Shown one piece after another: positions 1 to 64,000 of a stretch of DNA of 64,000 nt. The DNA is from Gluconacetobacter liquefaciens (GTDB lineage: Bacteria > Pseudomonadota > Alphaproteobacteria > Acetobacterales > Acetobacteraceae), in assembly GCF_003350405.1 (NCBI RefSeq), contig NZ_QQAW01000001.1, positions 620,001 through 684,000 of the forward strand, in the 5' to 3' direction. A program made the translations under genes and the position numbers. The notes below the pieces were generated by a model. That model saw nothing but the letters and a program-made list of their open reading frames with translations, ran no database searches and was not told where the DNA came from. Every line of letters begins with the position of its first letter. Position 1 is the stretch's first letter.

Positions 1-924
1 AAGGTCGAACTCGCCCTGGAAGCGATTCCAGTTGCCCAGCACCATCGTCACCTCCCGCGTCGGCGTCGCCGTCGGCAGCTTGCTGACGAAATTGACCAGG
101 CCGCCCGGATTGTTCGATCCATAAAGAACCGATGTCGGGCCACGAAATACCTCGATCCGCTCGGCCTCGTAAGGCTCGCTGCGAAACTGCGCGAAAGAGC
201 CGTTGGCGAAGCGCATGCCGTCGCGATAATTGCCATAGGTACTGGCCCCGAACCCACGCAGCATGAACTGGTCATAGCGTGAATCGAACCCGTAGGGCTG
301 GCTCTGCACGCCCGACGTATAGGCCAGCACCTGCGAGACGCTCTGCGCCCCGGTATCGACGATGAAATCGCGCGACAGGACCGAAACCGACTGCGCCGTC
401 TCGATCAGCGGCGTATCGGTCTTGGTGCCGGTATTGCTGACATGCGCCACATAGCCCCGCACCGGCCCCGTCGCCGTTTCCGCCAGCCCGCGCCCGCCGC
501 GAAGAGGGGCCGTGCCGCCCACACGCACCGGCGCCAGCGTGATGGTGGCGGAATCCCGGCCCAGCGTCACGACATTCCCGGTCTGCCGGGCGGTCAGGCC
601 AGTCCCGCCGAGCAACCGTGACAGCGCCTGCGCGGCCGTCATCTGCCCGGTCACACCGGGGGAGGAGAGCCCACGTACGACGGACGTCTCCACCGAAACC
701 TGCCGGCCGGCCTGCGCCCCGAACGCCGTCAGCGCCCGGTCCAGCGGCCCCGCCGGAATCGAAAAGCGCCTTACCGGCTCGCCGGTCCCGCCCTGCGCGG
801 GCAACGCCGCCTGCGCCAGGGCAGGGGAAAGACCGACCACCGGTGCCAGCGCGGAGCCCGCCAGCAGAAGCGCGGCCAGCAGCGTTCGCTGGATTTCATC
901 ATGCCTGTTCAGCCGCACCACCAT
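1..924 (-). CDS. TonB-dependent siderophore receptor, N-terminal part (gene runs off the left edge)
   Basis: Outer-membrane receptor for a ferric siderophore; only the first 308 codons are inside the window. The ATG at 924-922 follows a purine-rich AAGGCAAGGGA stretch. It gives a signal peptide ending near ALAQA, then an STN signalling domain (motif RFSIPAGPLDRALTAF, about residues 50-60) and a plug domain with GTKTDTPLIETAQSVSV, the ESVQVL-like ETAQSVSVLSRD, RGF, VLYGSNNPGGLVNFVSK. The STN domain is the part that signals to FecR in Fec-type transducing receptors, and fecR and fecI lie immediately upstream on the same strand (150-bp gap to fecR). The barrel is outside the window, so the substrate cannot be judged. 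Family is certain; the ligand is unknown. Confidence 0.9.
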   Translation of the reverse strand, partial: MVVRLNRHDEIQRTLLAALLLAGSALAPVVGLSPALAQAALPAQGGTGEPVRRFSIPAGPLDRALTAFGAQAGRQVSVETSVVRGLSSPGVTGQMTAAQALSRLLGGTGLTARQTGNVVTLGRDSATITLAPVRVGGTAPLRGGRGLAETATGPVRGYVAHVSNTGTKTDTPLIETAQSVSVLSRDFIVDTGAQSVSQVLAYTSGVQSQPYGFDSRYDQFMLRGFGASTYGNYRDGMRFANGSFAQFRSEPYEAERIEVFRGPTSVLYGSNNPGGLVNFVSKLPTATPTREVTMVLGNWNRFQGEFDL

Positions 925-1073
925 CGTCCCTTGCCTTGTCAAAACCAGCAGGGGCGCCGCACGTCATGCGACTGCATCGCAGTTTCATCCCCTGCCTGAA
1001 GAACGGATGCCGGAAGAATTTTTTCCGTTCTTTTTTGGCAGCCCGTCACCGAGGGGAAGGGAAGGTCACGCAA

Positions 1074-2078
1074 TCAGCGGCTTGAGATCACCACCAGCCA
1101 GGGCGTGACACGCCGCACCATCATGCCCTCATGGGCCTGTGCCAACGCCCCCAGCGCGCCGACCGGGTCGCGCAGGTCATACACGCCCGTCACATGACGG
1201 GCGGCGAAACGGGCATTGGCCAGAATGATGATGCCGCTGAAATACGGGCGGAACTGGTCGACGACTTCGGAAACGGGCCGATCACTGACGATCAATTGCC
1301 CGCGCCGCCACGCCGCGATCTCGCTTTCGGTGGCCTCGCCCCGCTGGACGCCGCCGGACCAGCCGATCCGTGCCCACTGGCCTGCCCCCAGCCGTTCGGA
1401 CACAGGCGGCGCTGCGCCCCCTTCCGCCTGTACCGCACCATGCGCCACGGCAATGTCGGTGCTGCCCTCGCCGAACGCGACTTCGAATCCGGTGCCCAGA
1501 TCGGTGGTGCGCACCCCATGGGCCTCCACGACGAACGGATGGGCACCGTCATGCGTCACCTCGAAGAACGCCCGTCCCTTCAGCAGCCGGACCCGTCGTA
1601 CTCCCCCGCTATACTGCACGGCAATCGCGCTGCCCGGACCAAGCGCCACGTCCGTGCCATCGGCCAGCCGCACCGACCGCTCCTGCCCGGTGCCCGTGGC
1701 GTAGTCGGCCTGCCACCACAGCGTCAGGCGGGGCACCGCCACCAGCGCCAGGCACGCCGCAAGCGCGCAGGCGGCCCCATAGGCGGGCAGCCTGCGCAGC
1801 GCCATGGCCCGCCGGGAGGGCAGGGGGGCCACGCTGTCGGCCACATCCCGCGCCTCGAACACCCGCACGGCTGCGCCATCCTGGGCCGAGGCCGGGCCGA
1901 TCAGGTCATAGGCGCGTGCGCTCTCGGTCCAGGCCGCCCTGTTCGCCGGATGGGCGGAAAGCCACCGGGCGAAGCGCGCGCGCAACGCCGCATCGTCCGG
2001 TTCATCTTCAAGGAAGATGAGCCAGTCCGTCGCTTCCCGTGCTGCCCGTTCCTCTTCGCTTTCCGCGCCGCGTGCCAT
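1074..2078 (-). CDS. fecR: FecR-family anti-sigma/sigma regulator (left Fec unit)
   Basis: Inner-membrane sigma regulator that relays receptor occupancy to its ECF sigma factor. The 334-residue protein has an N-terminal DUF4880 region (DWLIFLEDEPDD, residues about 18-60) in the cytoplasm, one membrane segment at about 97-118 (AYGAACALAACLALVAVP), a periplasmic FecR domain (VRLADGTDVALGPGSAIAV to GTGFEV) and a C-terminal DUF4974/STN-binding part (IIILANARFAARHVTGVYD). It lies between fecI and the receptor gene, all on the minus strand, the canonical fecI-fecR-fecA order. Second copy of this family in the window; see 3510-4493. Confidence 0.93.
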   Translation of the reverse strand: MARGAESEEERAAREATDWLIFLEDEPDDAALRARFARWLSAHPANRAAWTESARAYDLIGPASAQDGAAVRVFEARDVADSVAPLPSRRAMALRRLPAYGAACALAACLALVAVPRLTLWWQADYATGTGQERSVRLADGTDVALGPGSAIAVQYSGGVRRVRLLKGRAFFEVTHDGAHPFVVEAHGVRTTDLGTGFEVAFGEGSTDIAVAHGAVQAEGGAAPPVSERLGAGQWARIGWSGGVQRGEATESEIAAWRRGQLIVSDRPVSEVVDQFRPYFSGIIILANARFAARHVTGVYDLRDPVGALGALAQAHEGMMVRRVTPWLVVISSR

Positions 2079-2226
2079 GCCTCGACCGATATCAAACGTC
2101 CCGCGCGCCTTGCGTACCGCGCAGGGACAAGCTGGTCCCTCTTACAGGTAACGAAACCTGACGGGATTTTTTCTATGGAAAACCATAAAGTGGAAAAGCC
2201 ATGTGCCGGAAGGCCATGCCAGAGGA

Positions 2227-2775
2227 TCACCCGGGCGATTTCAGGCGGCGGCGGCAATGCGCCACGCCCTCGGCAATCAGCGTGTGGGTGCGCGTCACGG
2301 AAATCCCCAGCCGTTCCGCCACCTCCCGCGTCTTCAGTCCTTCCAGGCGATGCAGTTCCACCGCGCGCCGTGTCCGCTGCGGCAACTCCGCCAGCGCCTC
2401 CTGCACGATCGCCAGTTGCTGCCGATGCAGAATCTCCGCTTCCGGTGCCGGCCGGTCGTCCGGCCGCGAAAGCGTTGTTTCGGGCGTCGATGCGGCAACC
2501 AGATAGCGGCCGCGGCTGACCTGCGCGCGATGCCCGTCCACCACGATATTGCGCACGATCCGGAACAGATAGCGCAGCGGCTCCCTCAGCGCACCGGGGT
2601 CGGCAGCCCCCGAAAAGCGGATCCAGGCTTCCTGCACCACATCCTCGCTCTGCGCGGCGCTGCCCAGCATCGTCGTGGCATAATCCACCAGCCGCTGCCG
2701 ATGGGTCATGAACAGGTCAAGATTATCCTTCTCACTGCCCACGCATGCCATCCAATCCGCAAGACGACCCGCCAT
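2227..2775 (-). CDS. fecI: FecI-type ECF sigma factor (left Fec unit)
   Basis: RNA polymerase sigma factor of the extracytoplasmic-function class, expected to transcribe the adjacent receptor gene. The 182-residue protein has region 2 (RQRLVDYATTMLGSAAQSED, VVQEAWIRF, PLRYLFRIVRNIVVD) and region 4 with a helix-turn-helix (LPQRTRRAVELHRLEGLKTREVAERLGISV). The ATG at 2775 is used; ATGs at 2751 and 2709 are alternatives and the shortest still retains region 2. No strong Shine-Dalgarno precedes any of them. A Fur-box-like site lies 20 bp upstream (2795-2809). It is divergent from a second fecI at 2935. Confidence 0.92.
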   Translation of the reverse strand: MAGRLADWMACVGSEKDNLDLFMTHRQRLVDYATTMLGSAAQSEDVVQEAWIRFSGAADPGALREPLRYLFRIVRNIVVDGHRAQVSRGRYLVAASTPETTLSRPDDRPAPEAEILHRQQLAIVQEALAELPQRTRRAVELHRLEGLKTREVAERLGISVTRTHTLIAEGVAHCRRRLKSPG

Positions 2776-2794
2776 CAGGCCATCCGGCCAGAAC

Positions 2795-2809
2795 TAAGAA
2801 CAATTCTCA
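2795..2809 (-). promoter_or_regulatory. Candidate Fur box for left fecI
   Basis: On the minus strand TGAGAATTGTTCTTA fits the 7-1-7 Fur consensus TGATAATNATTATCA at 10 of 14 defined positions. It lies 20 bp upstream of the minus-strand fecI start, where a repressor would block its promoter. Fur control of fecI is known in enterobacteria; use here is inferred. Confidence 0.4.
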
Positions 2810-2874
2810 GGTGTCGCTACGCCAAGGCATGGCCGAATGCAAGCGGAATGGAAACCGGACTGCCCCGCATGTAT

Positions 2875-2889
2875 TGCGATTAATTATCA
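2875..2889 (+). promoter_or_regulatory. Candidate Fur box for right fecI
   Basis: TGCGATTAATTATCA matches the 7-1-7 Fur consensus at 11 of 14 positions, with a perfect ATTATCA half. It lies 46 bp upstream of the plus-strand fecI start in an AT-rich patch inside otherwise GC-rich DNA, a typical promoter position. Function is inferred from motif and context only. Confidence 0.45.
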
Positions 2890-2934
2890 ATTCCTATAGC
2901 AAGACCGAAGGCTTACCGGTACAGACCCGACAAG

Positions 2935-3462
2935 ATGAACGCCAACGCCACGATTCTGACGGAGCTTCTGCTGAAGGAGCGTCCCTCGCTCCTCCGCCTC
3001 ATCCGGCGCATCGTCGGCACCACCTCCGACGCCGAAGACGTCACCCAGACCCTCTGGCTGCGCATCCAGACGGTGACCGATACCCCCCCGATCAACGACA
3101 AGCAGGCCTATCTCTACCGCCTCGCCCGCAACGTCGCCCTGGATCGTCTCAGGGCAGGGGAGAGACGGGAGGCCCTGTTCGCCTCCGGCCCGATTTCCGA
3201 GGAAATCGCAGCCCCGGTCCCGTCGGCCGAGCGGCACCTGATCGACCAGGAAAGCCTCGGCATCGTCCTGGCCGCGATCGCTGGCCTGTCCCCTCGTTGT
3301 CGGGAGGTCTTCATCCTGCGAAAGATCGAAAATCTCCGGGTCGTGGACATCGCCGAACGCCTGGGCATCTCGCCCAGCATGGTCACCCGCCATCTCCAGA
3401 ATGCCCTGACGCACTGCATGGCGCGCCTCGCCGACACCGAAACCGGTGCCGACGCCTCGTGA
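2935..3462 (+). CDS. fecI: FecI-type ECF sigma factor (right Fec unit)
   Basis: Second ECF sigma factor of the iron-starvation class, 175 residues. Region 2 is visible as RLIRRIVGTTSDAEDVTQTL and YLYRLARNVALDRLR; region 4 as LSPRCREVFILRKIENLRVV followed by DIAERLGISPSMVTRHLQNAL. Starts at the ATG at 2935; the upstream purine signal is weak. It is followed after 47 bp by fecR and then by a full TonB-dependent receptor, so this is a complete second signalling unit. Only limited sequence similarity to the left FecI, so the two are not a recent duplication. Confidence 0.92.
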   Translation: MNANATILTELLLKERPSLLRLIRRIVGTTSDAEDVTQTLWLRIQTVTDTPPINDKQAYLYRLARNVALDRLRAGERREALFASGPISEEIAAPVPSAERHLIDQESLGIVLAAIAGLSPRCREVFILRKIENLRVVDIAERLGISPSMVTRHLQNALTHCMARLADTETGADAS

Positions 3463-3509
3463 TGCAGTGCTTCACAAGCGGCCCCCCTGTTCTCTACAAA
3501 GCCTGATTG

Positions 3510-4493
3510 ATGACCCCACCCTCCGCACAGATCGACGACGAAGCGGCAAGCTGGGTCATCCGGCAGGATTCAGACGCCCTTTCTCCTTCCGAGGAGCAGC
3601 AACTGTATGCCTGGCTCCAGGCGGACACGGCCCACGCCGAAGCCTACGCCAGGGCCCGCAAAACCTGGGGCGCCATGGGGGCCCCCGCCGTAACCCGCAC
3701 GCTCGCCCGGCAGCCAGCTGCGCCACTCCCTTCCGCGGCGTCCCCACCGTCACGCGCCGTCCGTCCGCCCCTGCGCCGCCGGCACCAGGCCATGGCGCTC
3801 GCGGCTTGCGTCGTCCTGGGCGTCTCCTTGCAGGGCCGGTCCCTGCTGATCTGGTGGCAGGCCAGCGCGTGCACGCCGGTCGGCGAAATCCGCACCATCA
3901 CGCTGGCGGATGGCTCGCGCGTCCAACTGGACAGCGACAGCGCCATCGCGGTCGATGACACGCCCGGTCAGCGCCGCATCCGCCTGCTGAAAGGCGAGGC
4001 CGCCTTCACCGTCGCGCCCGACCCGTCCCACCCCTTCACCGTCGCGGCCGCCCAGGGCACGACAACGGCCCTGGGTACCCGCTTCATCGTCAGGCGCGAC
4101 GGCAGCCGGACCGATATCCTGGTCACGGAACATCGCGTCCACGTCGTCGCCCAGCACCAGGGCGGCCCTTCGGAGGAAGTGGTGCGCGAAGGCGAAGCGG
4201 CCACCTACGGCCCCGAAGGACTCTCGTCCCCGCATCCGGTGGATGTCGAAAGCGCGGCAGCCTGGACCCGCAATCGCCTGGTCTTCGTCGACCGCCCGCT
4301 TGGCGAGGTCATCGCCGAACTGTCCCGCTATCACCGGGGTTATATCCGTCTGGTCGGCACCGGGCTGCGCGACCTGCGCGTCAGCGGTTCCTTCGTGGCG
4401 ACCGACCCGGTCGCCGCCATCGACACGCTGGAGCATTCAATGAACCTGCGCGTCACGAAGCTGACCAATGCGCTGATTCTCATCAGAAAATAA
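3510..4493 (+). CDS. fecR: FecR-family sigma regulator (right Fec unit)
   Basis: FecR-like transmembrane regulator, 327 residues from the ATG at 3510 (a TTG codon directly precedes it). DUF4880 motif ASWVIRQDSDALSPSEEQQL near residues 12-30, HAEAYARARKTW, a single membrane segment near 95-112 (ALAACVVLGVSLQGRSLLI), FecR core (ITLADGSRVQLDSDSAIAVD, RIRLLKGEAAFTV, TALGTRFIV) and the C-terminal domain (FVDRPLGEVIAELSRYHRG, LRVSGSF). It sits between fecI and the receptor gene and should connect the receptor STN domain to FecI. Confidence 0.93.
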   Translation: MTPPSAQIDDEAASWVIRQDSDALSPSEEQQLYAWLQADTAHAEAYARARKTWGAMGAPAVTRTLARQPAAPLPSAASPPSRAVRPPLRRRHQAMALAACVVLGVSLQGRSLLIWWQASACTPVGEIRTITLADGSRVQLDSDSAIAVDDTPGQRRIRLLKGEAAFTVAPDPSHPFTVAAAQGTTTALGTRFIVRRDGSRTDILVTEHRVHVVAQHQGGPSEEVVREGEAATYGPEGLSSPHPVDVESAAAWTRNRLVFVDRPLGEVIAELSRYHRGYIRLVGTGLRDLRVSGSFVATDPVAAIDTLEHSMNLRVTKLTNALILIRK

Positions 4494-4623
4494 AATAATC
4501 CAAAAAAATCCCGCTCCGACAGGTTCGCGTTTTCGCAGCCCAGGCGTCATCCAGATGAGAGGCATTTGCAATAAGCAACATGCCACCGCGTGATGTCCGA
4601 TCCGAAGAGGCCAATCGAAAGCG

Positions 4624-7170
4624 ATGTTCCCTACGACTATTGACCACCGGAAGGGCGGGCTCGGAAGCCTCGCGGCCTGCCTCCTGCTCGCCACCGCCTG
4701 CATGCCCCCCGTCGCGGCGCATGCCGCCCCCGCCGCCCAGGCCGCAAGCCGGCAAAGCTACGATATCCCCGCCGGTCCGCTTGCCATCGCCCTCAACCGT
4801 TTCAGCGAAACAAGCAATATCCAGCTTGTGTATGACGCTTCCCTGACGCGCAACCTGCCCTCGCCCGGCCTCAGGGGAACGATGACCCCCGTCGACGCCC
4901 TGTCCCGCCTTCTTGCTGGCAGCGGCCTGTCCTACAAATTCACCGACGGTCGAACGGTCGTTCTCGCCAGGGCTAGTGCGGCCATCACGCTCGGCCCCGT
5001 CCGTGTCGGCGGCACCACGCGCCAGAGCCCAACCGGACCGGGTGTGGGCTATGTCGCGGAAAACACGATGGCGGGTACCAAGACCGACACATCGATCATG
5101 GAGATTCCGAATTCGATCTATGTGATCACGAAACAGGAAATGATCGACCAGCAGGCGCAGAACGTGCAGGAGGCGTTGCGATACAGCCCTGGAATCTATG
5201 CCGAACCAAACGGCACCTATGGCAACAACGCCCCCAGCACGGGCAATGGGTCAACCTCCATAGAGCAGCGCGGATTTTCAAGCTCGCAATTCGTCGATGG
5301 TCTTCTGACGAACTCTGGCAGCGCGGGAGAGACGCAGTTTCTCGAACGGGTAGAAGTCGTCAATGGGCCCACGTCGGTCATGTACGGGCAGACGACGCCA
5401 GGCGGCATGATCGCGATGAGCCTCAAGAAGCCAACGGACACGCCACTGCATCAGGTCTCCCTCGGGTTCGGTAATTGGGGGCGATATGAAGCAACATTCG
5501 ATCTCAGCGACAAGATAACGAAGTCCGGCAATGTCCGTTACCGCATCGCAGCTATTGGCGTCACGCAAGGCACCCAGACGCATTATATCGATTATCACCG
5601 CGTGGGTGTCCTGCCGTCGATCACCTGGGACATCGATCGAAAGACGAGCCTCACAGTGCTGGGCGAATATATGTACACCCCCGGCGATGGTGCGAACTAT
5701 AGCGGCCAGTTCCCGGAAAATGGCAGCCTCTTTCCCGGACCGCAGGGTAGAATACCGCGCAGTACGTTTTATGGCGCTAGAAACTACAATGAAACCGGCG
5801 CAACGGACGCCATGTTCGAATATCTGTTCAGGCACACATTCAACAAATATATCGAATTCAACCAGACGTTCCGATGGGAGAAATCGGATACGATCGGCAA
5901 CGAGCTATCTGACAGCAGTGTGATTTCTTCCACGCAAAGGGAACTCGGCGAATGGGGACCGGGTATAGACCGTAATAAGACGATTGCTCTCGATAGTCGC
6001 CTGACGGGGAAAATCGATACGGGACCACTTTCGCATACATGGGTCGTAGGGTCTGATTTCCGTGAATATTCTTACGACAACATTCAGACGATAGATAACA
6101 CAAGCGATATTGTTACGGATATATATAATCCTCATACTGTCTATACCCCTTGTCTTGATATATATTCTGAAAAATGCATGAACAGCAAAAGTATTTTTAT
6201 ATCAGATCGTTTTCAGGAGGGTGTCTATTTTCAGGATCAGATGAAATGGAAAGGTCTGTCGGTTCTTCTGGGCGGCCGCGAGGACTGGGTGAACTATGAT
6301 AAATCGAAATCGCACACATTGAGTAACCAGAACGCAACGCATACCATTACCGACAAGCCGTCAACGGCGACGCCCCAGCCACAGCATGCGTTTACATGGC
6401 GTGCCGGATTGGTTTATCAGTTCAGATTCGGCCTCGCGCCTTATTTCAGCTATTCGACTTCATTTATCCCTCAAAGTTCTACAAATTTCCAAGGACAGCC
6501 CTTCGCGCCCCTGACAGGCCAGCAACTGGAAGCAGGTTTGAAATACAAGGTGCCGAACAAGGATATCCTGCTCACGGCAGCGGCCTTTCATATTGACGAG
6601 AATCATTACCTCATAACCGATCCCGCGCATTCCGGTTATAGCGAGGATGCCGGTCGTGTCAGGTCGCAGGGCTTCGAGGTCGCAGCGAATGCAAATGTCA
6701 CCAGAGACCTGCGGCTGGTGGCGTCCTATACCTACACCGACATGCGTTTTGCCAAAACGAACAAGACGGCACAGAGATATGATCCTTACGCGCAATCCTA
6801 TTACGGCAATGCGCTCTCGCAGCAGGGCATGTCCGTGCCGTATGTGCCACGAAACATGTTCTCCTTCTTTACCAATTACAGATTGCCTTCCCAGGCGATG
6901 AAAGGATTCGAGGTCAATTTCGGCGCCAGATATGTCGGCTTCACGTATTCGGACAGCGTGGAATCTTACAAGACGCGCCCCTACGTCCTGTTCGATGCAG
7001 GCGCCTCATATGATTTCGGCCAGAGGTTCTCATTGCTGAAAGGGTTGAAGGCACAACTCGCCATGTCCAATCTCGCAAACACCTATTACGTAACATCCTG
7101 TAGTTCGGATTTCGGCTGCTATGTCGGGCAGGGCCGGCGTGTTTATGGAAACCTGACCTATAATTGGTAA
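4624..7170 (+). CDS. TonB-dependent ferric-siderophore receptor with STN signalling domain
   Basis: Complete 848-residue outer-membrane receptor. Signal peptide to about residue 36 (ends AHAAP), STN domain about 45-95 (YDIPAGPLAIALNRFSETS, DASLTRNLPSPGLRGTM), plug about 135-260 (GTKTDTSIMEIPNSIYVIT, RGFSSSQFVDGLL, VMYGQTTPGGMIAM) and a barrel ending in YNLTYNW-type terminal aromatic (GNLTYNW). Overall shape is that of ferrichrome/ferrioxamine-type (FhuA/FoxA/FhuE) receptors; the ligand cannot be told. Third gene of the right fecI-fecR-receptor unit, 130 bp after fecR. Base composition falls sharply inside the gene: 49 of 60 bases are G/C at 4681-4740 but only 18 of 60 at 6121-6180, so the barrel part looks foreign or recombined. 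Confidence 0.93.
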   Translation: MFPTTIDHRKGGLGSLAACLLLATACMPPVAAHAAPAAQAASRQSYDIPAGPLAIALNRFSETSNIQLVYDASLTRNLPSPGLRGTMTPVDALSRLLAGSGLSYKFTDGRTVVLARASAAITLGPVRVGGTTRQSPTGPGVGYVAENTMAGTKTDTSIMEIPNSIYVITKQEMIDQQAQNVQEALRYSPGIYAEPNGTYGNNAPSTGNGSTSIEQRGFSSSQFVDGLLTNSGSAGETQFLERVEVVNGPTSVMYGQTTPGGMIAMSLKKPTDTPLHQVSLGFGNWGRYEATFDLSDKITKSGNVRYRIAAIGVTQGTQTHYIDYHRVGVLPSITWDIDRKTSLTVLGEYMYTPGDGANYSGQFPENGSLFPGPQGRIPRSTFYGARNYNETGATDAMFEYLFRHTFNKYIEFNQTFRWEKSDTIGNELSDSSVISSTQRELGEWGPGIDRNKTIALDSRLTGKIDTGPLSHTWVVGSDFREYSYDNIQTIDNTSDIVTDIYNPHTVYTPCLDIYSEKCMNSKSIFISDRFQEGVYFQDQMKWKGLSVLLGGREDWVNYDKSKSHTLSNQNATHTITDKPSTATPQPQHAFTWRAGLVYQFRFGLAPYFSYSTSFIPQSSTNFQGQPFAPLTGQQLEAGLKYKVPNKDILLTAAAFHIDENHYLITDPAHSGYSEDAGRVRSQGFEVAANANVTRDLRLVASYTYTDMRFAKTNKTAQRYDPYAQSYYGNALSQQGMSVPYVPRNMFSFFTNYRLPSQAMKGFEVNFGARYVGFTYSDSVESYKTRPYVLFDAGASYDFGQRFSLLKGLKAQLAMSNLANTYYVTSCSSDFGCYVGQGRRVYGNLTYNW

Positions 7171-7428
7171 CCATGTTCCTGCCGCGGAGGCTCACCGAAA
7201 ATATGGGCCGCCCATCGGCAGATGTTTTCCCGATAATGATAAAGGGCGGAAACGGCTCTCGCGCCATCCCGGCGGCACAGGCAAGGGCCTTGTCCGTGCC
7301 TTCCGGAATTTGCGCGAGTCGTTCGTTGATGTTCTTCCGCATCACAGGGCGACACAATCAGAGAGGATGCGTGCCCGAAGGGCGGGGTTGACGTCGCCCG
7401 GCGTCAAACCGGCAGAGCGTCGCGGGCG

Positions 7429-7638
7429 CTACGACCCGAGTTTCTCTTCCCCATCATCGAAAACATCCTCGATATGCAGCGCGAAGAAGCGGGCCAGCTT
7501 GAACGCCAGCGGCAGGCTGGGGTCATAGCGCCCGGCCTCGATGGCATTGATGGTCTGGCGCGACACGTTCAACGCACTGCCAAGTGCTTCCTGCGACAGG
7601 CCCCGGGCCGTGCGCAGGGCGCGGATAGTGTTGTTCAT
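7429..7638 (-). CDS. XRE-family helix-turn-helix regulator (short, Cro-like)
   Basis: 69-residue DNA-binding protein starting at the ATG at 7638, which overlaps the stop codon of the upstream membrane-protein gene (ATGA). One HTH_3 domain fills it: NNTIRALRTARGLSQEALGS, ALNVSRQTINAIEAGRYDPS, then LAFKLARFFALHIEDVF, the typical ending of this compact regulator family that is usually paired with a small membrane protein. A longer in-frame extension upstream would run into the coding part of the neighbour and is not favoured. It probably represses its own operon through the palindrome at 8051-8066. Confidence 0.9.
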   Translation of the reverse strand: MNNTIRALRTARGLSQEALGSALNVSRQTINAIEAGRYDPSLPLAFKLARFFALHIEDVFDDGEEKLGS

Positions 7639-8036
7639 CGGTAGCGCCGCGTGGCCACGGCCATCCCAAGCGACCACAGAACGGCCATGACGCCCCACAC
7701 GAAAAACATCGACACCTTCGCAAACCCGACGGTTTCCAGAAACCCGTAGGAAAAGGTCACGATCGCGGTGCCGGCAAAGGCAAAGCCAAGCGCCTCGAAC
7801 TGGATCCGGCGCTGCAATTCATCCATCCGGTGAAACTGCCGCACGATCACCCAGCACATCCCGCTACCGGGCACCATCGGGATCAACGCCGCGATCGGCT
7901 TTCCAATGCCGGTCGCGATCCCATCATTCAGCAGCAGCATAGAAAGCCTGATGGCCAGCACATAGAGCGCGAGGCACACACCAAGCTCGATCAGATACCG
8001 TCTTTTCGACTTCAACCGCGACATCAGGTCCGACAT
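7635..8036 (-). CDS. Four-helix membrane protein coupled to the XRE regulator
   Basis: 133-residue integral membrane protein of unknown function. Four hydrophobic segments are visible (LIELGVCLALYVLAIRLSML; PIAALIPMVPGSGMCWVIV; ALGFAFAGTAIVTFSYGFL; SMFFVWGVMAVLWSLGMAV), with a charged RQFHRMDELQRRIQFEA linker between helices 2 and 3. Start ATG at 8036 follows GAGGAGGGATTG, a strong ribosome-binding site. It precedes the XRE gene with an ATGA overlap, so the two are translated together. Such membrane-protein/Cro-like pairs are common, but the membrane partner's role is not established. Confidence 0.85.
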   Translation of the reverse strand: MSDLMSRLKSKRRYLIELGVCLALYVLAIRLSMLLLNDGIATGIGKPIAALIPMVPGSGMCWVIVRQFHRMDELQRRIQFEALGFAFAGTAIVTFSYGFLETVGFAKVSMFFVWGVMAVLWSLGMAVATRRYR

Positions 8037-8050
8037 CAATCCCTCCTCAT

Positions 8051-8097
8051 GTAAAGCACACTTTACATTCCTATCGGCGGCTGACTGATGGTGTCAA
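8051..8097 (-). promoter_or_regulatory. Promoter and operator of the membrane protein/XRE operon
   Basis: On the minus strand TTGACA (8092-8097) is a consensus -35 box; a weak TAGGAAT-like -10 lies about 18 bases on. Just downstream, at 8051-8066, is a perfect inverted repeat GTAAAG-CACA-CTTTAC, 15 bp before the start codon. A further half-like sequence, GTAAAGC, lies upstream of the -35. This is the layout of an autorepressed regulator operon. Confidence 0.6.
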
Positions 8098-8164
8098 GTA
8101 CGCTTTACATCAGGCCGATCCCCGTTTCGTGACCACCCACCCCGCCAGACGCGCTGGTATTTAA

Positions 8165-8179
8165 TAGACGATCGGTCTA
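8165..8179 (+). promoter_or_regulatory. Candidate TetR operator upstream of the acuR-like gene
   Basis: TAGACGATCGGTCTA is an inverted repeat with arms TAGAC/GTCTA, ending 10 bp before the TetR start codon. It resembles the TAGACC-N4-GGTCTA operators described for NemR/AcuR-type TetR proteins. A related site lies before the other reductase-linked tetR at 34740-34754. Confidence 0.6.
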
Positions 8180-8189
8180 ATAATGCCTT

Positions 8190-8804
8190 ATGGACGCCAC
8201 CGCACTCCCCCGTCGGCGCGGCCGCCCGCCCCGCGCACCAGACAGCCACGCGCAGACGCGCGAGCATCTGGTCCGCGCCGGTGTCGCGGCGTTGACCGAA
8301 CAAGGCTTCACGGCCACCGGGCTCGACGGCCTGCTGCGTGCGGCCGGCGTGCCGAAAGGCTCGTTCTATTATTATTTCGAGAGCAAGGAGGCATTCGGCC
8401 TGGAACTGATCGACCGCTACGCCGCATATTTCGCGGCCAAGCTCGATCACTGGTTCGGGCAGGCGCAGGTGCCCCCACTGGAGCGGCTGCGTCATTTCGT
8501 GGCCGACGCGGCCGCCGGCATGGCCCGGCACGATTTCCGGCGCGGCTGCCTCATCGGCAATCTGGGTCAGGAACTGGCGGTACTGCCCGACACTTATCGC
8601 CAGGCCCTCTCGGCCGTACTGGCGTCATGGGAAACCCGGCTGGCCACCTGTCTGGCCGATCAATACGGGCAGGACGCCGCCCGCCGCTACGCGGCCTTCT
8701 TCTGGACCGGCTGGGAAGGTGCTGTGCTGCGCGCCCGGCTGGAACGCTCACCCCACCCGCTTCACCTGTTTCTGGATGGATTCGAGGCCATGGTCGGGCA
8801 GTGA
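8190..8804 (+). CDS. TetR-family regulator, AcuR/NemR-like
   Basis: 204-residue repressor. N-terminal basic tail with an RRRGRPP AT-hook-like element, then the TetR HTH ([40 protein letters not shown], residues about 22-66) and a ligand domain with the [12 protein letters not shown] motif typical of the AcuR/NemR subgroup that senses reactive carbonyls or acrylate. It lies 29 bp before the AcuI-type reductase gene and has its operator-like repeat just upstream, so it very likely controls that gene. ATG at 8190 has no Shine-Dalgarno; translation may be leaderless. The acrylate effector is inferred from the neighbour. Confidence 0.88.
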
Positions 8805-8833
8805 CGCTCGGCCGGCCGAAAGGAGATCAGACG

Positions 8834-9817
<984 letters not shown>

Positions 9818-9835
9818 TGCGTCGGTGGCGCGCCG

Positions 9836-11095
9836 TTACTCCGGCGCGCCGTCGAGATGCGAGTGAAAGCGCGGCCCGGCAAACGTCGCCAGCAGCGCGA
9901 TGGCACAGCCCGCGCCCCCCACCACGATCATCAGCGCGGGCGCCAGGTCGCCGCCCAGCCCCAGTGCGATCCGGTGCTGGATCAGCCCGGTGCTGGCCGC
10001 GATCAGGTTCCCGCACTGATAGGCCACGCCAGGGAAGGTGGCGCGCACGTCAGAGGGCGAGAGTTCGTTCAGATAGGCCGGCACCACGCCCCAGGCCCCC
10101 TGGATGCAGAACTGGATCAGCACCGCCCCCACGGCAATCCACAGCGGCGTGGCCGAAAGCGCCCAGAGCGGCAGCAGCGGCAGAGCCAGTGCCGCGGCCA
10201 GAGCAATGGCCCGCGCCCGCCCGATCCGCTCCGACAGTGCGCCGAAGCACAGCCCGCCCGCAATGGCGGCGAGGTTATACAGCACCACGATCACGGTAAT
10301 GGTCGGGTGCGGCAAATGCCGTTGCAGGGCCAGGAAGATTTTCGGAAACAGGTCCTGCGACCCATGGCTGAAGAAATTGAATGCCGCCATCAAACACACG
10401 GCATACACCACCAGCCCCCGGTAACGCCGCAGCACCGACAGCATGGACGGCTTCGCCGCGCGCGGCATCCCGGCCATCTGCTGCTGGCTGGCCAGCCACA
10501 CCGGGCTTTCCTTCACGTAAAGCGCAACATAGATCACGGAAAGCCCGGTCGATGCCCCCAGCACGAACAGCCCCTGCCACCCCAGCGCCGGCAGCAGCAG
10601 GAACATCAGCGACGCCAGCAGATAGCCCGCCGGATACCCGGCCTGGAGCAGGCCCGATGCCGTGCCGCGCCAGTGCGGCGGCACGGTCTCCATGGTCAGC
10701 GAGGTCCCCACGCCCCATTCCCCGCCCAGCGCCACGCCAAACAGCAGCCGCAGCGCGAGAAAGATCGTCAGGTTCGGCGCGAAAGCCGAAAGCAGTTCGA
10801 TGGTCGAATAGGTCACGATCGTCGCCATCAGGATCGGGCGGCGGCCGTACCGGTCGGCAGCCCGGCCGAACAGATACGCCCCGACCGGCCGGCTGATCAG
10901 TGTCAGCGTCGGCGCCAGCAGGATCGCCTCCAGCGAGGTCGCAAAGCTGTGGGCCACATTGTCCAGCGTAAACAGCACGATGAAGAAATCGCAGGCATCC
11001 AGCGTCCAGCCCAGAAAGCACGCGGCGATAATGTGCCGGGCGTCGCTCAGGCTGCGCAGCGGGGGCGCCGCGCCGGTCGGGGGCAGGGGGGTCAT
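9836..11095 (-). CDS. MFS transporter, carboxylate/sialate:H+ symporter type (SHS)
   Basis: 419-residue major-facilitator protein with about 12 membrane segments. Sequence marks: GWTLDACDFFIVLFTLDNVA in helix 1, the loop 2-3 signature FGRAADRYGRRP, LRLLFGVALGGEWGVGTSLT (helix 4, RxxxGxGxGGEW pattern of the metabolite/H+ symporter group) and FGALSERIGRARAIAL in loop 8-9. This subgroup carries lactate, pyruvate or aromatic acids; the exact substrate cannot be read. Convergent with acuI (18-bp gap) and divergent from glgA. Confidence 0.88.
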   Translation of the reverse strand: MTPLPPTGAAPPLRSLSDARHIIAACFLGWTLDACDFFIVLFTLDNVAHSFATSLEAILLAPTLTLISRPVGAYLFGRAADRYGRRPILMATIVTYSTIELLSAFAPNLTIFLALRLLFGVALGGEWGVGTSLTMETVPPHWRGTASGLLQAGYPAGYLLASLMFLLLPALGWQGLFVLGASTGLSVIYVALYVKESPVWLASQQQMAGMPRAAKPSMLSVLRRYRGLVVYAVCLMAAFNFFSHGSQDLFPKIFLALQRHLPHPTITVIVVLYNLAAIAGGLCFGALSERIGRARAIALAAALALPLLPLWALSATPLWIAVGAVLIQFCIQGAWGVVPAYLNELSPSDVRATFPGVAYQCGNLIAASTGLIQHRIALGLGGDLAPALMIVVGGAGCAIALLATFAGPRFHSHLDGAPE

Positions 11096-11384
11096 GATCG
11101 GGGCGGTTCCTTGTTGCTTTCCTCCGTTCTAGCGGCAACTGGCCCCGATGGCAGGGGGGGGCCGGCCCGGAAGGGAAAATGCCCGCTGCCCACCGTCCGG
11201 TCCCGATCGGCGAGGCGGCGAAAAGTTCGCATCACAAGTTCGCATTTCTCGCCGAACTGGCAGGATTCTTTCGAAGCAATCACTTTATCGTGATAGTGGT
11301 TCCCTGGCCCTTCCCCGTCGTTAGATTTTTTCAGAGGCCCGATCGGGCGCCTTCCTTTCCTCCTGACCAAGAAGGGTACGCGGC
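11096..11384. promoter_or_regulatory. Divergent MFS/glgA intergenic region with direct and inverted repeats
   Basis: 289 bp holding the promoters of the MFS gene and the glycogen/trehalose operon. AAGTTCGCAT occurs twice, at 11223-11232 and 11236-11245, a 13-bp spaced direct repeat. ATCAC-N6-GTGAT at 11279-11294 is an inverted repeat with a further nested TATC/GATA. These are plausible regulator sites; none could be assigned. AAGAAGGG at 11370-11375 serves as the glgA ribosome-binding site. Confidence 0.4.
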
Positions 11385-13016
11385 ATGCACCGTCACCAGC
11401 AGGAACAGGAGCCATCGGGTCCGATCCGCGTGCTCTCCGTGGCATCGGAAATGTTCCCCTTCGTCAAGACGGGCGGACTGGGCGACGTGGTGGGCTCCCT
11501 GCCGGCGGCGCTGCATACCGAGGGCGTGCTGGTCACCACCCTGCTGCCCGGCTATCCGGCAGTGCTGGACGCGCTGGAAGGTCCGGTGCGCGTGGCCGAG
11601 ATGTCGCCGCTGCCGGGGGTCGAAATCGCATTACTCGAAGGCTACGCGGCCGGCCATCGCCTGCTGGTCATCGACTGTCCCTCGCTGTTCAGGCGCAAGG
11701 GCAACCCCTACCTGGCGCCCGACGGCACCGACTGGCCCGATAACGGGCTGCGCTTCGCCTGCCTGTCCCGCGTCGCGGCCAGTCTCGCGCAGGGGCATGT
11801 GCCCGGCCGCCGGCCCGATCTGGTCATGACGCATGACTGGCAGGCCGCCCTAACGGGCGCCTATCTGCATTATGACGGCCAGCCGGCCGCTCCGGTGGTG
11901 CAGACCATCCACAATCTCGCCTTCCAGGGCCGCTTTCCGGTGGCGGATCTCGAACGGTTCGGCCTGCCGCCCCATGCTTTCTCGATCGACGGCGTGGAAT
12001 GCTACGGCGAGGTCGGGTTCCTCAAGGCCGGCCTGCTCTTCGCCGCGCGCATCGTCACCGTGTCGCCGACCTACGCGCGCGAAATCCAGTCCCCCGAATG
12101 GGGCATGGGGCTGGACGGCCTGCTGCGCAGCCGGGCGGACCGCCTGCGCGGCATCCTCAACGGCATCGACACCAACGACTGGAATCCCGAAACCGACCCA
12201 TCGGTCCTCTTCCCCTACCAGGTGGGTGATCTGGCGGGCCGCCGGCCCAACAAGCGCGCCTTCCAGGCGGAATTCGGTCTGCGGCAGGACCCGGACGTTT
12301 TCCTGCTGGGGCTGGTCAGCCGCCTGACGGGCCAGAAGGGCGTGGATATCCTCGCCGATATCATCCCCCATATTCTCGACGACCGGACGCAGCTTGTGGT
12401 GGTCGGCAGCGGCGAGGTCGGGATGGAGCGCGCCCTGGCCCGGCTGGCCCGCCAGTATCCCGACCGATTGGCCTGCCATATCGGCTATAGCGAGCAACTG
12501 GGCCACCGCATCCAGGCATCGGCCGACGCCCTGCTGCTGCCCTCGCGCTTCGAGCCCTGCGGCCTGACCCAGCTCTGCGCCGTGCGTTATGGTTGCGTGC
12601 CCATCGCCTCGCGCGTCGGCGGCCTGGCCGATACCATCATCGACGCCAACGAGGCCGCGATGGCCAGCGACGTCGCGACCGGCTTCCTGTTCTCCCCGGT
12701 CGATGGCGAGACGTTGGCTGGTGCCATCCGCCGCGCCGCCACGCTGTATCGCCAGCCGGCGCGCTGGGCGGGCCTGCAACGCAACGGTGCGCGCTACGAT
12801 GTCTCGTGGGGGCGCAAGGCGCAGGAATATGCCCGGCTTTTCCGCCGCGTCCTCGGCCGCGCGGAAGTCGGCATGGCCGAATTCGACCAGTCCTCGATGC
12901 GCCGCCGTCCGCCACTCGCCGGCCCGGCCCAGTCCGCGCGCAATGCGCGGGCCAGCTACCAGGCGGCCCGGCGTGGGCGGGTCCGCGCCAACGATCCGTT
13001 CGGCCGCCCCGGCTGA
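11385..13016 (+). CDS. glgA: Glycogen synthase (ADP-glucose type)
   Basis: 543-residue GT5 glucosyltransferase that extends alpha-1,4-glucan from ADP-glucose in the cytoplasm. N-terminal KTGGLGDVVGSLP (residues about 27-39) is the ADP-glucose-binding loop; MTHDWQAALTGAYL, IHNLAFQGRFP, GILNGIDTNDWNP, SRLTGQKGVDIL and the catalytic RFEPCGLTQLCA (conserved Glu) follow in order. The last 50 residues are a basic, probably disordered tail (SSMRRRPPLAGPAQSARNAR) beyond the usual end near 480-490. First gene of the glg/tre operon; 125 bp separate it from glgB. The ADP-glucose pyrophosphorylase gene glgC is not in the window. Confidence 0.97.
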   Translation: MHRHQQEQEPSGPIRVLSVASEMFPFVKTGGLGDVVGSLPAALHTEGVLVTTLLPGYPAVLDALEGPVRVAEMSPLPGVEIALLEGYAAGHRLLVIDCPSLFRRKGNPYLAPDGTDWPDNGLRFACLSRVAASLAQGHVPGRRPDLVMTHDWQAALTGAYLHYDGQPAAPVVQTIHNLAFQGRFPVADLERFGLPPHAFSIDGVECYGEVGFLKAGLLFAARIVTVSPTYAREIQSPEWGMGLDGLLRSRADRLRGILNGIDTNDWNPETDPSVLFPYQVGDLAGRRPNKRAFQAEFGLRQDPDVFLLGLVSRLTGQKGVDILADIIPHILDDRTQLVVVGSGEVGMERALARLARQYPDRLACHIGYSEQLGHRIQASADALLLPSRFEPCGLTQLCAVRYGCVPIASRVGGLADTIIDANEAAMASDVATGFLFSPVDGETLAGAIRRAATLYRQPARWAGLQRNGARYDVSWGRKAQEYARLFRRVLGRAEVGMAEFDQSSMRRRPPLAGPAQSARNARASYQAARRGRVRANDPFGRPG

Positions 13017-13141
13017 CGGCCCCGCGTCGTCCTCTGCCCGGCATGCCCGGCCGTCTCCGGCGGTCTGCCTGACCGCCTGCCTGCCTATGTGTTCGTCCGC
13101 CATTCTCCGCCTGCATCTCCTGCCCGCCGGAAGTCCGCCTC

Positions 13142-15358
13142 ATGAATGTTGCCTCGAACGAAAGTGCCTATTCCCTTCCGCCGGAAGCCGAAGACCTGCT
13201 GCGGGGCACCTGCCCCGACCCGTTCGCCGTCCTCGGCCGCCAGCCGCACGGGCGGCTGGACGTCGTGCGCGCCTTCTGCCCCGATGCGCGGGCGGTGCGG
13301 CTGGTGGTGCAGCGCCCACGCTCGGCCCCGGTCGAGCGGGCAATGCGCCGGGTGGACGAACGCGGCCTGTATGTCGGCACCGTGCCCGCCGGTGCCCGCT
13401 ACCGGCTCAAGATCGGCTGGGCCGACGGCTGGGAGGAAACCGAGGACCCGTATTCCTTCGGCCTGCTGCTGGGCGATCTCGACCTGCACCTGTTCGCACG
13501 CGGCGAACATCGCGACCTGGACCGGGTGATGGGCGCCCAGCCAATGGTGATCGACGGCGTGGCCGGCGTGCGCTTCGCGGTCTGGGCGCCCAATGCCTTC
13601 CGCGTCTCGGTCATCGGCGATTTCAATGTCTGGGACGGCCGCCGCCACCCCATGCGCCTGCGCCACGCAGCCGGCATCTGGGAACTGTTCATTCCCCGCA
13701 TCGGCCCAGGCGAGCGCTATAAATACGAAATCATCGACGCCGAACAGCGCCTGCTCCCCCCCAAGGCCGACCCCTACGCCCTGGCGGCCGAGCAACCCCC
13801 GGCCACCGCCTCCGTGGTGGCGGACACCTCCCCCTTCGCCTGGACCGACGAGGACTGGATGCAGGGCCGCGCCGGCCGGCAGGCCCATACCGCCCCGCTG
13901 TCGATCTACGAGGTGCATCTGGCCTCCTGGCGCCGGCCGGAGGGCGACCCCCACGGCATCCTGCGCTGGGAGGACCTGGAACGGACGCTGATTCCCTACG
14001 TTGTCGACATGGGGTTCACCCATATCGAGCTGATGCCGGTCATGGAGCATCCCTTCGACGGATCATGGGGTTACCAGACATTGGGTTTGTACGCGCCATC
14101 GGCCCGTTTCGGGGCGCCAAAACAGTTCGCCGCCTTCGTCGATGCCTGCCACCGCGCCGGCATCGGCGTCATCCTCGACTGGGTGCCGGCCCATTTCCCC
14201 GCCGACGCCCACGGCCTGGCCCATTTCGACGGCTCGTGCCTGTACGAGCACGCGGACCGGCGCGAGGGCTACCACCCAGACTGGCACACGCTGATCTACA
14301 ATTTCGGCCGGAACGAGATCCGGGGCTTCCTCATCGGCAGCGCGCTCACCTGGCTGCGGCGCTACCATGTCGACGGGCTGCGGGTCGATGCCGTGGCATC
14401 GATGCTCTACCGCGACTACAGCCGGCGCGAGGGCGAATGGCTGGCCAACATCCATGGCGGCCGCGAGAACCTGGAAGCCGTCGCCTTCGTGCGCGACCTC
14501 AACGTGACCATCGCCGAACTCTGCCCCCACACGCTCATGATCGCCGAGGAATCGACGGCCTGGCCCGGCGTAAGCTGGCCGGTGGCCGATGGCGGCCTGG
14601 GCTTTTCCTACAAATGGAACATGGGCTGGATGCACGACACCCTGGCCTATATGGGGCGCGACCCGATCTGGCGCCGCTACCATCATTCCGAAATCATGTT
14701 CGGCCTGCACTATGCTTTTTCGGAGCGTTTCATCCTGCCGCTGTCGCATGACGAGGTCGTGCACGGCAAGGGCTCGCTGCTGGAGCGCATGCCGGGCGAC
14801 GACTGGCGCAAACATGCCGGCCTGCGCGCCTATTTCGCCTTCATGTGGGCCCATCCGGGCAAGAAACTGCTGTTCATGGGCGGCGAACTGGCCCAGCCGC
14901 ACGAATGGCGGGCAGATGGCGAAATCGCGTGGTACCGGCTGGACCAGCCGGAAGGGCGGGGCATGCAGGCGCTGGTCCGCGACCTCAACCGCCTGCACCG
15001 CGCCATCCCGGCCCTCCACCGCGCCGACTGCACGCCCGACGGGTTCGAATGGCTGATCGGCGATGATGTCGACAACGCGGTCTTCGTCTGGCTGCGCCGC
15101 GCGCCCGACGCCGCTCCGGTCCTCGTGGTGTGCAACATGACGCCGGTGCCGCGCCCGGCCTACCGTGTGGGCGTGCCCTCGGGCGGCTACTGGCGCGAAC
15201 TGCTCAATTCCGACGGAGGGGAATATGCGGGATCAGGCATGGGCAATGGCGGCGGCGCACTGGCGGAACCCGAGCCCGCCCATGGCTGCGACCATTCCTG
15301 CGTCCTGGTCCTCCCCCCGCTCGCCGTCCTCTATCTCACACCGGAGTGGGGCGCATGA
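13142..15358 (+). CDS. glgB: 1,4-alpha-glucan branching enzyme
   Basis: 738-residue GH13 branching enzyme that makes the alpha-1,6 branches of glycogen. Two N-terminal carbohydrate-binding-like segments ([32 protein letters not shown]) precede the catalytic barrel: [40 protein letters not shown] (nucleophile Asp), [14 protein letters not shown] (acid/base Glu), [15 protein letters not shown] (third Asp). Length is like E. coli GlgB (728). Start ATG at 13142. Its stop overlaps a 30-codon ORF that bridges to glgX. Confidence 0.97.
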
Positions 15359-15447
15359 TGATGTTTAAGACCCTGCCGGGCGATCTACGCCGGCGCGCGC
15401 GCGCGGCCGCCGCCAGCGCATATGTCCAGACTGGTTCCGCATCGTGA
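15355..15447 (+). CDS. Possible 30-codon coupling ORF between glgB and glgX
   Basis: An ATG at 15355 overlaps the glgB stop (ATGA), and the ORF ends in a TGA that overlaps the glgX start (TGATG at 15445-15449). It would encode 30 mainly basic residues ([18 protein letters not shown] then [13 protein letters not shown]). Its value may be only to carry ribosomes across the gap, since every other junction further down the operon is an overlap. No homology is recognised; it could also be chance. Confidence 0.3.
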
Positions 15448-17570
15448 TGCGCTTTCCCGCCCGCCTGATGCGCGGCGCTCCGGCGCCGCTGGGCGCCACA
15501 TGGGACGGGCTGGGCGTCAATTTCGCGGTCTTCTCGGCCAACGCGCACCGGATCGACCTCTGCGTGTTCGATCCTTCGGGCCGGCGCGAAGTCGCGCGGT
15601 TCGAACTGCCCGAGCGCACCGACGAAGTCTGGCATGGCTACCTGCCCGACGCCCGGCCCGGCATGCTCTACGGCTACCGCGCCTACGGCCCGTACGAACC
15701 GCTGCGCGGCCACCGCTTCAACCCGCACAAGCTGCTGGTCGATCCCTATGCCCGCGCGCTGCATGGCGCGCTGACGTGGTCGGACTCCCTGTTCGGCTAC
15801 CGCGTCAACTCGCCGCGCGCCGACCTGTCGATCGACCGGCGTGACAGCGCGCCCGCAATGCCGAAAAGCGTCGTCACCAACGACGCCTTCAATTGGGGCG
15901 ACGACCGGCTGCCGCGCGTGCCGTGGGAACGCACGGTGATCATGGAAGCCCATGTGCGCGGCCTGTCGATGCGGCGCAACGACCTGATGCCGGTCGAACG
16001 CGGCACCTTCCGCGCCCTGTCCGATCCGCGCCTGATCGAGCACCTGCTGCGCATCGGCGTCACCACGCTGGAACTGATGCCGGTCCATTCCTTCGTCAAG
16101 GAGCGGTTCCTGATCGAACGCGGACTGACGAATTACTGGGGCTACAACACGCTGTCCTTCTTCGCCCCCCAGGCCGGCTATCTGGCCGAAGGCTCCCCGC
16201 ACGAGATCCGCACCGCCATCCGCCGCCTGCACGCGGCCGGCATCGAGGTCATCCTCGATGTGGTCTACAATCATACGTGCGAGGGCAACGAACTGGGCCC
16301 GACCCTGTGCTATCGCGGCCTGGACAACGCCGTCTATTACCGCCTGGTGCCGGAGGACGAGCGCCACCTGATCAACGATACCGGTTGCGGAAATACATTG
16401 AACCTGTCGCATCCCCGCGTGTTGCAGATGGTCATGGATTCCCTGCGTCACTGGGCGGTCGATTTCCATGTCGACGGGTTCCGCTTCGATCTCTGCTCCA
16501 CCCTGGGGCGCGAGAGCTACGGGTTCGACCCGTTCTGCGGCTTCTTCGACGTGCTGCGCCAGGACCCGGTCCTGTCCACCCGCAAGCTGATCGCCGAACC
16601 GTGGGACCCAGGGCCGGGCGGCTACCAGCTCGGCAACCATCCACCGGGCTTCGCGGAATGGAACGACCGCTATCGCGATACGCTGCGTCGCTTCTGGCGG
16701 GGCGATGCGCTGACGCGCGGCGACATGGCGGCCCGTCTCGCCGGCTCGGCCAACATCTTCGACCGGTGCGGACGACGGCCCTGGACATCGGTCAATTTCG
16801 TCACGGCGCATGACGGCTTCACGCTGATGGATCTGGTCAGCTACGATCATAAACATAACGATGCCAACGGCGAGAATAACCAGGACGGCCATTCCGACAA
16901 TCTCGGCCGCAACTGGGGGGCGGAAGGCCCGACCGACGATCCGGCGATCCTGACGGTGCGCGACCGGGTGCGCCGCGCCATTCTGGCCACGCTGTTCTTC
17001 TCCCAGGGCACGCCCATGCTGCTGGCGGGCGACGAATTCGGCCAGAGCCAGAACGGCAACAACAACGCCTATTGCCAGGACAATGCCACGTCCTGGCTGG
17101 ACTGGCCGCTGGCCGCTACACCCGCCGGGCAGGCGATGACCGCCTATGTCGGCCAACTGGCCGCCCTGCGCGCCGCCCATGCCTCGGTGCGCGGCCGCAG
17201 CTACCTGTACGGCAAGCGCGAAACAGCGCCGGGCCTGCTCGACATCGCCTGGTACGACGCCGAGGGCCACCCCATGACGTCGGATGCCTGGAACGACGAA
17301 CATGGAAGAATATTGGGGCTTTTCCGCTCCAGCACCGATGACGGCCCCGCCGACACCACCTATCTGATCATGAACACGGGCGACGAGGACATCGACTGCA
17401 TCCTGCCACCGGTTTCGGGCGAATGGACGCTGCTGCTCGACAGTGCCGATCCCACGCGGACCGGCACCCGTTCGGACAGGCTGGCGCGCTGGACAGTCGG
17501 TGCCCACGCCGTGGTGCTGTTCGGCTTCACGCCGGACGGCCGGCATGCAAAGGGAGCGGCCGATGCGTAA
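15447..17570 (+). CDS. glgX: Glycogen debranching enzyme (isoamylase-type GH13)
   Basis: 707-residue enzyme that hydrolyses alpha-1,6 links, releasing short linear maltodextrins. CBM48-like N-terminus (GLGVNFAVFSANAHRIDLCV), then EAHVRGLSMRRNDL, VVYNHTCEGNELGPTLCYRG, HVDGFRFDLCSTLGRE (nucleophile Asp), LIAEPWDPGPGGYQLGN (Glu), FVTAHDGFTLMDLVSY (Asp), and GDEFGQSQNGNNNAYCQDN, all typical of GlgX/TreX. Starts at ATG 15447; a GTG directly before it is the alternative. It supplies the linear chains used by the TreY/TreZ pair downstream. Its last 8 bases overlap treZ. Confidence 0.96.
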   Translation: MRFPARLMRGAPAPLGATWDGLGVNFAVFSANAHRIDLCVFDPSGRREVARFELPERTDEVWHGYLPDARPGMLYGYRAYGPYEPLRGHRFNPHKLLVDPYARALHGALTWSDSLFGYRVNSPRADLSIDRRDSAPAMPKSVVTNDAFNWGDDRLPRVPWERTVIMEAHVRGLSMRRNDLMPVERGTFRALSDPRLIEHLLRIGVTTLELMPVHSFVKERFLIERGLTNYWGYNTLSFFAPQAGYLAEGSPHEIRTAIRRLHAAGIEVILDVVYNHTCEGNELGPTLCYRGLDNAVYYRLVPEDERHLINDTGCGNTLNLSHPRVLQMVMDSLRHWAVDFHVDGFRFDLCSTLGRESYGFDPFCGFFDVLRQDPVLSTRKLIAEPWDPGPGGYQLGNHPPGFAEWNDRYRDTLRRFWRGDALTRGDMAARLAGSANIFDRCGRRPWTSVNFVTAHDGFTLMDLVSYDHKHNDANGENNQDGHSDNLGRNWGAEGPTDDPAILTVRDRVRRAILATLFFSQGTPMLLAGDEFGQSQNGNNNAYCQDNATSWLDWPLAATPAGQAMTAYVGQLAALRAAHASVRGRSYLYGKRETAPGLLDIAWYDAEGHPMTSDAWNDEHGRILGLFRSSTDDGPADTTYLIMNTGDEDIDCILPPVSGEWTLLLDSADPTRTGTRSDRLARWTVGAHAVVLFGFTPDGRHAKGAADA

Positions 17571-19338
17571 GACCCATGCTTTCGCCGGTCATTTCGGGGC
17601 GACGCTGCTTGCGCCGCAGCAGACGCGCTTCCGTTTCTGGGCACCGTCCTGCGCCAGCGTGTCGGTGGAAATCGAAGGCCAGCCCCCGGTGCCGATGGCG
17701 CGCAACGCCGAGGGCTGGTTCGAGGCCCTGGCCCCCTGCGGCGCCGGCGCGCTCTACCGCTACCGGCTCAACCCGCATCTGGCGGTGCCCGACCCGGCCT
17801 CCCGCGCCCAGCCGCGCGACGTGTCGGGGCCAAGCCAGGTGGTCGATCCCCGCGCCTATGCGTGGCAGGATGACGATTGGCGCGGCCTGCCGTGGGAACA
17901 GGCGGTCATCTACGAAATCCATGTCGGCGCGGCCGGCGGGTTTCGCGGCGTGCGCGCGCAGCTTGCCAGGCTGAAGGCGCTGGGGATCACGGCGGTGGAA
18001 CTGATGCCGCTGTCGGAATTTCCCGGCGGCCGCAACTGGGGGTATGACGGCGTGCTGCCCTACGCGCCGGAATCGTCCTACGGCACGCCGGCGGACCTCA
18101 AGGCGCTGGTCGATCACGCCCACGCGCTGGGCATGATGATCTTTCTCGATGTCGTCTATAATCATTTCGGGCCGGAGGGCAATTTCCTCGCCGCCTACGC
18201 CGTCCCCTTCTTCCATGCCGGCCGGCCCACGCCCTGGGGCGATGCCATCGACTTCCGCCAGCCCGAAGTGCAGGCGTATTTCGCCGAAAATGCCTTGTAC
18301 TGGCTCATGGAATACCGGTTCGACGGCCTGCGGTTCGACGCGGTGCAGGCGATCGGCGAGCGCGACTGGCTGGTGGACCTGGCCGCCCACGTCCGCGCGC
18401 GGGTCGAGCCCGGCCGCCATGTGCATCTGATCCTGGAGAACGAGAACAACGATTCCGGCCTGCTGCGCGCGGGCTTCGACGCCCAGTGGAACGATGACGG
18501 GCACAACGCCCTGCATGTGCTGCTGACCGGCGAGGATGAAGGCTATTACGCCAATTTCGCCACCGACCCCGCCGGGCGGCTGGCGCGGGTGCTGGCCGAG
18601 GGCTTCGCCTTCCAGGGCGAGATGTTCCCCACCCTCGGTCATCCGCGCGGCATGGAAACGGGCGGCCTGCCCGCCACCGCCTTCGTCCTGTTCCTGCAGA
18701 ATCACGACCAGATCGGCAACCGCGCGCTGGGCGAGCGGCTGACGGTGCTGGCCGCCCCCCAGGCCCTGCGTGCCGCCTACGGCCTGCTGCTGCTGTCCCC
18801 GCAGATCCCGATGCTGTTCATGGGCGAGGAATGGGGCTCTCGCCAGCCGTTCCTGTATTTCACCAGCCATCCGCCGATCCTGGGCGACATCGTGCGCGAC
18901 GGCCGCCGCCGCGAATTCGCCGCCTTCGCCCATTTTAGCGACCCCGCCCGGCGCGAGACGATCCCCGACCCCAACCACCCCGACACCTTCGCCGCCTCGA
19001 TCCCGCCGCCGGACGAGGCCGAAACGCCGGAAGGGCAGGACTGGCTGGCCTTCTTCGCCAGCCTGCTGCGCCTGCGCCATGCCCGCATCACGCCGCGCCT
19101 GCGCGGCGCGCAGGGGCTGGGGGCACGGGTCGTCGGGCCGGGCGCGGTGGCCGCACGCTGGCGGATGGCCGACGGCGCGATCCTGTCGGTCGGTCTCAAT
19201 CTGGGCGCGGACCCGGTCGATCTGCCGGACTGGGTCGCCGGCCCGGTCCTGTTCCAGTACCCGCCTGCCGCCGGCACCGACGCGCGGCTACCGCGCCATG
19301 CCGTCACGATCCATCTGGCCGAGCCTGCCCATGGATGA
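17563..19338 (+). CDS. treZ: Malto-oligosyltrehalose trehalohydrolase
   Basis: 591-residue GH13 enzyme that cleaves trehalose from maltooligosyl-trehalose. N-terminal FRFWAPSCASVSVEIEG domain, then IYEIHVGAAGGFRGVRA, ELMPLSEFPGGRNWGYDGVL, VVYNHFGPEGNFL, RFDGLRFDAVQAIGERDWL (nucleophile Asp), HLILENENNDSGL (Glu), FLQNHDQIGNRALGER (Asp) and LFMGEEWGSRQPFLYFTSH. The start chosen (ATG 17563, preceded by AAGGGAGCGG) overlaps the end of glgX by 8 bp; a longer frame runs upstream inside glgX and is not needed. Overlaps malQ by 8 bp at its 3' end. Confidence 0.96.
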   Translation: MRKTHAFAGHFGATLLAPQQTRFRFWAPSCASVSVEIEGQPPVPMARNAEGWFEALAPCGAGALYRYRLNPHLAVPDPASRAQPRDVSGPSQVVDPRAYAWQDDDWRGLPWEQAVIYEIHVGAAGGFRGVRAQLARLKALGITAVELMPLSEFPGGRNWGYDGVLPYAPESSYGTPADLKALVDHAHALGMMIFLDVVYNHFGPEGNFLAAYAVPFFHAGRPTPWGDAIDFRQPEVQAYFAENALYWLMEYRFDGLRFDAVQAIGERDWLVDLAAHVRARVEPGRHVHLILENENNDSGLLRAGFDAQWNDDGHNALHVLLTGEDEGYYANFATDPAGRLARVLAEGFAFQGEMFPTLGHPRGMETGGLPATAFVLFLQNHDQIGNRALGERLTVLAAPQALRAAYGLLLLSPQIPMLFMGEEWGSRQPFLYFTSHPPILGDIVRDGRRREFAAFAHFSDPARRETIPDPNHPDTFAASIPPPDEAETPEGQDWLAFFASLLRLRHARITPRLRGAQGLGARVVGPGAVAARWRMADGAILSVGLNLGADPVDLPDWVAGPVLFQYPPAAGTDARLPRHAVTIHLAEPAHG

Positions 19339-21367
19339 CCGAACCCTGCGCGCGCGCGCCCGCAAGGCCGGGCTGGTCACGGTATGGCAGGATGCCGGCG
19401 GCGTCTCGCACCGGGTCGGGCTCGATACGCTGCGCAGCCTGCTGCGGGTGCTCGAAGACGGATCGATGCCCGAGGAAGGCGCATTGCCGCCGATGATCGT
19501 GGGGCAGGTCGGGGTCGCCACCGTGCTGCCGCTGCGACCCCTGTCCCGCCAGACGGCCTTCCGATTGGATTATGAGGATGGCGGCACGCTCGAAGGCCAG
19601 GCCGGCCGCTCGCGCGACGGCTGCGTGCGGCTGCCCGCTATCGCGCGGATCGGCTATCACCGCCTGGACATCGCGGGCCGGCGCGTCGTGCTGGCCATCG
19701 CACCGGCCCGCTGCCGCACGGTGGCCGATGCGACGGATGGCGCGCGCGGCTGGGGCCTGTCGGTGCAGATCCCCGGCCTGCGCGCGCGGCACGATGGCGG
19801 TATCGGCCATTTCGGCGCGCTGGCCGACCTGGCGCGGCAGGCGGCGGCGGCCGGCGCCGATGCGCTGGCCATCAGCCCGGTCCATGCCATGTTCAGCGCA
19901 TGTCCCACGCAGTTCAGCCCCTATTCCCCTTCCAGCCGGCTGTTCCTGAACGTGCTGCTGGCCGATATGCGCAGCTGGTTTTCCACGCAGGATATCGGGG
20001 CGATGATGCGCCGGCTGCGCATCGCGCCGCAGGCCACGCACGCGCTGGAAGACGCGCCGCTGATCGACTGGCCGGCGGCGGCGGCGCTGCGGCTGCGCAT
20101 GCTGCGCTGCCTGTATGACGAGCATATCCGCGATACCCCGCCGCCCGAACTGACGGCGTTCATTGCCGCCCATGGCCGTGCCTTGCATTGCCACGCGGTG
20201 TTCGAGGCCCTGCACGCGCATCAGCTCGGCCGTGGCCCGCGCGGCGGCAACTGGCGCGCGTGGCCCGCCCCCTTGCGCAACCCCGCCAGCCCCGAGGTCG
20301 CGCGTTTCGCGGCGGAGCGTCATCACGAGGTCGGTTTCCACCTGTTCCTGCAATGGCTGGCGGCGCGCGGCCTGCATGGCGCGGGCGAGGCCGCGCGCGC
20401 GGCCGGCATGCGCATCGGCCTGATCGCCGATCTGGCGGTGGGCACCGATCCGGGCGGCAGCCAGTGCTGGGCGAACCAGGACGATTTCCTGATCGGCGGG
20501 TCGGTCGGCGCACCGCCCGACCCGCTTGGCCCGCTGGGGCAGAACTGGGGGCTGACCACTTTCTCCCCCGCCGCGCTGCGCGCCCACGGCTACAGCGCCT
20601 TCATCGACACGCTGCGCGCGACGCTGACACGCCAGGGCGGCATCCGCATCGACCATGTCATGGGGCTGGAGCGGCTGTGGGTCATCCCCGACGGCGCCTC
20701 GGCCGCCGACGGCGCCTATCTGTCCTTTCCGGGCCGCGACCTGATGCGGCTGGTGGCGCTGGAATCGCACCGGCACGACGCGGTGGTGATCGGCGAGGAC
20801 CTGGGCACCGTGCCCGCGGGTTTCCGCACCCGCGCCGCGCAGCGTTCCATCATGGGCATGAACGTGCTGTGGTTCCAGCGCGACGCTAAGGGCGCGTTCC
20901 TGCCGCCGGATCAATGGGGGGCGAACGACGTGGCCATGACGACGACACATGATCTGCCGACGGTCGCCGGCTGGTGGCAGGCCACCGACATCGGCTGGCG
21001 CAAGACCCTGCGCCAGTTGCCGCGCGGCACCCGCGCCGAAGACGCGCTGGCCGCCCGCGCGCATGACCGCGCGGCCCTGTGGGCGGCGCTCCACCCGCCC
21101 CAGGCGCCAGAACTACCCCCGGTCACACCTGCCGGCGCGGCCCAGGTGGTCGATGCGGCAACCCGCTTCGTCGGCGCGGCCGCGTCGCCGCTGGCCATCC
21201 TGCCGCTGGAAGACGCGCTGGGCCTGCCCGAGCAGCCCAACCTGCCGGGCACCGTCTCCGGCCATCCCAACTGGCAGCAGCGTTATCCGCCCGGCCCGCC
21301 GCTGCTGGCCCGGCCGGACGCCGCCCGCCGGCTGGACCTGCTGCGCACGGCACGGAGCCCGGCATGA
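19331..21367 (+). CDS. malQ: 4-alpha-glucanotransferase (amylomaltase)
   Basis: 678-residue GH77 enzyme that rearranges short maltodextrins so that GlgX products become long enough for TreY. Catalytic motifs GIRIDHVMGLERLWVIPDGA (nucleophile Asp), VVIGEDLGTVPAGF (Glu) and TTHDLPTVAGWW (Asp); earlier HFGALADLARQAAAAGADAL and ISPVHAMFSACPTQFSPYSP belong to the same fold. ATG 19331 lies inside the end of treZ (8-bp overlap). The frame is open far upstream but that part is a shadow of treZ. Stop overlaps treY start (ATGA). Confidence 0.94.
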   Translation: MDDRTLRARARKAGLVTVWQDAGGVSHRVGLDTLRSLLRVLEDGSMPEEGALPPMIVGQVGVATVLPLRPLSRQTAFRLDYEDGGTLEGQAGRSRDGCVRLPAIARIGYHRLDIAGRRVVLAIAPARCRTVADATDGARGWGLSVQIPGLRARHDGGIGHFGALADLARQAAAAGADALAISPVHAMFSACPTQFSPYSPSSRLFLNVLLADMRSWFSTQDIGAMMRRLRIAPQATHALEDAPLIDWPAAAALRLRMLRCLYDEHIRDTPPPELTAFIAAHGRALHCHAVFEALHAHQLGRGPRGGNWRAWPAPLRNPASPEVARFAAERHHEVGFHLFLQWLAARGLHGAGEAARAAGMRIGLIADLAVGTDPGGSQCWANQDDFLIGGSVGAPPDPLGPLGQNWGLTTFSPAALRAHGYSAFIDTLRATLTRQGGIRIDHVMGLERLWVIPDGASAADGAYLSFPGRDLMRLVALESHRHDAVVIGEDLGTVPAGFRTRAAQRSIMGMNVLWFQRDAKGAFLPPDQWGANDVAMTTTHDLPTVAGWWQATDIGWRKTLRQLPRGTRAEDALAARAHDRAALWAALHPPQAPELPPVTPAGAAQVVDAATRFVGAAASPLAILPLEDALGLPEQPNLPGTVSGHPNWQQRYPPGPPLLARPDAARRLDLLRTARSPA

Positions 21368-23979
21368 CAGGTGTCCGCGCAACCGTCCGCCTGCAATTCC
21401 ACGCCGGCTTCACGCTCGATGACGCTGTGAAGCTGGTCGATTATTTCGCCGGCCTGGGCATCAGCCATCTCTACGCCTCGCCGCTGCTGGCTGCCCGTCC
21501 GGGCTCGACCCACGGCTACGACACGCTCGATTACAGCCGCATCAACCCCGAACTGGGCGGCCGCGAAGCCCTGGCCCGGCTGGTGGCCCGATTGCGCGCG
21601 CGCGGCATGGGCCTGATCCTCGATATCGTACCCAACCACATGGCAGTCGGCGGCAGCGGCAATGCGTGGTGGGAGGACGTTCTGGCGTGGGGCCAGGCCA
21701 GCCGGTGCGCGCATATGTTCGACATTGACTGGAACCCGCCCGACGAGAGCCTGCGCGGCCGCGTCCTGCTGCCGTTCCTGGCCGAGCCCTACGGTGACTG
21801 CCTGGAAAATGGCACGCTGCAACTGCGTTACGACGCCGCCGACGGCTCGTTCGCCTGCTGGCATTACGAACACCGCTTCCCGATCTGCCCGGATCACTCT
21901 GCCGGCCTGTTCACGGGCGATGATGAAACGCCGGACGCCGTGCTGGCGCGGATGGCGCCGGACCATCCCGAAGGCCGGGCACGCCTGCACGCGCTGCTGG
22001 AACGCCAGCATTACCGGCTGGCCTGGTGGCGCACGGCCTCCGACCTGATCAACTGGCGGCGCTTCTTCGACATCACCACGCTGGCCGGCCTCAGCGTCGA
22101 GCAGCCCGACGTGTTCGACGCCGTGCATCGTACCGTCATCGACCTGTATGAAGACGGGCTGATCGATGGCGTGAGGGTGGACCACATCGACGGCCTCACC
22201 GACCCCCATGCCTACACCACCCGCCTGCATCGCGCCTTGTCCGCCGCTGCCCCACGCCGCCCTCCCGAGGCCCCATCGGATACCCCCCTCTATGTGGAGA
22301 AGATTCTGGCGGCGGACGAAGCCCTGCCCGCCGACTGGCCGGTCGACGGCACCACCGGCTACGACTTTCTGGAACAGGTAGACCTGCTGCTTCACGACCA
22401 GCGCGGCGCCGACGCGCTGGACGATCTGTGGGTCTGGGGCGCCGGCGGCGCCACCAGTTTCCGCGAGGAAGAACAGGCAGCGCGCGAAGCGGTCCTGAAT
22501 GGCACCCTGGCCGCCGATCTCGCCCGCCTGGTCAACGTCCTGTCCGGCCTCGCCGGCCGCGACCCGCGCGCCCGCGACTTCACGCCGGCCGCCTTGGACC
22601 GTGTGCTGCGCCAGATCCTGATCCGCTTTCCCGTCTACCGGACATATGAAGACGGTGGCGGCGAGGTTCTGCACACGATCTGCCATGCCGTGCGGCCCAC
22701 GCTAGTGCCCGCGCAGCAGCCGATGCTGGACTGGCTGGAGCGGCAGATCGGGCCCGACGGACCCGCCGAAGCCATCGCCTGCTTCGTGCATCTGACGGCC
22801 CCACTGGCCGCAAAATCAGTAGAAGATACAGGCTTCTACCGTTATGGCCGCCTGCTGTCGCGCAACGATGTCGGCACGCATCCCGGCCAGTTCGGTGGCA
22901 CGGTCGCCGCCTTCCACGCCGCCAATCTCGCGCGTCAGCACGACTGGCCCCGCGCCATGCTCGCCACCGCCACCCACGACCACAAACGCGGCGAGGACGC
23001 CCGTGCCCGCATCGCGGTATTGTCCGAGCTGGCGCAGGAATGGGTACGCGTCGCCACCCGCTGGAGCGAGTTCAATGCGCCCTTACGCCATCGCGTCGCC
23101 ATCCGGTCCGGCCCCTGCACCGCACCAGACCGCGCCGACGAACTGATCCTCTACCAGACCCTGCTGGGCGCCTGGCCGATCGGCGACAGCCCGCTCGAAC
23201 ACAGAATCACCCCGGACTTCCACGACCGCATAGCCGCCTGGCAGGTCAAGGCACTCCGCGAGGCCAAGCGTCACACAAGCTGGATCGACCCGGAACCCGC
23301 CTACGAGGAAGCTTGCAGCGCCTTCCTCGCCGGCCTGCTGTCCGCCCATCCCGAAAACCGCTTCCCCTGGATGGTCGATGCATTCGCCAATCAGATCGCC
23401 CCCGCCGGCGCCCTCAACGGGTTGGCGCAGACGCTGCTGCGCCTGACCAGCCCCGGCGTGCCAGATCTTTACCAGGGCTGCGAATTCTGGGATTTCAGCC
23501 TGGTCGATCCCGACAACCGCCGCCCGGTGGATTTCCCGGCCCGCATGGCAGCCCTGGCCGAAGGTGCGGATGTCGGGTCGCTGCTGCCGCACTGGCGCGA
23601 TGGCAGGGTAAAACAGACGCTGATCGCGGCAGTGCTGCGGTTTCGCGCCATTTATCCGGCCCTGTTTGCCGATGGCGCGTACCGTCCGGTCCGGGTTACG
23701 GGCACGCGGCGGCAACATCTGCTCGCCTTCGCCCGCGTGACGGAAGGTACCACGATGTTGGTGGTCGCGCCGCGCCTGTCCGCTGCCCTGATGCCGGACC
23801 CGGCCAACCTGTCCTGCCCGGCGATGCTGTGGCGCGGCACCACGCTGGACTGGGACGATGCCCCTGCCGGGCCGTGGCGCTCGCTGCTCCACCCGGACCG
23901 CATCATCGACCGTGCGGCGATGCTGGACCTCGCCATGCTGGCCGGCGGAGCACCGCTGGATGTGCTGGTATCCGGCTGA
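21364..23979 (+). CDS. treY: Malto-oligosyltrehalose synthase
   Basis: 871-residue GH13 enzyme that isomerises the reducing-end alpha-1,4 link of maltodextrins to the alpha,alpha-1,1 link of trehalose. Motifs: TVRLQFHAGFTLDDAVKLVD and YFAGLGISHLYASPLLAARP at the N-terminus, LDIVPNHMAVGG, DGVRVDHIDGLTDPHAY (nucleophile Asp), PLYVEKILAADEALP (Glu), ATATHDHKRGEDARARI (Asp), FPWMVDAFANQIAP. ATG 21364 overlaps the malQ stop. Last gene of the operon; with TreZ it turns glycogen-derived chains into trehalose, a stress protectant. No Rho-independent terminator is evident behind it. Confidence 0.96.
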   Translation: MTGVRATVRLQFHAGFTLDDAVKLVDYFAGLGISHLYASPLLAARPGSTHGYDTLDYSRINPELGGREALARLVARLRARGMGLILDIVPNHMAVGGSGNAWWEDVLAWGQASRCAHMFDIDWNPPDESLRGRVLLPFLAEPYGDCLENGTLQLRYDAADGSFACWHYEHRFPICPDHSAGLFTGDDETPDAVLARMAPDHPEGRARLHALLERQHYRLAWWRTASDLINWRRFFDITTLAGLSVEQPDVFDAVHRTVIDLYEDGLIDGVRVDHIDGLTDPHAYTTRLHRALSAAAPRRPPEAPSDTPLYVEKILAADEALPADWPVDGTTGYDFLEQVDLLLHDQRGADALDDLWVWGAGGATSFREEEQAAREAVLNGTLAADLARLVNVLSGLAGRDPRARDFTPAALDRVLRQILIRFPVYRTYEDGGGEVLHTICHAVRPTLVPAQQPMLDWLERQIGPDGPAEAIACFVHLTAPLAAKSVEDTGFYRYGRLLSRNDVGTHPGQFGGTVAAFHAANLARQHDWPRAMLATATHDHKRGEDARARIAVLSELAQEWVRVATRWSEFNAPLRHRVAIRSGPCTAPDRADELILYQTLLGAWPIGDSPLEHRITPDFHDRIAAWQVKALREAKRHTSWIDPEPAYEEACSAFLAGLLSAHPENRFPWMVDAFANQIAPAGALNGLAQTLLRLTSPGVPDLYQGCEFWDFSLVDPDNRRPVDFPARMAALAEGADVGSLLPHWRDGRVKQTLIAAVLRFRAIYPALFADGAYRPVRVTGTRRQHLLAFARVTEGTTMLVVAPRLSAALMPDPANLSCPAMLWRGTTLDWDDAPAGPWRSLLHPDRIIDRAAMLDLAMLAGGAPLDVLVSG

Positions 23980-24142
23980 ACGCCCGATGTCGGTAGTTCG
24001 GCCATCCTCCGGATATCGCACGGAAAGGCCGCTCCGTGCGTGGGGCAGGGTTCCCCTTTCAAAATAACTTCACTGTTTCTGGGCCGGACTTTCCGCTGAG
24101 TGTCGCGCTGTCACAGCACTTTTTGGCCAAGGGGGGGAAGCC

Positions 24143-25753
24143 TTGTCGGAGACAACCATACCGCGCAGTCATTTTCTGCGTCCTAGAATGGAGAGTGGGG
24201 GAACCCCCGCGTTCAGGATATTCTTCCTGGCCGTGCTGGCGTGCGCGCTGGGGTTCGTCGGCTACAGCGTCCTGGCCGACCTGCGGGCGGCCGGCGAGAA
24301 CGGACTGGCGATCGGGGCCTTCGCCCTGCTGGCGTTGGCGCTGCTGATCGCGCTGGGCTTCGAATTCGTCAACGGTTTCCACGACACGGCCAACGCGGTC
24401 GCGACCGTGATCTACACCAACAGCATGCCGCCCATGGTGGCTGTCGTATGGTCGGGCATGTGGAACCTTCTGGGCGTGCTGGTCTCCTCCGGTGCCGTCG
24501 CCTACAGCGTGGTCACGCTGCTGCCGGTCGAACTCATCCTCCAGGTCGGCAGCGGCGCGGGATATGCGATGATCTTCGCGCTCCTGATTGCCGCGATCGT
24601 ATGGAACCTCGCGACCTGGGCGATGGGGGTACCTAACAGTTCCTCGCACGCCCTGATCGGCTCGATCATGGGGGTGGGCATCGCCAACCAGTTGATGGCG
24701 CCCGCCGGGGCCGCCACCTACGGCGTCGACTGGTCGCAAGTGTCCAAGGTTTTCAGTGCGTTGCTGTTCAGTCCGCTCTGCGGTTTCGTACTGTCCATGG
24801 CGCTGTTCTGGCTGTTCCGCGTCCTCGTGCGCAATCGGACGCTGTTCGAGACGCCCGAAGGCCACAAGCCGCCCCCGCTGTGGATTCGCGGCCTGCTGAT
24901 CGGCACCTGCACCGGCGTTTCCTATTTCCACGGCGGTAATGACGGGCAGAAGGGCATGGGTCTGATCATGCTCATCCTGATCGGCGCAGCACCCACCGCC
25001 TACGCCCTCAACCGCGCGATGCCGGAAACCGCGATGCCGGCTTTCGTCCAGTCGGCCGGTGACGCCGCGGGCATCTTCCGCCATCACATGGCGGGTACCG
25101 ATGCCGATGATGTGGCGGCGGCCCGTGCGCGGGTAACGGCGGCACTGCGCGACCGGGCTGTTGCGGATGGACAGGTCTATGGCGCGCTGGCCGTGCTCTC
25201 CGACGACATCGCGAATTCGGTCAAAGGCTACCGCACTCTCAACGCCATCCCCGCCGCACAGGTGCCGAACGTCCGCACCGACATGTATCTGGTGTCGGAT
25301 GCGATCCGCGTGCTGGGCAAGACCAATGCCTTCGCAGGAGCCGAGGCTGCCGGTTTGAAGGACTTCATGGGGCAGCTTAACGCGGGCACGCGCTTCATCC
25401 CCACATGGGTCAAGGTTGCCGTCGCGGTAGCGCTGGGCCTGGGTACGATGGTCGGCTGGAAGCGTATCGTCGTCACCGTGGGCGAAAAGATCGGCAAGAC
25501 GCATCTGAACTACGCGCAGGGTGCTTCGGCGGAACTGGTCGCGATGGGGACGATCGGCCTCGCCGAGGGCTATGGCCTGCCGGTCTCCACCACCCATATC
25601 CTTTCCAGCGGCGTGGCGGGCACCATGGCGGCGGCGGGCTCGGGCCTGCAGTGGCGGACGCTGCGTACCATGGCCATGGCCTGGGTGATCACCCTGCCTG
25701 CCGCCATGTTGATCAGCGGCGTACTCTTCTTTATTCTGAGGCATGTCTTCTGA
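24143..25753 (+). CDS. pit: Low-affinity inorganic phosphate transporter, PiT family
   Basis: 536-residue PHO4/PiT permease. The duplicated family signature is visible as GFEFVNGFHDTANAVATVIY and, in the second half, STTHILSSGVAGTMA with the GTCTGVSYFHGGNDGQKGMG repeat. Hydrophobic segments flank a large soluble insert (about residues 295-400, rich in Ala/Asp/Arg: AGDAAGIFRHHMAGTDADD). Translation probably starts at TTG 24143 behind GGGGGGGAAG; ATG 24188 would give a shorter N-terminus. CTGTCAC upstream (near 24106) resembles one half of a Pho box but lacks its partner. The porin gene follows after 9 bp. Confidence 0.92.
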   Translation: MSETTIPRSHFLRPRMESGGTPAFRIFFLAVLACALGFVGYSVLADLRAAGENGLAIGAFALLALALLIALGFEFVNGFHDTANAVATVIYTNSMPPMVAVVWSGMWNLLGVLVSSGAVAYSVVTLLPVELILQVGSGAGYAMIFALLIAAIVWNLATWAMGVPNSSSHALIGSIMGVGIANQLMAPAGAATYGVDWSQVSKVFSALLFSPLCGFVLSMALFWLFRVLVRNRTLFETPEGHKPPPLWIRGLLIGTCTGVSYFHGGNDGQKGMGLIMLILIGAAPTAYALNRAMPETAMPAFVQSAGDAAGIFRHHMAGTDADDVAAARARVTAALRDRAVADGQVYGALAVLSDDIANSVKGYRTLNAIPAAQVPNVRTDMYLVSDAIRVLGKTNAFAGAEAAGLKDFMGQLNAGTRFIPTWVKVAVAVALGLGTMVGWKRIVVTVGEKIGKTHLNYAQGASAELVAMGTIGLAEGYGLPVSTTHILSSGVAGTMAAAGSGLQWRTLRTMAMAWVITLPAAMLISGVLFFILRHVF

Positions 25754-25762
25754 TCCGAGGCC

Positions 25763-27232
25763 ATGACGGTCAGATTACCCCCTCCGGTTCTGTGCCGTGT
25801 GGCGGGTGTTCTGGCCATGATTTGTCCCCTGACGGCAGGTGGCGGCGTTCTGGCCGCCACCACGCCGCAGGTAACCGATATTCTGCCCTCGGGCGTGCCG
25901 CTGCCTCCGCCGACGCCGATGGAAGTGCAGCCTCCCGAAGACACCGATAGCGAGCTTCTGGGCGAGGCGGCCGGGGCGCGACCTTGGCTGGCCCGTCACG
26001 GCATCCGGATCAACATGCAGGATGTCGAGGAACTATGGGGCCTGGCCGCCGGTGGCCTTCACCCCGGTCCCACCTATGACGGCATGACCGCCATGACCCT
26101 GATGTTCGATACCCAGCGCGGTTTCGGCTGGCCCGACGGGTTACTGAATGTCAGCGCCTTGCAGATCCGCGGCCGATCTCTGACGGGCGAGCGACTGGGT
26201 GCGGTGAATGCCGTCAGCGGCTATGATGCGGGGCGTTCGACCCGGCTGTTCGAACTCTGGTACGGCCAGGGCTTCTTTGCAAACCGGCTGGATGTCCGCG
26301 TGGGGTCGATCGACCTCGATACGGAGTTTCTCGTCAGCCAGAATGCTTCGTTCTTCCTCAACTCCAGTTTCGGCTGGCCGCTCTCCACTTCCAGCAACCT
26401 GTATTCCGGAGGGCCATCCTGGCCGTTCTCAGCTCTGGGGATGCGGGCGAAATGGACGCCGATCGACTCGTTGGTGCTGATGGGTGCCGTTACCGATGAC
26501 AACCCGACGCGCGGTCCGTTCTACAGCAATGAGGCACCCACGCAGCGCGACCCCTCGGGTACGGCGTTTTCGACCAGCGGTGGCACGCTGTTCATCGGTG
26601 AAGCCCAGTTTTCAGCCGATGTCGCCCCCTGGATTGGCGGCAAGGATGCACCAAGCCTGCCAGGGACGTGGAAGCTTGGCGGGCTCTACGACACCGGGCG
26701 GTTCCCCGATCAGCGATACGATAGCCATGGCGGCTTGCTGGCCTCGCCCTACAGCACAGGTCAGCCGCTCTATCATCACGACAACTGGATGATGTACGTG
26801 GTGGCCGACCAGATGATCTGGCGGGCCATGCCGGGATCAAGCAAGACGATCAGCTTGTTCGTGCGCGCCACCGCCAATGATGGCTCGCGCAATCGGTATT
26901 CGACCGAAATACAGGGGGGCATGACATTAGATGGTCTGGTTCCGGGCCGAACCGACGATACGATCGGTCTCGCCTGGGGAACCGGATTTTACGGTAGCAG
27001 GGCGATTGGGAATGCGCATGACGCCATGCGTCTGGGCACCAGTCTGGCCGGTGCGTTGAAGTCTGAACAGCATATTGAGGCCACCTATCAGGCGGCCGTA
27101 ACTCCGTATCTTATCGTTCAACCGGATTTTCAGTATTTCTGGCATGTCGGCGGCACATCGTTCGACCCGGAGACCGGCCGGGCGATCGGTAACGGTGTTG
27201 TATTGGGCGTGAACATGACCACCACGTTCTGA
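25763..27232 (+). CDS. OprB-type outer-membrane porin
   Basis: 489-residue outer-membrane beta-barrel of the carbohydrate-selective porin OprB family. Signal peptide to about residue 30 (AGGGVLAA), Pro-rich linker, then WLARHGIRINMQDVEELWGL, DGLLNVSALQIRGRSLT, LFELWYGQGFFANRLDVRVG, DTEFLVSQNASFFLNSSFGW, and a terminal Phe (NMTTTF). Family members usually pass sugars; in acetic acid bacteria they serve various small molecules. Here the gene starts 9 bp after the phosphate transporter and precedes ppk2, so a role in phosphate or phosphate-ester entry is a fair inference. Confidence 0.85.
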   Translation: MTVRLPPPVLCRVAGVLAMICPLTAGGGVLAATTPQVTDILPSGVPLPPPTPMEVQPPEDTDSELLGEAAGARPWLARHGIRINMQDVEELWGLAAGGLHPGPTYDGMTAMTLMFDTQRGFGWPDGLLNVSALQIRGRSLTGERLGAVNAVSGYDAGRSTRLFELWYGQGFFANRLDVRVGSIDLDTEFLVSQNASFFLNSSFGWPLSTSSNLYSGGPSWPFSALGMRAKWTPIDSLVLMGAVTDDNPTRGPFYSNEAPTQRDPSGTAFSTSGGTLFIGEAQFSADVAPWIGGKDAPSLPGTWKLGGLYDTGRFPDQRYDSHGGLLASPYSTGQPLYHHDNWMMYVVADQMIWRAMPGSSKTISLFVRATANDGSRNRYSTEIQGGMTLDGLVPGRTDDTIGLAWGTGFYGSRAIGNAHDAMRLGTSLAGALKSEQHIEATYQAAVTPYLIVQPDFQYFWHVGGTSFDPETGRAIGNGVVLGVNMTTTF

Positions 27233-27336
27233 GAAGCTGACGGTATGGATTTCATTAAAATTTCAAGGTGTTTCCCTGTTGGAAATCCTATTCCGGCGGA
27301 TGCGGCGCATGGCGCGCGGCGGAGGAGACAGCGACA

Positions 27337-28254
27337 ATGGACGATGAGGATCTGAACAGCCTTTCGGCGGAGGAACGCGAGCGTGTGCAGATGCGCCGCG
27401 AGCTCATCGACGATCTGGACGAGGAGTTCGAACTCACCTTGGAGGAAGAGGCCATCGGGGGGAAACTCGATGCAGCCGATCGCGCGTTCCGGCGCGTCTA
27501 TTTCCGCGAACTGGTTCGTCTTCAGGGCGAACTGATCAAGTTGCAGGACTGGGTGAAAACGACAGGCCATCGTCTGGTCGTGATCTTCGAGGGACGGGAC
27601 GCCGCCGGCAAGGGTGGTGCAATCAAGCGGATCACCCAGCGCCTGAATCCGCGCCTGTGTCGCGTTGCCGCCCTGCCGGCCCCCAACGACCGCGAGCGCA
27701 CCCAATGGTATTTCCAGCGATATGTGGCTCATTTGCCAGCGGCGGGTGAGATCGTTCTGTTCGACCGGAGCTGGTACAACCGTGCTGGTGTCGAGCGTGT
27801 CATGGGTTTCTGCACGGAGGATGAATACGAGGAGTTCTTCCGTTCGGTGCCTGAGTTCGAGCGCATGCTCGTCCGCAGCGGCATCCAGATCGTCAAGTTC
27901 TGGTTCTCAATCACCGATGACGAACAGGAGGCTCGTTTCCGCGCGCGGATCGAAGATCCGCTGAAGCAGTGGAAACTCAGCCCGATGGATCTGGAAAGCC
28001 GTCGCCGTTGGGAAGATTATACCCGCGTGAAGGAGACGATGCTCGAGCGTTCCAGCATTGACGAAGCCCCTTGGTGGGTGGTGCAGGCGGTGGACAAGAA
28101 GCGCGCGCGCCTGAATTGCATCGCTCACCTGCTCTCGCTCGTGCCCTATGGGCCGGTGCCGAAGCCGGACGTAGTTCTGCCTGAGCGCGTCCATCATCCC
28201 GACTATGAACGGCAGCCGACCCCGGATGCCATGATCGTTCCGTCGCGCTACTGA
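27337..28254 (+). CDS. ppk2: Polyphosphate kinase 2
   Basis: 305-residue class I PPK2, which transfers phosphate between polyphosphate and nucleotides, usually toward NDP phosphorylation. Walker A FEGRDAAGKGGAIKRI (about residues 84-99), the lid region RVAALPAPNDRERTQWYFQR, Walker B-like EIVLFDRSWYNRAGVERVMG and WKLSPMDLESRRRWEDYTR are all present. ATG 27337 follows GGAGGAGA, a strong ribosome-binding site; an in-frame upstream extension is less likely. An acidic N-terminal leader (DDLDEEFELTLEEE) precedes the domain. Third gene of the likely pit-porin-ppk2 unit, linking phosphate uptake to polyphosphate use. Confidence 0.94.
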   Translation: MDDEDLNSLSAEERERVQMRRELIDDLDEEFELTLEEEAIGGKLDAADRAFRRVYFRELVRLQGELIKLQDWVKTTGHRLVVIFEGRDAAGKGGAIKRITQRLNPRLCRVAALPAPNDRERTQWYFQRYVAHLPAAGEIVLFDRSWYNRAGVERVMGFCTEDEYEEFFRSVPEFERMLVRSGIQIVKFWFSITDDEQEARFRARIEDPLKQWKLSPMDLESRRRWEDYTRVKETMLERSSIDEAPWWVVQAVDKKRARLNCIAHLLSLVPYGPVPKPDVVLPERVHHPDYERQPTPDAMIVPSRY

Positions 28255-28591
28255 CGCGATACGCCGGACGCGGGGGAGATCCACAGGCCCCCGCGTTCGC
28301 GCTGCTCCGAAAGCGTGGAGCGATTTTGTATACCCTTGTATCTTCTGTTGAGTTGCTTCCTTCAGAACGCAGGCCAGCATCCTGAGACAAAAGGGTTTTG
28401 AAGAAAGCTGTTCATCAATAACATAGCGCTCCCCTATGAAGGGGGCGGGAGGGATTTTTTCCCGGAGGAAGATAAAGAGCAGGACGACATAACCTAAAAC
28501 GACTCCCGTTATCTGAATATTAAATTTATGGGAGTCCAAATGGAATGCTCGTTTCCGGCAACTCTCAGTCTTACATAAGAGAGAAATAATT
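28255..28591 (+). promoter_or_regulatory. Intergenic region with ppk2 hairpin and chemoreceptor leader
   Basis: 337 bp without a gene. CGCGGGGG (28269-28276) pairs with CCCCCGCG (28288-28295) across an 11-base loop just after the ppk2 stop, a likely transcript-end hairpin though no T-run follows. Further on, GACTCCC (28501-28507) pairs with GGGAGTC (28530-28536) around an AT-rich 22-base segment, within the probable leader of the chemoreceptor gene. Composition drops toward AT in the right half. Confidence 0.4.
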
Positions 28592-30127
28592 ATGAACAAT
28601 CATGATCTGTCTGACTTCAAGTCCAGACAAGATTTCGTTGAGATGAACGAAAATGACTTTCGTTCTATCCGATCTGTTCAGACTCTCATTGATCGGGAAG
28701 TGTCGCCCGCCCTTGATAAATTCTATGCTCAGGTTCGTCGCACACCGAAGGCACGAAGTTTCTTTTCTTCCGAATCGCAGATCGAGCACGCCAAACATGC
28801 TCAGCAGATGCATTGGAAACGGATTTCCGGCGCACGGTTTGATGACGAATATGTGAAGAAGGTCCAGGCGATCGGTTCGGTGCATGCCCGCATCGGGCTG
28901 GATCCGAGCCTGTATATCGGCGGCTACGGGATCATCCTCAACCATCTCGTCCAGTCTCTTATTGATGACATGCTGTCGCAGGGTGGATTTTTCTCCCGGA
29001 CCTCGTCACGGGTGGCGCGGAACGTGGGAGAGACGATCGGCAGCCTGTGCAAGGCGGTGCTGATGGAGATCGACCTCACGATATCGTCCTACATGGCCAA
29101 CATCGACAAGGCGCGCGTCGAGATGCAGGCGGAACAGGATCGCCGCGCCCAGGAGGATCGCGAGGTGATCGAGATCATAGGCAATGCGCTGACAGCGTTG
29201 GCCAATGGTGATCTGACCCACCGCATCGAAGGCGGCCAGATCCCGGAGCGCCTGGATGCGCTGAAGGCGCATTTCAACCAGACAGCCGAAACGCTGGAAC
29301 AGAGTCTGGGCAAGATTGCAGTGAATGCGACGGATATTGTGTCGAATGCCGACGGAATCCGCCAGGGGGCAGAAAACCTGTCCCGTCGCAGCGAACAGCA
29401 GGCCGCGACGCAGGAGGAAATGTCGGCGGCGCTGGGCCAGATCACGCAACGGATAACGAAGACGGCCGAGGAGACGCTGAAGGCCAGCCAGATGGCCAAC
29501 ATGGCGCGCAGCGATGCCGAGCATGCGGGAAGCGTGGTGCATGGCACGATCGAGGCGATTTCGGAGATCGAGAAGTCCTCGCATGAAATGGCGGGCATTA
29601 TCAGGATCATCAACGAGATTGCGTTCCAGACCAATATTCTGGCCCTCAATGCCAGTGTCGAGGCGGCTCGGGCGGGGAATGTCGGCCGTGGCTTCGCCGT
29701 GGTAGCCAGCGAGGTCCGCGCACTGGCGCAGCGTTCGGCCGATGCCGGCCGCGAAATCTCCGCGTTGATCAATCTTTCGGGCGGGCAGGTGAAAGCTGGG
29801 GTGGCGCTGGTGCATGAGGCGGGCGATGCGTTGCGGCGCATCATGTCGCAGGTGCAGCAGATCAATGATGTCGTGTCGACCATTTCGGCTTCGACGCAAG
29901 AGCAGTCGGCCGGCATTAGCCAATTGAACATCGCCATGGGTGGCCTGGAACAGACGACCCAGAAGAACGCGGCCGTCGCCGAGGCGAGTGCCTCGGCAGT
30001 GCGCAATCTGGTGGCGACATCCGACGAACTGACACGGATGGTCGCGGGGTTCACCCTGTCGGCAGGCGAGATGCGGCCTGTGTTCGCGCGACAGAAACCC
30101 AGGCTGGCGTTGATCCGGACGGAGTGA
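28592..30127 (+). CDS. Globin-coupled methyl-accepting chemoreceptor (HemAT-like)
   Basis: 511-residue soluble aerotaxis-type receptor. The N-terminal 180 residues form a protoglobin sensor domain, with the conserved proximal haem-ligand region [20 protein letters not shown] (His near residue 98). A short HAMP-like region ([20 protein letters not shown]) leads to the MCP signalling domain whose hairpin tip carries [20 protein letters not shown] near residue 350. No membrane segment or periplasmic loop is seen, so it should sense O2 or another gas in the cytoplasm. No che or flagellar genes accompany it here. Confidence 0.93.
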
Positions 30128-30181
30128 GCCGTCGCGGCGACGGGCCGCCGATAGCGATACTACAGCGGATGACGGTTACGC

Positions 30182-31096
30182 TTATGGCTGGTCCGGCATC
30201 GTCCGGTGCAGGAAGGCGCCGATTTCTTCCGCCATGACGTGCTGAAAGGTGGTGCGGTCGAAGCCCGGCGGGTCTTGCGACGGCAGGAAATCCGGGCGGG
30301 CCATGTTCGCGGGAAAGGGGCTGAGAAACGAGAAATGCCCCGCGCCGGGGACGCAGCGGTTATCGACCAGCGCCGGATCGGGGACGCCCTGCATTACGAT
30401 ATCGGCCAATGCCGGCGGGGTGACGTCGTCTTCGGAGGCTGTGCGTATCAGGATCGGGCAGCGGATCGCCGACAGGGCGCCGGGGGCGCGGAACCATCCG
30501 GTGGCCGGTGCCAGCAGCACCAGGGCATGCACGCGCCGGTCGTGCGTGACCGCGATGCGGCGCGGTGGGTCTTCGGGGCCGCGGCCGCCGCTCCAGGGCT
30601 GGCCGCCCGCTGCCGCCAGCACGGTGTAAGTGCCCAGGGAGTGGCCGATCAGTGCCACGCGCTCGGGCCGCAGGGCCGGACCCACTACCGGGTCTGCGAA
30701 GGCGGCGGCTATGCTCAGGCAGACATGGCGGGGACGGTTTTCCAGATTGGCCAGCCTGCGGGCCAGCGCGTCGTCGTTCAGGCTGTTGCCGGGATGTTTC
30801 GGCATGGCGATCACGAAGCCGCGCGCGGCAAGGGCCATTGCCAGATCGCGATAGACCCAGGGCGACCCGCCGTTGCCGTGGGAGAGCACGATCAGTGGGC
30901 GGTCGCGCCCCTCTACCGCTCCTTCGGCGAGGGGTAAGTGGTAGGGGCCGAAGCGGCACGGGCGCGGTATGCCGGTGGTGGGATAGAGGATCGCCAGGGG
31001 GATCTCCGCATCCTGCACCCCGTCATGGATCGTCAGGCCACGATAGCCCACTGCATGCTTGGCGGAGCTTTGTGCGCCGGCTTGGCTCTGTTCCAT
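30182..31096 (-). CDS. Alpha/beta-hydrolase (dienelactone hydrolase/PAF-acetylhydrolase-like)
   Basis: 304-residue serine hydrolase, substrate unknown. Oxyanion-hole region LIVLSHGNGGSPWVYRDLAM, nucleophile elbow LIGHSLGTYTVL, acid in RTASEDDVTPP and a His in GAGHFSFLSPFP make a complete triad. The start is ATG 31096, preceded by AAAGGATCAGGG; the frame is open 45 codons further but without a better site. No signal peptide. Flanked by the chemoreceptor (convergent) and the peptide transporter (divergent). The fold resembles the chlorophyllase/dienelactone hydrolase group seen in many Acetobacteraceae. Confidence 0.8.
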   Translation of the reverse strand: MEQSQAGAQSSAKHAVGYRGLTIHDGVQDAEIPLAILYPTTGIPRPCRFGPYHLPLAEGAVEGRDRPLIVLSHGNGGSPWVYRDLAMALAARGFVIAMPKHPGNSLNDDALARRLANLENRPRHVCLSIAAAFADPVVGPALRPERVALIGHSLGTYTVLAAAGGQPWSGGRGPEDPPRRIAVTHDRRVHALVLLAPATGWFRAPGALSAIRCPILIRTASEDDVTPPALADIVMQGVPDPALVDNRCVPGAGHFSFLSPFPANMARPDFLPSQDPPGFDRTTFQHVMAEEIGAFLHRTMPDQP

Positions 31097-31332
31097 CCCT
31101 GATCCTTTCTCGTCATGCCGTGGGGCGATCCGGCCTGTCGTTCCGGCTGGGGCCAACATGCCGAGATCGGACAGGGCCGGCCAGTGGCGGCAGTGCATTG
31201 CCCGCGTTCCCGCGCCGAATGGATGCGTCATGCTCCCGCCCGCCTACGAAACGTTTACGCTTGTCCGGCTGGATGAACAGTCTATTGAAAACGGAAATCT
31301 AAGACCCGTTTTAGTCATCTGTCAGGAAATGC

Positions 31333-32811
31333 ATGCCGTCTGAACTTTCTTCCGTTTCGTCGCGGTCCACGCGGTCTTCCTCCTTCGCTGTCGTGGTCGC
31401 GATCGAATTGTGGGAGCGGTTCGGTTACTACGGCATGCAGGCCGTGCTGTTGCTGTTCATGGTGCGGCAGCTCGGCATGGCGGATGCGCGGGCGAATCTG
31501 CTGATGGGGGCCTTCGCAGCCATGGCCTACGCCCTGCCGGTCGTTGGCGGCTGGCTGGGGGATCGAGTGTTGGGGTCGCGTCGGGCGATGCTGCTTGGGG
31601 CCACCTGCATGATGGGCGGTTATGCCACGCTGGCGGTGGCGACGGTTCATGTCGGGCTGATGACGGTGGCCATGGCGCTGATCGCGACCGGCAACGGATT
31701 CTTCAAGCCCAATGCCGCCAATCTGGTTCGTCGGATTTATGAGGGTGACGATGCGGCACTCGATTCCGCGTTCACGCTCTATTACATGGCCGTCAATGTC
31801 GGTTCGACTGCGTCGATCCTACTTACGCCCCTGTTGCAGGACCATTTCGGTCCGGCCGTGTCATTTGCCACCTGTTCCGCCGGGCTTCTGTTTGGTTTGT
31901 GTGTTTATACCGCCCTGCGCGGCCGGCTGCGTCATGTTGGCTCGGCGCCTGATTTCGCGCCGTTGGCGGCGGGGCCGGTGGCCTCTCTGCTGTTGGGCAT
32001 CGTGGCGGCCATTGCGGGGCTGCATCTGATTCTGGACCGTCCCGTCTTGGCGCGGGATTGCGTGTGGCTGGCCGCACTGGCGGTTCTGGTCATGTGGACC
32101 CTGATCTATCGTCGTGCCGCGCCGGCGCAGCGGCCGGGGCTGCGGATGGCCTATATGCTCTCGATCCAGGGCATGCTCTATTTCGTGTTCTACCAGCAGA
32201 TGGCGACCTCGCTGACCCTGTTCGCCCTGCGTGCGGTGCGCGGCGATGTGACGTTGGGCGGGGTGACGCTGTTTCATATGTCGGCCGGTCAGTTCCAGGC
32301 CCTCAACCCGATCTGGATCATGGGTGCCAGCCCAATCCTGGCCTTTCTCTATCGGCGCTTTGCCCGGCAGGGGCGCGACCTGCCGATCGCGCGGAAATTC
32401 GTCGTGGGCTACAGCCTGGTGACGCTGGCGTTCGTGATCTGGTGGCTGGGTGCGCTCTCGGGCGGGACGGGGCTGGTGTCACCCTGGTTCATGATCGCAG
32501 CCTATGGCGCCCTGGCCGTGGGTGAACTGTTGGTCGGTGGCCTGGGGCTGGCGGTGATTGCACGCTATGTACCGGCCGCGATGGGCGGATTCATGATGGG
32601 GTCGTATCTGCTGTCGATGGGGGTGGCGATGTATGTGGGCAGCATGGTCGCCAACCTGGCGGCCGGTGCCCCCGCGCAGCCTGCGGCGGGGGCTGCGGCG
32701 TATGCCGGCCTGTTTCTGACCCTAGCCATCGCTGCCGGTGTGATCACGGTCCTGTTCGCGGCGTTGCTACCGCTTACGCGACGATGGGACCATGAGCATG
32801 TGGGCGCTTAG
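31333..32811 (+). CDS. POT/PTR-family proton-coupled oligopeptide transporter
   Basis: 492-residue di/tripeptide permease with about 14 membrane segments. The family signature IELWERFGYYGMQAVLLLFM (ExxERFxYYG) lies in helix 1, GWLGDRVLGSRRAM follows helix 2, and GNGFFKPNAANLVRRIYEGD with FTLYYMAVNVGSTASILLTP is the second PTR2 signature. It resembles DtpA/DtpB-type permeases of Proteobacteria. ATG 31333 lies behind AGGAAATGC. The gene ends in a TAG that abuts a pair of strong hairpins shared with the convergent yqhD gene. Confidence 0.93.
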   Translation: MPSELSSVSSRSTRSSSFAVVVAIELWERFGYYGMQAVLLLFMVRQLGMADARANLLMGAFAAMAYALPVVGGWLGDRVLGSRRAMLLGATCMMGGYATLAVATVHVGLMTVAMALIATGNGFFKPNAANLVRRIYEGDDAALDSAFTLYYMAVNVGSTASILLTPLLQDHFGPAVSFATCSAGLLFGLCVYTALRGRLRHVGSAPDFAPLAAGPVASLLLGIVAAIAGLHLILDRPVLARDCVWLAALAVLVMWTLIYRRAAPAQRPGLRMAYMLSIQGMLYFVFYQQMATSLTLFALRAVRGDVTLGGVTLFHMSAGQFQALNPIWIMGASPILAFLYRRFARQGRDLPIARKFVVGYSLVTLAFVIWWLGALSGGTGLVSPWFMIAAYGALAVGELLVGGLGLAVIARYVPAAMGGFMMGSYLLSMGVAMYVGSMVANLAAGAPAQPAAGAAAYAGLFLTLAIAAGVITVLFAALLPLTRRWDHEHVGA

Positions 32812-32818
32812 AGCAGAT

Positions 32819-32846
32819 CCTGTTTGAATGCGTGCATTCAAACAGG
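32819..32846. terminator. 13-bp-stem hairpin between convergent POT and yqhD genes
   Basis: CCTGTTTGAATGC (32819-32831) and GCATTCAAACAGG (32834-32846) are perfect complements separated by two bases. It lies 8 bp after the POT stop codon. Such a symmetric AT/GC-balanced hairpin looks like a mobile intergenic palindrome as much as a terminator. Confidence 0.6.
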
Positions 32847-32871
32847 TGGAGATGTTCGTAAAAGCAATAAA

Positions 32872-32915
32872 CTAGAGCATTTCCACCGAACCGGTTTTCG
32901 GTGGAAATGCTCTAG
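32872..32915. terminator. 19-bp-stem hairpin, bidirectional terminator/intergenic palindrome
   Basis: CTAGAGCATTTCCACCGAA (32872-32890) pairs perfectly with 32897-32915 across a six-base loop. The right arm contains the stop codon of the minus-strand yqhD gene. Read on the minus strand it is followed by TTTATTGCTTTT. Related GAGCATTTCC palindromes are widespread between genes in alphaproteobacteria, so this is probably a repeat family member used as a terminator. Confidence 0.7.
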
Positions 32916-34069
32916 AGGCTGGCTTCCAGAACGCGGCGGCTGACGTCCAGCGTGACGTCCTGGTGTTCGCCCAGGGCGGTCATGCCGTGCTGTTCAAGCT
33001 GGCCGATCACGCCGTCGATCGTCTCGGTGCCGAGACCGTAGGCGGACAGGCGGGTGGGGATGTCCAGGCTTTCGAAGAAAGCGCGTGTGCGCTCGATCGC
33101 GCTCTCGATCCGTTCGTCTTCGGTGCCGTCGCGCAGGTTCCAGACCCGTTCGGCATATTGCAGCAGCTTGCCACGCTTGGCGTCCTTGCGGACCCGCAGC
33201 ATGGACGGCAGGATGATGGCCAGCGTGCGGGCGTGGTCGATGTCGTGGCGGGCTGTCAGTTCATGGCCGATCATGTGCGTTGCCCAGTCCTGCGGCACGC
33301 CGGCGCCGATCAGGCCGTTCAGCGCCAGGGTCGCGATCCACATCAGGTTCGCGCGCAGGTCGTAGTCATGCGGGTTAGCGATGACCTGCGGCCCGATTTC
33401 GACCAGGCTCAGCAGCAGCCCCTCGGCGAAACGGTCCTGCGCCATGCCGCCGGCCGGGTAGGTCAGATATTGTTCCATGATATGCGTGAAGGCATCGGCC
33501 ACGCCGTTGGCGACCTGCCGTACCGGCAGGGTATAGGTCTTGGTCGGGTTCAGCACCGAGAAACGCGGGAAGACATGGGGGCTGCCGAAGGCGAGCTTCT
33601 CCTTCGTCTCCGTGCGGGAAATGACGCTGAAGCTGTTCATTTCCGAGCCGGTGGCCGGCAATGTCAGGACGCTGCCAAACGGCAGGGCTTCGCTGACGTC
33701 GCTGCCATGGGTGCGCAGGATGTCCCAGGCGTCGCCGTTGTAATTGACGGCGGCGGCGACGAATTTGGTGCCGTCGATCACCGATCCGCCGCCGACCGCC
33801 AGCAGGAAATCCAGCCCGTCCGCACGGATGGTCGCGACCGCGCGCATCAGGGTCTCGTAGGTGGGGTTTGCTTCGATGCCGCCGAATTCGCGCACCGTGC
33901 GCGTACCGAGGGCTGCGCGGACTTCGGCCAACGTGCCGTTCTTTTCGGCGCTGGAGCCGCCATACAGGACCAGAACGCGTGCTTTGGCCGGAACATGGTC
34001 GGCAAGCTGGGCGATCGTGTCCTTGCCGAAGATGATTCGGGTGGGGTTGTAGAATTCGAAATTCTGCAT
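32912..34069 (-). CDS. yqhD: NADPH-dependent aldehyde reductase/alcohol dehydrogenase YqhD
   Basis: 385-residue iron/zinc-type (group III) alcohol dehydrogenase that reduces short aldehydes. It follows E. coli YqhD closely: FYNPTRIIFGKDTIAQLADH, LLAVGGGSVIDGTKFVAAAV (NADPH site), TLPATGSEMNSFSVISR, and metal ligands Asp and His in NGVADAFTHIMEQYL and the two His in THMIGHELTARHDIDHARTL. Co-directional with and 50 bp after a TetR gene, so regulation is by TetR rather than the AraC-type YqhC of enterobacteria. Probable role: removal of toxic aldehydes generated by oxidative metabolism. Confidence 0.95.
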   Translation of the reverse strand: MQNFEFYNPTRIIFGKDTIAQLADHVPAKARVLVLYGGSSAEKNGTLAEVRAALGTRTVREFGGIEANPTYETLMRAVATIRADGLDFLLAVGGGSVIDGTKFVAAAVNYNGDAWDILRTHGSDVSEALPFGSVLTLPATGSEMNSFSVISRTETKEKLAFGSPHVFPRFSVLNPTKTYTLPVRQVANGVADAFTHIMEQYLTYPAGGMAQDRFAEGLLLSLVEIGPQVIANPHDYDLRANLMWIATLALNGLIGAGVPQDWATHMIGHELTARHDIDHARTLAIILPSMLRVRKDAKRGKLLQYAERVWNLRDGTEDERIESAIERTRAFFESLDIPTRLSAYGLGTETIDGVIGQLEQHGMTALGEHQDVTLDVSRRVLEASL

Positions 34070-34119
34070 GGTGTCTCCTTGCCGCCGGGGCGGGGCTGCC
34101 CGTCCGGCGGAATATCAGG

Positions 34120-34719
34120 TCAGGCAGGCAGGCCGAGCATGCGGCGGGTGGTTGCCATGGCGTCGTCGAACGGATGGCTGTCGCGGGTGAATTTTGCCAG
34201 CAGCGTCGCCCCCAGCCAGAGTTGGTAGAGGGATGCCGCCAGCGGGCGGGCATCCTGCATCGCGGGCAGCGAGCCGTCCTGCTGGCCGGCCGCGATGAAA
34301 CGGGCCAGCCGGTCGACCACGGCGCTGGCGCCGTCTTGCAGGATAAGGCGCATCCGCTCGGACAGGTCGCAGACCTCGGCGCCGAGCTTCACGGCCAGGC
34401 AATGGTCGTGGACCGCGCCCGCCACATGGGCGTCGCGCCATTGGATCCAGTAGGCCATGAAACGTTGGCCGGCGGTGCCGTCCTGCTGTTCAAGCAGCGC
34501 GTCGATGCGGGCGAGATAGGTTGTAAAATACTGCTCCAGCAGCGCTTCGCCGAAAGCCTCCTTCGAAGCGAAGTAATGATAGAACGAGCCTTTGGGGATC
34601 TCTGCCGCGACGAGGATCTCGTTAAGCCCGACTGCTGAGAAGCCCTTGCTGCCGATGATCGGGCGCGCCGTATCCAGAATATGGCGCCGGACATCATGAT
34701 GGGCGGAGGCTGCGTTCAT
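34120..34719 (-). CDS. TetR-family regulator of yqhD
   Basis: 199-residue repressor; HTH RRHILDTARPIIGSKGFSAV and GLNEILVAAEIPKGSFYHYF (residues about 10-56), then SKEAFGEALLEQYF and a ligand domain with HDHCLAVKLGAEVCDLSERM, the NemR/AcuR-like Cys/Lys-Leu-Gly element. First gene of an apparent operon with yqhD. The site at 34740-34754 upstream resembles that in front of the AcuR-like gene at 8190, and the two proteins belong to the same TetR subgroup; both control a carbonyl-related reductase. Confidence 0.9.
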   Translation of the reverse strand: MNAASAHHDVRRHILDTARPIIGSKGFSAVGLNEILVAAEIPKGSFYHYFASKEAFGEALLEQYFTTYLARIDALLEQQDGTAGQRFMAYWIQWRDAHVAGAVHDHCLAVKLGAEVCDLSERMRLILQDGASAVVDRLARFIAAGQQDGSLPAMQDARPLAASLYQLWLGATLLAKFTRDSHPFDDAMATTRRMLGLPA

Positions 34720-34739
34720 GTGGGGAGGTTATCCGGGAT

Positions 34740-34754
34740 TAGACCGGTCGGCTA
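34740..34754 (-). promoter_or_regulatory. Candidate TetR operator upstream of the yqhD regulator
   Basis: TAGACCGGTCGGCTA is an imperfect inverted repeat, 20 bp upstream of the tetR start. It shares the TAGAC...TA outer bases and spacing with TAGACGATCGGTCTA at 8165-8179. Confidence 0.5.
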
Positions 34755-34816
34755 GTGGGATGTCGCTTTATGAAATGCGCGCTGGGTTGTTGCCAGCGCG
34801 CGTGTTCGGCCGGGCT

Positions 34817-35536
34817 TCAATGCCACAGAGTGGCCAGCAACGGGACCAGCACGGCGGTCAGCAGGGCATTCAGCCCGATACCGAGCGCAGCGAAGGCGGC
34901 CCCGACTTCGTCAAGGGCCGCGACCTGGGCAGCCGCGATGCCGCTGCCGGCGACGCCGGCAGCGAGGCCGTGCGCGCGCCAGTCGGCGATCTGGAAGCGC
35001 ACCAGCATATGCCGGCCGATGATGGCCGCCAGGATGCCGCCCAGGATTGCCAGCGACGCGGTGAGGGCGGGCACGCCGCCGATCTGGTCGGAAACCGCCA
35101 TGGCGATCGGCGTGGTGACGGCCTTGGGGGCCATGGACAGCGCGACGCTGCGTGAACCGCCCAGGAGCCAGACGAGGCCCACGCCGCTGAGGACCGAAGT
35201 GAGCGACCCGGCCAGCAGGGCAAGGCCGATGCTGGAGAGGTGGCGGCGGACCAGTGCGAAATTCTCGGCCAGCGGCACGGCCAGCGCTACCGTGACCGGG
35301 CCGAGCAGGAAATGGATGAACTGCGCGCCAGCGAAATAGGTGTCGTAGGACGTGTCGGTGCCCAGCAGGGTCGCCGCTACGATCAGGATCGCAATCAGGA
35401 CCGGACTGGCGAAGGGGGACCCTCCACATGCCTTCTGGACCTGGCGGCCGATGACATAGGCCGCCAGTGTAACCACCATCCACAGCAGCGGGGTGGCGGA
35501 GAGCGGCGTCCAGAGATGATGGAGTGCGGCGCTCAT
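34817..35536 (-). CDS. lrgB: LrgB/CidB-family membrane protein
   Basis: 239-residue integral membrane protein with about seven segments; family marks GPVTVALAVPLAENFALVRR, KAVTTPIAMAVSDQIGGVPA and GILAAIIGRHML, ending with AGVAGSGIAAAQVAALDEVG. LrgAB/CidAB pairs affect murein hydrolase activity and, in some bacteria and plastids, carry pyruvate or glycolate; the transport role would suit an oxidative acid-producing organism. Its ATG overlaps the lrgA stop (ATGA), so the two are coupled. No LytTR-type regulator gene is adjacent. Confidence 0.93.
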   Translation of the reverse strand: MSAALHHLWTPLSATPLLWMVVTLAAYVIGRQVQKACGGSPFASPVLIAILIVAATLLGTDTSYDTYFAGAQFIHFLLGPVTVALAVPLAENFALVRRHLSSIGLALLAGSLTSVLSGVGLVWLLGGSRSVALSMAPKAVTTPIAMAVSDQIGGVPALTASLAILGGILAAIIGRHMLVRFQIADWRAHGLAAGVAGSGIAAAQVAALDEVGAAFAALGIGLNALLTAVLVPLLATLWH

Positions 35537-35937
35537 GACATGCCTCCTTCACGATCGGCGGGATTGGCGGACGTGCGCGGAAGGGTCCAGTGCATGACCA
35601 ACGCTGTTACCATGAGGCTGAGGATGGTCGAACCGGCCACGGCAACGATGATCGGCAGCCATTCTTTGCGGATTACACCTGCCTCGGCGATGATTCCGAC
35701 GCCGGCGGGCACGAACAGCAGGCCCATATTGGCGATCAAGCTTTCGGCTGCCGGTTTCAGCGGTGCGGGTGTCATGTCCTGGCCGGTTCGCTTCGCACGG
35801 ACGCCGAGTGCCAGGGCCAGCAGGAACATGCCGATGACCGGGCCGGGAACCGGGAAGTGGAACGTGGTGCGCAGTAATTCCCCCAGAAGTTGGCATCCGA
35901 TAAGGATGAGCATCGCCGATGGCATCGCGGTCTCCAT
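35533..35937 (-). CDS. lrgA: LrgA/CidA-family holin-like protein
   Basis: 134-residue small membrane protein with four segments (MLILIGCQLLGELLRTTF; PVIGMFLLALALGVRA; MGLLFVPAGVGIIAEAG; LPIIVAVAGSTILSLMVTAL) and the family motif FPVPGPVIGMFLLAL. Start ATG 35937 (METAMPSAM) is placed behind GAGGGG; ATG 35925 with GGAG is possible. The longer frame upstream adds no family sequence. Forms a two-gene unit with lrgB. Confidence 0.9.
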   Translation of the reverse strand: METAMPSAMLILIGCQLLGELLRTTFHFPVPGPVIGMFLLALALGVRAKRTGQDMTPAPLKPAAESLIANMGLLFVPAGVGIIAEAGVIRKEWLPIIVAVAGSTILSLMVTALVMHWTLPRTSANPADREGGMS

Positions 35938-36079
35938 TGGTGCGGGTCCCCTCACAGGAGGACCGGTCCCGGAGGGGATAACAACATGATCGCGAAAATG
36001 CGACAGCGGAGACCGCTGCATGCCGCATCAGGCGAGGGAAACCGTGCTATCGTGCGGCGCAAGCGGAGGGATATCAGCC

Positions 36080-36622
36080 GTGGACGAACTGCCGATCAGC
36101 AAGGCATTCACGCTGCTGGAACCGGGGCCGGTGGTGCTTGTGACCACACATGACGGCCGCCGGGACAATGTGATGACCATTTCCTGGACCATGGTGCTGG
36201 ATTTCTCCGCCTCCTTCGCCCTGACGACCGGCCCATGGAATTATTCCTTCGCCGCCTTGCAGCGCACGAAGGAATGCGTGATCGCGATCCCGACGGTGGA
36301 CATGATCGATACCGTCGTCGGGATCGGGACCTGCTCCGGGAAGGATACCGACAAATTTGCGAAATTCGGTCTGGTGCGTGAAAAGGCCGGGCATGTGCGG
36401 GCGCCGCTGATCGGACAGTGCCTGGCGCATATCGAATGCAGGGTGGTCGATTTCATAGAACGCTACGGCGTCGTGGTGCTGGAAGGTGTGGCAGCTTATA
36501 TGGACGCCGGGCGGCGGGAGCGGCGGATGATCCACGCGATTGGCGACGGCAGCTTCGTCGTGGATGGGCGGAGGATCGACCGACGGGAGATGATGCGCTC
36601 GAAGTTGCCTGATGGTCTTTGA
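36080..36622 (+). CDS. Flavin reductase-like FMN-binding protein
   Basis: 180-residue split-barrel protein of the flavin reductase/DIM6-NTAB family. Motifs PGPVVLVTTHDGRRDNVMTI, SWTMVLDFSASFALTTGP, and ECVIAIPTVDMIDTVVGIGT with GTCSGKDTDKFAKF fit its FMN-binding fold. Starts at GTG 36080, preceded by GGAGGGATATC; an upstream ATG at 36020 has no ribosome-binding site. The physiological partner oxygenase, if any, is not adjacent. Confidence 0.85.
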   Translation: MDELPISKAFTLLEPGPVVLVTTHDGRRDNVMTISWTMVLDFSASFALTTGPWNYSFAALQRTKECVIAIPTVDMIDTVVGIGTCSGKDTDKFAKFGLVREKAGHVRAPLIGQCLAHIECRVVDFIERYGVVVLEGVAAYMDAGRRERRMIHAIGDGSFVVDGRRIDRREMMRSKLPDGL

Positions 36623-36719
36623 AAGAGGTGTTTTTTTTAGAAGCATAGAGAAACACAAAGGCTTTCTCTCATTCAGAGACATCCTATGTCCCAGGCATAG
36701 GGTCCCTGGCCGAATTGAA

Positions 36720-36752
36720 GTTTTCTGTTCTTTTTTTCAAAAGACAGAAAAC
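36720..36752. repeat. AT-rich hairpin, copy 1 of an intergenic repeat
   Basis: GTTTTCTGT-T-CTTTT pairs with AAAAGACAGAAAAC around a TTTC loop, one bulged base. The T-rich half closely resembles the hairpin at 47722-47743 (both contain GTTCTTTTTTTCAAAA). It could terminate the flavin-reductase transcript. Confidence 0.5.
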
Positions 36753-36851
36753 AAAAGAGATATCCAGGCCAATCGAATTTTGACAATCCTTGTTCGGCTC
36801 TGTCATAACGGTATCGCATTGATGCTGTGGCGGCAGGAGAGACGGGACAGG

Positions 36852-38441
36852 ATGACGACGGGCCAGACTGCCTTTACGCGGCGGGATATGCTGCGGGCCA
36901 TTGGCCTGATCGCGGGTGCGGGGGCGCTGTATCAGGCGATGACGGCACTTGGCCATGCGGCGGAATCGCAATTTGCCGGCGTGCCCGATCTGTCCGGGGC
37001 GCCTCGTGGTGCCAGGGTGGTGGTGCTGGGGGCTGGTCTGGCGGGTTTGCTGGCGGCGTATGAACTGGAGCGGGCCGGCTATGCGGTGCAGGTGCTGGAA
37101 TATCAGAACCGCCCCGGTGGACGGAACTGGACCCTGCGTGGGGGTGATACCTATACCGAGTTGGGTGGTGCTGCGCAGACGGTACGGTTTACGGCCGGCA
37201 ACTATCTGAACCCTGGTCCGTGGCGGATTTCGCATCATCATCGCGCCATCCTGCATTATTGTCGGGCTTTCAATGTCCGGCTGGAGCCGTTTATCCAGTT
37301 CAACAATAATGCATTCGTCCATGCCACCCATGCGTTCGATGGCCGGCCGCAGCGTTACCGGGATGTGGCGGCGGATTTCCACGGCAATGTGGCGTCGTTG
37401 CTGGCCACCGCGATCAATACGGGCGGGCTTGATCATGCCGTGACGCAGGAGGATCGCGAGCGGCTGATGGAGGCCCTGAAAGGGTGGGGGACGCTTGACG
37501 ATTCCCTCGCCTATCGCAAGGGCCTGCATGTATCGGGACAGCGCAGCTATGCCCGCCCGCCGGGTGCCGGGGCCGATGGCGCGCCGCTGCCATCCGACCT
37601 GCTGCCGTTTCATGACGTGCTGGACCCGGTCGTGTGGAAGACGATGAAGTTCTTCACCAGCTATGACATGCAGCCGACCATGTTTCAGCCGGTCGGGGGT
37701 ATGGATATGATCGGCAAGGCCTTTGCCAGCCGTCTGCCGCACCAGATCACATTGAATGCCAAAGTGACGGCGATCGCCCAGGATGAAAAGGGCGTGACGG
37801 TTCGGTGGGCGGACACGCGATCGGCGGCGGTGCATGAAACGACGGCGGACTGGTGTGTCTGTACGCTGCCGCTGAGCATTCTTTCGCAGGTGGATATTCA
37901 GGTTTCGGCGGCCAAGACGGCCGCGATCAGTGCCGTGCCTTATGCCTCGCACGCGAAGATCGGACTGGAATTTCGCCGGCGGTTCTGGGAGGAGGACGAG
38001 GCGATCTATGGTGGAATCAGCTTCACGGATCAGGAAATCGCTTTAGTCTCCTACCCTAATGATAATTTTCATGCCTCCGGACCGGCGGTTCTGCTGGGGG
38101 CGTTTGCCCTGGGACGAGGCGGGTTCGACCTGGCCGGGATGACGCCGGAAGAGCGCATTGAGGCTGCGTTGAAGCAAGGTGAGAAAATCCATCCGCAATA
38201 TCGGAAGGAATTCATGAGCGGCGCATCCGTGGCGTGGAGCCGGGTGCCGTGGATGCTGGGGTGCCGCGCGCGCTGGGGCGAGGCCGACCGGGCTGCGCAT
38301 TATCAGAATCTGGTGGCCATGGAAGGAAGAATCGTCTTGGCCGGTGATCATGCCTCCTATATGGCGGGATGGCAGGAGGGGGCTTTGCTGTCATCGCTCG
38401 ATGCTATCCGGCAACTTCATCATCGTGCGACCGCCGCATGA
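36852..38441 (+). CDS. Tat-exported flavin amine oxidase/L-amino acid dehydrogenase-like enzyme
   Basis: 529-residue FAD enzyme of the monoamine oxidase/L-amino-acid oxidase superfamily. A twin-arginine signal is clear (FTRRDMLRAIGLIAGAGALY), so it should act in the periplasm. The FAD site is VVVLGAGLAGLLAAYELERA with NRPGGRNWTLRGGDTYTELG; the C-terminal FAD motif is IVLAGDHASYMAGWQEGALL. Substrate is unknown, probably a primary amine or amino acid. Start at ATG 36852 behind GGGACAGG. The stop overlaps a c-type cytochrome gene (ATGA), which suggests electrons pass to that cytochrome rather than O2, as shown for NicA2 of Pseudomonas putida, a member of the same superfamily. Confidence 0.85.
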   Translation: MTTGQTAFTRRDMLRAIGLIAGAGALYQAMTALGHAAESQFAGVPDLSGAPRGARVVVLGAGLAGLLAAYELERAGYAVQVLEYQNRPGGRNWTLRGGDTYTELGGAAQTVRFTAGNYLNPGPWRISHHHRAILHYCRAFNVRLEPFIQFNNNAFVHATHAFDGRPQRYRDVAADFHGNVASLLATAINTGGLDHAVTQEDRERLMEALKGWGTLDDSLAYRKGLHVSGQRSYARPPGAGADGAPLPSDLLPFHDVLDPVVWKTMKFFTSYDMQPTMFQPVGGMDMIGKAFASRLPHQITLNAKVTAIAQDEKGVTVRWADTRSAAVHETTADWCVCTLPLSILSQVDIQVSAAKTAAISAVPYASHAKIGLEFRRRFWEEDEAIYGGISFTDQEIALVSYPNDNFHASGPAVLLGAFALGRGGFDLAGMTPEERIEAALKQGEKIHPQYRKEFMSGASVAWSRVPWMLGCRARWGEADRAAHYQNLVAMEGRIVLAGDHASYMAGWQEGALLSSLDAIRQLHHRATAA

Positions 38442-38833
38442 GGTGGCCTGGTCGGATTTTGCTGCTGCTGGCCTGTGCCTGGGGGACAGTCGGCCCGGCG
38501 TGCGCGCAGACGCAGGGGCCCGTTGCCGAAGGGGCCGTGATTTACCGGCAGATCTGCCAGGCCTGCCATATGAAGGGGGGGACGGGTGCGATCGGGGCGG
38601 GCAAGGTGCCGGCGCTGGCGCATAATGCCCGTCTGGCTATAGCGGCTTATCCTGCGACCATCGTGGCACAGGGGCGTGGGGGGATGCCGTGGTTTTCCGA
38701 CATTCTGTCGCCGGCGCAGATTGCGGCGGTGGTGAATTATGTGCGGACCCATTTCGGCAATCATTATCAGGATGCGCTCGATGCCCAGGCTGTGGAAGCG
38801 ATGCTGGGGTCGAAAAAGGTGGACGATCATTAG
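38438..38833 (+). CDS. Mono-haem cytochrome c coupled to the flavoenzyme
   Basis: 131-residue exported class I cytochrome c. Signal peptide RWPGRILLLLACAWGTVGPA ending AQ, one haem site CQACH near residue 50, and a distal Met in RGGMPWFSDILSPAQIAAVV, followed by the usual terminal helix NYVRTHFGNHYQD. ATG 38438 overlaps the flavoenzyme stop, so expression is coupled. It is the likely electron acceptor of the upstream dehydrogenase and would hand electrons to a terminal oxidase. Confidence 0.9.
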   Translation: MRWPGRILLLLACAWGTVGPACAQTQGPVAEGAVIYRQICQACHMKGGTGAIGAGKVPALAHNARLAIAAYPATIVAQGRGGMPWFSDILSPAQIAAVVNYVRTHFGNHYQDALDAQAVEAMLGSKKVDDH

Positions 38834-39049
38834 GAAATTTTTTGTCTGATCGAGGGGTGTTTCGAAAATATCGATGGCGTCTGTGATGGCGCGAAGTGCA
38901 GAACGTGGCCGTCTGGTCGCTGCTTGCACGCGTTGACGGTCGGGCGCTCAGGCGGGACCGGATCGTGCAGGAAATGTGCGTCGCTCAGGGGCAGCGGGAA
39001 GGGTTCCTATGCGGATTCCGCCATGCGTATGCCGGGGCCGTGTCTGGTC

Positions 39050-39358
39050 CTATAGGCTGTCGCGTGAGACCTGCGTGCTTTTGAAGAGGGCGACGGCCGC
39101 TGTGGGGAAGACGCGGGCGAATTGCAGGCGGTAGCAGGCATGACGGGTGATGCGGTCGGGCATGACAGGTGGCGCGGACATGCTGCCGTCCGTGGACAAG
39201 TCGGCGTCGTAGAACAGTCGGCGGCCGAGTGGCACGCCGGCTTCCTGCGCCGTGGTCTACGATAAGGTTTTGGTGGAGACTCCGGCCAGGACGGGGAGGT
39301 AGAGCGTGGCCGCGAGGCCGAGGGGGACGAGGCATTTCTGCCAAGCGTCCCGGCGCAT
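39050..39358 (-). pseudogene. Remnant of a di-haem cytochrome c peroxidase/MauG-family gene
   Basis: Starts at ATG 39358, overlapping the stop of the upstream gene (ATGA), with a signal-peptide-like CLVPLGLAATLYLPVLAGVS. An in-frame TAG follows, then GVPLGRRLFYDADLSTDGSM, which matches the region before the first haem site of this family (LGRxLFxDxxLSxDGxxSC). Loss of one base then removes the expected CATCH haem motif from this frame; it reappears in the next frame. The rest of a normal 350-450-residue protein is absent. Clearly a decayed fragment; its former link with the cytochrome/flavoenzyme genes is only suggested by position. Confidence 0.7.
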
Positions 39359-39897
39359 CATGGCACCGGCATCACCATGATTTCGATTTCAGGTTGGCCG
39401 CTGCCGCTGAGTTGGATGACGGAGCGTCCGGCCGGGAGTGGGAAATCGACCATTTTGCCGATCCCGCTACAGGCTGGCCCGTGCTCGTGGTGGGTGGACG
39501 CTATGGCGGTGCCGTCGCGCACGACGTCCAGCCACGCGCGGGCGTTGAGCATGACCCGGTAGGTGCCTGCCTTGGGGGCATCGAAGGCTACCATGCCGCC
39601 CGAACTGACCGTGCCGCCCGGTTCGTCGGGGCGAAGGGCATAGCTGACATCGGGCGTGGGCCGCAGGGCCACCAGTGCTGCCTGCCCCGGTGGGAGAACG
39701 GCGTGATCGAGCGCGGAAACGGTGCCGGCGGCTTCGAAGTGGGTTGGGGAGGTCCATGCGCGTAGATCGTCGGGGAGCGCCGGCTTGCCTGGCGTGCAGT
39801 TGGCCTGGGGCGCGTCCGCTCGGGCGGGGGCGGACGGAGCGAGCCCGATCAGCAGGGTGGCGAGAGCAGGGATGACGAATGGTTTCGCGGTTGCCAT
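39358..39897 (-). CDS. Exported protein of unknown function
   Basis: 179-residue secreted protein: signal peptide ATAKPFVIPALATLLIGLAP ending ARA, then a mature domain with one Cys pair (NCTPG, HGPACSG) and alternating strands (QAALVALRPTPDVSYALRPD; GMVAFDAPKAGTYRVMLNAR; WLDVVRDG) that look like a pre-peptidase C-terminal-type beta-sandwich. Ends IEIMVMPVP. It is translationally coupled to the decayed di-haem peroxidase gene, so it was probably an accessory of that enzyme. Function not known. Confidence 0.75.
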   Translation of the reverse strand: MATAKPFVIPALATLLIGLAPSAPARADAPQANCTPGKPALPDDLRAWTSPTHFEAAGTVSALDHAVLPPGQAALVALRPTPDVSYALRPDEPGGTVSSGGMVAFDAPKAGTYRVMLNARAWLDVVRDGTAIASTHHEHGPACSGIGKMVDFPLPAGRSVIQLSGSGQPEIEIMVMPVP

Positions 39898-40221
39898 GGT
39901 GCCTTTCCGCAGTCCTGTATCACTTCGGATCTGTACGCGAACTCTATACGGGCTGCGCCGAAACCAGAAATGAAAGCCTGTCGGCTGCCCGGTCGCCCGC
40001 CTTGCCGCGCGTCGGCCTGCACGGATTCGGAAGGACTCTGGCGGGGATCAGCCCCGAAAAGGAGTCAAGCATGAATCGTTATGAAGCTGTGAATTGTTTC
40101 GGCGGATGGGTCCATGAGAAAGTGCTCAGGAATCATGGATATTTGGTCATGCCTCTCTTGACTGCCTGAGAAGGGCGAAAAACCAGCATTTTTTCTGTGC
40201 CGGTCCATGGCGGGAGTGGCG

Positions 40222-40267
40222 GGATTATCCACAGAATCCGGGGGTACCCTTCTGGATAACTCTGTGG
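40222..40267 (+). repeat. DnaA-box palindromic element, copy A
   Basis: 46-bp core matching copy B at 44 of 46 positions. It contains a perfect DnaA box TTATCCACA (40225-40233), an inverted near-box TCTGGATAA (40251-40259), and TCTGTGGAT (40261-40269) inverted to ATCCACAGA. The element is an imperfect palindrome centred on GGGTACCC. Confidence 0.75.
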
Positions 40268-40543
40268 ATTGCTTGGCCGGAAACAGGCCGGAGCGCGACG
40301 AATCCCGCCTTTCTTGGTTTGTTCCGGCTGGGCGGGGAGCGCTGCGTGCTCCGGCAGAAGAAAAAGGGGACAGTGCAGTGGTGGCTCCTGACCCGTCTCT
40401 CTGGTTGGCTGTGAATGATTTGCCCGTGAGGGCAGTCATAAAACTGACATGGAATCAAGAGGCTTTCGGGGATCGGATGCAATCTTGCTGGAATTGGCGG
40501 AAAACAGCCATTTCCCAAGTCCGGACCCGTTCCGGGGAGGGCA

Positions 40544-40589
40544 GGATTATCCACAGAATCCGGGGATACCCCTCTGGATAACTCTGTGG
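40544..40589 (+). repeat. DnaA-box palindromic element, copy B
   Basis: Second copy, 322 bp after copy A, differing at two positions (GGGGATACCCC in place of GGGGGTACCCT). Perfect DnaA box TTATCCACA at 40547-40555 and inverted TCTGGATAA at 40573-40581. Confidence 0.75.
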
Positions 40590-40659
40590 GTGGATGCCGC
40601 TGGGGCTTGAATCCGACGGACCTTGCTCTGTTCTTCCCGGTTTGTTCCCGCGCCGGTGC

Positions 40660-40690
40660 AAAAAAAGAGGCCGGACCTGAAGGCCCGGCC
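40660..40690 (-). terminator. Rho-independent terminator of the RmlB-like gene
   Basis: Read on the minus strand, GGCCGGGCC and GGTCCGGCC form a 9-bp stem (one G-T pair) with loop TTCA, followed by TC and seven T. It lies 144 bp downstream of the minus-strand gene ending at 40834. This is the clearest factor-independent terminator in the window. Confidence 0.85.
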
Positions 40691-40833
40691 GAGGGTGTTT
40701 GCACAGCGGGTCGCTCTTATCCGATTGTCGGAAGCGATGATGATGAAATAATCATTACATCGTGATGAATCCGTCTGCGCCGTCTGCGCATGTTGTCCTG
40801 CCAGAGTGGCCCCAGGCCGCTACGGGTGGGCTC

Positions 40834-41889
40834 TCAGGCGGCGGCTTCGGTGGGGTGTGTGCTGCCCTGCCGGGCGTGGAGCGCGGTCCACCAGGCGCGG
40901 TGCCCCAGATACCATTGCACCGTGCGGCGCAGGCCGGTTTCAAAATCATGGCGGGGGCGCCAGCCGAGCGCGGCCTCGGCGTGCGACGGGTCGATTGCGG
41001 AGCGGCGATCATGTGCCGGCCCGTTGGCGACGGATCGGATCAGCCGTGCGTGGGGGCCGGCCGGGTCGGGGCGCAGTTCGTCCATGAGCGTGCAGATGGC
41101 GCGGACGACCTGGAGGGTTGTGCGCGGCTGGCGGGCACCGATGGCGTAGGTCTCGCCCGGTCGGCCACGTTCCACCGCGAGGACCAGGGCTTCGGCGTGG
41201 TCGTCGACGAACAGCCAGTCGCGCAGGGTGCCCCCGTCGCCATAAACGGGCAGGGGGCGACCGGCGATGGCATTGATCGTCATCAGCGGGATCAGCTTTT
41301 CGGGGAAATGCCAGAAGCCGTAATTGTTGGTGCTGCTGGTGACGAAAGTCGGCAGCCCGTATGTGTGCTGCCAGGCCCGCACCAGATGGTCCGAGGCTGC
41401 CTTGGACGCTGAATACGGACTGCGCGGAGCGTAGGGGGTGGCTTGGGTGAAAGGGGGCGCGCCGGGTCGCTGGGGGCCGAAGACCGCGTCGGTCGAGACG
41501 TGATGGAAACGGAACAGCATGCGGTCGGCCATATCGAGGCCGTTCCAATAGTCCCGTGCCGCTTCCAGCAGGGTGAAGGTGCCCAGCACGTTGGTCGCCA
41601 CGCAGGCGCCGGGGGCGTCGGTCGTGGGGTCTGCCTGGCTTTCGGCGGCCAGATGCAGCACCGCTTCCGGTTGATGGGCTGCGAAAACTGCCCGCATCGC
41701 CGCGCCGTCGGTGATGTCCGCCCGTACGTGCCGGTAGCGCGGGTTCGATGCCGCATCGGCCGTCGAGGCCCGCGTGGCGGCAGGGGTCATGGCGTCGATA
41801 TTGACCACCGTGTGGCCGGTCGCCCCGATCACGTGTCGCACCACCGCCGATCCGATGAAGCCGCATCCGCCCGTTATCATGATGCGCAT
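40834..41889 (-). CDS. dTDP-glucose 4,6-dehydratase-like SDR protein (catalytic Glu replaced)
   Basis: 351-residue extended short-chain dehydrogenase closest in layout to RmlB/RfbB: NAD site MRIMITGGCGFIGSAVVRHV, LHLAAESQADPTTDAPGACV, RSPYSASKAASDHLVRAWQH (YxxxK), TNNYGFWHFPEKLIPLM, PLPVYGDGGTLRDWLFVDDH. The dehydratase triad region reads HVSTDAVFG where active RmlB has STDEVYG: the catalytic Glu is Ala (codon GCG). H in AAESH is also Q, and the VDRS segment is ADPT. So the 4,6-dehydration is doubtful and another NDP-sugar reaction, or inactivity, must be considered. Start ATG 41889 behind GGAAAGGCG. No rmlA/C/D genes are adjacent. Confidence 0.82.
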   Translation of the reverse strand: MRIMITGGCGFIGSAVVRHVIGATGHTVVNIDAMTPAATRASTADAASNPRYRHVRADITDGAAMRAVFAAHQPEAVLHLAAESQADPTTDAPGACVATNVLGTFTLLEAARDYWNGLDMADRMLFRFHHVSTDAVFGPQRPGAPPFTQATPYAPRSPYSASKAASDHLVRAWQHTYGLPTFVTSSTNNYGFWHFPEKLIPLMTINAIAGRPLPVYGDGGTLRDWLFVDDHAEALVLAVERGRPGETYAIGARQPRTTLQVVRAICTLMDELRPDPAGPHARLIRSVANGPAHDRRSAIDPSHAEAALGWRPRHDFETGLRRTVQWYLGHRAWWTALHARQGSTHPTEAAA

Positions 41890-42074
41890 GGGTTGACGCC
41901 TTTCCGGTGCTGATCCCCGTAAAGGCCTGTCCGGCAATGCGCGCGGTGGGCGACCTTATGGTCGTTCCCGCTTGTCTGCCCACATGTCCAGAAAGGCCCA
42001 GAGCGGTTTGTGCGGGCGACAGGGTTAAGAAAGGCTTTAAATATCGCCGCCGGCGCCCGTTTCCGGTCTGGCTT

Positions 42075-43271
42075 TCAATCGTCGTGTTCGGTGGGAGGAA
42101 GGCTGTGTGGAAAGGCGGCGGGATTGAAAAAGCCGAGCAGGATGCCGCCTAGCGCCACGACGATGGCCAATGGGGTGAGAATACTGAAGCCGGCGTGGGT
42201 CAGCACCTGTCCGCCTGCCGCGGAACCCAGCAGGATGCCGACGTTGCTGGCGGAATTGATCGCGGCCCCGGCCACGTCGGGACGGGTGGCGCGGGCGCGG
42301 ATCGCCCCGGACATGACGAACGGGATGATGGCCGAATAGCCGACGCACCATAGCCCCACGGCCCCCACCGCCGCCCAGCCGGACAGGATGTGCCCATACA
42401 TCAGCCCCATGCCGATGAGCATGGCCAGGCCGCCGGCCAGCAGGCCGGCGCCGGGGTTGCGGTCGACGAACTGCCCGGCGCCCCACAGGCCGAGGATGCT
42501 GACGGCGCCCGTCAGCAGCAGGGCGAGGCTCAGGGTGCCCGTCGTCAGCCCGTGGTCGAGCAGCAGCGGCGTGACATAGGTGTAGAGCAGGTTGTGCGCG
42601 AAGAAGAACACCGCATCGACCGCCACCACGACCAGGAAGACCCGCATGACCCGGCGGGAGGCCACGCCGGGCAGGCTGCTGCGGACATTGGGGGGAGACG
42701 AGACCGGTGGCAGGAAAAAGGCGATGCAGAGGGTGAGCATGACGGCCAGTGCGGTCATGACGAACATGGCGACCCGCCAGCTTGCCAGATGCCCGATTGC
42801 CGCCGCGCCTGGCACGCCCAGGATGGCACCCAGCGAGGTGCCTCCATAGACGAAGGAAATGGCGCGTCCGGTCATGTTCTGGGGCACCAGGCGCGCCGCA
42901 TAGGCGGAGGTGATCGACATCAGCAGCGCGTGCGCCAGCCCGCCGATCAGCCGGCCGGCACACAGGAGCAGGAAGTTGGGGGCCATCGCCACGACCAGAT
43001 TGGACAGCACATAGCCCGATAGCGAGAGGAGCATCAGCCGCTTGCGGTCGATATGCGCTGTCATGATCGTGAGCGGGACCGCGCCGAGGGCCACCATCAG
43101 GGCAAAGGCGCTGACGGCCAGCCCGGCATGGCCTTCTGGAATGTGGAAGGTCCGCGCCATCTCGATCAGGATGCCAACGGGGGCGACCTCACTGGTCAGT
43201 GCCGTGAAGGTACAGGCAAACAATGCCCAGAGACCGATGACGGCGCTGGTCGGCAGGGTTTTGAAAAGCAT
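42075..43271 (-). CDS. MFS drug/sugar efflux transporter (AraJ/DHA1 type)
   Basis: 398-residue major-facilitator exporter with 12 predicted segments. Marks of the DHA1/AraJ-like group: EVAPVGILIEMARTFHIPEG in helix 1, the GAVPLTIMTAHIDRKRLMLL loop 2-3, RLIGGLAHALLMSITSAYAA in helix 4 and FVYGGTSLGAILGVPGAAAI in helix 5 (motif C-like GxxxGxxxGxPG). Export substrate unknown. It is followed, in gene order on the minus strand, by the RmlB-like gene and preceded by the SMR exporter gene; no regulator is adjacent. Confidence 0.88.
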   Translation of the reverse strand: MLFKTLPTSAVIGLWALFACTFTALTSEVAPVGILIEMARTFHIPEGHAGLAVSAFALMVALGAVPLTIMTAHIDRKRLMLLSLSGYVLSNLVVAMAPNFLLLCAGRLIGGLAHALLMSITSAYAARLVPQNMTGRAISFVYGGTSLGAILGVPGAAAIGHLASWRVAMFVMTALAVMLTLCIAFFLPPVSSPPNVRSSLPGVASRRVMRVFLVVVAVDAVFFFAHNLLYTYVTPLLLDHGLTTGTLSLALLLTGAVSILGLWGAGQFVDRNPGAGLLAGGLAMLIGMGLMYGHILSGWAAVGAVGLWCVGYSAIIPFVMSGAIRARATRPDVAGAAINSASNVGILLGSAAGGQVLTHAGFSILTPLAIVVALGGILLGFFNPAAFPHSLPPTEHDD

Positions 43272-43419
43272 GGGGACCTGTCGCGAATACCAAAATTGAC
43301 GGACTGATGCCGATTCTTCGAAAACCCTTCTGGCATTCCCCGCCGCAGAACGGAATAGACAGTTTGCGGGAAGCTGGAACCTCGCATGCGTCTATGGGCT
43401 GGAGGCAGGCGAACATCCC

Positions 43420-43740
43420 TTATCCGCCGCTGGACAGTTTCATCAGCACCAGGCCGCTCGTGATCAGGAGGGCGGCCAGGATGCGCGGAGGGCTGGCGGC
43501 ATCGCCGAGAAACAGGATGCCAACCAGAAAGGCTCCGATCGCCCCGATGCCTGTCCAGACCGTATAGGCGGTTCCGAGCGGCAGATGTTTCATGGAGAGT
43601 GAAAGCAGGGCGAAGCTGGCGATCATTCCGACAATGGTTATCGCGGAGGGGATGACGCGCGTGAACCCCTGGGATTCCTTCATCGCGAAGGCCCAGACGA
43701 CTTCCAGCAATCCGGCGATGGTCAGCATCAGCCACGACAT
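43420..43740 (-). CDS. sugE: Small multidrug-resistance protein, SugE/Gdx type
   Basis: 106-residue, four-helix membrane exporter. It reads SWLMLTIAGLLEVVWAFAMK, with the essential Glu in helix 1 (GLLEVVWA), then SFALLSLSMKHLPLGTAYTV and WTGIGAIGAFLVGILFLGD, which match the SugE/Gdx branch rather than EmrE. Gdx proteins export guanidinium ion. ATG 43740 is chosen since GGAG lies 6 bases ahead; an ATG at 43752 overlaps that site. A CCGGG-ACGG-CCCGG hairpin 22 bp upstream recalls a guanidine-II riboswitch arm. Confidence 0.9.
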   Translation of the reverse strand: MSWLMLTIAGLLEVVWAFAMKESQGFTRVIPSAITIVGMIASFALLSLSMKHLPLGTAYTVWTGIGAIGAFLVGILFLGDAASPPRILAALLITSGLVLMKLSSGG

Positions 43741-43761
43741 GGCGGTCTCCATTCAGAGCCG

Positions 43762-43775
43762 CCGGGCCGTCCCGG
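43762..43775 (-). promoter_or_regulatory. Hairpin with ACGG loop in the sugE leader (guanidine-II-like arm)
   Basis: On the minus strand CCGGG-ACGG-CCCGG is a 5-bp stem closed by an ACGR tetraloop, the hallmark of each arm of the guanidine-II (mini-ykkC) riboswitch. A second hairpin upstream (CGAGG/CCTCG at 43798-43813) has loop CCACGT, not ACGR, so only one canonical arm is present. Placed directly before the SugE ribosome-binding site. Confidence 0.35.
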
Positions 43776-43843
43776 ACCTGAAAACCCCCAAGAGGGGCGA
43801 GGACGTGGCCTCGTGATTGAGGTACGACATGATGGAAGCAGGA

Positions 43844-44749
43844 TCAAGCGGTCTGCCCATGTGACGTGGTCGCCTTCAGCAGCCACGCGCGGAAGGTTTG
43901 GAACGGGCCATAGCTGCCGTGGTTTGCGGGGTAGGCCAGGTAATAGGCGCCTTCGCTGGGGAGTGTCCGGCCCGGCAGTTCGACCAGGCGGCCGCTTTCC
44001 AGCAGGTCCGCGGCCAGAAAACGCGGCAGCAGGGCAACGCCGGCCCCGGCTGCCGCAGCCTGCGCAATGAAGGTGAACTGGTCGCACAGCATGCCGTGGA
44101 CCTTCAGTGCTTCCACGCCCTGGGCTGCGAACCATCGCTCCCACGCATCGGGGCGGGAGACCAGATGCAGCAGCGGGGCGTCCAGAAGGTCGGCCGGCGT
44201 TCGGAATGCGTGGCGGGCCAGCAGGGTGGGACTACAGGTGGCGACGACCTGCTCGGACATCAGGAAATCCATTTCCGCACCCGTCCATTCGGCTGCGCCG
44301 AAATGGATGGCGGCATGGAGCGTGTCTCCCGAAAAATCGAAGGGCAGCGGGCGGGACATCAGATTGATCGTGATGTCGGGGTGGGCGCGCATGAAATCCG
44401 GCAGGCGGGGGGCCAGCCATTGGGCGCCGAAGGTGGGCAGTACGCCCAGATTGATGGCGCCTCCGGTCGGGTTGGCGCGAAAGCCCAGCGTGGCGGTGGC
44501 GATATGGCGCAGGGCCTCGCGGACTTCGCGGGCATAGGCCTCGCCTGCCAGTGTGAGGCGCACCGTCTGCCGGTCGCGCACGAAGAGGTCGGCGCCAAGT
44601 TGCTGCTCGAGTGCGCGGATATGGCGGCTGATCGCGCTCTGCGTCAGGTGCAGTTCCCGCGCCGCGGCGGTGAAGCTTTCCAGGCGGGCGGCGGCCTCGA
44701 AGGAATGCAGCAGCAGGGTGGGGGGCAGGAAACGTCGCGCGGTCGCCAT
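43844..44749 (-). CDS. LysR-family regulator (GcvA-like)
   Basis: 301-residue LysR regulator. HTH LHSFEAAARLESFTAAAREL and HLTQSAISRHIRALEQQLGA (residues about 13-52), then a periplasmic-binding-protein-like effector domain with INLGVLPTFGAQWLAPRLPD, typical of the GcvA/AmpR-type group. Divergent from the hglS-amaA-amaB genes across a 169-bp gap, the usual arrangement of a LysR with its target, so it probably controls lysine/pipecolate breakdown. Effector unknown. Confidence 0.9.
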   Translation of the reverse strand: MATARRFLPPTLLLHSFEAAARLESFTAAARELHLTQSAISRHIRALEQQLGADLFVRDRQTVRLTLAGEAYAREVREALRHIATATLGFRANPTGGAINLGVLPTFGAQWLAPRLPDFMRAHPDITINLMSRPLPFDFSGDTLHAAIHFGAAEWTGAEMDFLMSEQVVATCSPTLLARHAFRTPADLLDAPLLHLVSRPDAWERWFAAQGVEALKVHGMLCDQFTFIAQAAAAGAGVALLPRFLAADLLESGRLVELPGRTLPSEGAYYLAYPANHGSYGPFQTFRAWLLKATTSHGQTA

Positions 44750-44918
44750 ATCAGCCCGTGGGTGCGAAGGGGGAGCCGCCGCGGGATGGGCGGGTCATTC
44801 CAGATTCGCATGATGTCAGTTTCCTTTATCGTTTGAAAGGCGGGGCGGCGTCGCGAATGATGTGGAATCGGAACAATAGGCGGGCCGCGCCGGTGGTGCC
44901 CGACAGGGTGGGGAACGT

Positions 44919-46304
44919 GTGGTGGAAAAGACCGGAATGATCGGCGCGGACGAGATCCGGACCCGTTTCGCACGGGCGATGTCGGACATGTATCGCCAGG
45001 AAGTGCCGCAATATGGCGCGTTGACGGAACTGGTCGCACGGGTGAATGCGCGGGTTCTGCATGATGATCCGGCTTTGAAGGCCCGGCTGGAGGCGACCGG
45101 ATCGCTGGCGCGGCTGGATGTGGAACGGCATGGCGCGATCCGGCTGGGTACGGCGGCGGAACTGGCCACCATGCGCCGGCTGTTCGCCGTGATGGGTATG
45201 GTGCCGGTGGGGTATTACGATCTCTCGGTTGCCGGGATTCCGGTGCATTCCACCGCGTTTCGGCCGGTCGATGACGTGGCGCTGGGCCGTAATCCGTTCC
45301 GCGTCTTTACGTCGCTGCTGCGGCTGGACCTGATTGCGGATGACGGCTTGCGGGCGGAGGCCGAGCGCATTCTGGCGGCGCGGCGGATTTTCACGCCCGG
45401 CGTGCTGGCGCTGATCGGGCAGTGGGAGGAGGAGGGTGGCCTTGCGGACGTGTCGGCGGACCTGTTCGTTCGCGAGGCGTTGGAGACTTTTCGGTGGCAT
45501 CGCGAGGCGACGGTCAGTGCTGCGACCTATCGCCGCCTGCACGATGCACATCGGCTGATCGCGGATGTGGTGTGCTTCAAGGGGCCGCATATCAACCATC
45601 TGACGCCCCGCACGCTGGATATCGATGCGGCGCAGGCTGAAATGCCATCTTATGGCATGCGGGCCAAGGATGTGATCGAAGGACCGCCGCGCCGGGCCTG
45701 CCCGATCCTGCTGCGGCAGACCAGTTTTGCGGCGCTGGAGGAACCGATCCTCTTCCTCGGTGAGGGCCATGCGGGTGAGGATGGATGCCATACCGCCCGT
45801 TTTGGCGAGATCGAGCAGCGCGGCGTGGCCCTGACCCCGAAAGGGCGGGCGCTGTACGACCGCCTGTTGTGCGCCGCGCGGGACGACGGGCCGAAGGATG
45901 TGCCGTATGGGATGCGGCTGGAACGGGCCTTCATGCAGTTTCCCGATACCGAGGACGCTTTGCGCGGCCAGGAACTGGCCTATTTCCGGTACGATCTGGC
46001 GGGCGCCGCCACCCTGCCGCCCGGCTTTTCGGCCGACGCGCCGATCGAAGACATGGTGCGCGCGGGCGTGGTCGTGGCGACCCCGATAACCTACGAGGAT
46101 TTTTTGCCGGTGAGTGCCGCGGGGATTTTCCGCTCCAATCTGGGTGGCGGGGGTGGCGCGGATTATGCGGTGAGCGCCGATCGCGCGGGGTTCGAGACTG
46201 CTCTGGGAGCGGAGGTTCTGGATGAATGCGCGCTGTATGCGGGCCTTCAGAATCGATCCATTACCGATATCCGGGATGCTCTGCGGGGCACGGCGGTTGC
46301 GTGA
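44919..46304 (+). CDS. hglS: 2-oxoadipate dioxygenase/decarboxylase (HglS, DUF1338, YdcJ family)
   Basis: 461-residue iron enzyme that converts 2-oxoadipate to D-2-hydroxyglutarate in lysine catabolism. It matches E. coli YdcJ along most of its length: ADEIRTRFARAMSDMYRQEV, DLSVAGIPVHSTAFRPVDDV (first His ligand), VCFKGPHINHLTPRTLDID (second His), ARFGEIEQRGVALTPKGRAL (Glu ligand), ITYEDFLPVSAAGIFRSNLG. Start is GTG 44919; ATG 44937 is nearly as good. It is followed 42 bp later by amaA and then amaB, so the three form one pathway operon opposite a LysR gene. Confidence 0.9.
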   Translation: MVEKTGMIGADEIRTRFARAMSDMYRQEVPQYGALTELVARVNARVLHDDPALKARLEATGSLARLDVERHGAIRLGTAAELATMRRLFAVMGMVPVGYYDLSVAGIPVHSTAFRPVDDVALGRNPFRVFTSLLRLDLIADDGLRAEAERILAARRIFTPGVLALIGQWEEEGGLADVSADLFVREALETFRWHREATVSAATYRRLHDAHRLIADVVCFKGPHINHLTPRTLDIDAAQAEMPSYGMRAKDVIEGPPRRACPILLRQTSFAALEEPILFLGEGHAGEDGCHTARFGEIEQRGVALTPKGRALYDRLLCAARDDGPKDVPYGMRLERAFMQFPDTEDALRGQELAYFRYDLAGAATLPPGFSADAPIEDMVRAGVVVATPITYEDFLPVSAAGIFRSNLGGGGGADYAVSADRAGFETALGAEVLDECALYAGLQNRSITDIRDALRGTAVA

Positions 46305-46346
46305 GCGGTGGTTGCCGAGGGCATCGGGCAGAGGAAGAGTACGGCG

Positions 46347-47642
46347 ATGAGAAACGATCCGCGTAGCCATGGATTGTGGGAACTGTCTGCGCCGCCCGCG
46401 CCTGCCACCGTGGCGCTGGCCGGGGATGTGGAGGCCGATGTCGCCATTGTCGGTGCGGGTTATACCGGCCTTTCGGCGGCGCTGCATCTGGCTTCGGCCG
46501 GAGTTTCGGTGGTGGTGCTGGAGGCGGAGGAGGTCGGCTTCGGCGGGTCCGGGCGGAATGTCGGGCTGGTCAATGCCGGGCTTTGGGTCATGCCCGAGGA
46601 TGTGATCGACGGGCTGGGGCCGGTGCATGGTCCGCGAATTCTTCGGTTGCTGGGGGATGCGCCTTCCGTGGTGTTCGATCTCGTTGCGCGCCATGGCATT
46701 GCCTGTGAGGCCGAGCATGCCGGCACGCTGCATTGCGGGGTTGGGCGTGGGGGGCTTGCCAGCCTGCGGGAGCGGGCGCGCCAGTGGCGGCGGTTGGGCG
46801 CGCCGGTGCGGCTGCTGGACCCTGGTGAGACGCGGGAGATGGTCGGCAGCGGTGTGTATGAGGGGGCGCTGCTGGATGCACGGGCCGGCACGATCCAGCC
46901 GCTGGCTTATGCGCGCGGTCTGGCGGGGGCGGCATTGGCGGCGGGGGCGCGGATTCATACCGCCAGCCCGGTTGTCTCCGCCCGGCAGGAGGGCGGTTGG
47001 TGGCGGTTGCGAACCGAGGCGGGCAGTGTGCGCGCGCCGAAGGTGATCGTGGCGACCAACGCTTATACGCATGGCGATGTCGGTGGATTGTGGCCCGAGA
47101 TCAGGGCGGAGCTGATTCATCTGCCTTATTTCAATATTGCCACTGTGCCGCTGGATGCGGCGCAATTGCGTTCCGTGCTGCCGAAGAGGCAAGGGGCGTG
47201 GGATACGAAGGAGGTGCTGACGTCCTTCCGGCTTGATCGGGCAGGGCGTCTGGTGATCGGCAGCGTGGGGGCGTTGCGGGGGACGGGGTTGGCTGTGCAT
47301 CGGCAGTGGGCTGCGCGCGCGCTCGCGCGGATCTATCCGCAGCTTGTGGGCATCGGGTTCGAGAGTGAATGGTTCGGCAGCATCGGCATGACGGTCGATG
47401 ACCTGCCGCGCCTGCATCTGTTAGCGGAGAATGTCGTATCCATCAGCGGTTATAACGGACGGGGCATTGCACCGGGCACGGTGTTTGGCCGCGTGCTGGC
47501 GGATTTCGCGCGGGGCGTGGTATCCGAGGCTGAATTGCCGTTGCCGCTGACCCGGGCGGTTCCGGCTCGTGCCCGGCGGGCGCGGGAGGCGATGTATGAA
47601 TATGGCTCGGCCGCCGTGCATCTTGTGACGGCGCGACTGTAG
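46347..47642 (+). CDS. amaA: L-pipecolate oxidase-like FAD oxidoreductase (AmaA type)
   Basis: 431-residue DAO-family flavoprotein. FAD fold ADVAIVGAGYTGLSAALHLA with VVLEAEEVGFGGSGRNVGLV, the later KVIVATNAYTHGDVGGLWPE and C-terminal ISGYNGRGIAPGTVFGRVLA are as in the pipecolate oxidase/gamma-glutamylputrescine oxidase group. In Pseudomonas putida AmaA oxidises L-pipecolate to piperideine-6-carboxylate. The neighbours (HglS before, AASA dehydrogenase after) make that function the best guess. ATG 46347 follows AGAGGAAGAG. Confidence 0.85.
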   Translation: MRNDPRSHGLWELSAPPAPATVALAGDVEADVAIVGAGYTGLSAALHLASAGVSVVVLEAEEVGFGGSGRNVGLVNAGLWVMPEDVIDGLGPVHGPRILRLLGDAPSVVFDLVARHGIACEAEHAGTLHCGVGRGGLASLRERARQWRRLGAPVRLLDPGETREMVGSGVYEGALLDARAGTIQPLAYARGLAGAALAAGARIHTASPVVSARQEGGWWRLRTEAGSVRAPKVIVATNAYTHGDVGGLWPEIRAELIHLPYFNIATVPLDAAQLRSVLPKRQGAWDTKEVLTSFRLDRAGRLVIGSVGALRGTGLAVHRQWAARALARIYPQLVGIGFESEWFGSIGMTVDDLPRLHLLAENVVSISGYNGRGIAPGTVFGRVLADFARGVVSEAELPLPLTRAVPARARRAREAMYEYGSAAVHLVTARL

Positions 47643-47648
47643 GGGAAG

Positions 47649-47743
47649 AAAAAACTTTTATCGGTTTAGGAATATCGTGCGTGCTCTGCACAAGGTTCCT
47701 GAACGAATCAAAAGTTTTTTGGTTCTTTTTTTCAAAAAAGAAC
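47649..47743. repeat. Nested AT-rich inverted repeats between amaA and amaB
   Basis: AAAAAACTTTT (47649-47659) is an exact inverted match of AAAAGTTTTTT (47710-47720). Directly after it GTTCTTTTTT-TC-AAAAAAGAAC (47722-47743) is a perfect 10-bp hairpin related to the one at 36720-36752. Together they may terminate or attenuate between amaA and amaB, or represent an intergenic repeat family. Confidence 0.6.
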
Positions 47744-47780
47744 AGAGATCAGACGCATGAAGAGAGAAAGCGGAGAGACG

Positions 47781-49301
47781 ATGACAAACCTGATAGCTTC
47801 CGAGGTGCACGACCTGCTGGTGGGTCTGGGCGTGCCGGCCGCGCGGTTTATGGGTGGGACGCTGGCCGTGCGTTCGCCGGTGACCGGTGAGGAGATTGCG
47901 CGGGTGGTCGAGACGACGGCGGATGACGCGCGCCGTACCATCGGCGCGGCAGCGGAGGCTTTCAAGGCCTGGCGGCGGGTGCCTGCGCCGCGTCGTGGCG
48001 AACTGGTGCGTCTTCTGGGTGAGGAATTGCGGGCTAACAAGGTGGCGCTGGGCCGGCTGGTGACGCTGGAAGTGGGCAAGGTCGTGTCCGAGGGGCTCGG
48101 CGAGGTCCAGGAAATGATCGATATCTGCGATTTCGCGGTTGGGCTGTCGCGGCAGCTTTATGGCCTGACGATCCAGTCGGAGCGGCCGGATCACCGACTG
48201 ACGGAACAGTGGCATCCGGCGGGCGTGGTCGGGGTGATTTCGGCGTTCAATTTTCCTGTGGCGGTGTGGTCGTGGAACGCGGCGCTGGCGTTTGTCTGCG
48301 GCGACCCGGTGGTGTGGAAGCCGTCGGAGAAAACGCCGCTGACCGCGTTGGCGGTACAGGCTCTGTTCGAGCGTGCGGTGGCGCGGTTTGGTGACGACGC
48401 GCCGGCCGATCTCGGCACGCTGCTGATTGGCGGCCGGGAGATCGGTGAATTGCTGGTGGAGGATGCGCGGGTGCCGGTGGTTTCGGCGACCGGGTCGACC
48501 CGTATGGGGCGCGTTGTCGGCGAGCGGGTGGCGCGGCGCTTCGGCAAGTCGATCCTGGAACTGGGTGGGAACAATGCTTCGATCGTTACGCCGTCGGCCG
48601 ATCTGGAACTGACGCTCCGCGCCGTGGCGTTTGGTGCGATGGGTACGGCGGGGCAGCGCTGCACCACGTTGCGCCGGCTGATCGTGCATGAAAGCGTCTA
48701 TGACGCGCTGGTGCCGCGCCTGGCACAGGTTTATCAGCGCATTTCCGTTGGGAGCCCGATTGAGAGTGACGCGCTGGTGGGGCCGTTGATCGACGGGGCC
48801 GCGTTCGAGGCGATGCAGGCCAGCCTGCGTGATGCGGCGGCACATGGCGGCATCGTACATGGTGGCGAGCGGGTCGATGTGAACGGGAGCGAGTCGTTCT
48901 ATGCGCGTCCCGCGCTGGTGGAAATGCCGGGGCAGGTTGGGCCTGTACGTGAGGAAACCTTTGCGCCAATTCTGTATGTTCTGAAATATCGTGACCTGGA
49001 GGATGCCATCGCGTTGCAGAACGACGTGCCGCAGGGGCTGTCTTCCTCCATCTTCGGCAATGACCTGCGGGAGATCGAGCAGTTCCTTTCTGGCGCGGGG
49101 TCGGATTGCGGGATTGCGAACGTCAATATGGGGCCGTCCGGTGCGGAAATCGGTGGCGCCTTTGGTGGCGAGAAGGAGACCGGTGGTGGCCGGGAATCCG
49201 GATCGGATGCCTGGCGGGCCTATATGCGGCGGCAGACAAATGCGATCAATTATGGCCGCACGCTGCCTCTGGCGCAGGGCGTTACGTTCGATATCGGTTG
49301 A
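47781..49301 (+). CDS. amaB: L-aminoadipate-semialdehyde/piperideine-6-carboxylate dehydrogenase (ALDH7 type)
   Basis: 506-residue NAD-dependent aldehyde dehydrogenase of the antiquitin/AmaB group. WHPAGVVGVISAFNFPVAVW, SATGSTRMGRVVGERVARRF, catalytic Glu in LELGGNNASIV, catalytic Cys in GTAGQRCTTLRRLIVHESVY, and GPSGAEIGGAFGGEKETGGG near the end, all typical of ALDH7A1-like AASA dehydrogenases. ATG 47781 lies behind CGGAGAGACG; ATG 47757 is an alternative. Product is 2-aminoadipate, which after transamination becomes the HglS substrate. A CGGGGC-GAAA-GCCCCG hairpin follows the stop. Confidence 0.92.
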   Translation: MTNLIASEVHDLLVGLGVPAARFMGGTLAVRSPVTGEEIARVVETTADDARRTIGAAAEAFKAWRRVPAPRRGELVRLLGEELRANKVALGRLVTLEVGKVVSEGLGEVQEMIDICDFAVGLSRQLYGLTIQSERPDHRLTEQWHPAGVVGVISAFNFPVAVWSWNAALAFVCGDPVVWKPSEKTPLTALAVQALFERAVARFGDDAPADLGTLLIGGREIGELLVEDARVPVVSATGSTRMGRVVGERVARRFGKSILELGGNNASIVTPSADLELTLRAVAFGAMGTAGQRCTTLRRLIVHESVYDALVPRLAQVYQRISVGSPIESDALVGPLIDGAAFEAMQASLRDAAAHGGIVHGGERVDVNGSESFYARPALVEMPGQVGPVREETFAPILYVLKYRDLEDAIALQNDVPQGLSSSIFGNDLREIEQFLSGAGSDCGIANVNMGPSGAEIGGAFGGEKETGGGRESGSDAWRAYMRRQTNAINYGRTLPLAQGVTFDIG

Positions 49302-49311
49302 TGGGGTGGGG

Positions 49312-49327
49312 CGGGGCGAAAGCCCCG
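49312..49327 (+). terminator. GAAA-loop hairpin after amaB
   Basis: CGGGGC-GAAA-GCCCCG, a perfect 6-bp stem, extended by outer GTGG/CCAC pairs, lies 10 bp after the amaB stop. No T-run follows, so it may stabilise the 3' end rather than terminate alone. Confidence 0.5.
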
Positions 49328-49557
49328 ACCACTTGTGTGGGGTGAAAGCAATGACGGCAGTTATGGGGCGGGAAGCTAAAGTCCGCTATCTGCGCTTGAA
49401 CGTAAAATAGCAGACGTTCTTATTCATCTAAACTGTATGTCGAACGATGTGAAAACCTTCGTCTGGTGTGGGCAGCGTGAAACCTTGAGAATGTAACGTT
49501 GCCGTTGATAATCTCACTGCACGATCCAGAGCAATTCAACCGTATGAAAGCCATTGA

Positions 49558-50327
49558 ATGTTTGACACAGGGAAGTTTGTATCCGTTGGCGATATAAATT
49601 TGTTCGTCTCTGAAGCCGGGAACCCAAAAGGAAGAGTTATAGTCCTGCTTCATGGAGGCTTGCAGAGCCGTCTCGATTTCATCCCACTCGCAAAGCATCT
49701 CTCAGAAGATTACAGGCTGATTGCTATTGATACGCGTGGGCATGGTCGATCCGGTATCGGGACCGCCCCTCTGACATATCGACAGCTTCAGGATGATTTT
49801 ACCGTGGTTCTTACCACGATGGGGCTGCAAAAATCCGGTATAATTGGATATAGTGACGGTGGCATTGTCGCTTTGCGGCTGGCTGCATCGCGTGCCGTAC
49901 AACCGGAGTTCGTCATAGCGTCGGCGCGCATTGGGTGTTGCCGGAAAATGATCCGGCCCGGCAGATTTATCAGACGATCACTCTTGAAAAATGGCGTGCG
50001 ATGTTCGGGAATCAAATATCGGTCTACAACACGGAAAATCCCGACTCGGATTTCGGCAAGCTATTCACGGCGGCGACGCAGATGTGGCTCGGCTGCGATG
50101 AAGATGCCTATCCCGCCGCGTCTGTAAAAAACATTCGGTGCCCTCTGCTCGTAGTGCATGGTGACGACGATATGCTGGTGTCGCGGCAACAGGCCTTCGA
50201 CCTTGCTGAGCAGGTCAAAGGTGCCAGGTTACTTAACCTGCCCTTCGCTAAACACTCGCTACTTGAAGACATGCCTGAGAGTGTTCTTCCCTTCTTACAG
50301 GATTTCATCACGCGCGTTACAATCTGA
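49558..50327 (+). pseudogene. Alpha/beta-hydrolase gene with one frameshift
   Basis: Two overlapping frames together encode one complete hydrolase. The first carries VIVLLHGGLQSRLDFIPLAK, AIDTRGHGRSG and the nucleophile elbow IGYSDGGIVAL; after codon FVIAS (near 49921) a single missing base shifts frame, and the second frame continues AHWVLPENDPARQIY, LLVVHGDDDMLVSRQ (acid) and LPFAKHSLLED (His). With one base restored the protein would be about 256 residues with a full triad. GC content is visibly lower than in the neighbours, so it was probably acquired. Either a recent pseudogene or a sequencing error. Confidence 0.8.
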
Positions 50328-50428
50328 AGGCTATGCAGTTTTATGTCCCGTCATAGCAATCCCTTTCTGATTCCCCAATGTCTGCCATGCGGGCAAGAGA
50401 TGTCGTAATGGACAGGGTGCTCGTGTGC

Positions 50429-50866
50429 TCAGAGTTCATCCCTCTTCATTGCCGCCAATGCCCGTCGTGTCGCCTCGGTCAGCGGGGTGGGCATGGCTTT
50501 GAGGGGGAACCAGCCCCAGTCGGCCAGGGCGTGAGGTTCCCGGATGGCGGGGGTGCCGGCCTGGATGGTGGCCAGGAAGACGGGGGCGACCCAGTGCGTG
50601 GCACGGGGGCGGTCGATCTGGTCGACGACGCAGAGCAGGCGGGTGAGGGCGATGGTGATGCCGAGTTCTTCGGCGATCTCGCGCGTGGTGGCCTCGGCGA
50701 GCGTCTCGTATGGGTCCAGTTTGCCGCCGGGGAGGCCCCAGTGGCCGGATTCCGGATCTCGGCGGCGGAGGACCAACAGCAATCTGCCGTCCTTTAGGAT
50801 GGCGGCCCCGCAGCCGACGCGGGGGGGGAGGAGCGGGGGGCGTGCTGGCTGACATGGGGGCAGCAT
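50429..50866 (-). CDS. Nudix hydrolase (MutT/ADP-ribose pyrophosphatase-like)
   Basis: 145-residue Nudix protein. The complete Nudix box GX5EX7REUXEEXGU is present (GGKLDPYETLAEATTREIAE then ELGI), preceded by VGCGAAILKDGRLLLVLRRR and SGHWGLPGG. Likely hydrolyses a nucleoside diphosphate derivative; the exact substrate cannot be told. ATG 50866 chosen because the long frame upstream shows no domain and overlaps a promoter region. Confidence 0.9.
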   Translation of the reverse strand: MLPPCQPARPPLLPPRVGCGAAILKDGRLLLVLRRRDPESGHWGLPGGKLDPYETLAEATTREIAEELGITIALTRLLCVVDQIDRPRATHWVAPVFLATIQAGTPAIREPHALADWGWFPLKAMPTPLTEATRRALAAMKRDEL

Positions 50867-51049
50867 AACCGAACGGGCGGGGCATGCCACGGGGTGGGTG
50901 ATCGGTGCAAAATGTGGAAACGATCTGTTTCCGGCATTTTTATTATTGGATGGGGGGACATCCGTTATGTCTGGATGGAGCGGAATGGTTCGGGCCGGTG
51001 TGGCCTGGGCGTTCGGTGTGGATTTGTTCAGATTTCGGAGTTCGTTCCC

Positions 51050-51658
51050 ATGACGCGTAGTGCCTCTTCGCTTTTCGCCGTCCTGGCCCTTGCCGCCAGC
51101 CTTCCCCTCGCCGCCCAGGCGGCGACCAGTCCGGCCGAGGTGCAGGCGGGGCATTATGCGGTCGAGCCCGGTCATACCCAGGTCGGTTTCTCGGTGCTGC
51201 ATTTCGGCTTCACCAATTACACGGGCGTGTTTTCCAACGTCTCCGGGACGCTGGAACTGAATGTGAAGAACCCGGCTGCGTCCAGCCTGTCGGTGACGAT
51301 CCCTGTCGCTTCGGTGCAGACCACCAGCGATGTGCTAAATGGTGAGTTGAAGGGGCCGGAATGGTTCGATGCCGGTAAATTCCCCGATGCCACCTTCGTT
51401 TCGACCAGTGTGAAGCTGACTGGCAAGGCCGATGCCGTGGTGGCCGGGAACCTGACGATCCATGGCGTGACGAAGCCCGAGACGCTGAAGGTGCATTTCA
51501 TCGGTGCCGGCGTGAACCCGCTCGACAAGAAATACACGACCGGTTTCGAGGCGACCGGCACGATCAAGCGCAGCGATTTCGGCGTGAGCAAATATGTGCC
51601 CTATGTCAGCGACGAAGTGGCCCTGCGTATTGCCGGTGCCTTCGAAAAGCAGGACTGA
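51050..51658 (+). CDS. yceI: YceI-family periplasmic lipid-binding protein
   Basis: 202-residue exported lipocalin-like protein. Signal peptide RSASSLFAVLALAASLPLAA (cleaved near QAA), then the YceI domain: YAVEPGHTQVGFSVLHFGFT, GTLELNVKNPAASSLSVTIP, LKGPEWFDAGKFPDATFVST, GNLTIHGVTKPETLKVHFIG, TGTIKRSDFGVSKYVPYVSD. Family members bind polyisoprenoids. Start ATG 51050 behind CGGAG. Single-gene unit. Confidence 0.95.
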   Translation: MTRSASSLFAVLALAASLPLAAQAATSPAEVQAGHYAVEPGHTQVGFSVLHFGFTNYTGVFSNVSGTLELNVKNPAASSLSVTIPVASVQTTSDVLNGELKGPEWFDAGKFPDATFVSTSVKLTGKADAVVAGNLTIHGVTKPETLKVHFIGAGVNPLDKKYTTGFEATGTIKRSDFGVSKYVPYVSDEVALRIAGAFEKQD

Positions 51659-51823
51659 CAGCCGTGAGCGCCGCGATCGTCCTGCTCAGGGCGATCGCGG
51701 TGGATGGTTCTTCTGGCCGCGTCCGAGATGTTCGATCATTGCGTGAAGGGAAATCCGGAGATCGTCAGGTTGCGCTCTTTTGCGTAGGATGGCTTTTCCC
51801 GAGCCGGACAAAGGATATCAGGC

Positions 51824-52009
51824 ATGCGGCGGCATGACGAACGTGACCATTTTTCGGAAATCAGTATGCTTCTGTCCGAAATCCAGTCGGATGTGGAGCA
51901 GTTGAACAGTCGGGCGCAGTCCATGCCGCAGACGCCCGAGACCTTGCGTGAGGGGATTGCCGCGCTGGCCGACAAAATCGATGCCCTGTGTGACTTGAGC
52001 CGCAGATAG
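51824..52009 (+). CDS. Small hypothetical helical protein
   Basis: 61-residue acidic protein, not recognised. It starts at ATG 51824 behind AAAGGATATCAGG, a good ribosome-binding site, and reads as two amphipathic helices (SEISMLLSEIQSDVEQLNSR; LREGIAALADKIDALCDLSR). No signal peptide or membrane segment. It lies alone between yceI and a convergent tetR gene. The strong start signal and helical periodicity favour a real gene. Confidence 0.55.
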   Translation: MRRHDERDHFSEISMLLSEIQSDVEQLNSRAQSMPQTPETLREGIAALADKIDALCDLSRR

Positions 52010-52028
52010 AGGATGGCGGGCCGCCCGG

Positions 52029-52628
52029 TTATCGCGGCCCGCACTGTGCCTCGATCAGCAAGCGGGCGCAGTCGCCCACCCGCGCCGCCGGGCCTGGCGG
52101 CGGGAAAGCCTGACCCACGACATAGGCGCCTTCCATCAGCAGGATTAGACCGTCGGCAAGCTGGTCGGGATCGGTAGCCCCCATCTGGTGGGCGCGTTCG
52201 ACCAGCCAGTCGCGTACCTGATGCTTCAGACGCGCGGCTTCTTGCCTCACCGGGTGCGTGCGGTCGGGATAGTCGAGAATGGCGTTGGTGAGCGCACAGC
52301 CACGATAGTCGGGAGCGGCTGAACGCTCTGCCAGCCCTTCGAAATAGGCCAGGAGCTGCGCGCGCGGGTCTTCGGGGTGGGCGGCGCGGACAAGGGCGAT
52401 CCGGTCCCAGAAACAGTCCTGGTAGTCGGCGAGAAAGGCGGTGGCCAAGCCGTCCTTGGAGTGGAAGGCCCGGTAGAGCGACGGTTTGGTGACGCCCGCA
52501 TTCTGCACGATCTCCTCTACGCCGACGGCCCTTATCCCCTGCCGGTAGAACAGGTCGCGGGCCGACTGGCGGATCCGGTCGGCGGCGGTGGGGCGTCGGG
52601 AAGGGGAAGGGGAAGGGGGAATGGACAT
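52029..52628 (-). CDS. TetR-family repressor of the divergent MFS gene
   Basis: 199-residue regulator: HTH TAADRIRQSARDLFYRQGIR and GVEEIVQNAGVTKPSLYRAF (residues about 13-56), then SKDGLATAFLADYQDCFWDR and a C-terminal TetR_C-like domain with GCALTNAILDYPDRTHPV. N-terminal SPSPSRRP tail. Divergent from the MFS gene at 52767 across 138 bp that contains two perfect palindromes, so it almost certainly represses that exporter and itself. Confidence 0.92.
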   Translation of the reverse strand: MSIPPSPSPSRRPTAADRIRQSARDLFYRQGIRAVGVEEIVQNAGVTKPSLYRAFHSKDGLATAFLADYQDCFWDRIALVRAAHPEDPRAQLLAYFEGLAERSAAPDYRGCALTNAILDYPDRTHPVRQEAARLKHQVRDWLVERAHQMGATDPDQLADGLILLMEGAYVVGQAFPPPGPAARVGDCARLLIEAQCGPR

Positions 52629-52641
52629 GCACGAAACCCGC

Positions 52642-52669
52642 TTGACGATGTTACCGATCGGTACATAAC
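52642..52669 (+). promoter_or_regulatory. Promoter-overlapping TetR operator 1
   Basis: TACCGATCGGTA (52652-52663) is a perfect 12-bp palindrome located between a TTGACG -35-like box (52642-52647) and a CATAAC -10-like box (52664-52669). Bound repressor would block polymerase for the MFS gene. Confidence 0.65.
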
Positions 52670-52749
52670 GTGGCGTGGCCCTGGAGGCTGCTGCCGAAGC
52701 GCCGAGGATGCGTGGACGGGGCGCGCGGGGCTTTGGCAACAGCAGCAGA

Positions 52750-52763
52750 ACTGACCGGTCAGT
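52750..52763 (+). promoter_or_regulatory. TetR operator 2 before the MFS gene
   Basis: ACTGACCGGTCAGT is a perfect 14-bp palindrome ending 3 bp before the MFS start codon. It shares ACCGxxCGGT spacing with operator 1 only partly, so it could be a second site for the same TetR. Confidence 0.6.
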
Positions 52764-52766
52764 GAT

Positions 52767-54056
52767 ATGAGCGTGATACCGTCCCCTCGCAAGCTTTCCC
52801 GGCCCGCGCGCATATATGCGGTGGTGGTCGGGCTGACGTTCCTGTCGCTTCTGGTTTCGGCTGGCGTGCGTGCGACGCCGGGCGTGCTGATGATGCCGTT
52901 GCAGATGGAACTGGGCTGGAGCCGGGCCGGGATCTCGGCCACGGCGGCGTTCGGCATCTTTCTCTACGGCTTCGTCGGCCCGTTTTCGGCGGCGTTGATG
53001 CAGGCGGTGGGGATACGCCGCACGTTGGTCGGTGCGCTGATGCTGATCGGCGGAGCCAGTTTTCTGTCCCTGTTCATGACGCAGCCCTGGCAGTTCTTCG
53101 TAACCTGGGGTGTGCTGACCGGGCTGGGTACCGGGGCGGTGGCGATGGTGCTGGGGGCGACGGTGGTAAATCGCTGGTTCGTGGCCCGGCGCGGCACTGT
53201 GATGGGGCTGCTGGCAGCCAGCACGGCGACCGGATCGCTGTTCTTCCTGCCGGCGCTGGCGGCCTTGGCGCATGATCGCGGCTGGCGGGCGCCAGTGCTG
53301 GCCGTCACCATCGCCTGTTTGGTGTTGGTGCCGCTGGTTGCGCTGTGCCTGCCTGAGCATCCTGAGCGGCTGGGGCTTCTGCCGCATGGGGCGCCGCCGG
53401 ACTATGTTCCGCCGCCGCCGCCCGATCGGCATCCGTTGCGCATGGCAGTGGGGGCGTTGCGCGATGCGGTGGTGAAGCGCGATTTCTGGTTTCTGTTCCT
53501 GACCTTTTTTGTGTGCGGGTTTACCACCAATGGCCTGATCGGTACGCATTTCATCGCCATCTGTGCCGATCATGGGATCGGCGAGGTGCCGGCGGCGGGC
53601 TATCTGGCCATGATGGGGTTATGCGATCTGTTTGGCACCACCCTCTCCGGCTGGCTGACCGACCGGATGGACGCGCGCTGGCTGCTATTTTCCTATTACG
53701 GGCTGCGGGGTGTATCGCTGGTCGCTTTGCCGTTCTGCGATTTCTCACCTGCCAGCCTGACGGTTTTCGGTATTTTCTATGGGCTGGACTGGATTGCGAC
53801 CGTGCCGCCGACACTGCGTCTGGCCACTTCGGCATTTGGCGAGCGGGCGGCATCCGTGGTGTTTGGCTGGGTGGTGTTCGGGCACCAGATCGGCGCGGCC
53901 TGCGCCGCGTCGTTGGCTGGATTGCTGCGGCAGGCGCAGGGAAATTATCGCGACATGCTGGTGCTGGCCGGTTGCGCCGGGTTGCTGGCGGCGCTGATGG
54001 CGCTGGGAATCGGACGGGCTCCCTTGCGGAGTCTGCTGCCGGCAGGGGAACGGTAG
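52767..54056 (+). CDS. MFS transporter, monocarboxylate/oxalate-formate type
   Basis: 429-residue major-facilitator protein. Group marks are VRATPGVLMMPLQMELGWSR in helix 1-2, GVLTGLGTGAVAMVLGATVV in helix 4 and VNRWFVARRGTVMGLLAAST in loop 4-5 (the WFxxRRGxxxG pattern of the monocarboxylate porter/OFA group); PPPPPDRHPLR marks the central loop. Controlled by the divergent TetR. Substrate unknown. ATG 52767 has no clear Shine-Dalgarno because operator 2 fills the leader. Confidence 0.9.
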   Translation: MSVIPSPRKLSRPARIYAVVVGLTFLSLLVSAGVRATPGVLMMPLQMELGWSRAGISATAAFGIFLYGFVGPFSAALMQAVGIRRTLVGALMLIGGASFLSLFMTQPWQFFVTWGVLTGLGTGAVAMVLGATVVNRWFVARRGTVMGLLAASTATGSLFFLPALAALAHDRGWRAPVLAVTIACLVLVPLVALCLPEHPERLGLLPHGAPPDYVPPPPPDRHPLRMAVGALRDAVVKRDFWFLFLTFFVCGFTTNGLIGTHFIAICADHGIGEVPAAGYLAMMGLCDLFGTTLSGWLTDRMDARWLLFSYYGLRGVSLVALPFCDFSPASLTVFGIFYGLDWIATVPPTLRLATSAFGERAASVVFGWVVFGHQIGAACAASLAGLLRQAQGNYRDMLVLAGCAGLLAALMALGIGRAPLRSLLPAGER

Positions 54057-54128
54057 AAAAAAGCCTTTGCCCGCGCCTGGATCATGGCATGGATGTACTC
54101 ATGATTCCGGGAACGGGGCGGGAGGTTA

Positions 54129-54617
54129 TTACGGCAGCGGGTATCGGGTTACGGCCCGCTGCACGTTGACGTCGTTGACGTCTCTGACCGCGCGCATCCT
54201 GGCGTCGCGCCGGCAGTCGGAGCGTTCGATCGCCCGGCGCATTTCTCCGCTGAGTGCAGTGCTGTCGCCGCATACGGTCAATGCCGCACGGTCGATGCGT
54301 GAGACCAGATCGCCAACTCCGGAGGGGGTTGCCAGATCGGGCCGGTAATAGGGAACGGCTATCCGCTGGATTTCGCGTTCGCCCTGACCTTCGACCGTGA
54401 TCTCATCGGGGGGTGTGCTGCTGGTCTGGGCCCATGCGGGATGCGAAGGGCCCAGGAGGGGCGACAGGCCGGCCAGGATGAACAGGCCGATTCCGATCGT
54501 CCTGGCGCGGCGGGAAGAGTGAGACGATGTAGCTGCCGGACCTGGCGGGCCGAGAGCCGGTTTCGCCGGGTCGGCCTGCATAGGCGCCATACCATTCATC
54601 CGAACGGGATTGGTCAT
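54129..54617 (-). CDS. UrcA-family exported protein
   Basis: 162-residue protein with an internal signal-like helix (RARTIGIGLFILAGLSPLLG to HPAWAQ) after a long N-terminal extension, followed by the UrcA domain: VPYYRPDLATPSGVGDLVSR, IDRAALTVCG and SDCRRDARMRAVRDV, including the conserved Cys pair. UrcA proteins are small secreted proteins of unknown role in alphaproteobacteria. ATG 54617 lies behind GGAG. Confidence 0.8.
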   Translation of the reverse strand: MTNPVRMNGMAPMQADPAKPALGPPGPAATSSHSSRRARTIGIGLFILAGLSPLLGPSHPAWAQTSSTPPDEITVEGQGEREIQRIAVPYYRPDLATPSGVGDLVSRIDRAALTVCGDSTALSGEMRRAIERSDCRRDARMRAVRDVNDVNVQRAVTRYPLP

Positions 54618-54651
54618 GACACACGCGCTCCAAGATCCACCTGGAAGGATG

Positions 54652-54694
54652 TCAGACGGCCCTGCCGAAGATGCCCTCCGGCAGGGCCGTCTGA
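54652..54694. terminator. 16-bp perfect hairpin
   Basis: TCAGACGGCCCTGCCG (54652-54667) pairs perfectly with CGGCAGGGCCGTCTGA (54679-54694) across an 11-base loop. It lies 108 bp downstream of the minus-strand lysine dehydrogenase gene and upstream of urcA. No T-run; a transcript-end hairpin or intergenic palindrome. Confidence 0.6.
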
Positions 54695-54801
54695 CGGTTC
54701 ATTCTCTATGCCTGTGACCCGGTGGAAACCAGATCACATTCGGCAGGACCATGACCGCTGTCACGCAGCGGGCGCATGTCGGGGCGCGGTGGGGCAGACG
54801 C

Positions 54802-55893
54802 TCAAGCCGTCTGGCGGCGGCCCTGATAGACGCGGCCGAAGCGGTTTTCGAGGAAGGCGGACAGTGCGATGTCTTCCTGCCGGATGACGCCCCGTGCCGG
54901 GAGGTGGCCGTCTTTCAACAGGTCCAGCACCGCGCAGATCGCGCCGGCGGTGGTGATCTGGATTGCCGTGCGCGGGCGGCCGTTGACCGTCTCGCCATAG
55001 ATGCGGCGGACGAAGCTTTCCTGGGTCAGCCGCCCGTCGCGCCAGCCGGAGACGGTGACGAAGACCAGCACGATGTCCTGTTGCGTGACGGGCAGCGCGT
55101 ATTCCAGGATATCCTTGAAGATATCACGCCTTTCCGCCAGGCGCAGGTCGCGCAGCAGCATCTTCATGGCCTGGGCGTGGCCGGGGTAGCGGATGGTGCG
55201 GTAGTTGAGCTCGCGCACCGCGCCTGCATAGGTCTCGCACAGGGAGCCAAGGCCGCCGGAGGTGTTGAAGGCTTCGTATGTCACGCCGTCGACCCCCAGC
55301 GTCTCCAGCCCTTCCAGGGCCGGTACCATATGGCGTTCGCCGCCGACGATGGCCTCGCAGGGTTCGATATATTCATTGATGACGCCGTCGGTGCTCCAGG
55401 TGAGGTTGTAGCCCAGCGCGTTGGAGGGAAATTCCGGCAGCGCGCCGACGCGTAGATGGATCGTGTCCAGCTTTTCGAAACGCTGGGCGATGTCGTGGGC
55501 GACGATGGAGACGAAGCCGGGGGCGAGGCCGCATTGCGGGATGAAGGTGGATTGGGCGCCCTCGGCCAGCGCGCGGACCGCGCGGGTGCTGGCGACGTCT
55601 TCCGTCAGGTCGAGATAGTGGATGCCGGCCGTGGCGGCGGCGGTGGCGATGGCGGTCGTCAGGTGATAGGGGGCGGCGGAGAGGACGGCGTAATGGCCCT
55701 CCATCAGCGGTGCGAGGGCGCCGTCCCTGGCGATATCGACCCGTACCTTGCGCACCTGGGGGCCCACATCGGCGCGATCGAGGCCCGGCTGGTCGCGGTC
55801 GATCAGCGTGACGGCGTAATCGCCGGTCGCATCCAGGAAGTCCGCGATCGTCGAACCGATCTTGCCTGCGCCGACAACGAGTATCTTCTTCAT
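54802..55893 (-). CDS. lysDH: L-lysine 6-dehydrogenase (saccharopine dehydrogenase-like)
   Basis: 363-residue NAD(P)-dependent enzyme of the saccharopine dehydrogenase-like family. KKILVVGAGKIGSTIADFLD (nucleotide site), HYAVLSAAPYHLTTAIATAA, GIHYLDLTEDVASTRAVRAL, IPQCGLAPGFVSIVAHDIAQ, SNALGYNLTWSTDGVINEYI, EAFNTSGGLGSLCETYAGAV match the rhizobial lysine 6-dehydrogenase group, which oxidises L-lysine to aminoadipate semialdehyde/piperideine-6-carboxylate. That product is the substrate of AmaB encoded at 47.8 kb. Divergent from an Lrp-type regulator. Start ATG 55893. Confidence 0.88.
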   Translation of the reverse strand: MKKILVVGAGKIGSTIADFLDATGDYAVTLIDRDQPGLDRADVGPQVRKVRVDIARDGALAPLMEGHYAVLSAAPYHLTTAIATAAATAGIHYLDLTEDVASTRAVRALAEGAQSTFIPQCGLAPGFVSIVAHDIAQRFEKLDTIHLRVGALPEFPSNALGYNLTWSTDGVINEYIEPCEAIVGGERHMVPALEGLETLGVDGVTYEAFNTSGGLGSLCETYAGAVRELNYRTIRYPGHAQAMKMLLRDLRLAERRDIFKDILEYALPVTQQDIVLVFVTVSGWRDGRLTQESFVRRIYGETVNGRPRTAIQITTAGAICAVLDLLKDGHLPARGVIRQEDIALSAFLENRFGRVYQGRRQTA

Positions 55894-56003
55894 GCCAATC
55901 GTTCCTGATGCTGATGCGATACGGAAATGGAACGAAGGAACGGGGCCGGACACAATGGACAGCGTGACGTGCGATCGGTGCTTTCTTTCGGCGAAATGTC
56001 GGA

Positions 56004-56009
56004 TATAAT
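56004..56009 (+). promoter_or_regulatory. Perfect -10 box, leaderless promoter of the Lrp gene
   Basis: TATAAT ends 7 bases before ATG 56017, so transcription would start at or next to the start codon, giving a leaderless mRNA. The -35 region (around 55981) is weak, as expected for a regulated promoter. Confidence 0.5.
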
Positions 56010-56016
56010 CGGCATT

Positions 56017-56466
56017 ATGCAACCCGACGAGACGGACAGAACCCTGTTGGCCCTGCTGGAGGGCAATGCGCGGATGTCGACCGTGGCGCTCGCACGCCGT
56101 GTCGGCCTGTCGCGCACCACGGTGCAGAGCCGGATCGAGCGGATGGAGCGGGCCGGGGTGATTGCCGGCTATACGACGGTGACCCCCGCCCATGATGCCG
56201 ATGCAGTGCGGGCGCATGTGATGATCACGATCACGCCCCGGCATGCGGCCTCGGTCGAAGCCGCGCTGCGCCCGATCCGCGAAATTCGCGAACTGCATGC
56301 CGTCAGCGGCATGGTGGACATGATCGCCATCGTAGGCGCGGGCTCGACCGAGACCATCAACCGGGTGATCGACCGGATTGGCATGTTGGACGGGGTGGAA
56401 CGTACGACCTCGGCGATCATTCTTTCCACCCGGTTCCGGCGGCGGGGGCAGGCGAATCTTTCCTGA
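56017..56466 (+). CDS. Lrp/AsnC-family regulator
   Basis: 149-residue regulator of usual length. HTH DRTLLALLEGNARMSTVALA and RRVGLSRTTVQSRIERMERA (residues about 6-45), then the RAM effector domain (ADAVRAHVMITITPRHAASV, ELHAVSGMVDMIAIVGAGST). Divergent from the lysine 6-dehydrogenase gene, which it probably activates with lysine or a related amino acid as effector, as Lrp-type LysR-independent regulators do for lysine catabolism elsewhere. ATG 56017 is preferred over 55996 because a TATAAT box lies between them. Confidence 0.9.
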   Translation: MQPDETDRTLLALLEGNARMSTVALARRVGLSRTTVQSRIERMERAGVIAGYTTVTPAHDADAVRAHVMITITPRHAASVEAALRPIREIRELHAVSGMVDMIAIVGAGSTETINRVIDRIGMLDGVERTTSAIILSTRFRRRGQANLS

Positions 56467-56488
56467 CCCGCCAGTTGCTGATGATGCG

Positions 56489-56707
56489 TCAGCGCTGTGA
56501 TTGCAGGATCGCCCGCGCGAACGAGGTGGTGGGATCGAAGAATTGGCTTTTGAGAGCCTGACCGAACATGCGGTCTGGTGAGCGAGAGCGGCCCTGATGG
56601 CCGCCCGCCGCGAAGCGCGGGAAACGCGCGTCGGATCGCGACCAGGGCGCATTTTCGGTCAGGTTCTGCGTGATGGATCGTGTCCGCACGTACTCTGGTG
56701 TCGTCAT
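56489..56707 (-). CDS. Possible small basic protein
   Basis: 72-residue frame from ATG 56707 (starts TTPEYVRTRSITQNL) rich in Arg, Ser and Phe, ending FFDPTTSFARAILQSQR. It lies in the 360-bp gap between the Lrp and Cys-rich protein genes and overlaps nothing. The upstream purine signal is weak and no family is recognised, so it may not be expressed. Confidence 0.3.
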   Translation of the reverse strand: MTTPEYVRTRSITQNLTENAPWSRSDARFPRFAAGGHQGRSRSPDRMFGQALKSQFFDPTTSFARAILQSQR

Positions 56708-56825
56708 TGACTGGGGCTCTTGCCCGACCCGCCCTCCTTGGGGTCGGCTCGAACTATCGGGCAGGCAATGCGTTGAAAAAGCGATATTTGCGGGCAATCG
56801 TCCCAGTAACCGAGGAGGCGCGACC

Positions 56826-57083
56826 TTGAGACGTTCAGCATTGGTCCCATTTGTCCTTGCCGCCCTCTTTTTCGGGACGGCGCAGGCCGCGTCTCGCCAG
56901 GAGCAGAGCGCGGCCTGTCGGGGGGATGCCATCAAGCTGTGTACCTTCGCCATTCCGAACGAAGACAAGATAACGGCCTGCATGAAGAAGAAGGTCGATC
57001 AGCTTTCGCCGCGCTGCCGGGCGATGTTCGAGCCGGCGGCAAAGAAGAAGCATCGCCAAAGCAGGGCGAAGACGCCTTCGTGA
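56826..57083 (+). CDS. Small exported cysteine-rich protein
   Basis: 85-residue protein starting at TTG 56826 behind a strong GAGGAGG ribosome-binding site. Signal peptide RRSALVPFVLAALFFGTAQA, then a mature part with four Cys (SAACRGDAIKLCTFAIPNED, ITACMKKKV, LSPRCRAMF), the spacing of the Cys-rich (GLG1-type) repeat found in small periplasmic proteins, and a Lys/Arg-rich tail (AAKKKHRQSRAK). Function unknown. Confidence 0.7.
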   Translation: MRRSALVPFVLAALFFGTAQAASRQEQSAACRGDAIKLCTFAIPNEDKITACMKKKVDQLSPRCRAMFEPAAKKKHRQSRAKTPS

Positions 57084-57403
57084 CTGGACCCTGACCCGCC
57101 TGCGATGAATTGCCGGATGGGGCAGAGGCTCCCTCGCGTTGATCGCATGCCTGCCCCGGTGCCGGACGGTGAAATGAGGCTGGTGCGGGCGGAGAGCGGG
57201 AAGGGACAAAGGAACCGGGGCAGCGGCGTTCCGTTCACGTCTTGTTGTGCCGGTGGGGGTGGGCGGCAAGATGCGGGCTGGCTGGAATTTTCGCATGGCG
57301 TGCATGCGGATATTCGCGGCGAGGCTCTGCCCGCCTGCGTGCCGTCCGGACAGGCGCGTTTCACGATCCGCTGACCTGAGTGATACTTTTCGGGAGATAT
57401 TGG
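57084..57403. other. Intergenic region upstream of poxB
   Basis: 320 bp between the Cys-rich protein and poxB. It should hold the poxB promoter. Frames here have no coding character and no clear repeat or promoter consensus was recognised; CGGGAGAT at 57390-57397 is the poxB ribosome-binding site. Confidence 0.5.
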
Positions 57404-59140
57404 ATGCCTGCCAGCACCGTCGCCGATCTGATTGCCGATACGCTTGTCGAAGCCGGTGTGAGCCGGATTTACGGCATTGTCGGCGATAGTCTCAATGGTC
57501 TGACCGAGGCATTGCGTCTGCGGCCCGCGATCGAGTGGGTGCATGTGCGTCATGAGGAGGTCGCGGCGTTTGCGGCCGCCGGCGAAGCGCAGGTGACGGA
57601 CGGACTGGCCGTCTGCGCGGGGTCGTGCGGGCCGGGGAATCTGCATCTGATCAACGGCCTGTTCGACGCGCATCGCAGCCGGACGCCGGTGCTGGCTATT
57701 GCGGCGCAGATTCCGTCGGCCGAGATAGGCGGTGGGTATTTCCAGGAAACGCATCCGCAGAACCTGTTTCGCGAATGCAGCCATTATTGCGAACTCGTCT
57801 CCGACCCCGCGCAGCTTCCCTATGTGCTGGAAAATGCCATTCGGGCCGCCGTGGGGCAGCGCGGCGTGGCGGTGGTGGTGATACCGGGAGATGTCGCGCT
57901 GCGGCCGGCGCCGGCGCGCGCGCCGGCCGGGCGGCGGGCGTTGCTGCCGCCGCAGCCGCGCGTGCTGCCGGCGGAGGCCGAACTGGATGCGCTGGCGGAG
58001 ATGCTGAACGGTGCCGCACGTATTACCCTGTTCTGCGGACGGGGATGTGCCGGGGCGCATGGGCCGCTCATGCAACTGGCGGAGGTGCTGAAGAGCCCGA
58101 CCGTACATGCCCTCGGTGGCAAGGAGTGGGTTGAATACGACAATCCCTATGATGTCGGCATGACGGGCTTTATCGGGTTTTCGTCGGGTTATGCCGCCAT
58201 GCAGGGATGTGACCTGCTGCTGATGCTTGGGACCGATTTTCCGTACAAGCAGTTTCTGCCTACGGATGCCCGGATCGTGCAGGTGGATATCCGGCCGGAG
58301 AATCTTGGGCGGCGCTGCAAGCTGGATCTGGGGCTGGTCGGAGATGTGGGGACGACGATCACCGCGCTGCTGCCGAAGCTGACAGTGAAGGCGGACCGGA
58401 CGCATCTGGACACCAGCCTGGGCCTTTATGCCAAGGCCCGCGAGGGGTTGGATGATCTGGCGGTCGGTACGCCGGGGCGCAGGCCGATTCATCCCCAGTA
58501 TCTCGCGAAACTGGTCAGCGAGGCGGCGTCGGACGACGCCGTGTTTACGGCGGATGTCGGCACGCCGACCATCTGGGCCGCCCGTTACCTCAAGATGAAT
58601 GGCAGGCGCCGTCTGGTCGGATCGTGGGTGCATGGGTCGATGGCCAATGCCATGGCGCATGCGATCGGTATTCAGGCGGCGCAGCCGGGGCGGCAGGTCG
58701 TATCGTTGTCGGGCGATGGCGGATTTACCATGCTGATGGGGGACCTGATCACGCTGACGCAGCAGAAGCTGCCGGTGAAAATTGTTATATTCAATAATGG
58801 CGTACTGGGTTTCGTGGCGTTGGAGATGAAAGCGGCGGGGTTTGTCGATGTCGGGGTCGACCTGAAGAATCCGGATTTCGCGGCGATGGCGCGGGCTATG
58901 GGCATCCATGCCATGCGGGTGGAAGATCCGGGCGATCTGCCGGGGGCTGTGGCCGAAATCATGGCGCATGACGGGCCGGCGTTGCTGGACGTGGTGACTG
59001 CCACGCAGGAACTTTCCCTGCCGCCGACGATCAAGGCCGAGCAGGTGAAGGGATTCAGCCTCTATATCCTGCGGGCGATCATGAACGGGCGCGGGGATGA
59101 AATCCTCGATCTCGCCAAGACCAATCTGCTCAAACGCTGA
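57404..59140 (+). CDS. poxB: Pyruvate oxidase (pyruvate:quinone oxidoreductase)
   Basis: 578-residue ThDP/FAD enzyme that decarboxylates pyruvate to acetate and CO2, passing electrons to ubiquinone at the membrane. It follows E. coli PoxB closely: [15 protein letters not shown] (ThDP-activating Glu), [60 protein letters not shown], ThDP motif [18 protein letters not shown] ending NN, and the C-terminal lipid-binding helix [23 protein letters not shown] 57404 is chosen; the frame is open 8 codons further. Central to acetate formation in acetic acid bacteria. Confidence 0.96.
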
Positions 59141-59212
59141 GACGGATTGTCTGGGCAGAGGGCGCGGCCTGTGACCGGAGCCTGTGAGACAGCAATACGG
59201 TCTGGAAAACGC

Positions 59213-59232
59213 GGGGGGGGGGGGGGGGGGGG
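59213..59232 (+). repeat. Homopolymer tract of 20 G
   Basis: Twenty consecutive G residues between the convergent poxB and MAPEG genes. Such a tract is prone to slippage and its length is likely variable between cells or between sequencing runs. It lies 33 bp after the MAPEG stop side and is not inside a gene. Confidence 0.95.
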
Positions 59233-59264
59233 CATGCCGTCCGTGCGTGTTCTCTGGCCGGTTC

Positions 59265-59651
59265 TCAGAATATCTGGATGATGATCAGTAAGGTTCCGGC
59301 CACGCCTGTCAGCCATGCCAGCGTACGGATGCCGGTAACGCCGGTGATGTAGCATCCGGCATGCACCACTCGTGCTCCCAGGAACAGCCAGGCGCCCAGC
59401 ACGGTCATGACGTTGGAAATGCTCGCGAAACGTGCGGTGAGCACGACAATGGCGAAGGGAAGCAGGTTCTCCACCAAGTTGCGGTGCGCGCGCAGGCCGC
59501 GCCCCGCGGCACCCGTTGGTTCGGGGATGTCTTCGCGATTGCCGATCAGGGCGGCCTGTCCGGTCTGGCGGGCATGGAGCGGCCCGTAGAGCGCGGGCAG
59601 GGCGAGGCAGAGGATGGCGGAGCATAGGAGGGCCCAGAGTTCCGACGTCAT
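59265..59651 (-). CDS. MAPEG-family membrane protein
   Basis: 128-residue four-helix membrane protein. Family signs: helix 1 ELWALLCSAILCLALPALYG, GAAGRGLRAHRNLVENLLPF (the RxxRAxxNxxE motif of MAPEG), then ASISNVMTVLGAWLFLGARV and GVTGIRTLAWLTGVAGTLLI. Eukaryotic members are glutathione-dependent; the bacterial role is unknown. ATG 59651 behind AGAGGCAGG. Convergent with poxB across the G20 tract. Confidence 0.9.
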   Translation of the reverse strand: MTSELWALLCSAILCLALPALYGPLHARQTGQAALIGNREDIPEPTGAAGRGLRAHRNLVENLLPFAIVVLTARFASISNVMTVLGAWLFLGARVVHAGCYITGVTGIRTLAWLTGVAGTLLIIIQIF

Positions 59652-59808
59652 GATGGGCCTGCCTCTTGCATCAGAAGGAAGAACGGGCACCGGGCGCAAC
59701 ACGGACGGTCGGCGCAAGTTCGGACCGGAAAAAATGAGCCCTGTCGGTGCATCGGGGCGGGACCCTTCATCAGGTGCGCTCCGATGCGTGGCGGAGAGGT
59801 CTTGCGGG

Positions 59809-60090
59809 TTAGGGTGAGGGATTGTCCGGCTTGATCGGCGGCGGCGGTCTGCCCGGCCTTTCCGGTGGGGGCGGGGAGCGGGTGGTGACGCCGGGGATCT
59901 TTCTGTTGCTCGGGTCCTTGAGGGGACATGGCCCCGTCTTGCTCCGATCTTTCTCGTTCATGCATTTCTCTTCGTGCGCATGGGAAGAAGACGGGGGAGG
60001 TGGGGGGTGGGCGCCTTGCGCCGATGCGGGCGACATCATGGAACATGTGAGGCCCGTTATAATAAAAGCATATTTCGTGAAATGTGCCAT
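59809..60090 (-). CDS. Small exported proline-rich protein
   Basis: 93-residue protein: signal peptide AHFTKYAFIITGLTCSMMSP ending ASA, then a mature part with two Pro runs (HPPPPPSSSHAHEEKC; SPPPPERPGRPPPPIKPDNP) and two Cys. ATG 60090 follows GGAGGATTCT, a strong site. Low complexity makes homology hard to judge. Possibly a cell-envelope linker-type protein. Confidence 0.55.
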   Translation of the reverse strand: MAHFTKYAFIITGLTCSMMSPASAQGAHPPPPPSSSHAHEEKCMNEKDRSKTGPCPLKDPSNRKIPGVTTRSPPPPERPGRPPPPIKPDNPSP

Positions 60091-60455
60091 AGAATCCTCC
60101 ATTGCATCGGGTATCAGATGGCTCTGCACCTCAGGAGGGAAACGGTGGGAAAGGGCGATCTTTTCCGAAAGGGCGGAAATTTAAAAAATATTGGAATAAA
60201 ATGGATGAATGGGCGATCGGCATGGAGTCCCAGCATGTTGCTGGGGGCTTCACGAGTCTGTGATGGTGGAGCGGGGGACGAATGTCTCTGTAATATCAGT
60301 GGAGTTCGTCATCTGGATTTGTTTTCAAAAAATCATTTCTAAAAAAGAAAATTTTGAAACTCCTCTCGTAGAGGTGTATTCAATCGGGTGTGGGCCGTGT
60401 CGTCCGGGATGTGCAGCGCGATGCATGGCTCGACCTTGGACAGCAGGAGCATGCC
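60091..60455. promoter_or_regulatory. AT-rich divergent region between proline-rich and KGG protein genes
   Basis: 365 bp, distinctly AT-rich (AAATTTAAAAAATATTGGAA near 60176). It must hold promoters for both small genes. GTTTTCAAAA (from 60320) and ATTTTGAAAC (to 60361) form an imperfect inverted repeat around a T/A-rich loop, akin in composition to the hairpins at 36720 and 47722. No coding frame is convincing. Confidence 0.4.
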
Positions 60456-60728
60456 ATGATTTCACTGGAAAAATATCATTCATTCCTCGTGCGCGCGGCG
60501 GATAAAGGTGGCAGCAGTGGCGGGAGCCATAATCCTGGCCATTTTACTCAGGATCGAGAAAAGGCAGCCGAGGCCGGGCGCAAGGGTGGCCAGCATAGCC
60601 ATGGCAATGTCGGGCATAGTGCCGGTGGCGCCGAGCATAAAGCGGGCAATTTTGCCGATGATCCCGAGAAGGCGGCGGAGGCCGGCCGCAAGGGGGGCCA
60701 TGCGTCCCATTCCCATAAGGGTGCATGA
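60456..60728 (+). CDS. KGG-domain stress protein (GsiB/Con-10-like)
   Basis: 90-residue hydrophilic protein with two repeats of the KGG motif: GHFTQDREKAAEAGRKGGQH and GNFADDPEKAAEAGRKGGHA, with Gly/Ser/His linkers (SSGGSHNP; HSHGNVGHSAGG). KGG proteins accumulate under stress or stationary phase and are thought to act as hydrophilin-like protectants. ATG 60456 lies behind CAGGAG. A 10-bp hairpin follows at 60861-60895. Confidence 0.88.
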   Translation: MISLEKYHSFLVRAADKGGSSGGSHNPGHFTQDREKAAEAGRKGGQHSHGNVGHSAGGAEHKAGNFADDPEKAAEAGRKGGHASHSHKGA

Positions 60729-60860
60729 AGCGGGGTGGGGACTCTGTCCGGTAGAGGACGGCGCTTGATGGAGTGTGCCGGAAGGGGGGGCGCGGCTGAC
60801 GACAGGGGGCGTGCCCGATCGTAGCCGGGTTTGGAGCGCTTTTCGGACACTCGGTTTTAG

Positions 60861-60895
60861 GAAACCCGGCTGGCGGATGACGTCGGCCGGGTTTC
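60861..60895 (+). terminator. Hairpin downstream of the KGG gene
   Basis: GAAACCCGGC (60861-60870) pairs perfectly with GCCGGGTTTC (60886-60895), loop 15 bases, followed by TGACATTTTCC. It lies 132 bp after the KGG stop. The remaining 477-bp gap to the next gene also holds GTGAGAA-CGGA-TTCTCAC (61013-61030), a 7-bp stem; nothing else was recognised there. Confidence 0.55.
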
Positions 60896-61205
60896 TGACA
60901 TTTTCCGGCACGCGGTGTCTTTCTGTTTTTCCTGAAAGGAAAATTCATGGAGAACCGTTTGAGAATGTGCCGGGAGAGGGAACCTTCCCAAACCTTTGAC
61001 GGGCAAGGCAGGGTGAGAACGGATTCTCACACACTGGTGTAGAGGATTTTTGAAAACCGGCTTATGTCTGGCGCTTTGGGGCTTTCGCGTGACGCTACGC
61101 TTTTCGGCGCGTCATAAGCGGCAGGGGCGTGCTGTGGAGCACTCGTCTGCGGTCTGGCTGTCGGGCAGGGTAGAAAACTGATCCATTCAGTTGAAGGAAT
61201 TCGTC

Positions 61206-61772
61206 ATGTTCATGACAAATCGCGCTTTCCCGGTTGCGGCCGGGGCGGTGATCCTCGTCGCGCTTTCGGGTGGTGGCGGGCTGCGTGCGCAATCGGTTAG
61301 CGAGCGGTCCGGGATCAATTCCCTGATCGGCGTCAGCCCTTCCACCGCCGATTTCGTGCGGATGGTGGCATTGAGCGACATGTTCGAGATCGAGTCCGCG
61401 AAGCTGGCGCTGGACCAGAGCACGGATGCGAAGGTGCGCGCTTTCGCCCAACGGATGCTGAAGGATCATCAGGCAACAACCACGGAGCTCAAGGCGGCGA
61501 TTGCCGGGCGTGGGGCGATCGATGCGCCGCCGACCGCGCTGGATGACGCGCATGAGACGAAGCTGAATCAGTTGCGCAATCTCAAGGGGCTTGGCTTCGA
61601 TCGGCAGTATCGGACCCAGCAGATTGCGGCGCACGAGGATGCGGTGTCGTTGTTCACGCGATACGCAGAAGGCAAGGAGGATCAGGCGCTGCGCAATTTT
61701 GCCACGCATGCGCTGCCGACGTTGAAGGAGCATCTGCGCATGGCGCAGGCATTGCCGATCATGCACGACTGA
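61206..61772 (+). CDS. DUF4142 exported protein
   Basis: 188-residue protein. Signal peptide FMTNRAFPVAAGAVILVALS ending RAQ, then a four-helix DUF4142 (ferritin-like) domain: STADFVRMVALSDMFEIESA, KLALDQSTDAKVRAFAQRML, KDHQATTTELKAAIAGRG, QQIAAHEDAVSLFTRYAEGK, LRNFATHALPTLKEHLRMAQ. Such proteins are common and stress-linked in alphaproteobacteria; function is not settled. ATG 61206 lies behind AAGGAATTC. Confidence 0.9.
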   Translation: MFMTNRAFPVAAGAVILVALSGGGGLRAQSVSERSGINSLIGVSPSTADFVRMVALSDMFEIESAKLALDQSTDAKVRAFAQRMLKDHQATTTELKAAIAGRGAIDAPPTALDDAHETKLNQLRNLKGLGFDRQYRTQQIAAHEDAVSLFTRYAEGKEDQALRNFATHALPTLKEHLRMAQALPIMHD

Positions 61773-62081
61773 CGGGATGTGTGTGATTTATGGTGTTATT
61801 GAATGAAAGGATCGTTATCAGGTCATCCTGTTTCGGGAATGCAGGTGCGGTCCGGGTGGATGGGGCGGTGGTGGGGGACCGCAAGCTGGTCACACTCCGC
61901 CGGCCGGACGATCCGCCCGCATTCTGTTCCGCCATTGCTCGATTGTTTGCCGGCGAGCCTGATGTGGTGCATCCCGATATCGAACGATCTTCACCCGCAA
62001 CCTCTCGATGCGCATTGCATTCCTCTCTGTGTCGATAGCAGCGCCTGTTTGGGCCTGAGATCGGGCTTGGAATGTGCCGCG
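61773..62081. other. Intergenic region between DUF4142 and lhr genes
   Basis: 309 bp. An 82-codon plus-strand frame at 61790-62038 (starts VLLNERIVIRSSCFGN) is open but has no ribosome-binding site and no recognisable family; it may be a fragment or chance. No terminator-like hairpin was recognised for either flanking gene. Confidence 0.3.
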
Positions 62082-64000
62082 TTACTGATGCCAGCCGAGG
62101 CCTTTCGGCATCATCGAGAAGCCGTGGGCGCGCAGGGCGGCGTCGAGGCACGTTGTCTGCACGGGGTGGTCATTGACCATCTCAAGCGTGAACATGAGGT
62201 GCTTTTCGCGTTTCAGCGCGGCGGCGAGGGCGGACAGGGCGGTGGTGACCCGGTCCGTGTGGGCGGGGTCGTCCGGATCGAGATAGGTCAGCAGGGTGCG
62301 GCCGCCCTGGGTGAGGTAGAAGGCCAGGCGATCGTCCGCGATGACGACGAAGGCGCCGGGGCGGCGCGTCGGACGGGTTGTGGACGGGTGCGGCGGCCAG
62401 GGCAGGGCGGTGCCGAACGGATTGGCGGGGTCGGCTGCCGAAAGTGCGATGGCGAGCGGAGCGGTGGTGGGGCGCTCGGCATGTGTGCGCAGGCGGTCGA
62501 TGGTTGCGCGTTCGGCGAACTGCGTGGCGCCCAGCCCTTCGACGAAGCGGCCGCGCAGGATCTGGCCGGCGTCTTCCATACTGCGGAAAATCGGCTGGAG
62601 GGCGGGGAAGCCGCCGGGCACCGCTTCCGCGATGGTGGCGCCGCGGGTGACGATGCCGTAGCGGTCCAGAAGGCCCTCGGCCAGGGCCAGTGCCCGGGCG
62701 GTGTCGGTGACGGCTTCGCGGGGGAGCAGCGACCAGCGGCCCGACAGGGTGGGGTCGCCCGATGGGCGGGCGAAGGCAGCGCCGTGCAGGCCCCGGTGAC
62801 GCCGCGATCGCTGGACCGGGCGGGGGCGGTGGGTCGCGCGGGCGCCGGAACGGGCGCGCAGTGGCGACCAGCTATCGGTGGTGACGTGGCCGGTCCAGGC
62901 GAGGTCCCATAACGCCGTATCGAGTTCGGAGGCCGTCAGGATCGGGTTGCTGTCCCAGTCGCTGTCCGGTTCCGCCGCCAGCCGGGCGGGGGCCAGCGTG
63001 GCGAGTTGGCGGGCGAAATAGGCGCCGCCATCGGCGAGAATGGCGAGGATGGCGCGCTGGAGCGGCGAGAGAGCCGCCATGCGGTCGGCATCCGGTGGAG
63101 GCGGCAAGGTTTCGGCGGCGAAATCGCTTGGGTGCAGGGACACCAGCCCGTCCTCATTGCCGGGAGTGGCATGGCCGCACCACAGGACGGTGCCGTGGCT
63201 GAGCAGTTCGTCCAGCATCGCCGGGGTGTAGTCGGCGATGCGGGCGCGCAGGATCTGGTTCTCCCACAACGCGGCCGGCAGGGGGACGCCGGCCAGTTGC
63301 TCGATGACCCTGGCGACGCCGTCGATGCCCGCGAGCCGGCCCAGGCCGCCGGGTTCGGCGACCAGGACGTGGCGTTCCAGCAGCAGGCGGGTATAGGCAT
63401 CCTGCCCCGCCGGGCGGGTCGCCGCGCGCGCGGCCTGCAAGGCGCGCAGGCGCAGGCGCTTGAACACGTCATCGGCGACCCACTCATGGGTTGCCAGCGG
63501 GTTGGGGGGCGGTGGGGTTTCGTCCTGTGCTTCCAGCCGGCGTTCGACGCCGAAATTGCCCTTGAGCAGCTTGCCCTGGTCGCGCAGCCGGTCCAGCGCC
63601 GCGTCGGCGACCGAGACGCCGAGGCCGAACCGGAGGGCGAGCGCGTGCGTCGTGAAGGGGCCATGGGTGCGGGCATGGCGGCCGATCAGGTCGCGGAGTG
63701 GATCGGCGGGGGGCGCGAGGAAGATGTCGGGCAGGTTGGGCGGGAGGGTGACCCCCAGCGCGTCGCGCAGGCGGGCGGCGTCCTCGATGGCGGCCCAGCG
63801 TGACTGGCCGGCGATCGTTATGGCGATGATTCGGTGGTCGGCGGCAAGGGTGGCAAGGCTGGTTTCGGCGTTGCCTTCCGCGAGGCGTTGCGCGACCTCC
63901 TGCGCCGATAATGGGCCGAGTTCGCGCAGCAGGTCGGCCACGCCTTCCGGACCCTTTGCGCGGTAGGATGGGGTCAGGCGCTGCAATTCCTGTTCGACCT
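62082..64000 (-). CDS. lhr: Lhr-type ATP-dependent helicase, C-terminal half (runs off right edge)
   Basis: 639 codons of the C-terminal portion of a large helicase-related protein of superfamily 2. Inside the window lie the winged-helix/beta-barrel Lhr core and the C-terminal extension: HARTHGPFTTHALALRFGLG, LLERHVLVAEPGGLGRLAGI, WENQILRARIADYTPAMLDE, GRWSLLPREAVTDTARALAL, AEGLLDRYGIVTRGATIAEA, FVVIADDRLAFYLTQGGRTL. The ATPase domains lie beyond the edge, and the frame is open to base 64000, so no start is assigned. Lhr acts in DNA repair and RNA-DNA hybrid unwinding. Overall match is clear. Confidence 0.92.
   Translation of the reverse strand, partial: VEQELQRLTPSYRAKGPEGVADLLRELGPLSAQEVAQRLAEGNAETSLATLAADHRIIAITIAGQSRWAAIEDAARLRDALGVTLPPNLPDIFLAPPADPLRDLIGRHARTHGPFTTHALALRFGLGVSVADAALDRLRDQGKLLKGNFGVERRLEAQDETPPPPNPLATHEWVADDVFKRLRLRALQAARAATRPAGQDAYTRLLLERHVLVAEPGGLGRLAGIDGVARVIEQLAGVPLPAALWENQILRARIADYTPAMLDELLSHGTVLWCGHATPGNEDGLVSLHPSDFAAETLPPPPDADRMAALSPLQRAILAILADGGAYFARQLATLAPARLAAEPDSDWDSNPILTASELDTALWDLAWTGHVTTDSWSPLRARSGARATHRPRPVQRSRRHRGLHGAAFARPSGDPTLSGRWSLLPREAVTDTARALALAEGLLDRYGIVTRGATIAEAVPGGFPALQPIFRSMEDAGQILRGRFVEGLGATQFAERATIDRLRTHAERPTTAPLAIALSAADPANPFGTALPWPPHPSTTRPTRRPGAFVVIADDRLAFYLTQGGRTLLTYLDPDDPAHTDRVTTALSALAAALKREKHLMFTLEMVNDHPVQTTCLDAALRAHGFSMMPKGLGWHQ

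Follow-up and report, generated by a model that had tools for sequence, protein, structure and literature searches.

We found that the 936-bp gap between the open reading frames at 39358–39897 and 40834–41937 holds two copies of a compact core, in each of which one perfect DnaA box faces opposed box positions on a 12-bp step. The window, a 64-kb stretch (G000:C1:620001–684000) of a 4.17-Mb Gluconacetobacter genome in 31 contigs, is the frame for all positions given without a contig or locus name. The initial annotation had described this gene-free region as an origin-like or DnaA-binding locus. Its DnaA-binding part is supported by the box geometry, by conservation across seven species and by unchanged box-contact residues in the host DnaA, and these features make a DnaA-binding control locus likely. 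More specifically, and only tentatively, we read the element as a standing, non-coding, lineage-specific and doubled DnaA control locus of the DARS type, and not as an origin. The anatomy, the conservation, the single copy, the distance from the likely oriC and the identity of the DnaA contact residues are seen directly; as to function, a DARS-type exchange of ADP for ATP would be our first choice and titration our second. We do not claim DARS membership for the window cores, because their box II is poorly formed. The features of the region are as follows.

39358–39897, minus strand: flanking gene for a protein without a Pfam match
40009–40609: densest GANTC cluster of the window (10 in 601 bp against an average of 0.93 per 600 bp)
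40086–40325: repeat unit 1 (GCTGTGAAT ... core 1 ... GGTTTGTTCC)
40088–40096, minus strand: weak DnaA-like box CAATTCACA (2 mismatches), lying 137 bp ahead of core 1 and conserved across the seven aligned species
40225–40233, plus strand: box I of core 1, TTATCCACA, with 8 of its 9 columns invariant across 7 species
40239–40247, minus strand: core 1 degenerate box +14 (GTACCCCCG, 4 mismatches to TTWTNCACA), at the DARS box II position, 8 of 9 columns invariant
40251–40259, minus strand: core 1 box +26 (TTATCCAGA), at the DARS box III position, 9 of 9 columns invariant
40263–40271, minus strand: core 1 box +38 (CAATCCACA, 2 mismatches), 8 of 9 columns invariant
40408–40648: repeat unit 2 (GCTGTGAAT ... 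core 2 ... GGTTTGTTCC)
40410–40418, minus strand: DnaA-like box TCATTCACA (1 mismatch), lying 137 bp ahead of core 2 and nearly invariant across the seven aligned species
40547–40555, plus strand: core 2 box I, TTATCCACA, 9 of 9 columns invariant
40561–40569, minus strand: core 2 weak box +14 (GTATCCCCG, 3 mismatches), 9 of 9 columns invariant
40573–40581, minus strand: core 2 box +26 (TTATCCAGA), 9 of 9 columns invariant
40585–40593, minus strand: core 2 weak box +38 (CCACCCACA, 3 mismatches), 7 of 9 columns invariant
40669–40690, minus strand: terminator-like hairpin and T run, towards the rfbB-like gene; present in 6 of 7 aligned species
40834–41937, minus strand: flanking rfbB-like gene (GDP_Man_Dehyd and Epimerase families)

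The anatomy first described for the gap holds up. Perfect boxes TTATCCACA start at 40225 and 40547 on the plus strand, each core has the inverted near-box TTATCCAGA (TCTGGATAA as read on the plus strand) at 40251 and 40573, and the cores agree at 44 of 46 positions over 40222–40267; a frame shifted one base rightward has 3 differences in 46. The weaker matches said to recur at the repeat offset, GCTGTGAAT at 40086 and 40408 (322 bp) and GGTTTGTTCC at 40316 and 40639 (323 bp), are also present and bear out an old tandem duplication of about 240 bp with a period of about 322 bp. Core 1 reads TTATCCACA GAATC CGGGGGTAC CCT TCTGGATAA CTC TGTGGATTG and core 2 TTATCCACA GAATC CGGGGATAC CCC TCTGGATAA CTC TGTGGGTGG, so that, counted from box I at 0 on the plus strand, box positions lie at +14, +26 and +38 on the minus strand. 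Mismatches to TTWTNCACA at 0, +14, +26 and +38 number 0/4/1/2 in core 1 and 0/3/1/3 in core 2; the +14 slot is thus present in both cores as a poor box. The AT-rich patch at 40740 exists but is not part of the element, as it lies past the terminator-like hairpin and outside the duplicated units. The terminator scan is by itself no evidence, since one hairpin was found and shuffles yield 1.5 on average.

What is unusual is the packing of boxes into two cores, not the number of boxes. The window contains five box matches with at most one mismatch, which is the chance level (shuffle mean 5.1), and four of them are in this region. Genome-wide, TTATCCACA occurs 16 times against 13 for its reversed control, so there is no general enrichment. 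A site with a box of at most one mismatch at +26 and at most two at +38 has a chance of about 1e-6, a figure taken from the window's own composition and calculated after the site had been seen. The 507-bp region 40174–40680 has a single genome match, itself; a dispersed repeat family is therefore rejected, and the alternative of an unrelated palindromic repeat family is excluded for this genome.

Given the two-core anatomy, we examined its conservation in the genus. Among 14 genus genomes two cores are present in seven, one core was found in five and two have no match; put otherwise, the region or core is present in 11 of the 13 relatives searched, with no match to either in G002 and G009. By this region the closest relative in the sample is G010, at 92% identity. 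Within the two cores, 43 and 44 of 47 columns are invariant in the 7-way alignment, against 226 of 502 in the remainder of 40060–40655; no other part of the gap is so well conserved across the seven species. Copies 1 and 2 retain their own differences across species, which indicates that each is maintained separately.

The cores also share a GANTC site, which we take to be a CcrM-type site, located in both within the 5-bp spacer that follows box I. Many GANTC places recur across the seven species, with 10 to 13 sites each in the aligned stretch, and in the 13 cores of alignment A2 only the N of GANTC varies in that spacer. As a class-wide spacer rule GANTC fails, since just 9 of 101 distinct sequences from the class-level pattern matches have it; the tendency in those 101 sequences is R-W-W-N-C.

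The host DnaA aligns with E. coli DnaA with 195 identities over 468 columns. Eight residues regarded as box contacts are identical to those of E. coli. R281, R285, R334 and R227 are retained, and the host protein differs from E. coli at L290 (M), V211 (I) and R245 (N).

The likeness to DARS is closest in the first three positions of the cores, whose order, direction and 5/3-bp spacing are those of E. coli DARS1 and DARS2. In the K-12 sequence the DARS1 boxes lie at 0 (+), 14 (−) and 26 (−) with mismatches 1/0/1 (L134 2108+/2122−/2134−), and the DARS2 boxes lie at identical places with mismatches 1/1/1 (L135 2636+/2650−/2662−). According to the accessible part of PMC5742627, the core boxes have identical spacing in DARS1 and DARS2, with box I facing II and III, and DnaA on box I and box II would meet head to head. 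The 3-bp spacing of parallel boxes is kept in the window cores (offsets 14, 26 and 38). Unlike DARS1, which lies before uvrB, they have a degenerate +14 box, a fourth position at +38 and a doubled unit, and the neighbour of the element is neither uvrB nor uvrC. DARS2, between rppH and mutH, has the same core geometry, and differs from the window element, which has no shared IHF-like site; other genes than uvrB or mutH adjoin the element.

Several findings count against a DARS reading. A well-formed box II 5 bp from box I is lacking (GTACCCCCG and GTATCCCCG, with 4 and 3 mismatches) and is found instead in a core at the start of uvrC, described below. The layout of three boxes with box I opposed is itself kept, though only if the +26 and +38 boxes act as II and III; these have 1 and 2 mismatches in core 1 and, more weakly, 1 and 3 in core 2. 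An E. coli-type three-box pattern (5-bp first spacer, at most 3 mismatches) has no match in the five Acetobacteraceae of the class sample, the window's own genome included. The distance between element and parS, where parS was found (10 of 12 genomes), varies widely among genera, and the lack of a match in G002 and G009 also weighs against this reading. At one mismatch or fewer, neither an IHF-like site, with WATCAANNNNTTR as consensus, nor a CtrA-like site is common to the seven species, so DARS2-type control is not seen; the one IHF-like match, in G003 alone, lies outside the cores.

If the DARS-type reading is right, the perfect box I facing opposed positions at +14, +26 and +38 would be the operative feature, an arrangement that in E. 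coli DARS1 and DARS2 would bring DnaA molecules into head-to-head contact, with loss of ADP. Because the +14 box is degenerate, the head-to-head partner of box I would here be the +26 box, a 12-bp step beyond the partner in E. coli. In both cores ADP-DnaA may bind box I and the boxes opposed to it; once assembled, DnaA would release ADP and take up ATP, and the ATP-DnaA pool for oriC would thereby be rebuilt. The clustered GANTC sites could link the timing of such recharging to CcrM methylation after fork passage.

Passive or datA-like titration, in which the doubled boxes would soak up DnaA or drive ATP hydrolysis and so delay re-initiation, is the alternative that survives best, though we consider it unlikely. 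Like datA, the element is a non-coding cluster of DnaA boxes away from oriC, at a distance from the likely oriC (marked by hemE) of 545 kb here, about 645 kb in G004 and about 223 kb in G011, and it offers two perfect boxes, several weaker ones and the weak box before each core. The essential datA boxes, however, all point in one direction and come with an IHF site, in the accessible text of PMC5742627, whereas here box I is opposed to the others and an IHF-like site is not shared. Moreover, boxes are few for mass titration, at 16 perfect ones genome-wide.

A second alternative is that the gap is a DnaA-controlled promoter region for the neighbouring gene at 39358–39897 on the minus strand. 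This gene begins about 330 bp away from core 1. A homologue of it accompanies the two-core form in 6 of 6 aligned relatives, as does a homologue of the MFS gene at 42075 in two-core species. That uvrBp3 overlaps DARS1 in E. coli, as the accessible part of PMC6015884 has it, means that both roles can coincide. Of the seven two-core species, only this one and G010 have the rfbB-like gene between the element and the MFS gene. In G. dulcium a second relative, with 79% identity to the window's protein, lies elsewhere (L034). In the five one-core relatives (G004, G008, G011, G012 and G013), 0 of 8 window proteins, that of the 39358 gene among them, has a homologue near the core, within searched stretches of 8.8–14 kb each, the G013 stretch ending 1.3 kb from the core. 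Since none of the eight genes lies beside the core there, a promoter role for a single gene is unlikely; the element also has two cores and extends over about 560 bp, and we regard this explanation as quite improbable.

That the element is a second or the main chromosomal origin, the other half of the initial proposal, is very improbable, and the element is probably not the chromosomal origin. A likely better candidate for oriC, by gene order and composition, is the hemE–maf gap beside parAB and parS, about 545 kb away. The hemE gene lies at C1:113940–114980 and maf starts about 430 bp beyond it. The gap between them (L117 10996–11426, G000:C1 about 115.0–115.4 kb) contains imperfect DnaA-like boxes, one with a single mismatch, and lacks a perfect TTATCCACA. 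Then come parA, parB, gidA and trmE, with two parS-like sites, one at 123.1 kb (1 mismatch), the other at 125.4 kb (0 mismatches), within about 10 kb of the gap.

Strand polarity was followed on C1 in 19 sampled stretches. GC skew starts at −0.14 (20 kb), moves to +0.03 (60 kb) and about 0 (85–119 kb), and then lies at +0.06 to +0.09 up to 410 kb, at 0 to −0.06 from 450 to 640 kb and at +0.06 to +0.15 beyond. Polar 6-mers, learned on G004 and then applied to C1, give −0.52, +0.16, −0.15 and −0.06 in the first stretches, +0.26 to +0.41 until 410 kb, +0.11 at 450 kb, −0.08 to −0.17 at 510–640 kb and then +0.26 to +0.46. KOPS-like words change over from 0/4 at 119–130 kb to 5/1 at 140 kb, balance out at 450–530 kb (1/1, 2/2) and lean positive from 570 kb (9/2, 6/1, 2/1, 10/0). 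The stretch at 450–640 kb, with GC skew and polar words at or below zero and KOPS-like words balanced or positive, is perhaps an inversion or an imported block.

These profiles bear on the origin alternative in both directions. In its favour are the clustered boxes, the GANTC cluster and the nearby AT-rich patch, and a polarity change about 20 kb before the element that counts against the non-origin reading: near 640 kb polar words flip from negative to positive, and GC skew climbs from −0.06 (620–640 kb) to +0.06 and +0.15. Polarity is positive, however, on both far sides of the element, at 119–410 kb and 640–725 kb, and since the arm is positive on the far side of the dip we take the 640-kb change to close a local dip; nor are KOPS-like words negative at 570–725 kb. 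The element thus has neither hemE and parABS near it nor a polarity switch at its own place, the local change lying about 20 kb off. G004 has hemE at 2.137 Mb and its copy of the element at 2.783 Mb; polar words there stay negative until about 2.16 Mb, are about 0 at 2.25–2.45 Mb, positive at 2.65–2.85 Mb and slightly negative again in a stretch at 3.05 Mb, with GC skew about 0 at 2.65 Mb; polarity does not change at the element, which sits inside the positive stretch. In G012 the element is 1.4–2.5 Mb from hemE, unlike G004 with its identical core. Presumably these two may be assemblies of one strain with a rearrangement, and G012 was left out of the distance comparison for that reason. A plasmid or phage origin was rejected as well, as 40060–40680 has no blastn match in the plasmid and phage collections.

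A structured non-coding RNA of two tandem hairpins scarcely merits belief: the opposed boxes can pair (98.9% of cells for box I with +26, 93.0% with +38), but pairing is a consequence of inverted DnaA boxes, 39800–41000 has no Rfam family at gathering score, no pair is changed on both sides in 13 sequences, and the sole promoter-like site of 39850–40850, at 40725, lies beyond the cores.

The DARS-type reading of the window element gains a counterpart in the same genome, at the start of uvrC.

L202 (G000:C3:408001–414000), 3226–3260; also L197: uvrC-start three-box core

It reads TCATCCACC GATTA TGTGGATAA GTC TGTGGAGCA, with mismatches 2/0/2, and stops 16 bases before the likely uvrC ATG (L202 3277); uvrC would overlap the core if it began at 3253, an earlier in-frame start. 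It has the geometry of the window cores and differs from them in being single, in its well-formed box II and in lying beside uvrC, and it fits the DARS layout. A 31-base form of this core matches its pattern without a mismatch in all 14 genus genomes, although the pattern was composed after the own uvrC and C19 sites had been seen and so describes rather than tests; uvrC adjacency was confirmed in two of them, our own and G004. At up to 2 mismatches the pattern has 2 to 7 matches per genus genome (2 in all when reversed), so further sites of this geometry exist.

Beyond the genus, the 24-bp core pattern is matched with at most 3 mismatches in 42 of 299 genomes of the family. Across 39 distinct elements and offsets from −50 to +89, only +26 and +38 on the minus strand have a mean mismatch below 4.2, in a scan that excludes the pattern's own offsets and box I shifts of one or two bases; 15 of the 39 are Gluconacetobacter copies, so the signal is partly shared descent. 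In the class, the E. coli-type pattern occurs in 107 of 385 genomes (reversed, 2), and with a first spacer of 6 bp in 19 of 385 sampled Alphaproteobacteria (reversed, 3); class-wide specificity is based on these two controls, the reversed pattern and the 6-bp spacer. uvrC lies within 1.5 kb of 17 of the 30 class loci examined and 10 of the 30 family loci, leaving 13 and 20 without it, and some of the examined loci share one genus; uvrC is the commonest neighbour of the geometry, not the sole one. At all 17 class loci near uvrC, match and gene are on opposite strands, which places box I nearest uvrC. This is the reverse of E. coli DARS1, about 420 bp before uvrB, where box I is farthest from the gene.

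A wider reading would be an Alphaproteobacterial DARS-type recharging system, in which a uvrC-start core, kept in many of these bacteria, would couple initiation to excision repair, and Gluconacetobacter would have a second, mobile, doubled core with a GANTC in its spacer. We regard it as somewhat unlikely, our estimate being tempered because the uvrC-start core, at 2/0/2, is not fully formed and is turned opposite to DARS1 before uvrB. If true, a class-wide DARS at uvrC would echo DARS1 before uvrB in E. coli, and the uvrC-adjacent cores hint that initiation of replication and the genes of nucleotide excision repair could be linked. In the accessible texts, PMC4245941 describes the DARS2 core as conserved in gamma-proteobacteria and Fis as specific to that group; PMC5742627 places conservation of the core in beta- or gamma-proteobacteria close to E. 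coli. Our literature search, with most subscription papers outside its scope, found no prior report of a DARS at uvrC or in Alphaproteobacteria. The uvrC core in many Alphaproteobacteria and the doubled variant offer short stretches of DNA on which DnaA footprints and ADP release could be assayed.

Two further sets of sites were observed in the same genome. The geometry recurs in the 3' part of two PF10134 (Replication initiator protein A) genes (L198 1501–1531 and L200 1501–1531; G000:C19:9670 and C2:76706), with like sequences in other Gluconacetobacter, and these sites may mark a plasmid-type origin within the rep gene or else reflect a shared protein motif. Perfect DnaA boxes form a second pair, 247 bp apart and pointing the same way, at G000:C2:510966 and 511213 (L007/L008), near DUF2125 and acyltransferase genes, and a similar pair, 249 bp apart, is present in G004 and G012 (L031, L032).
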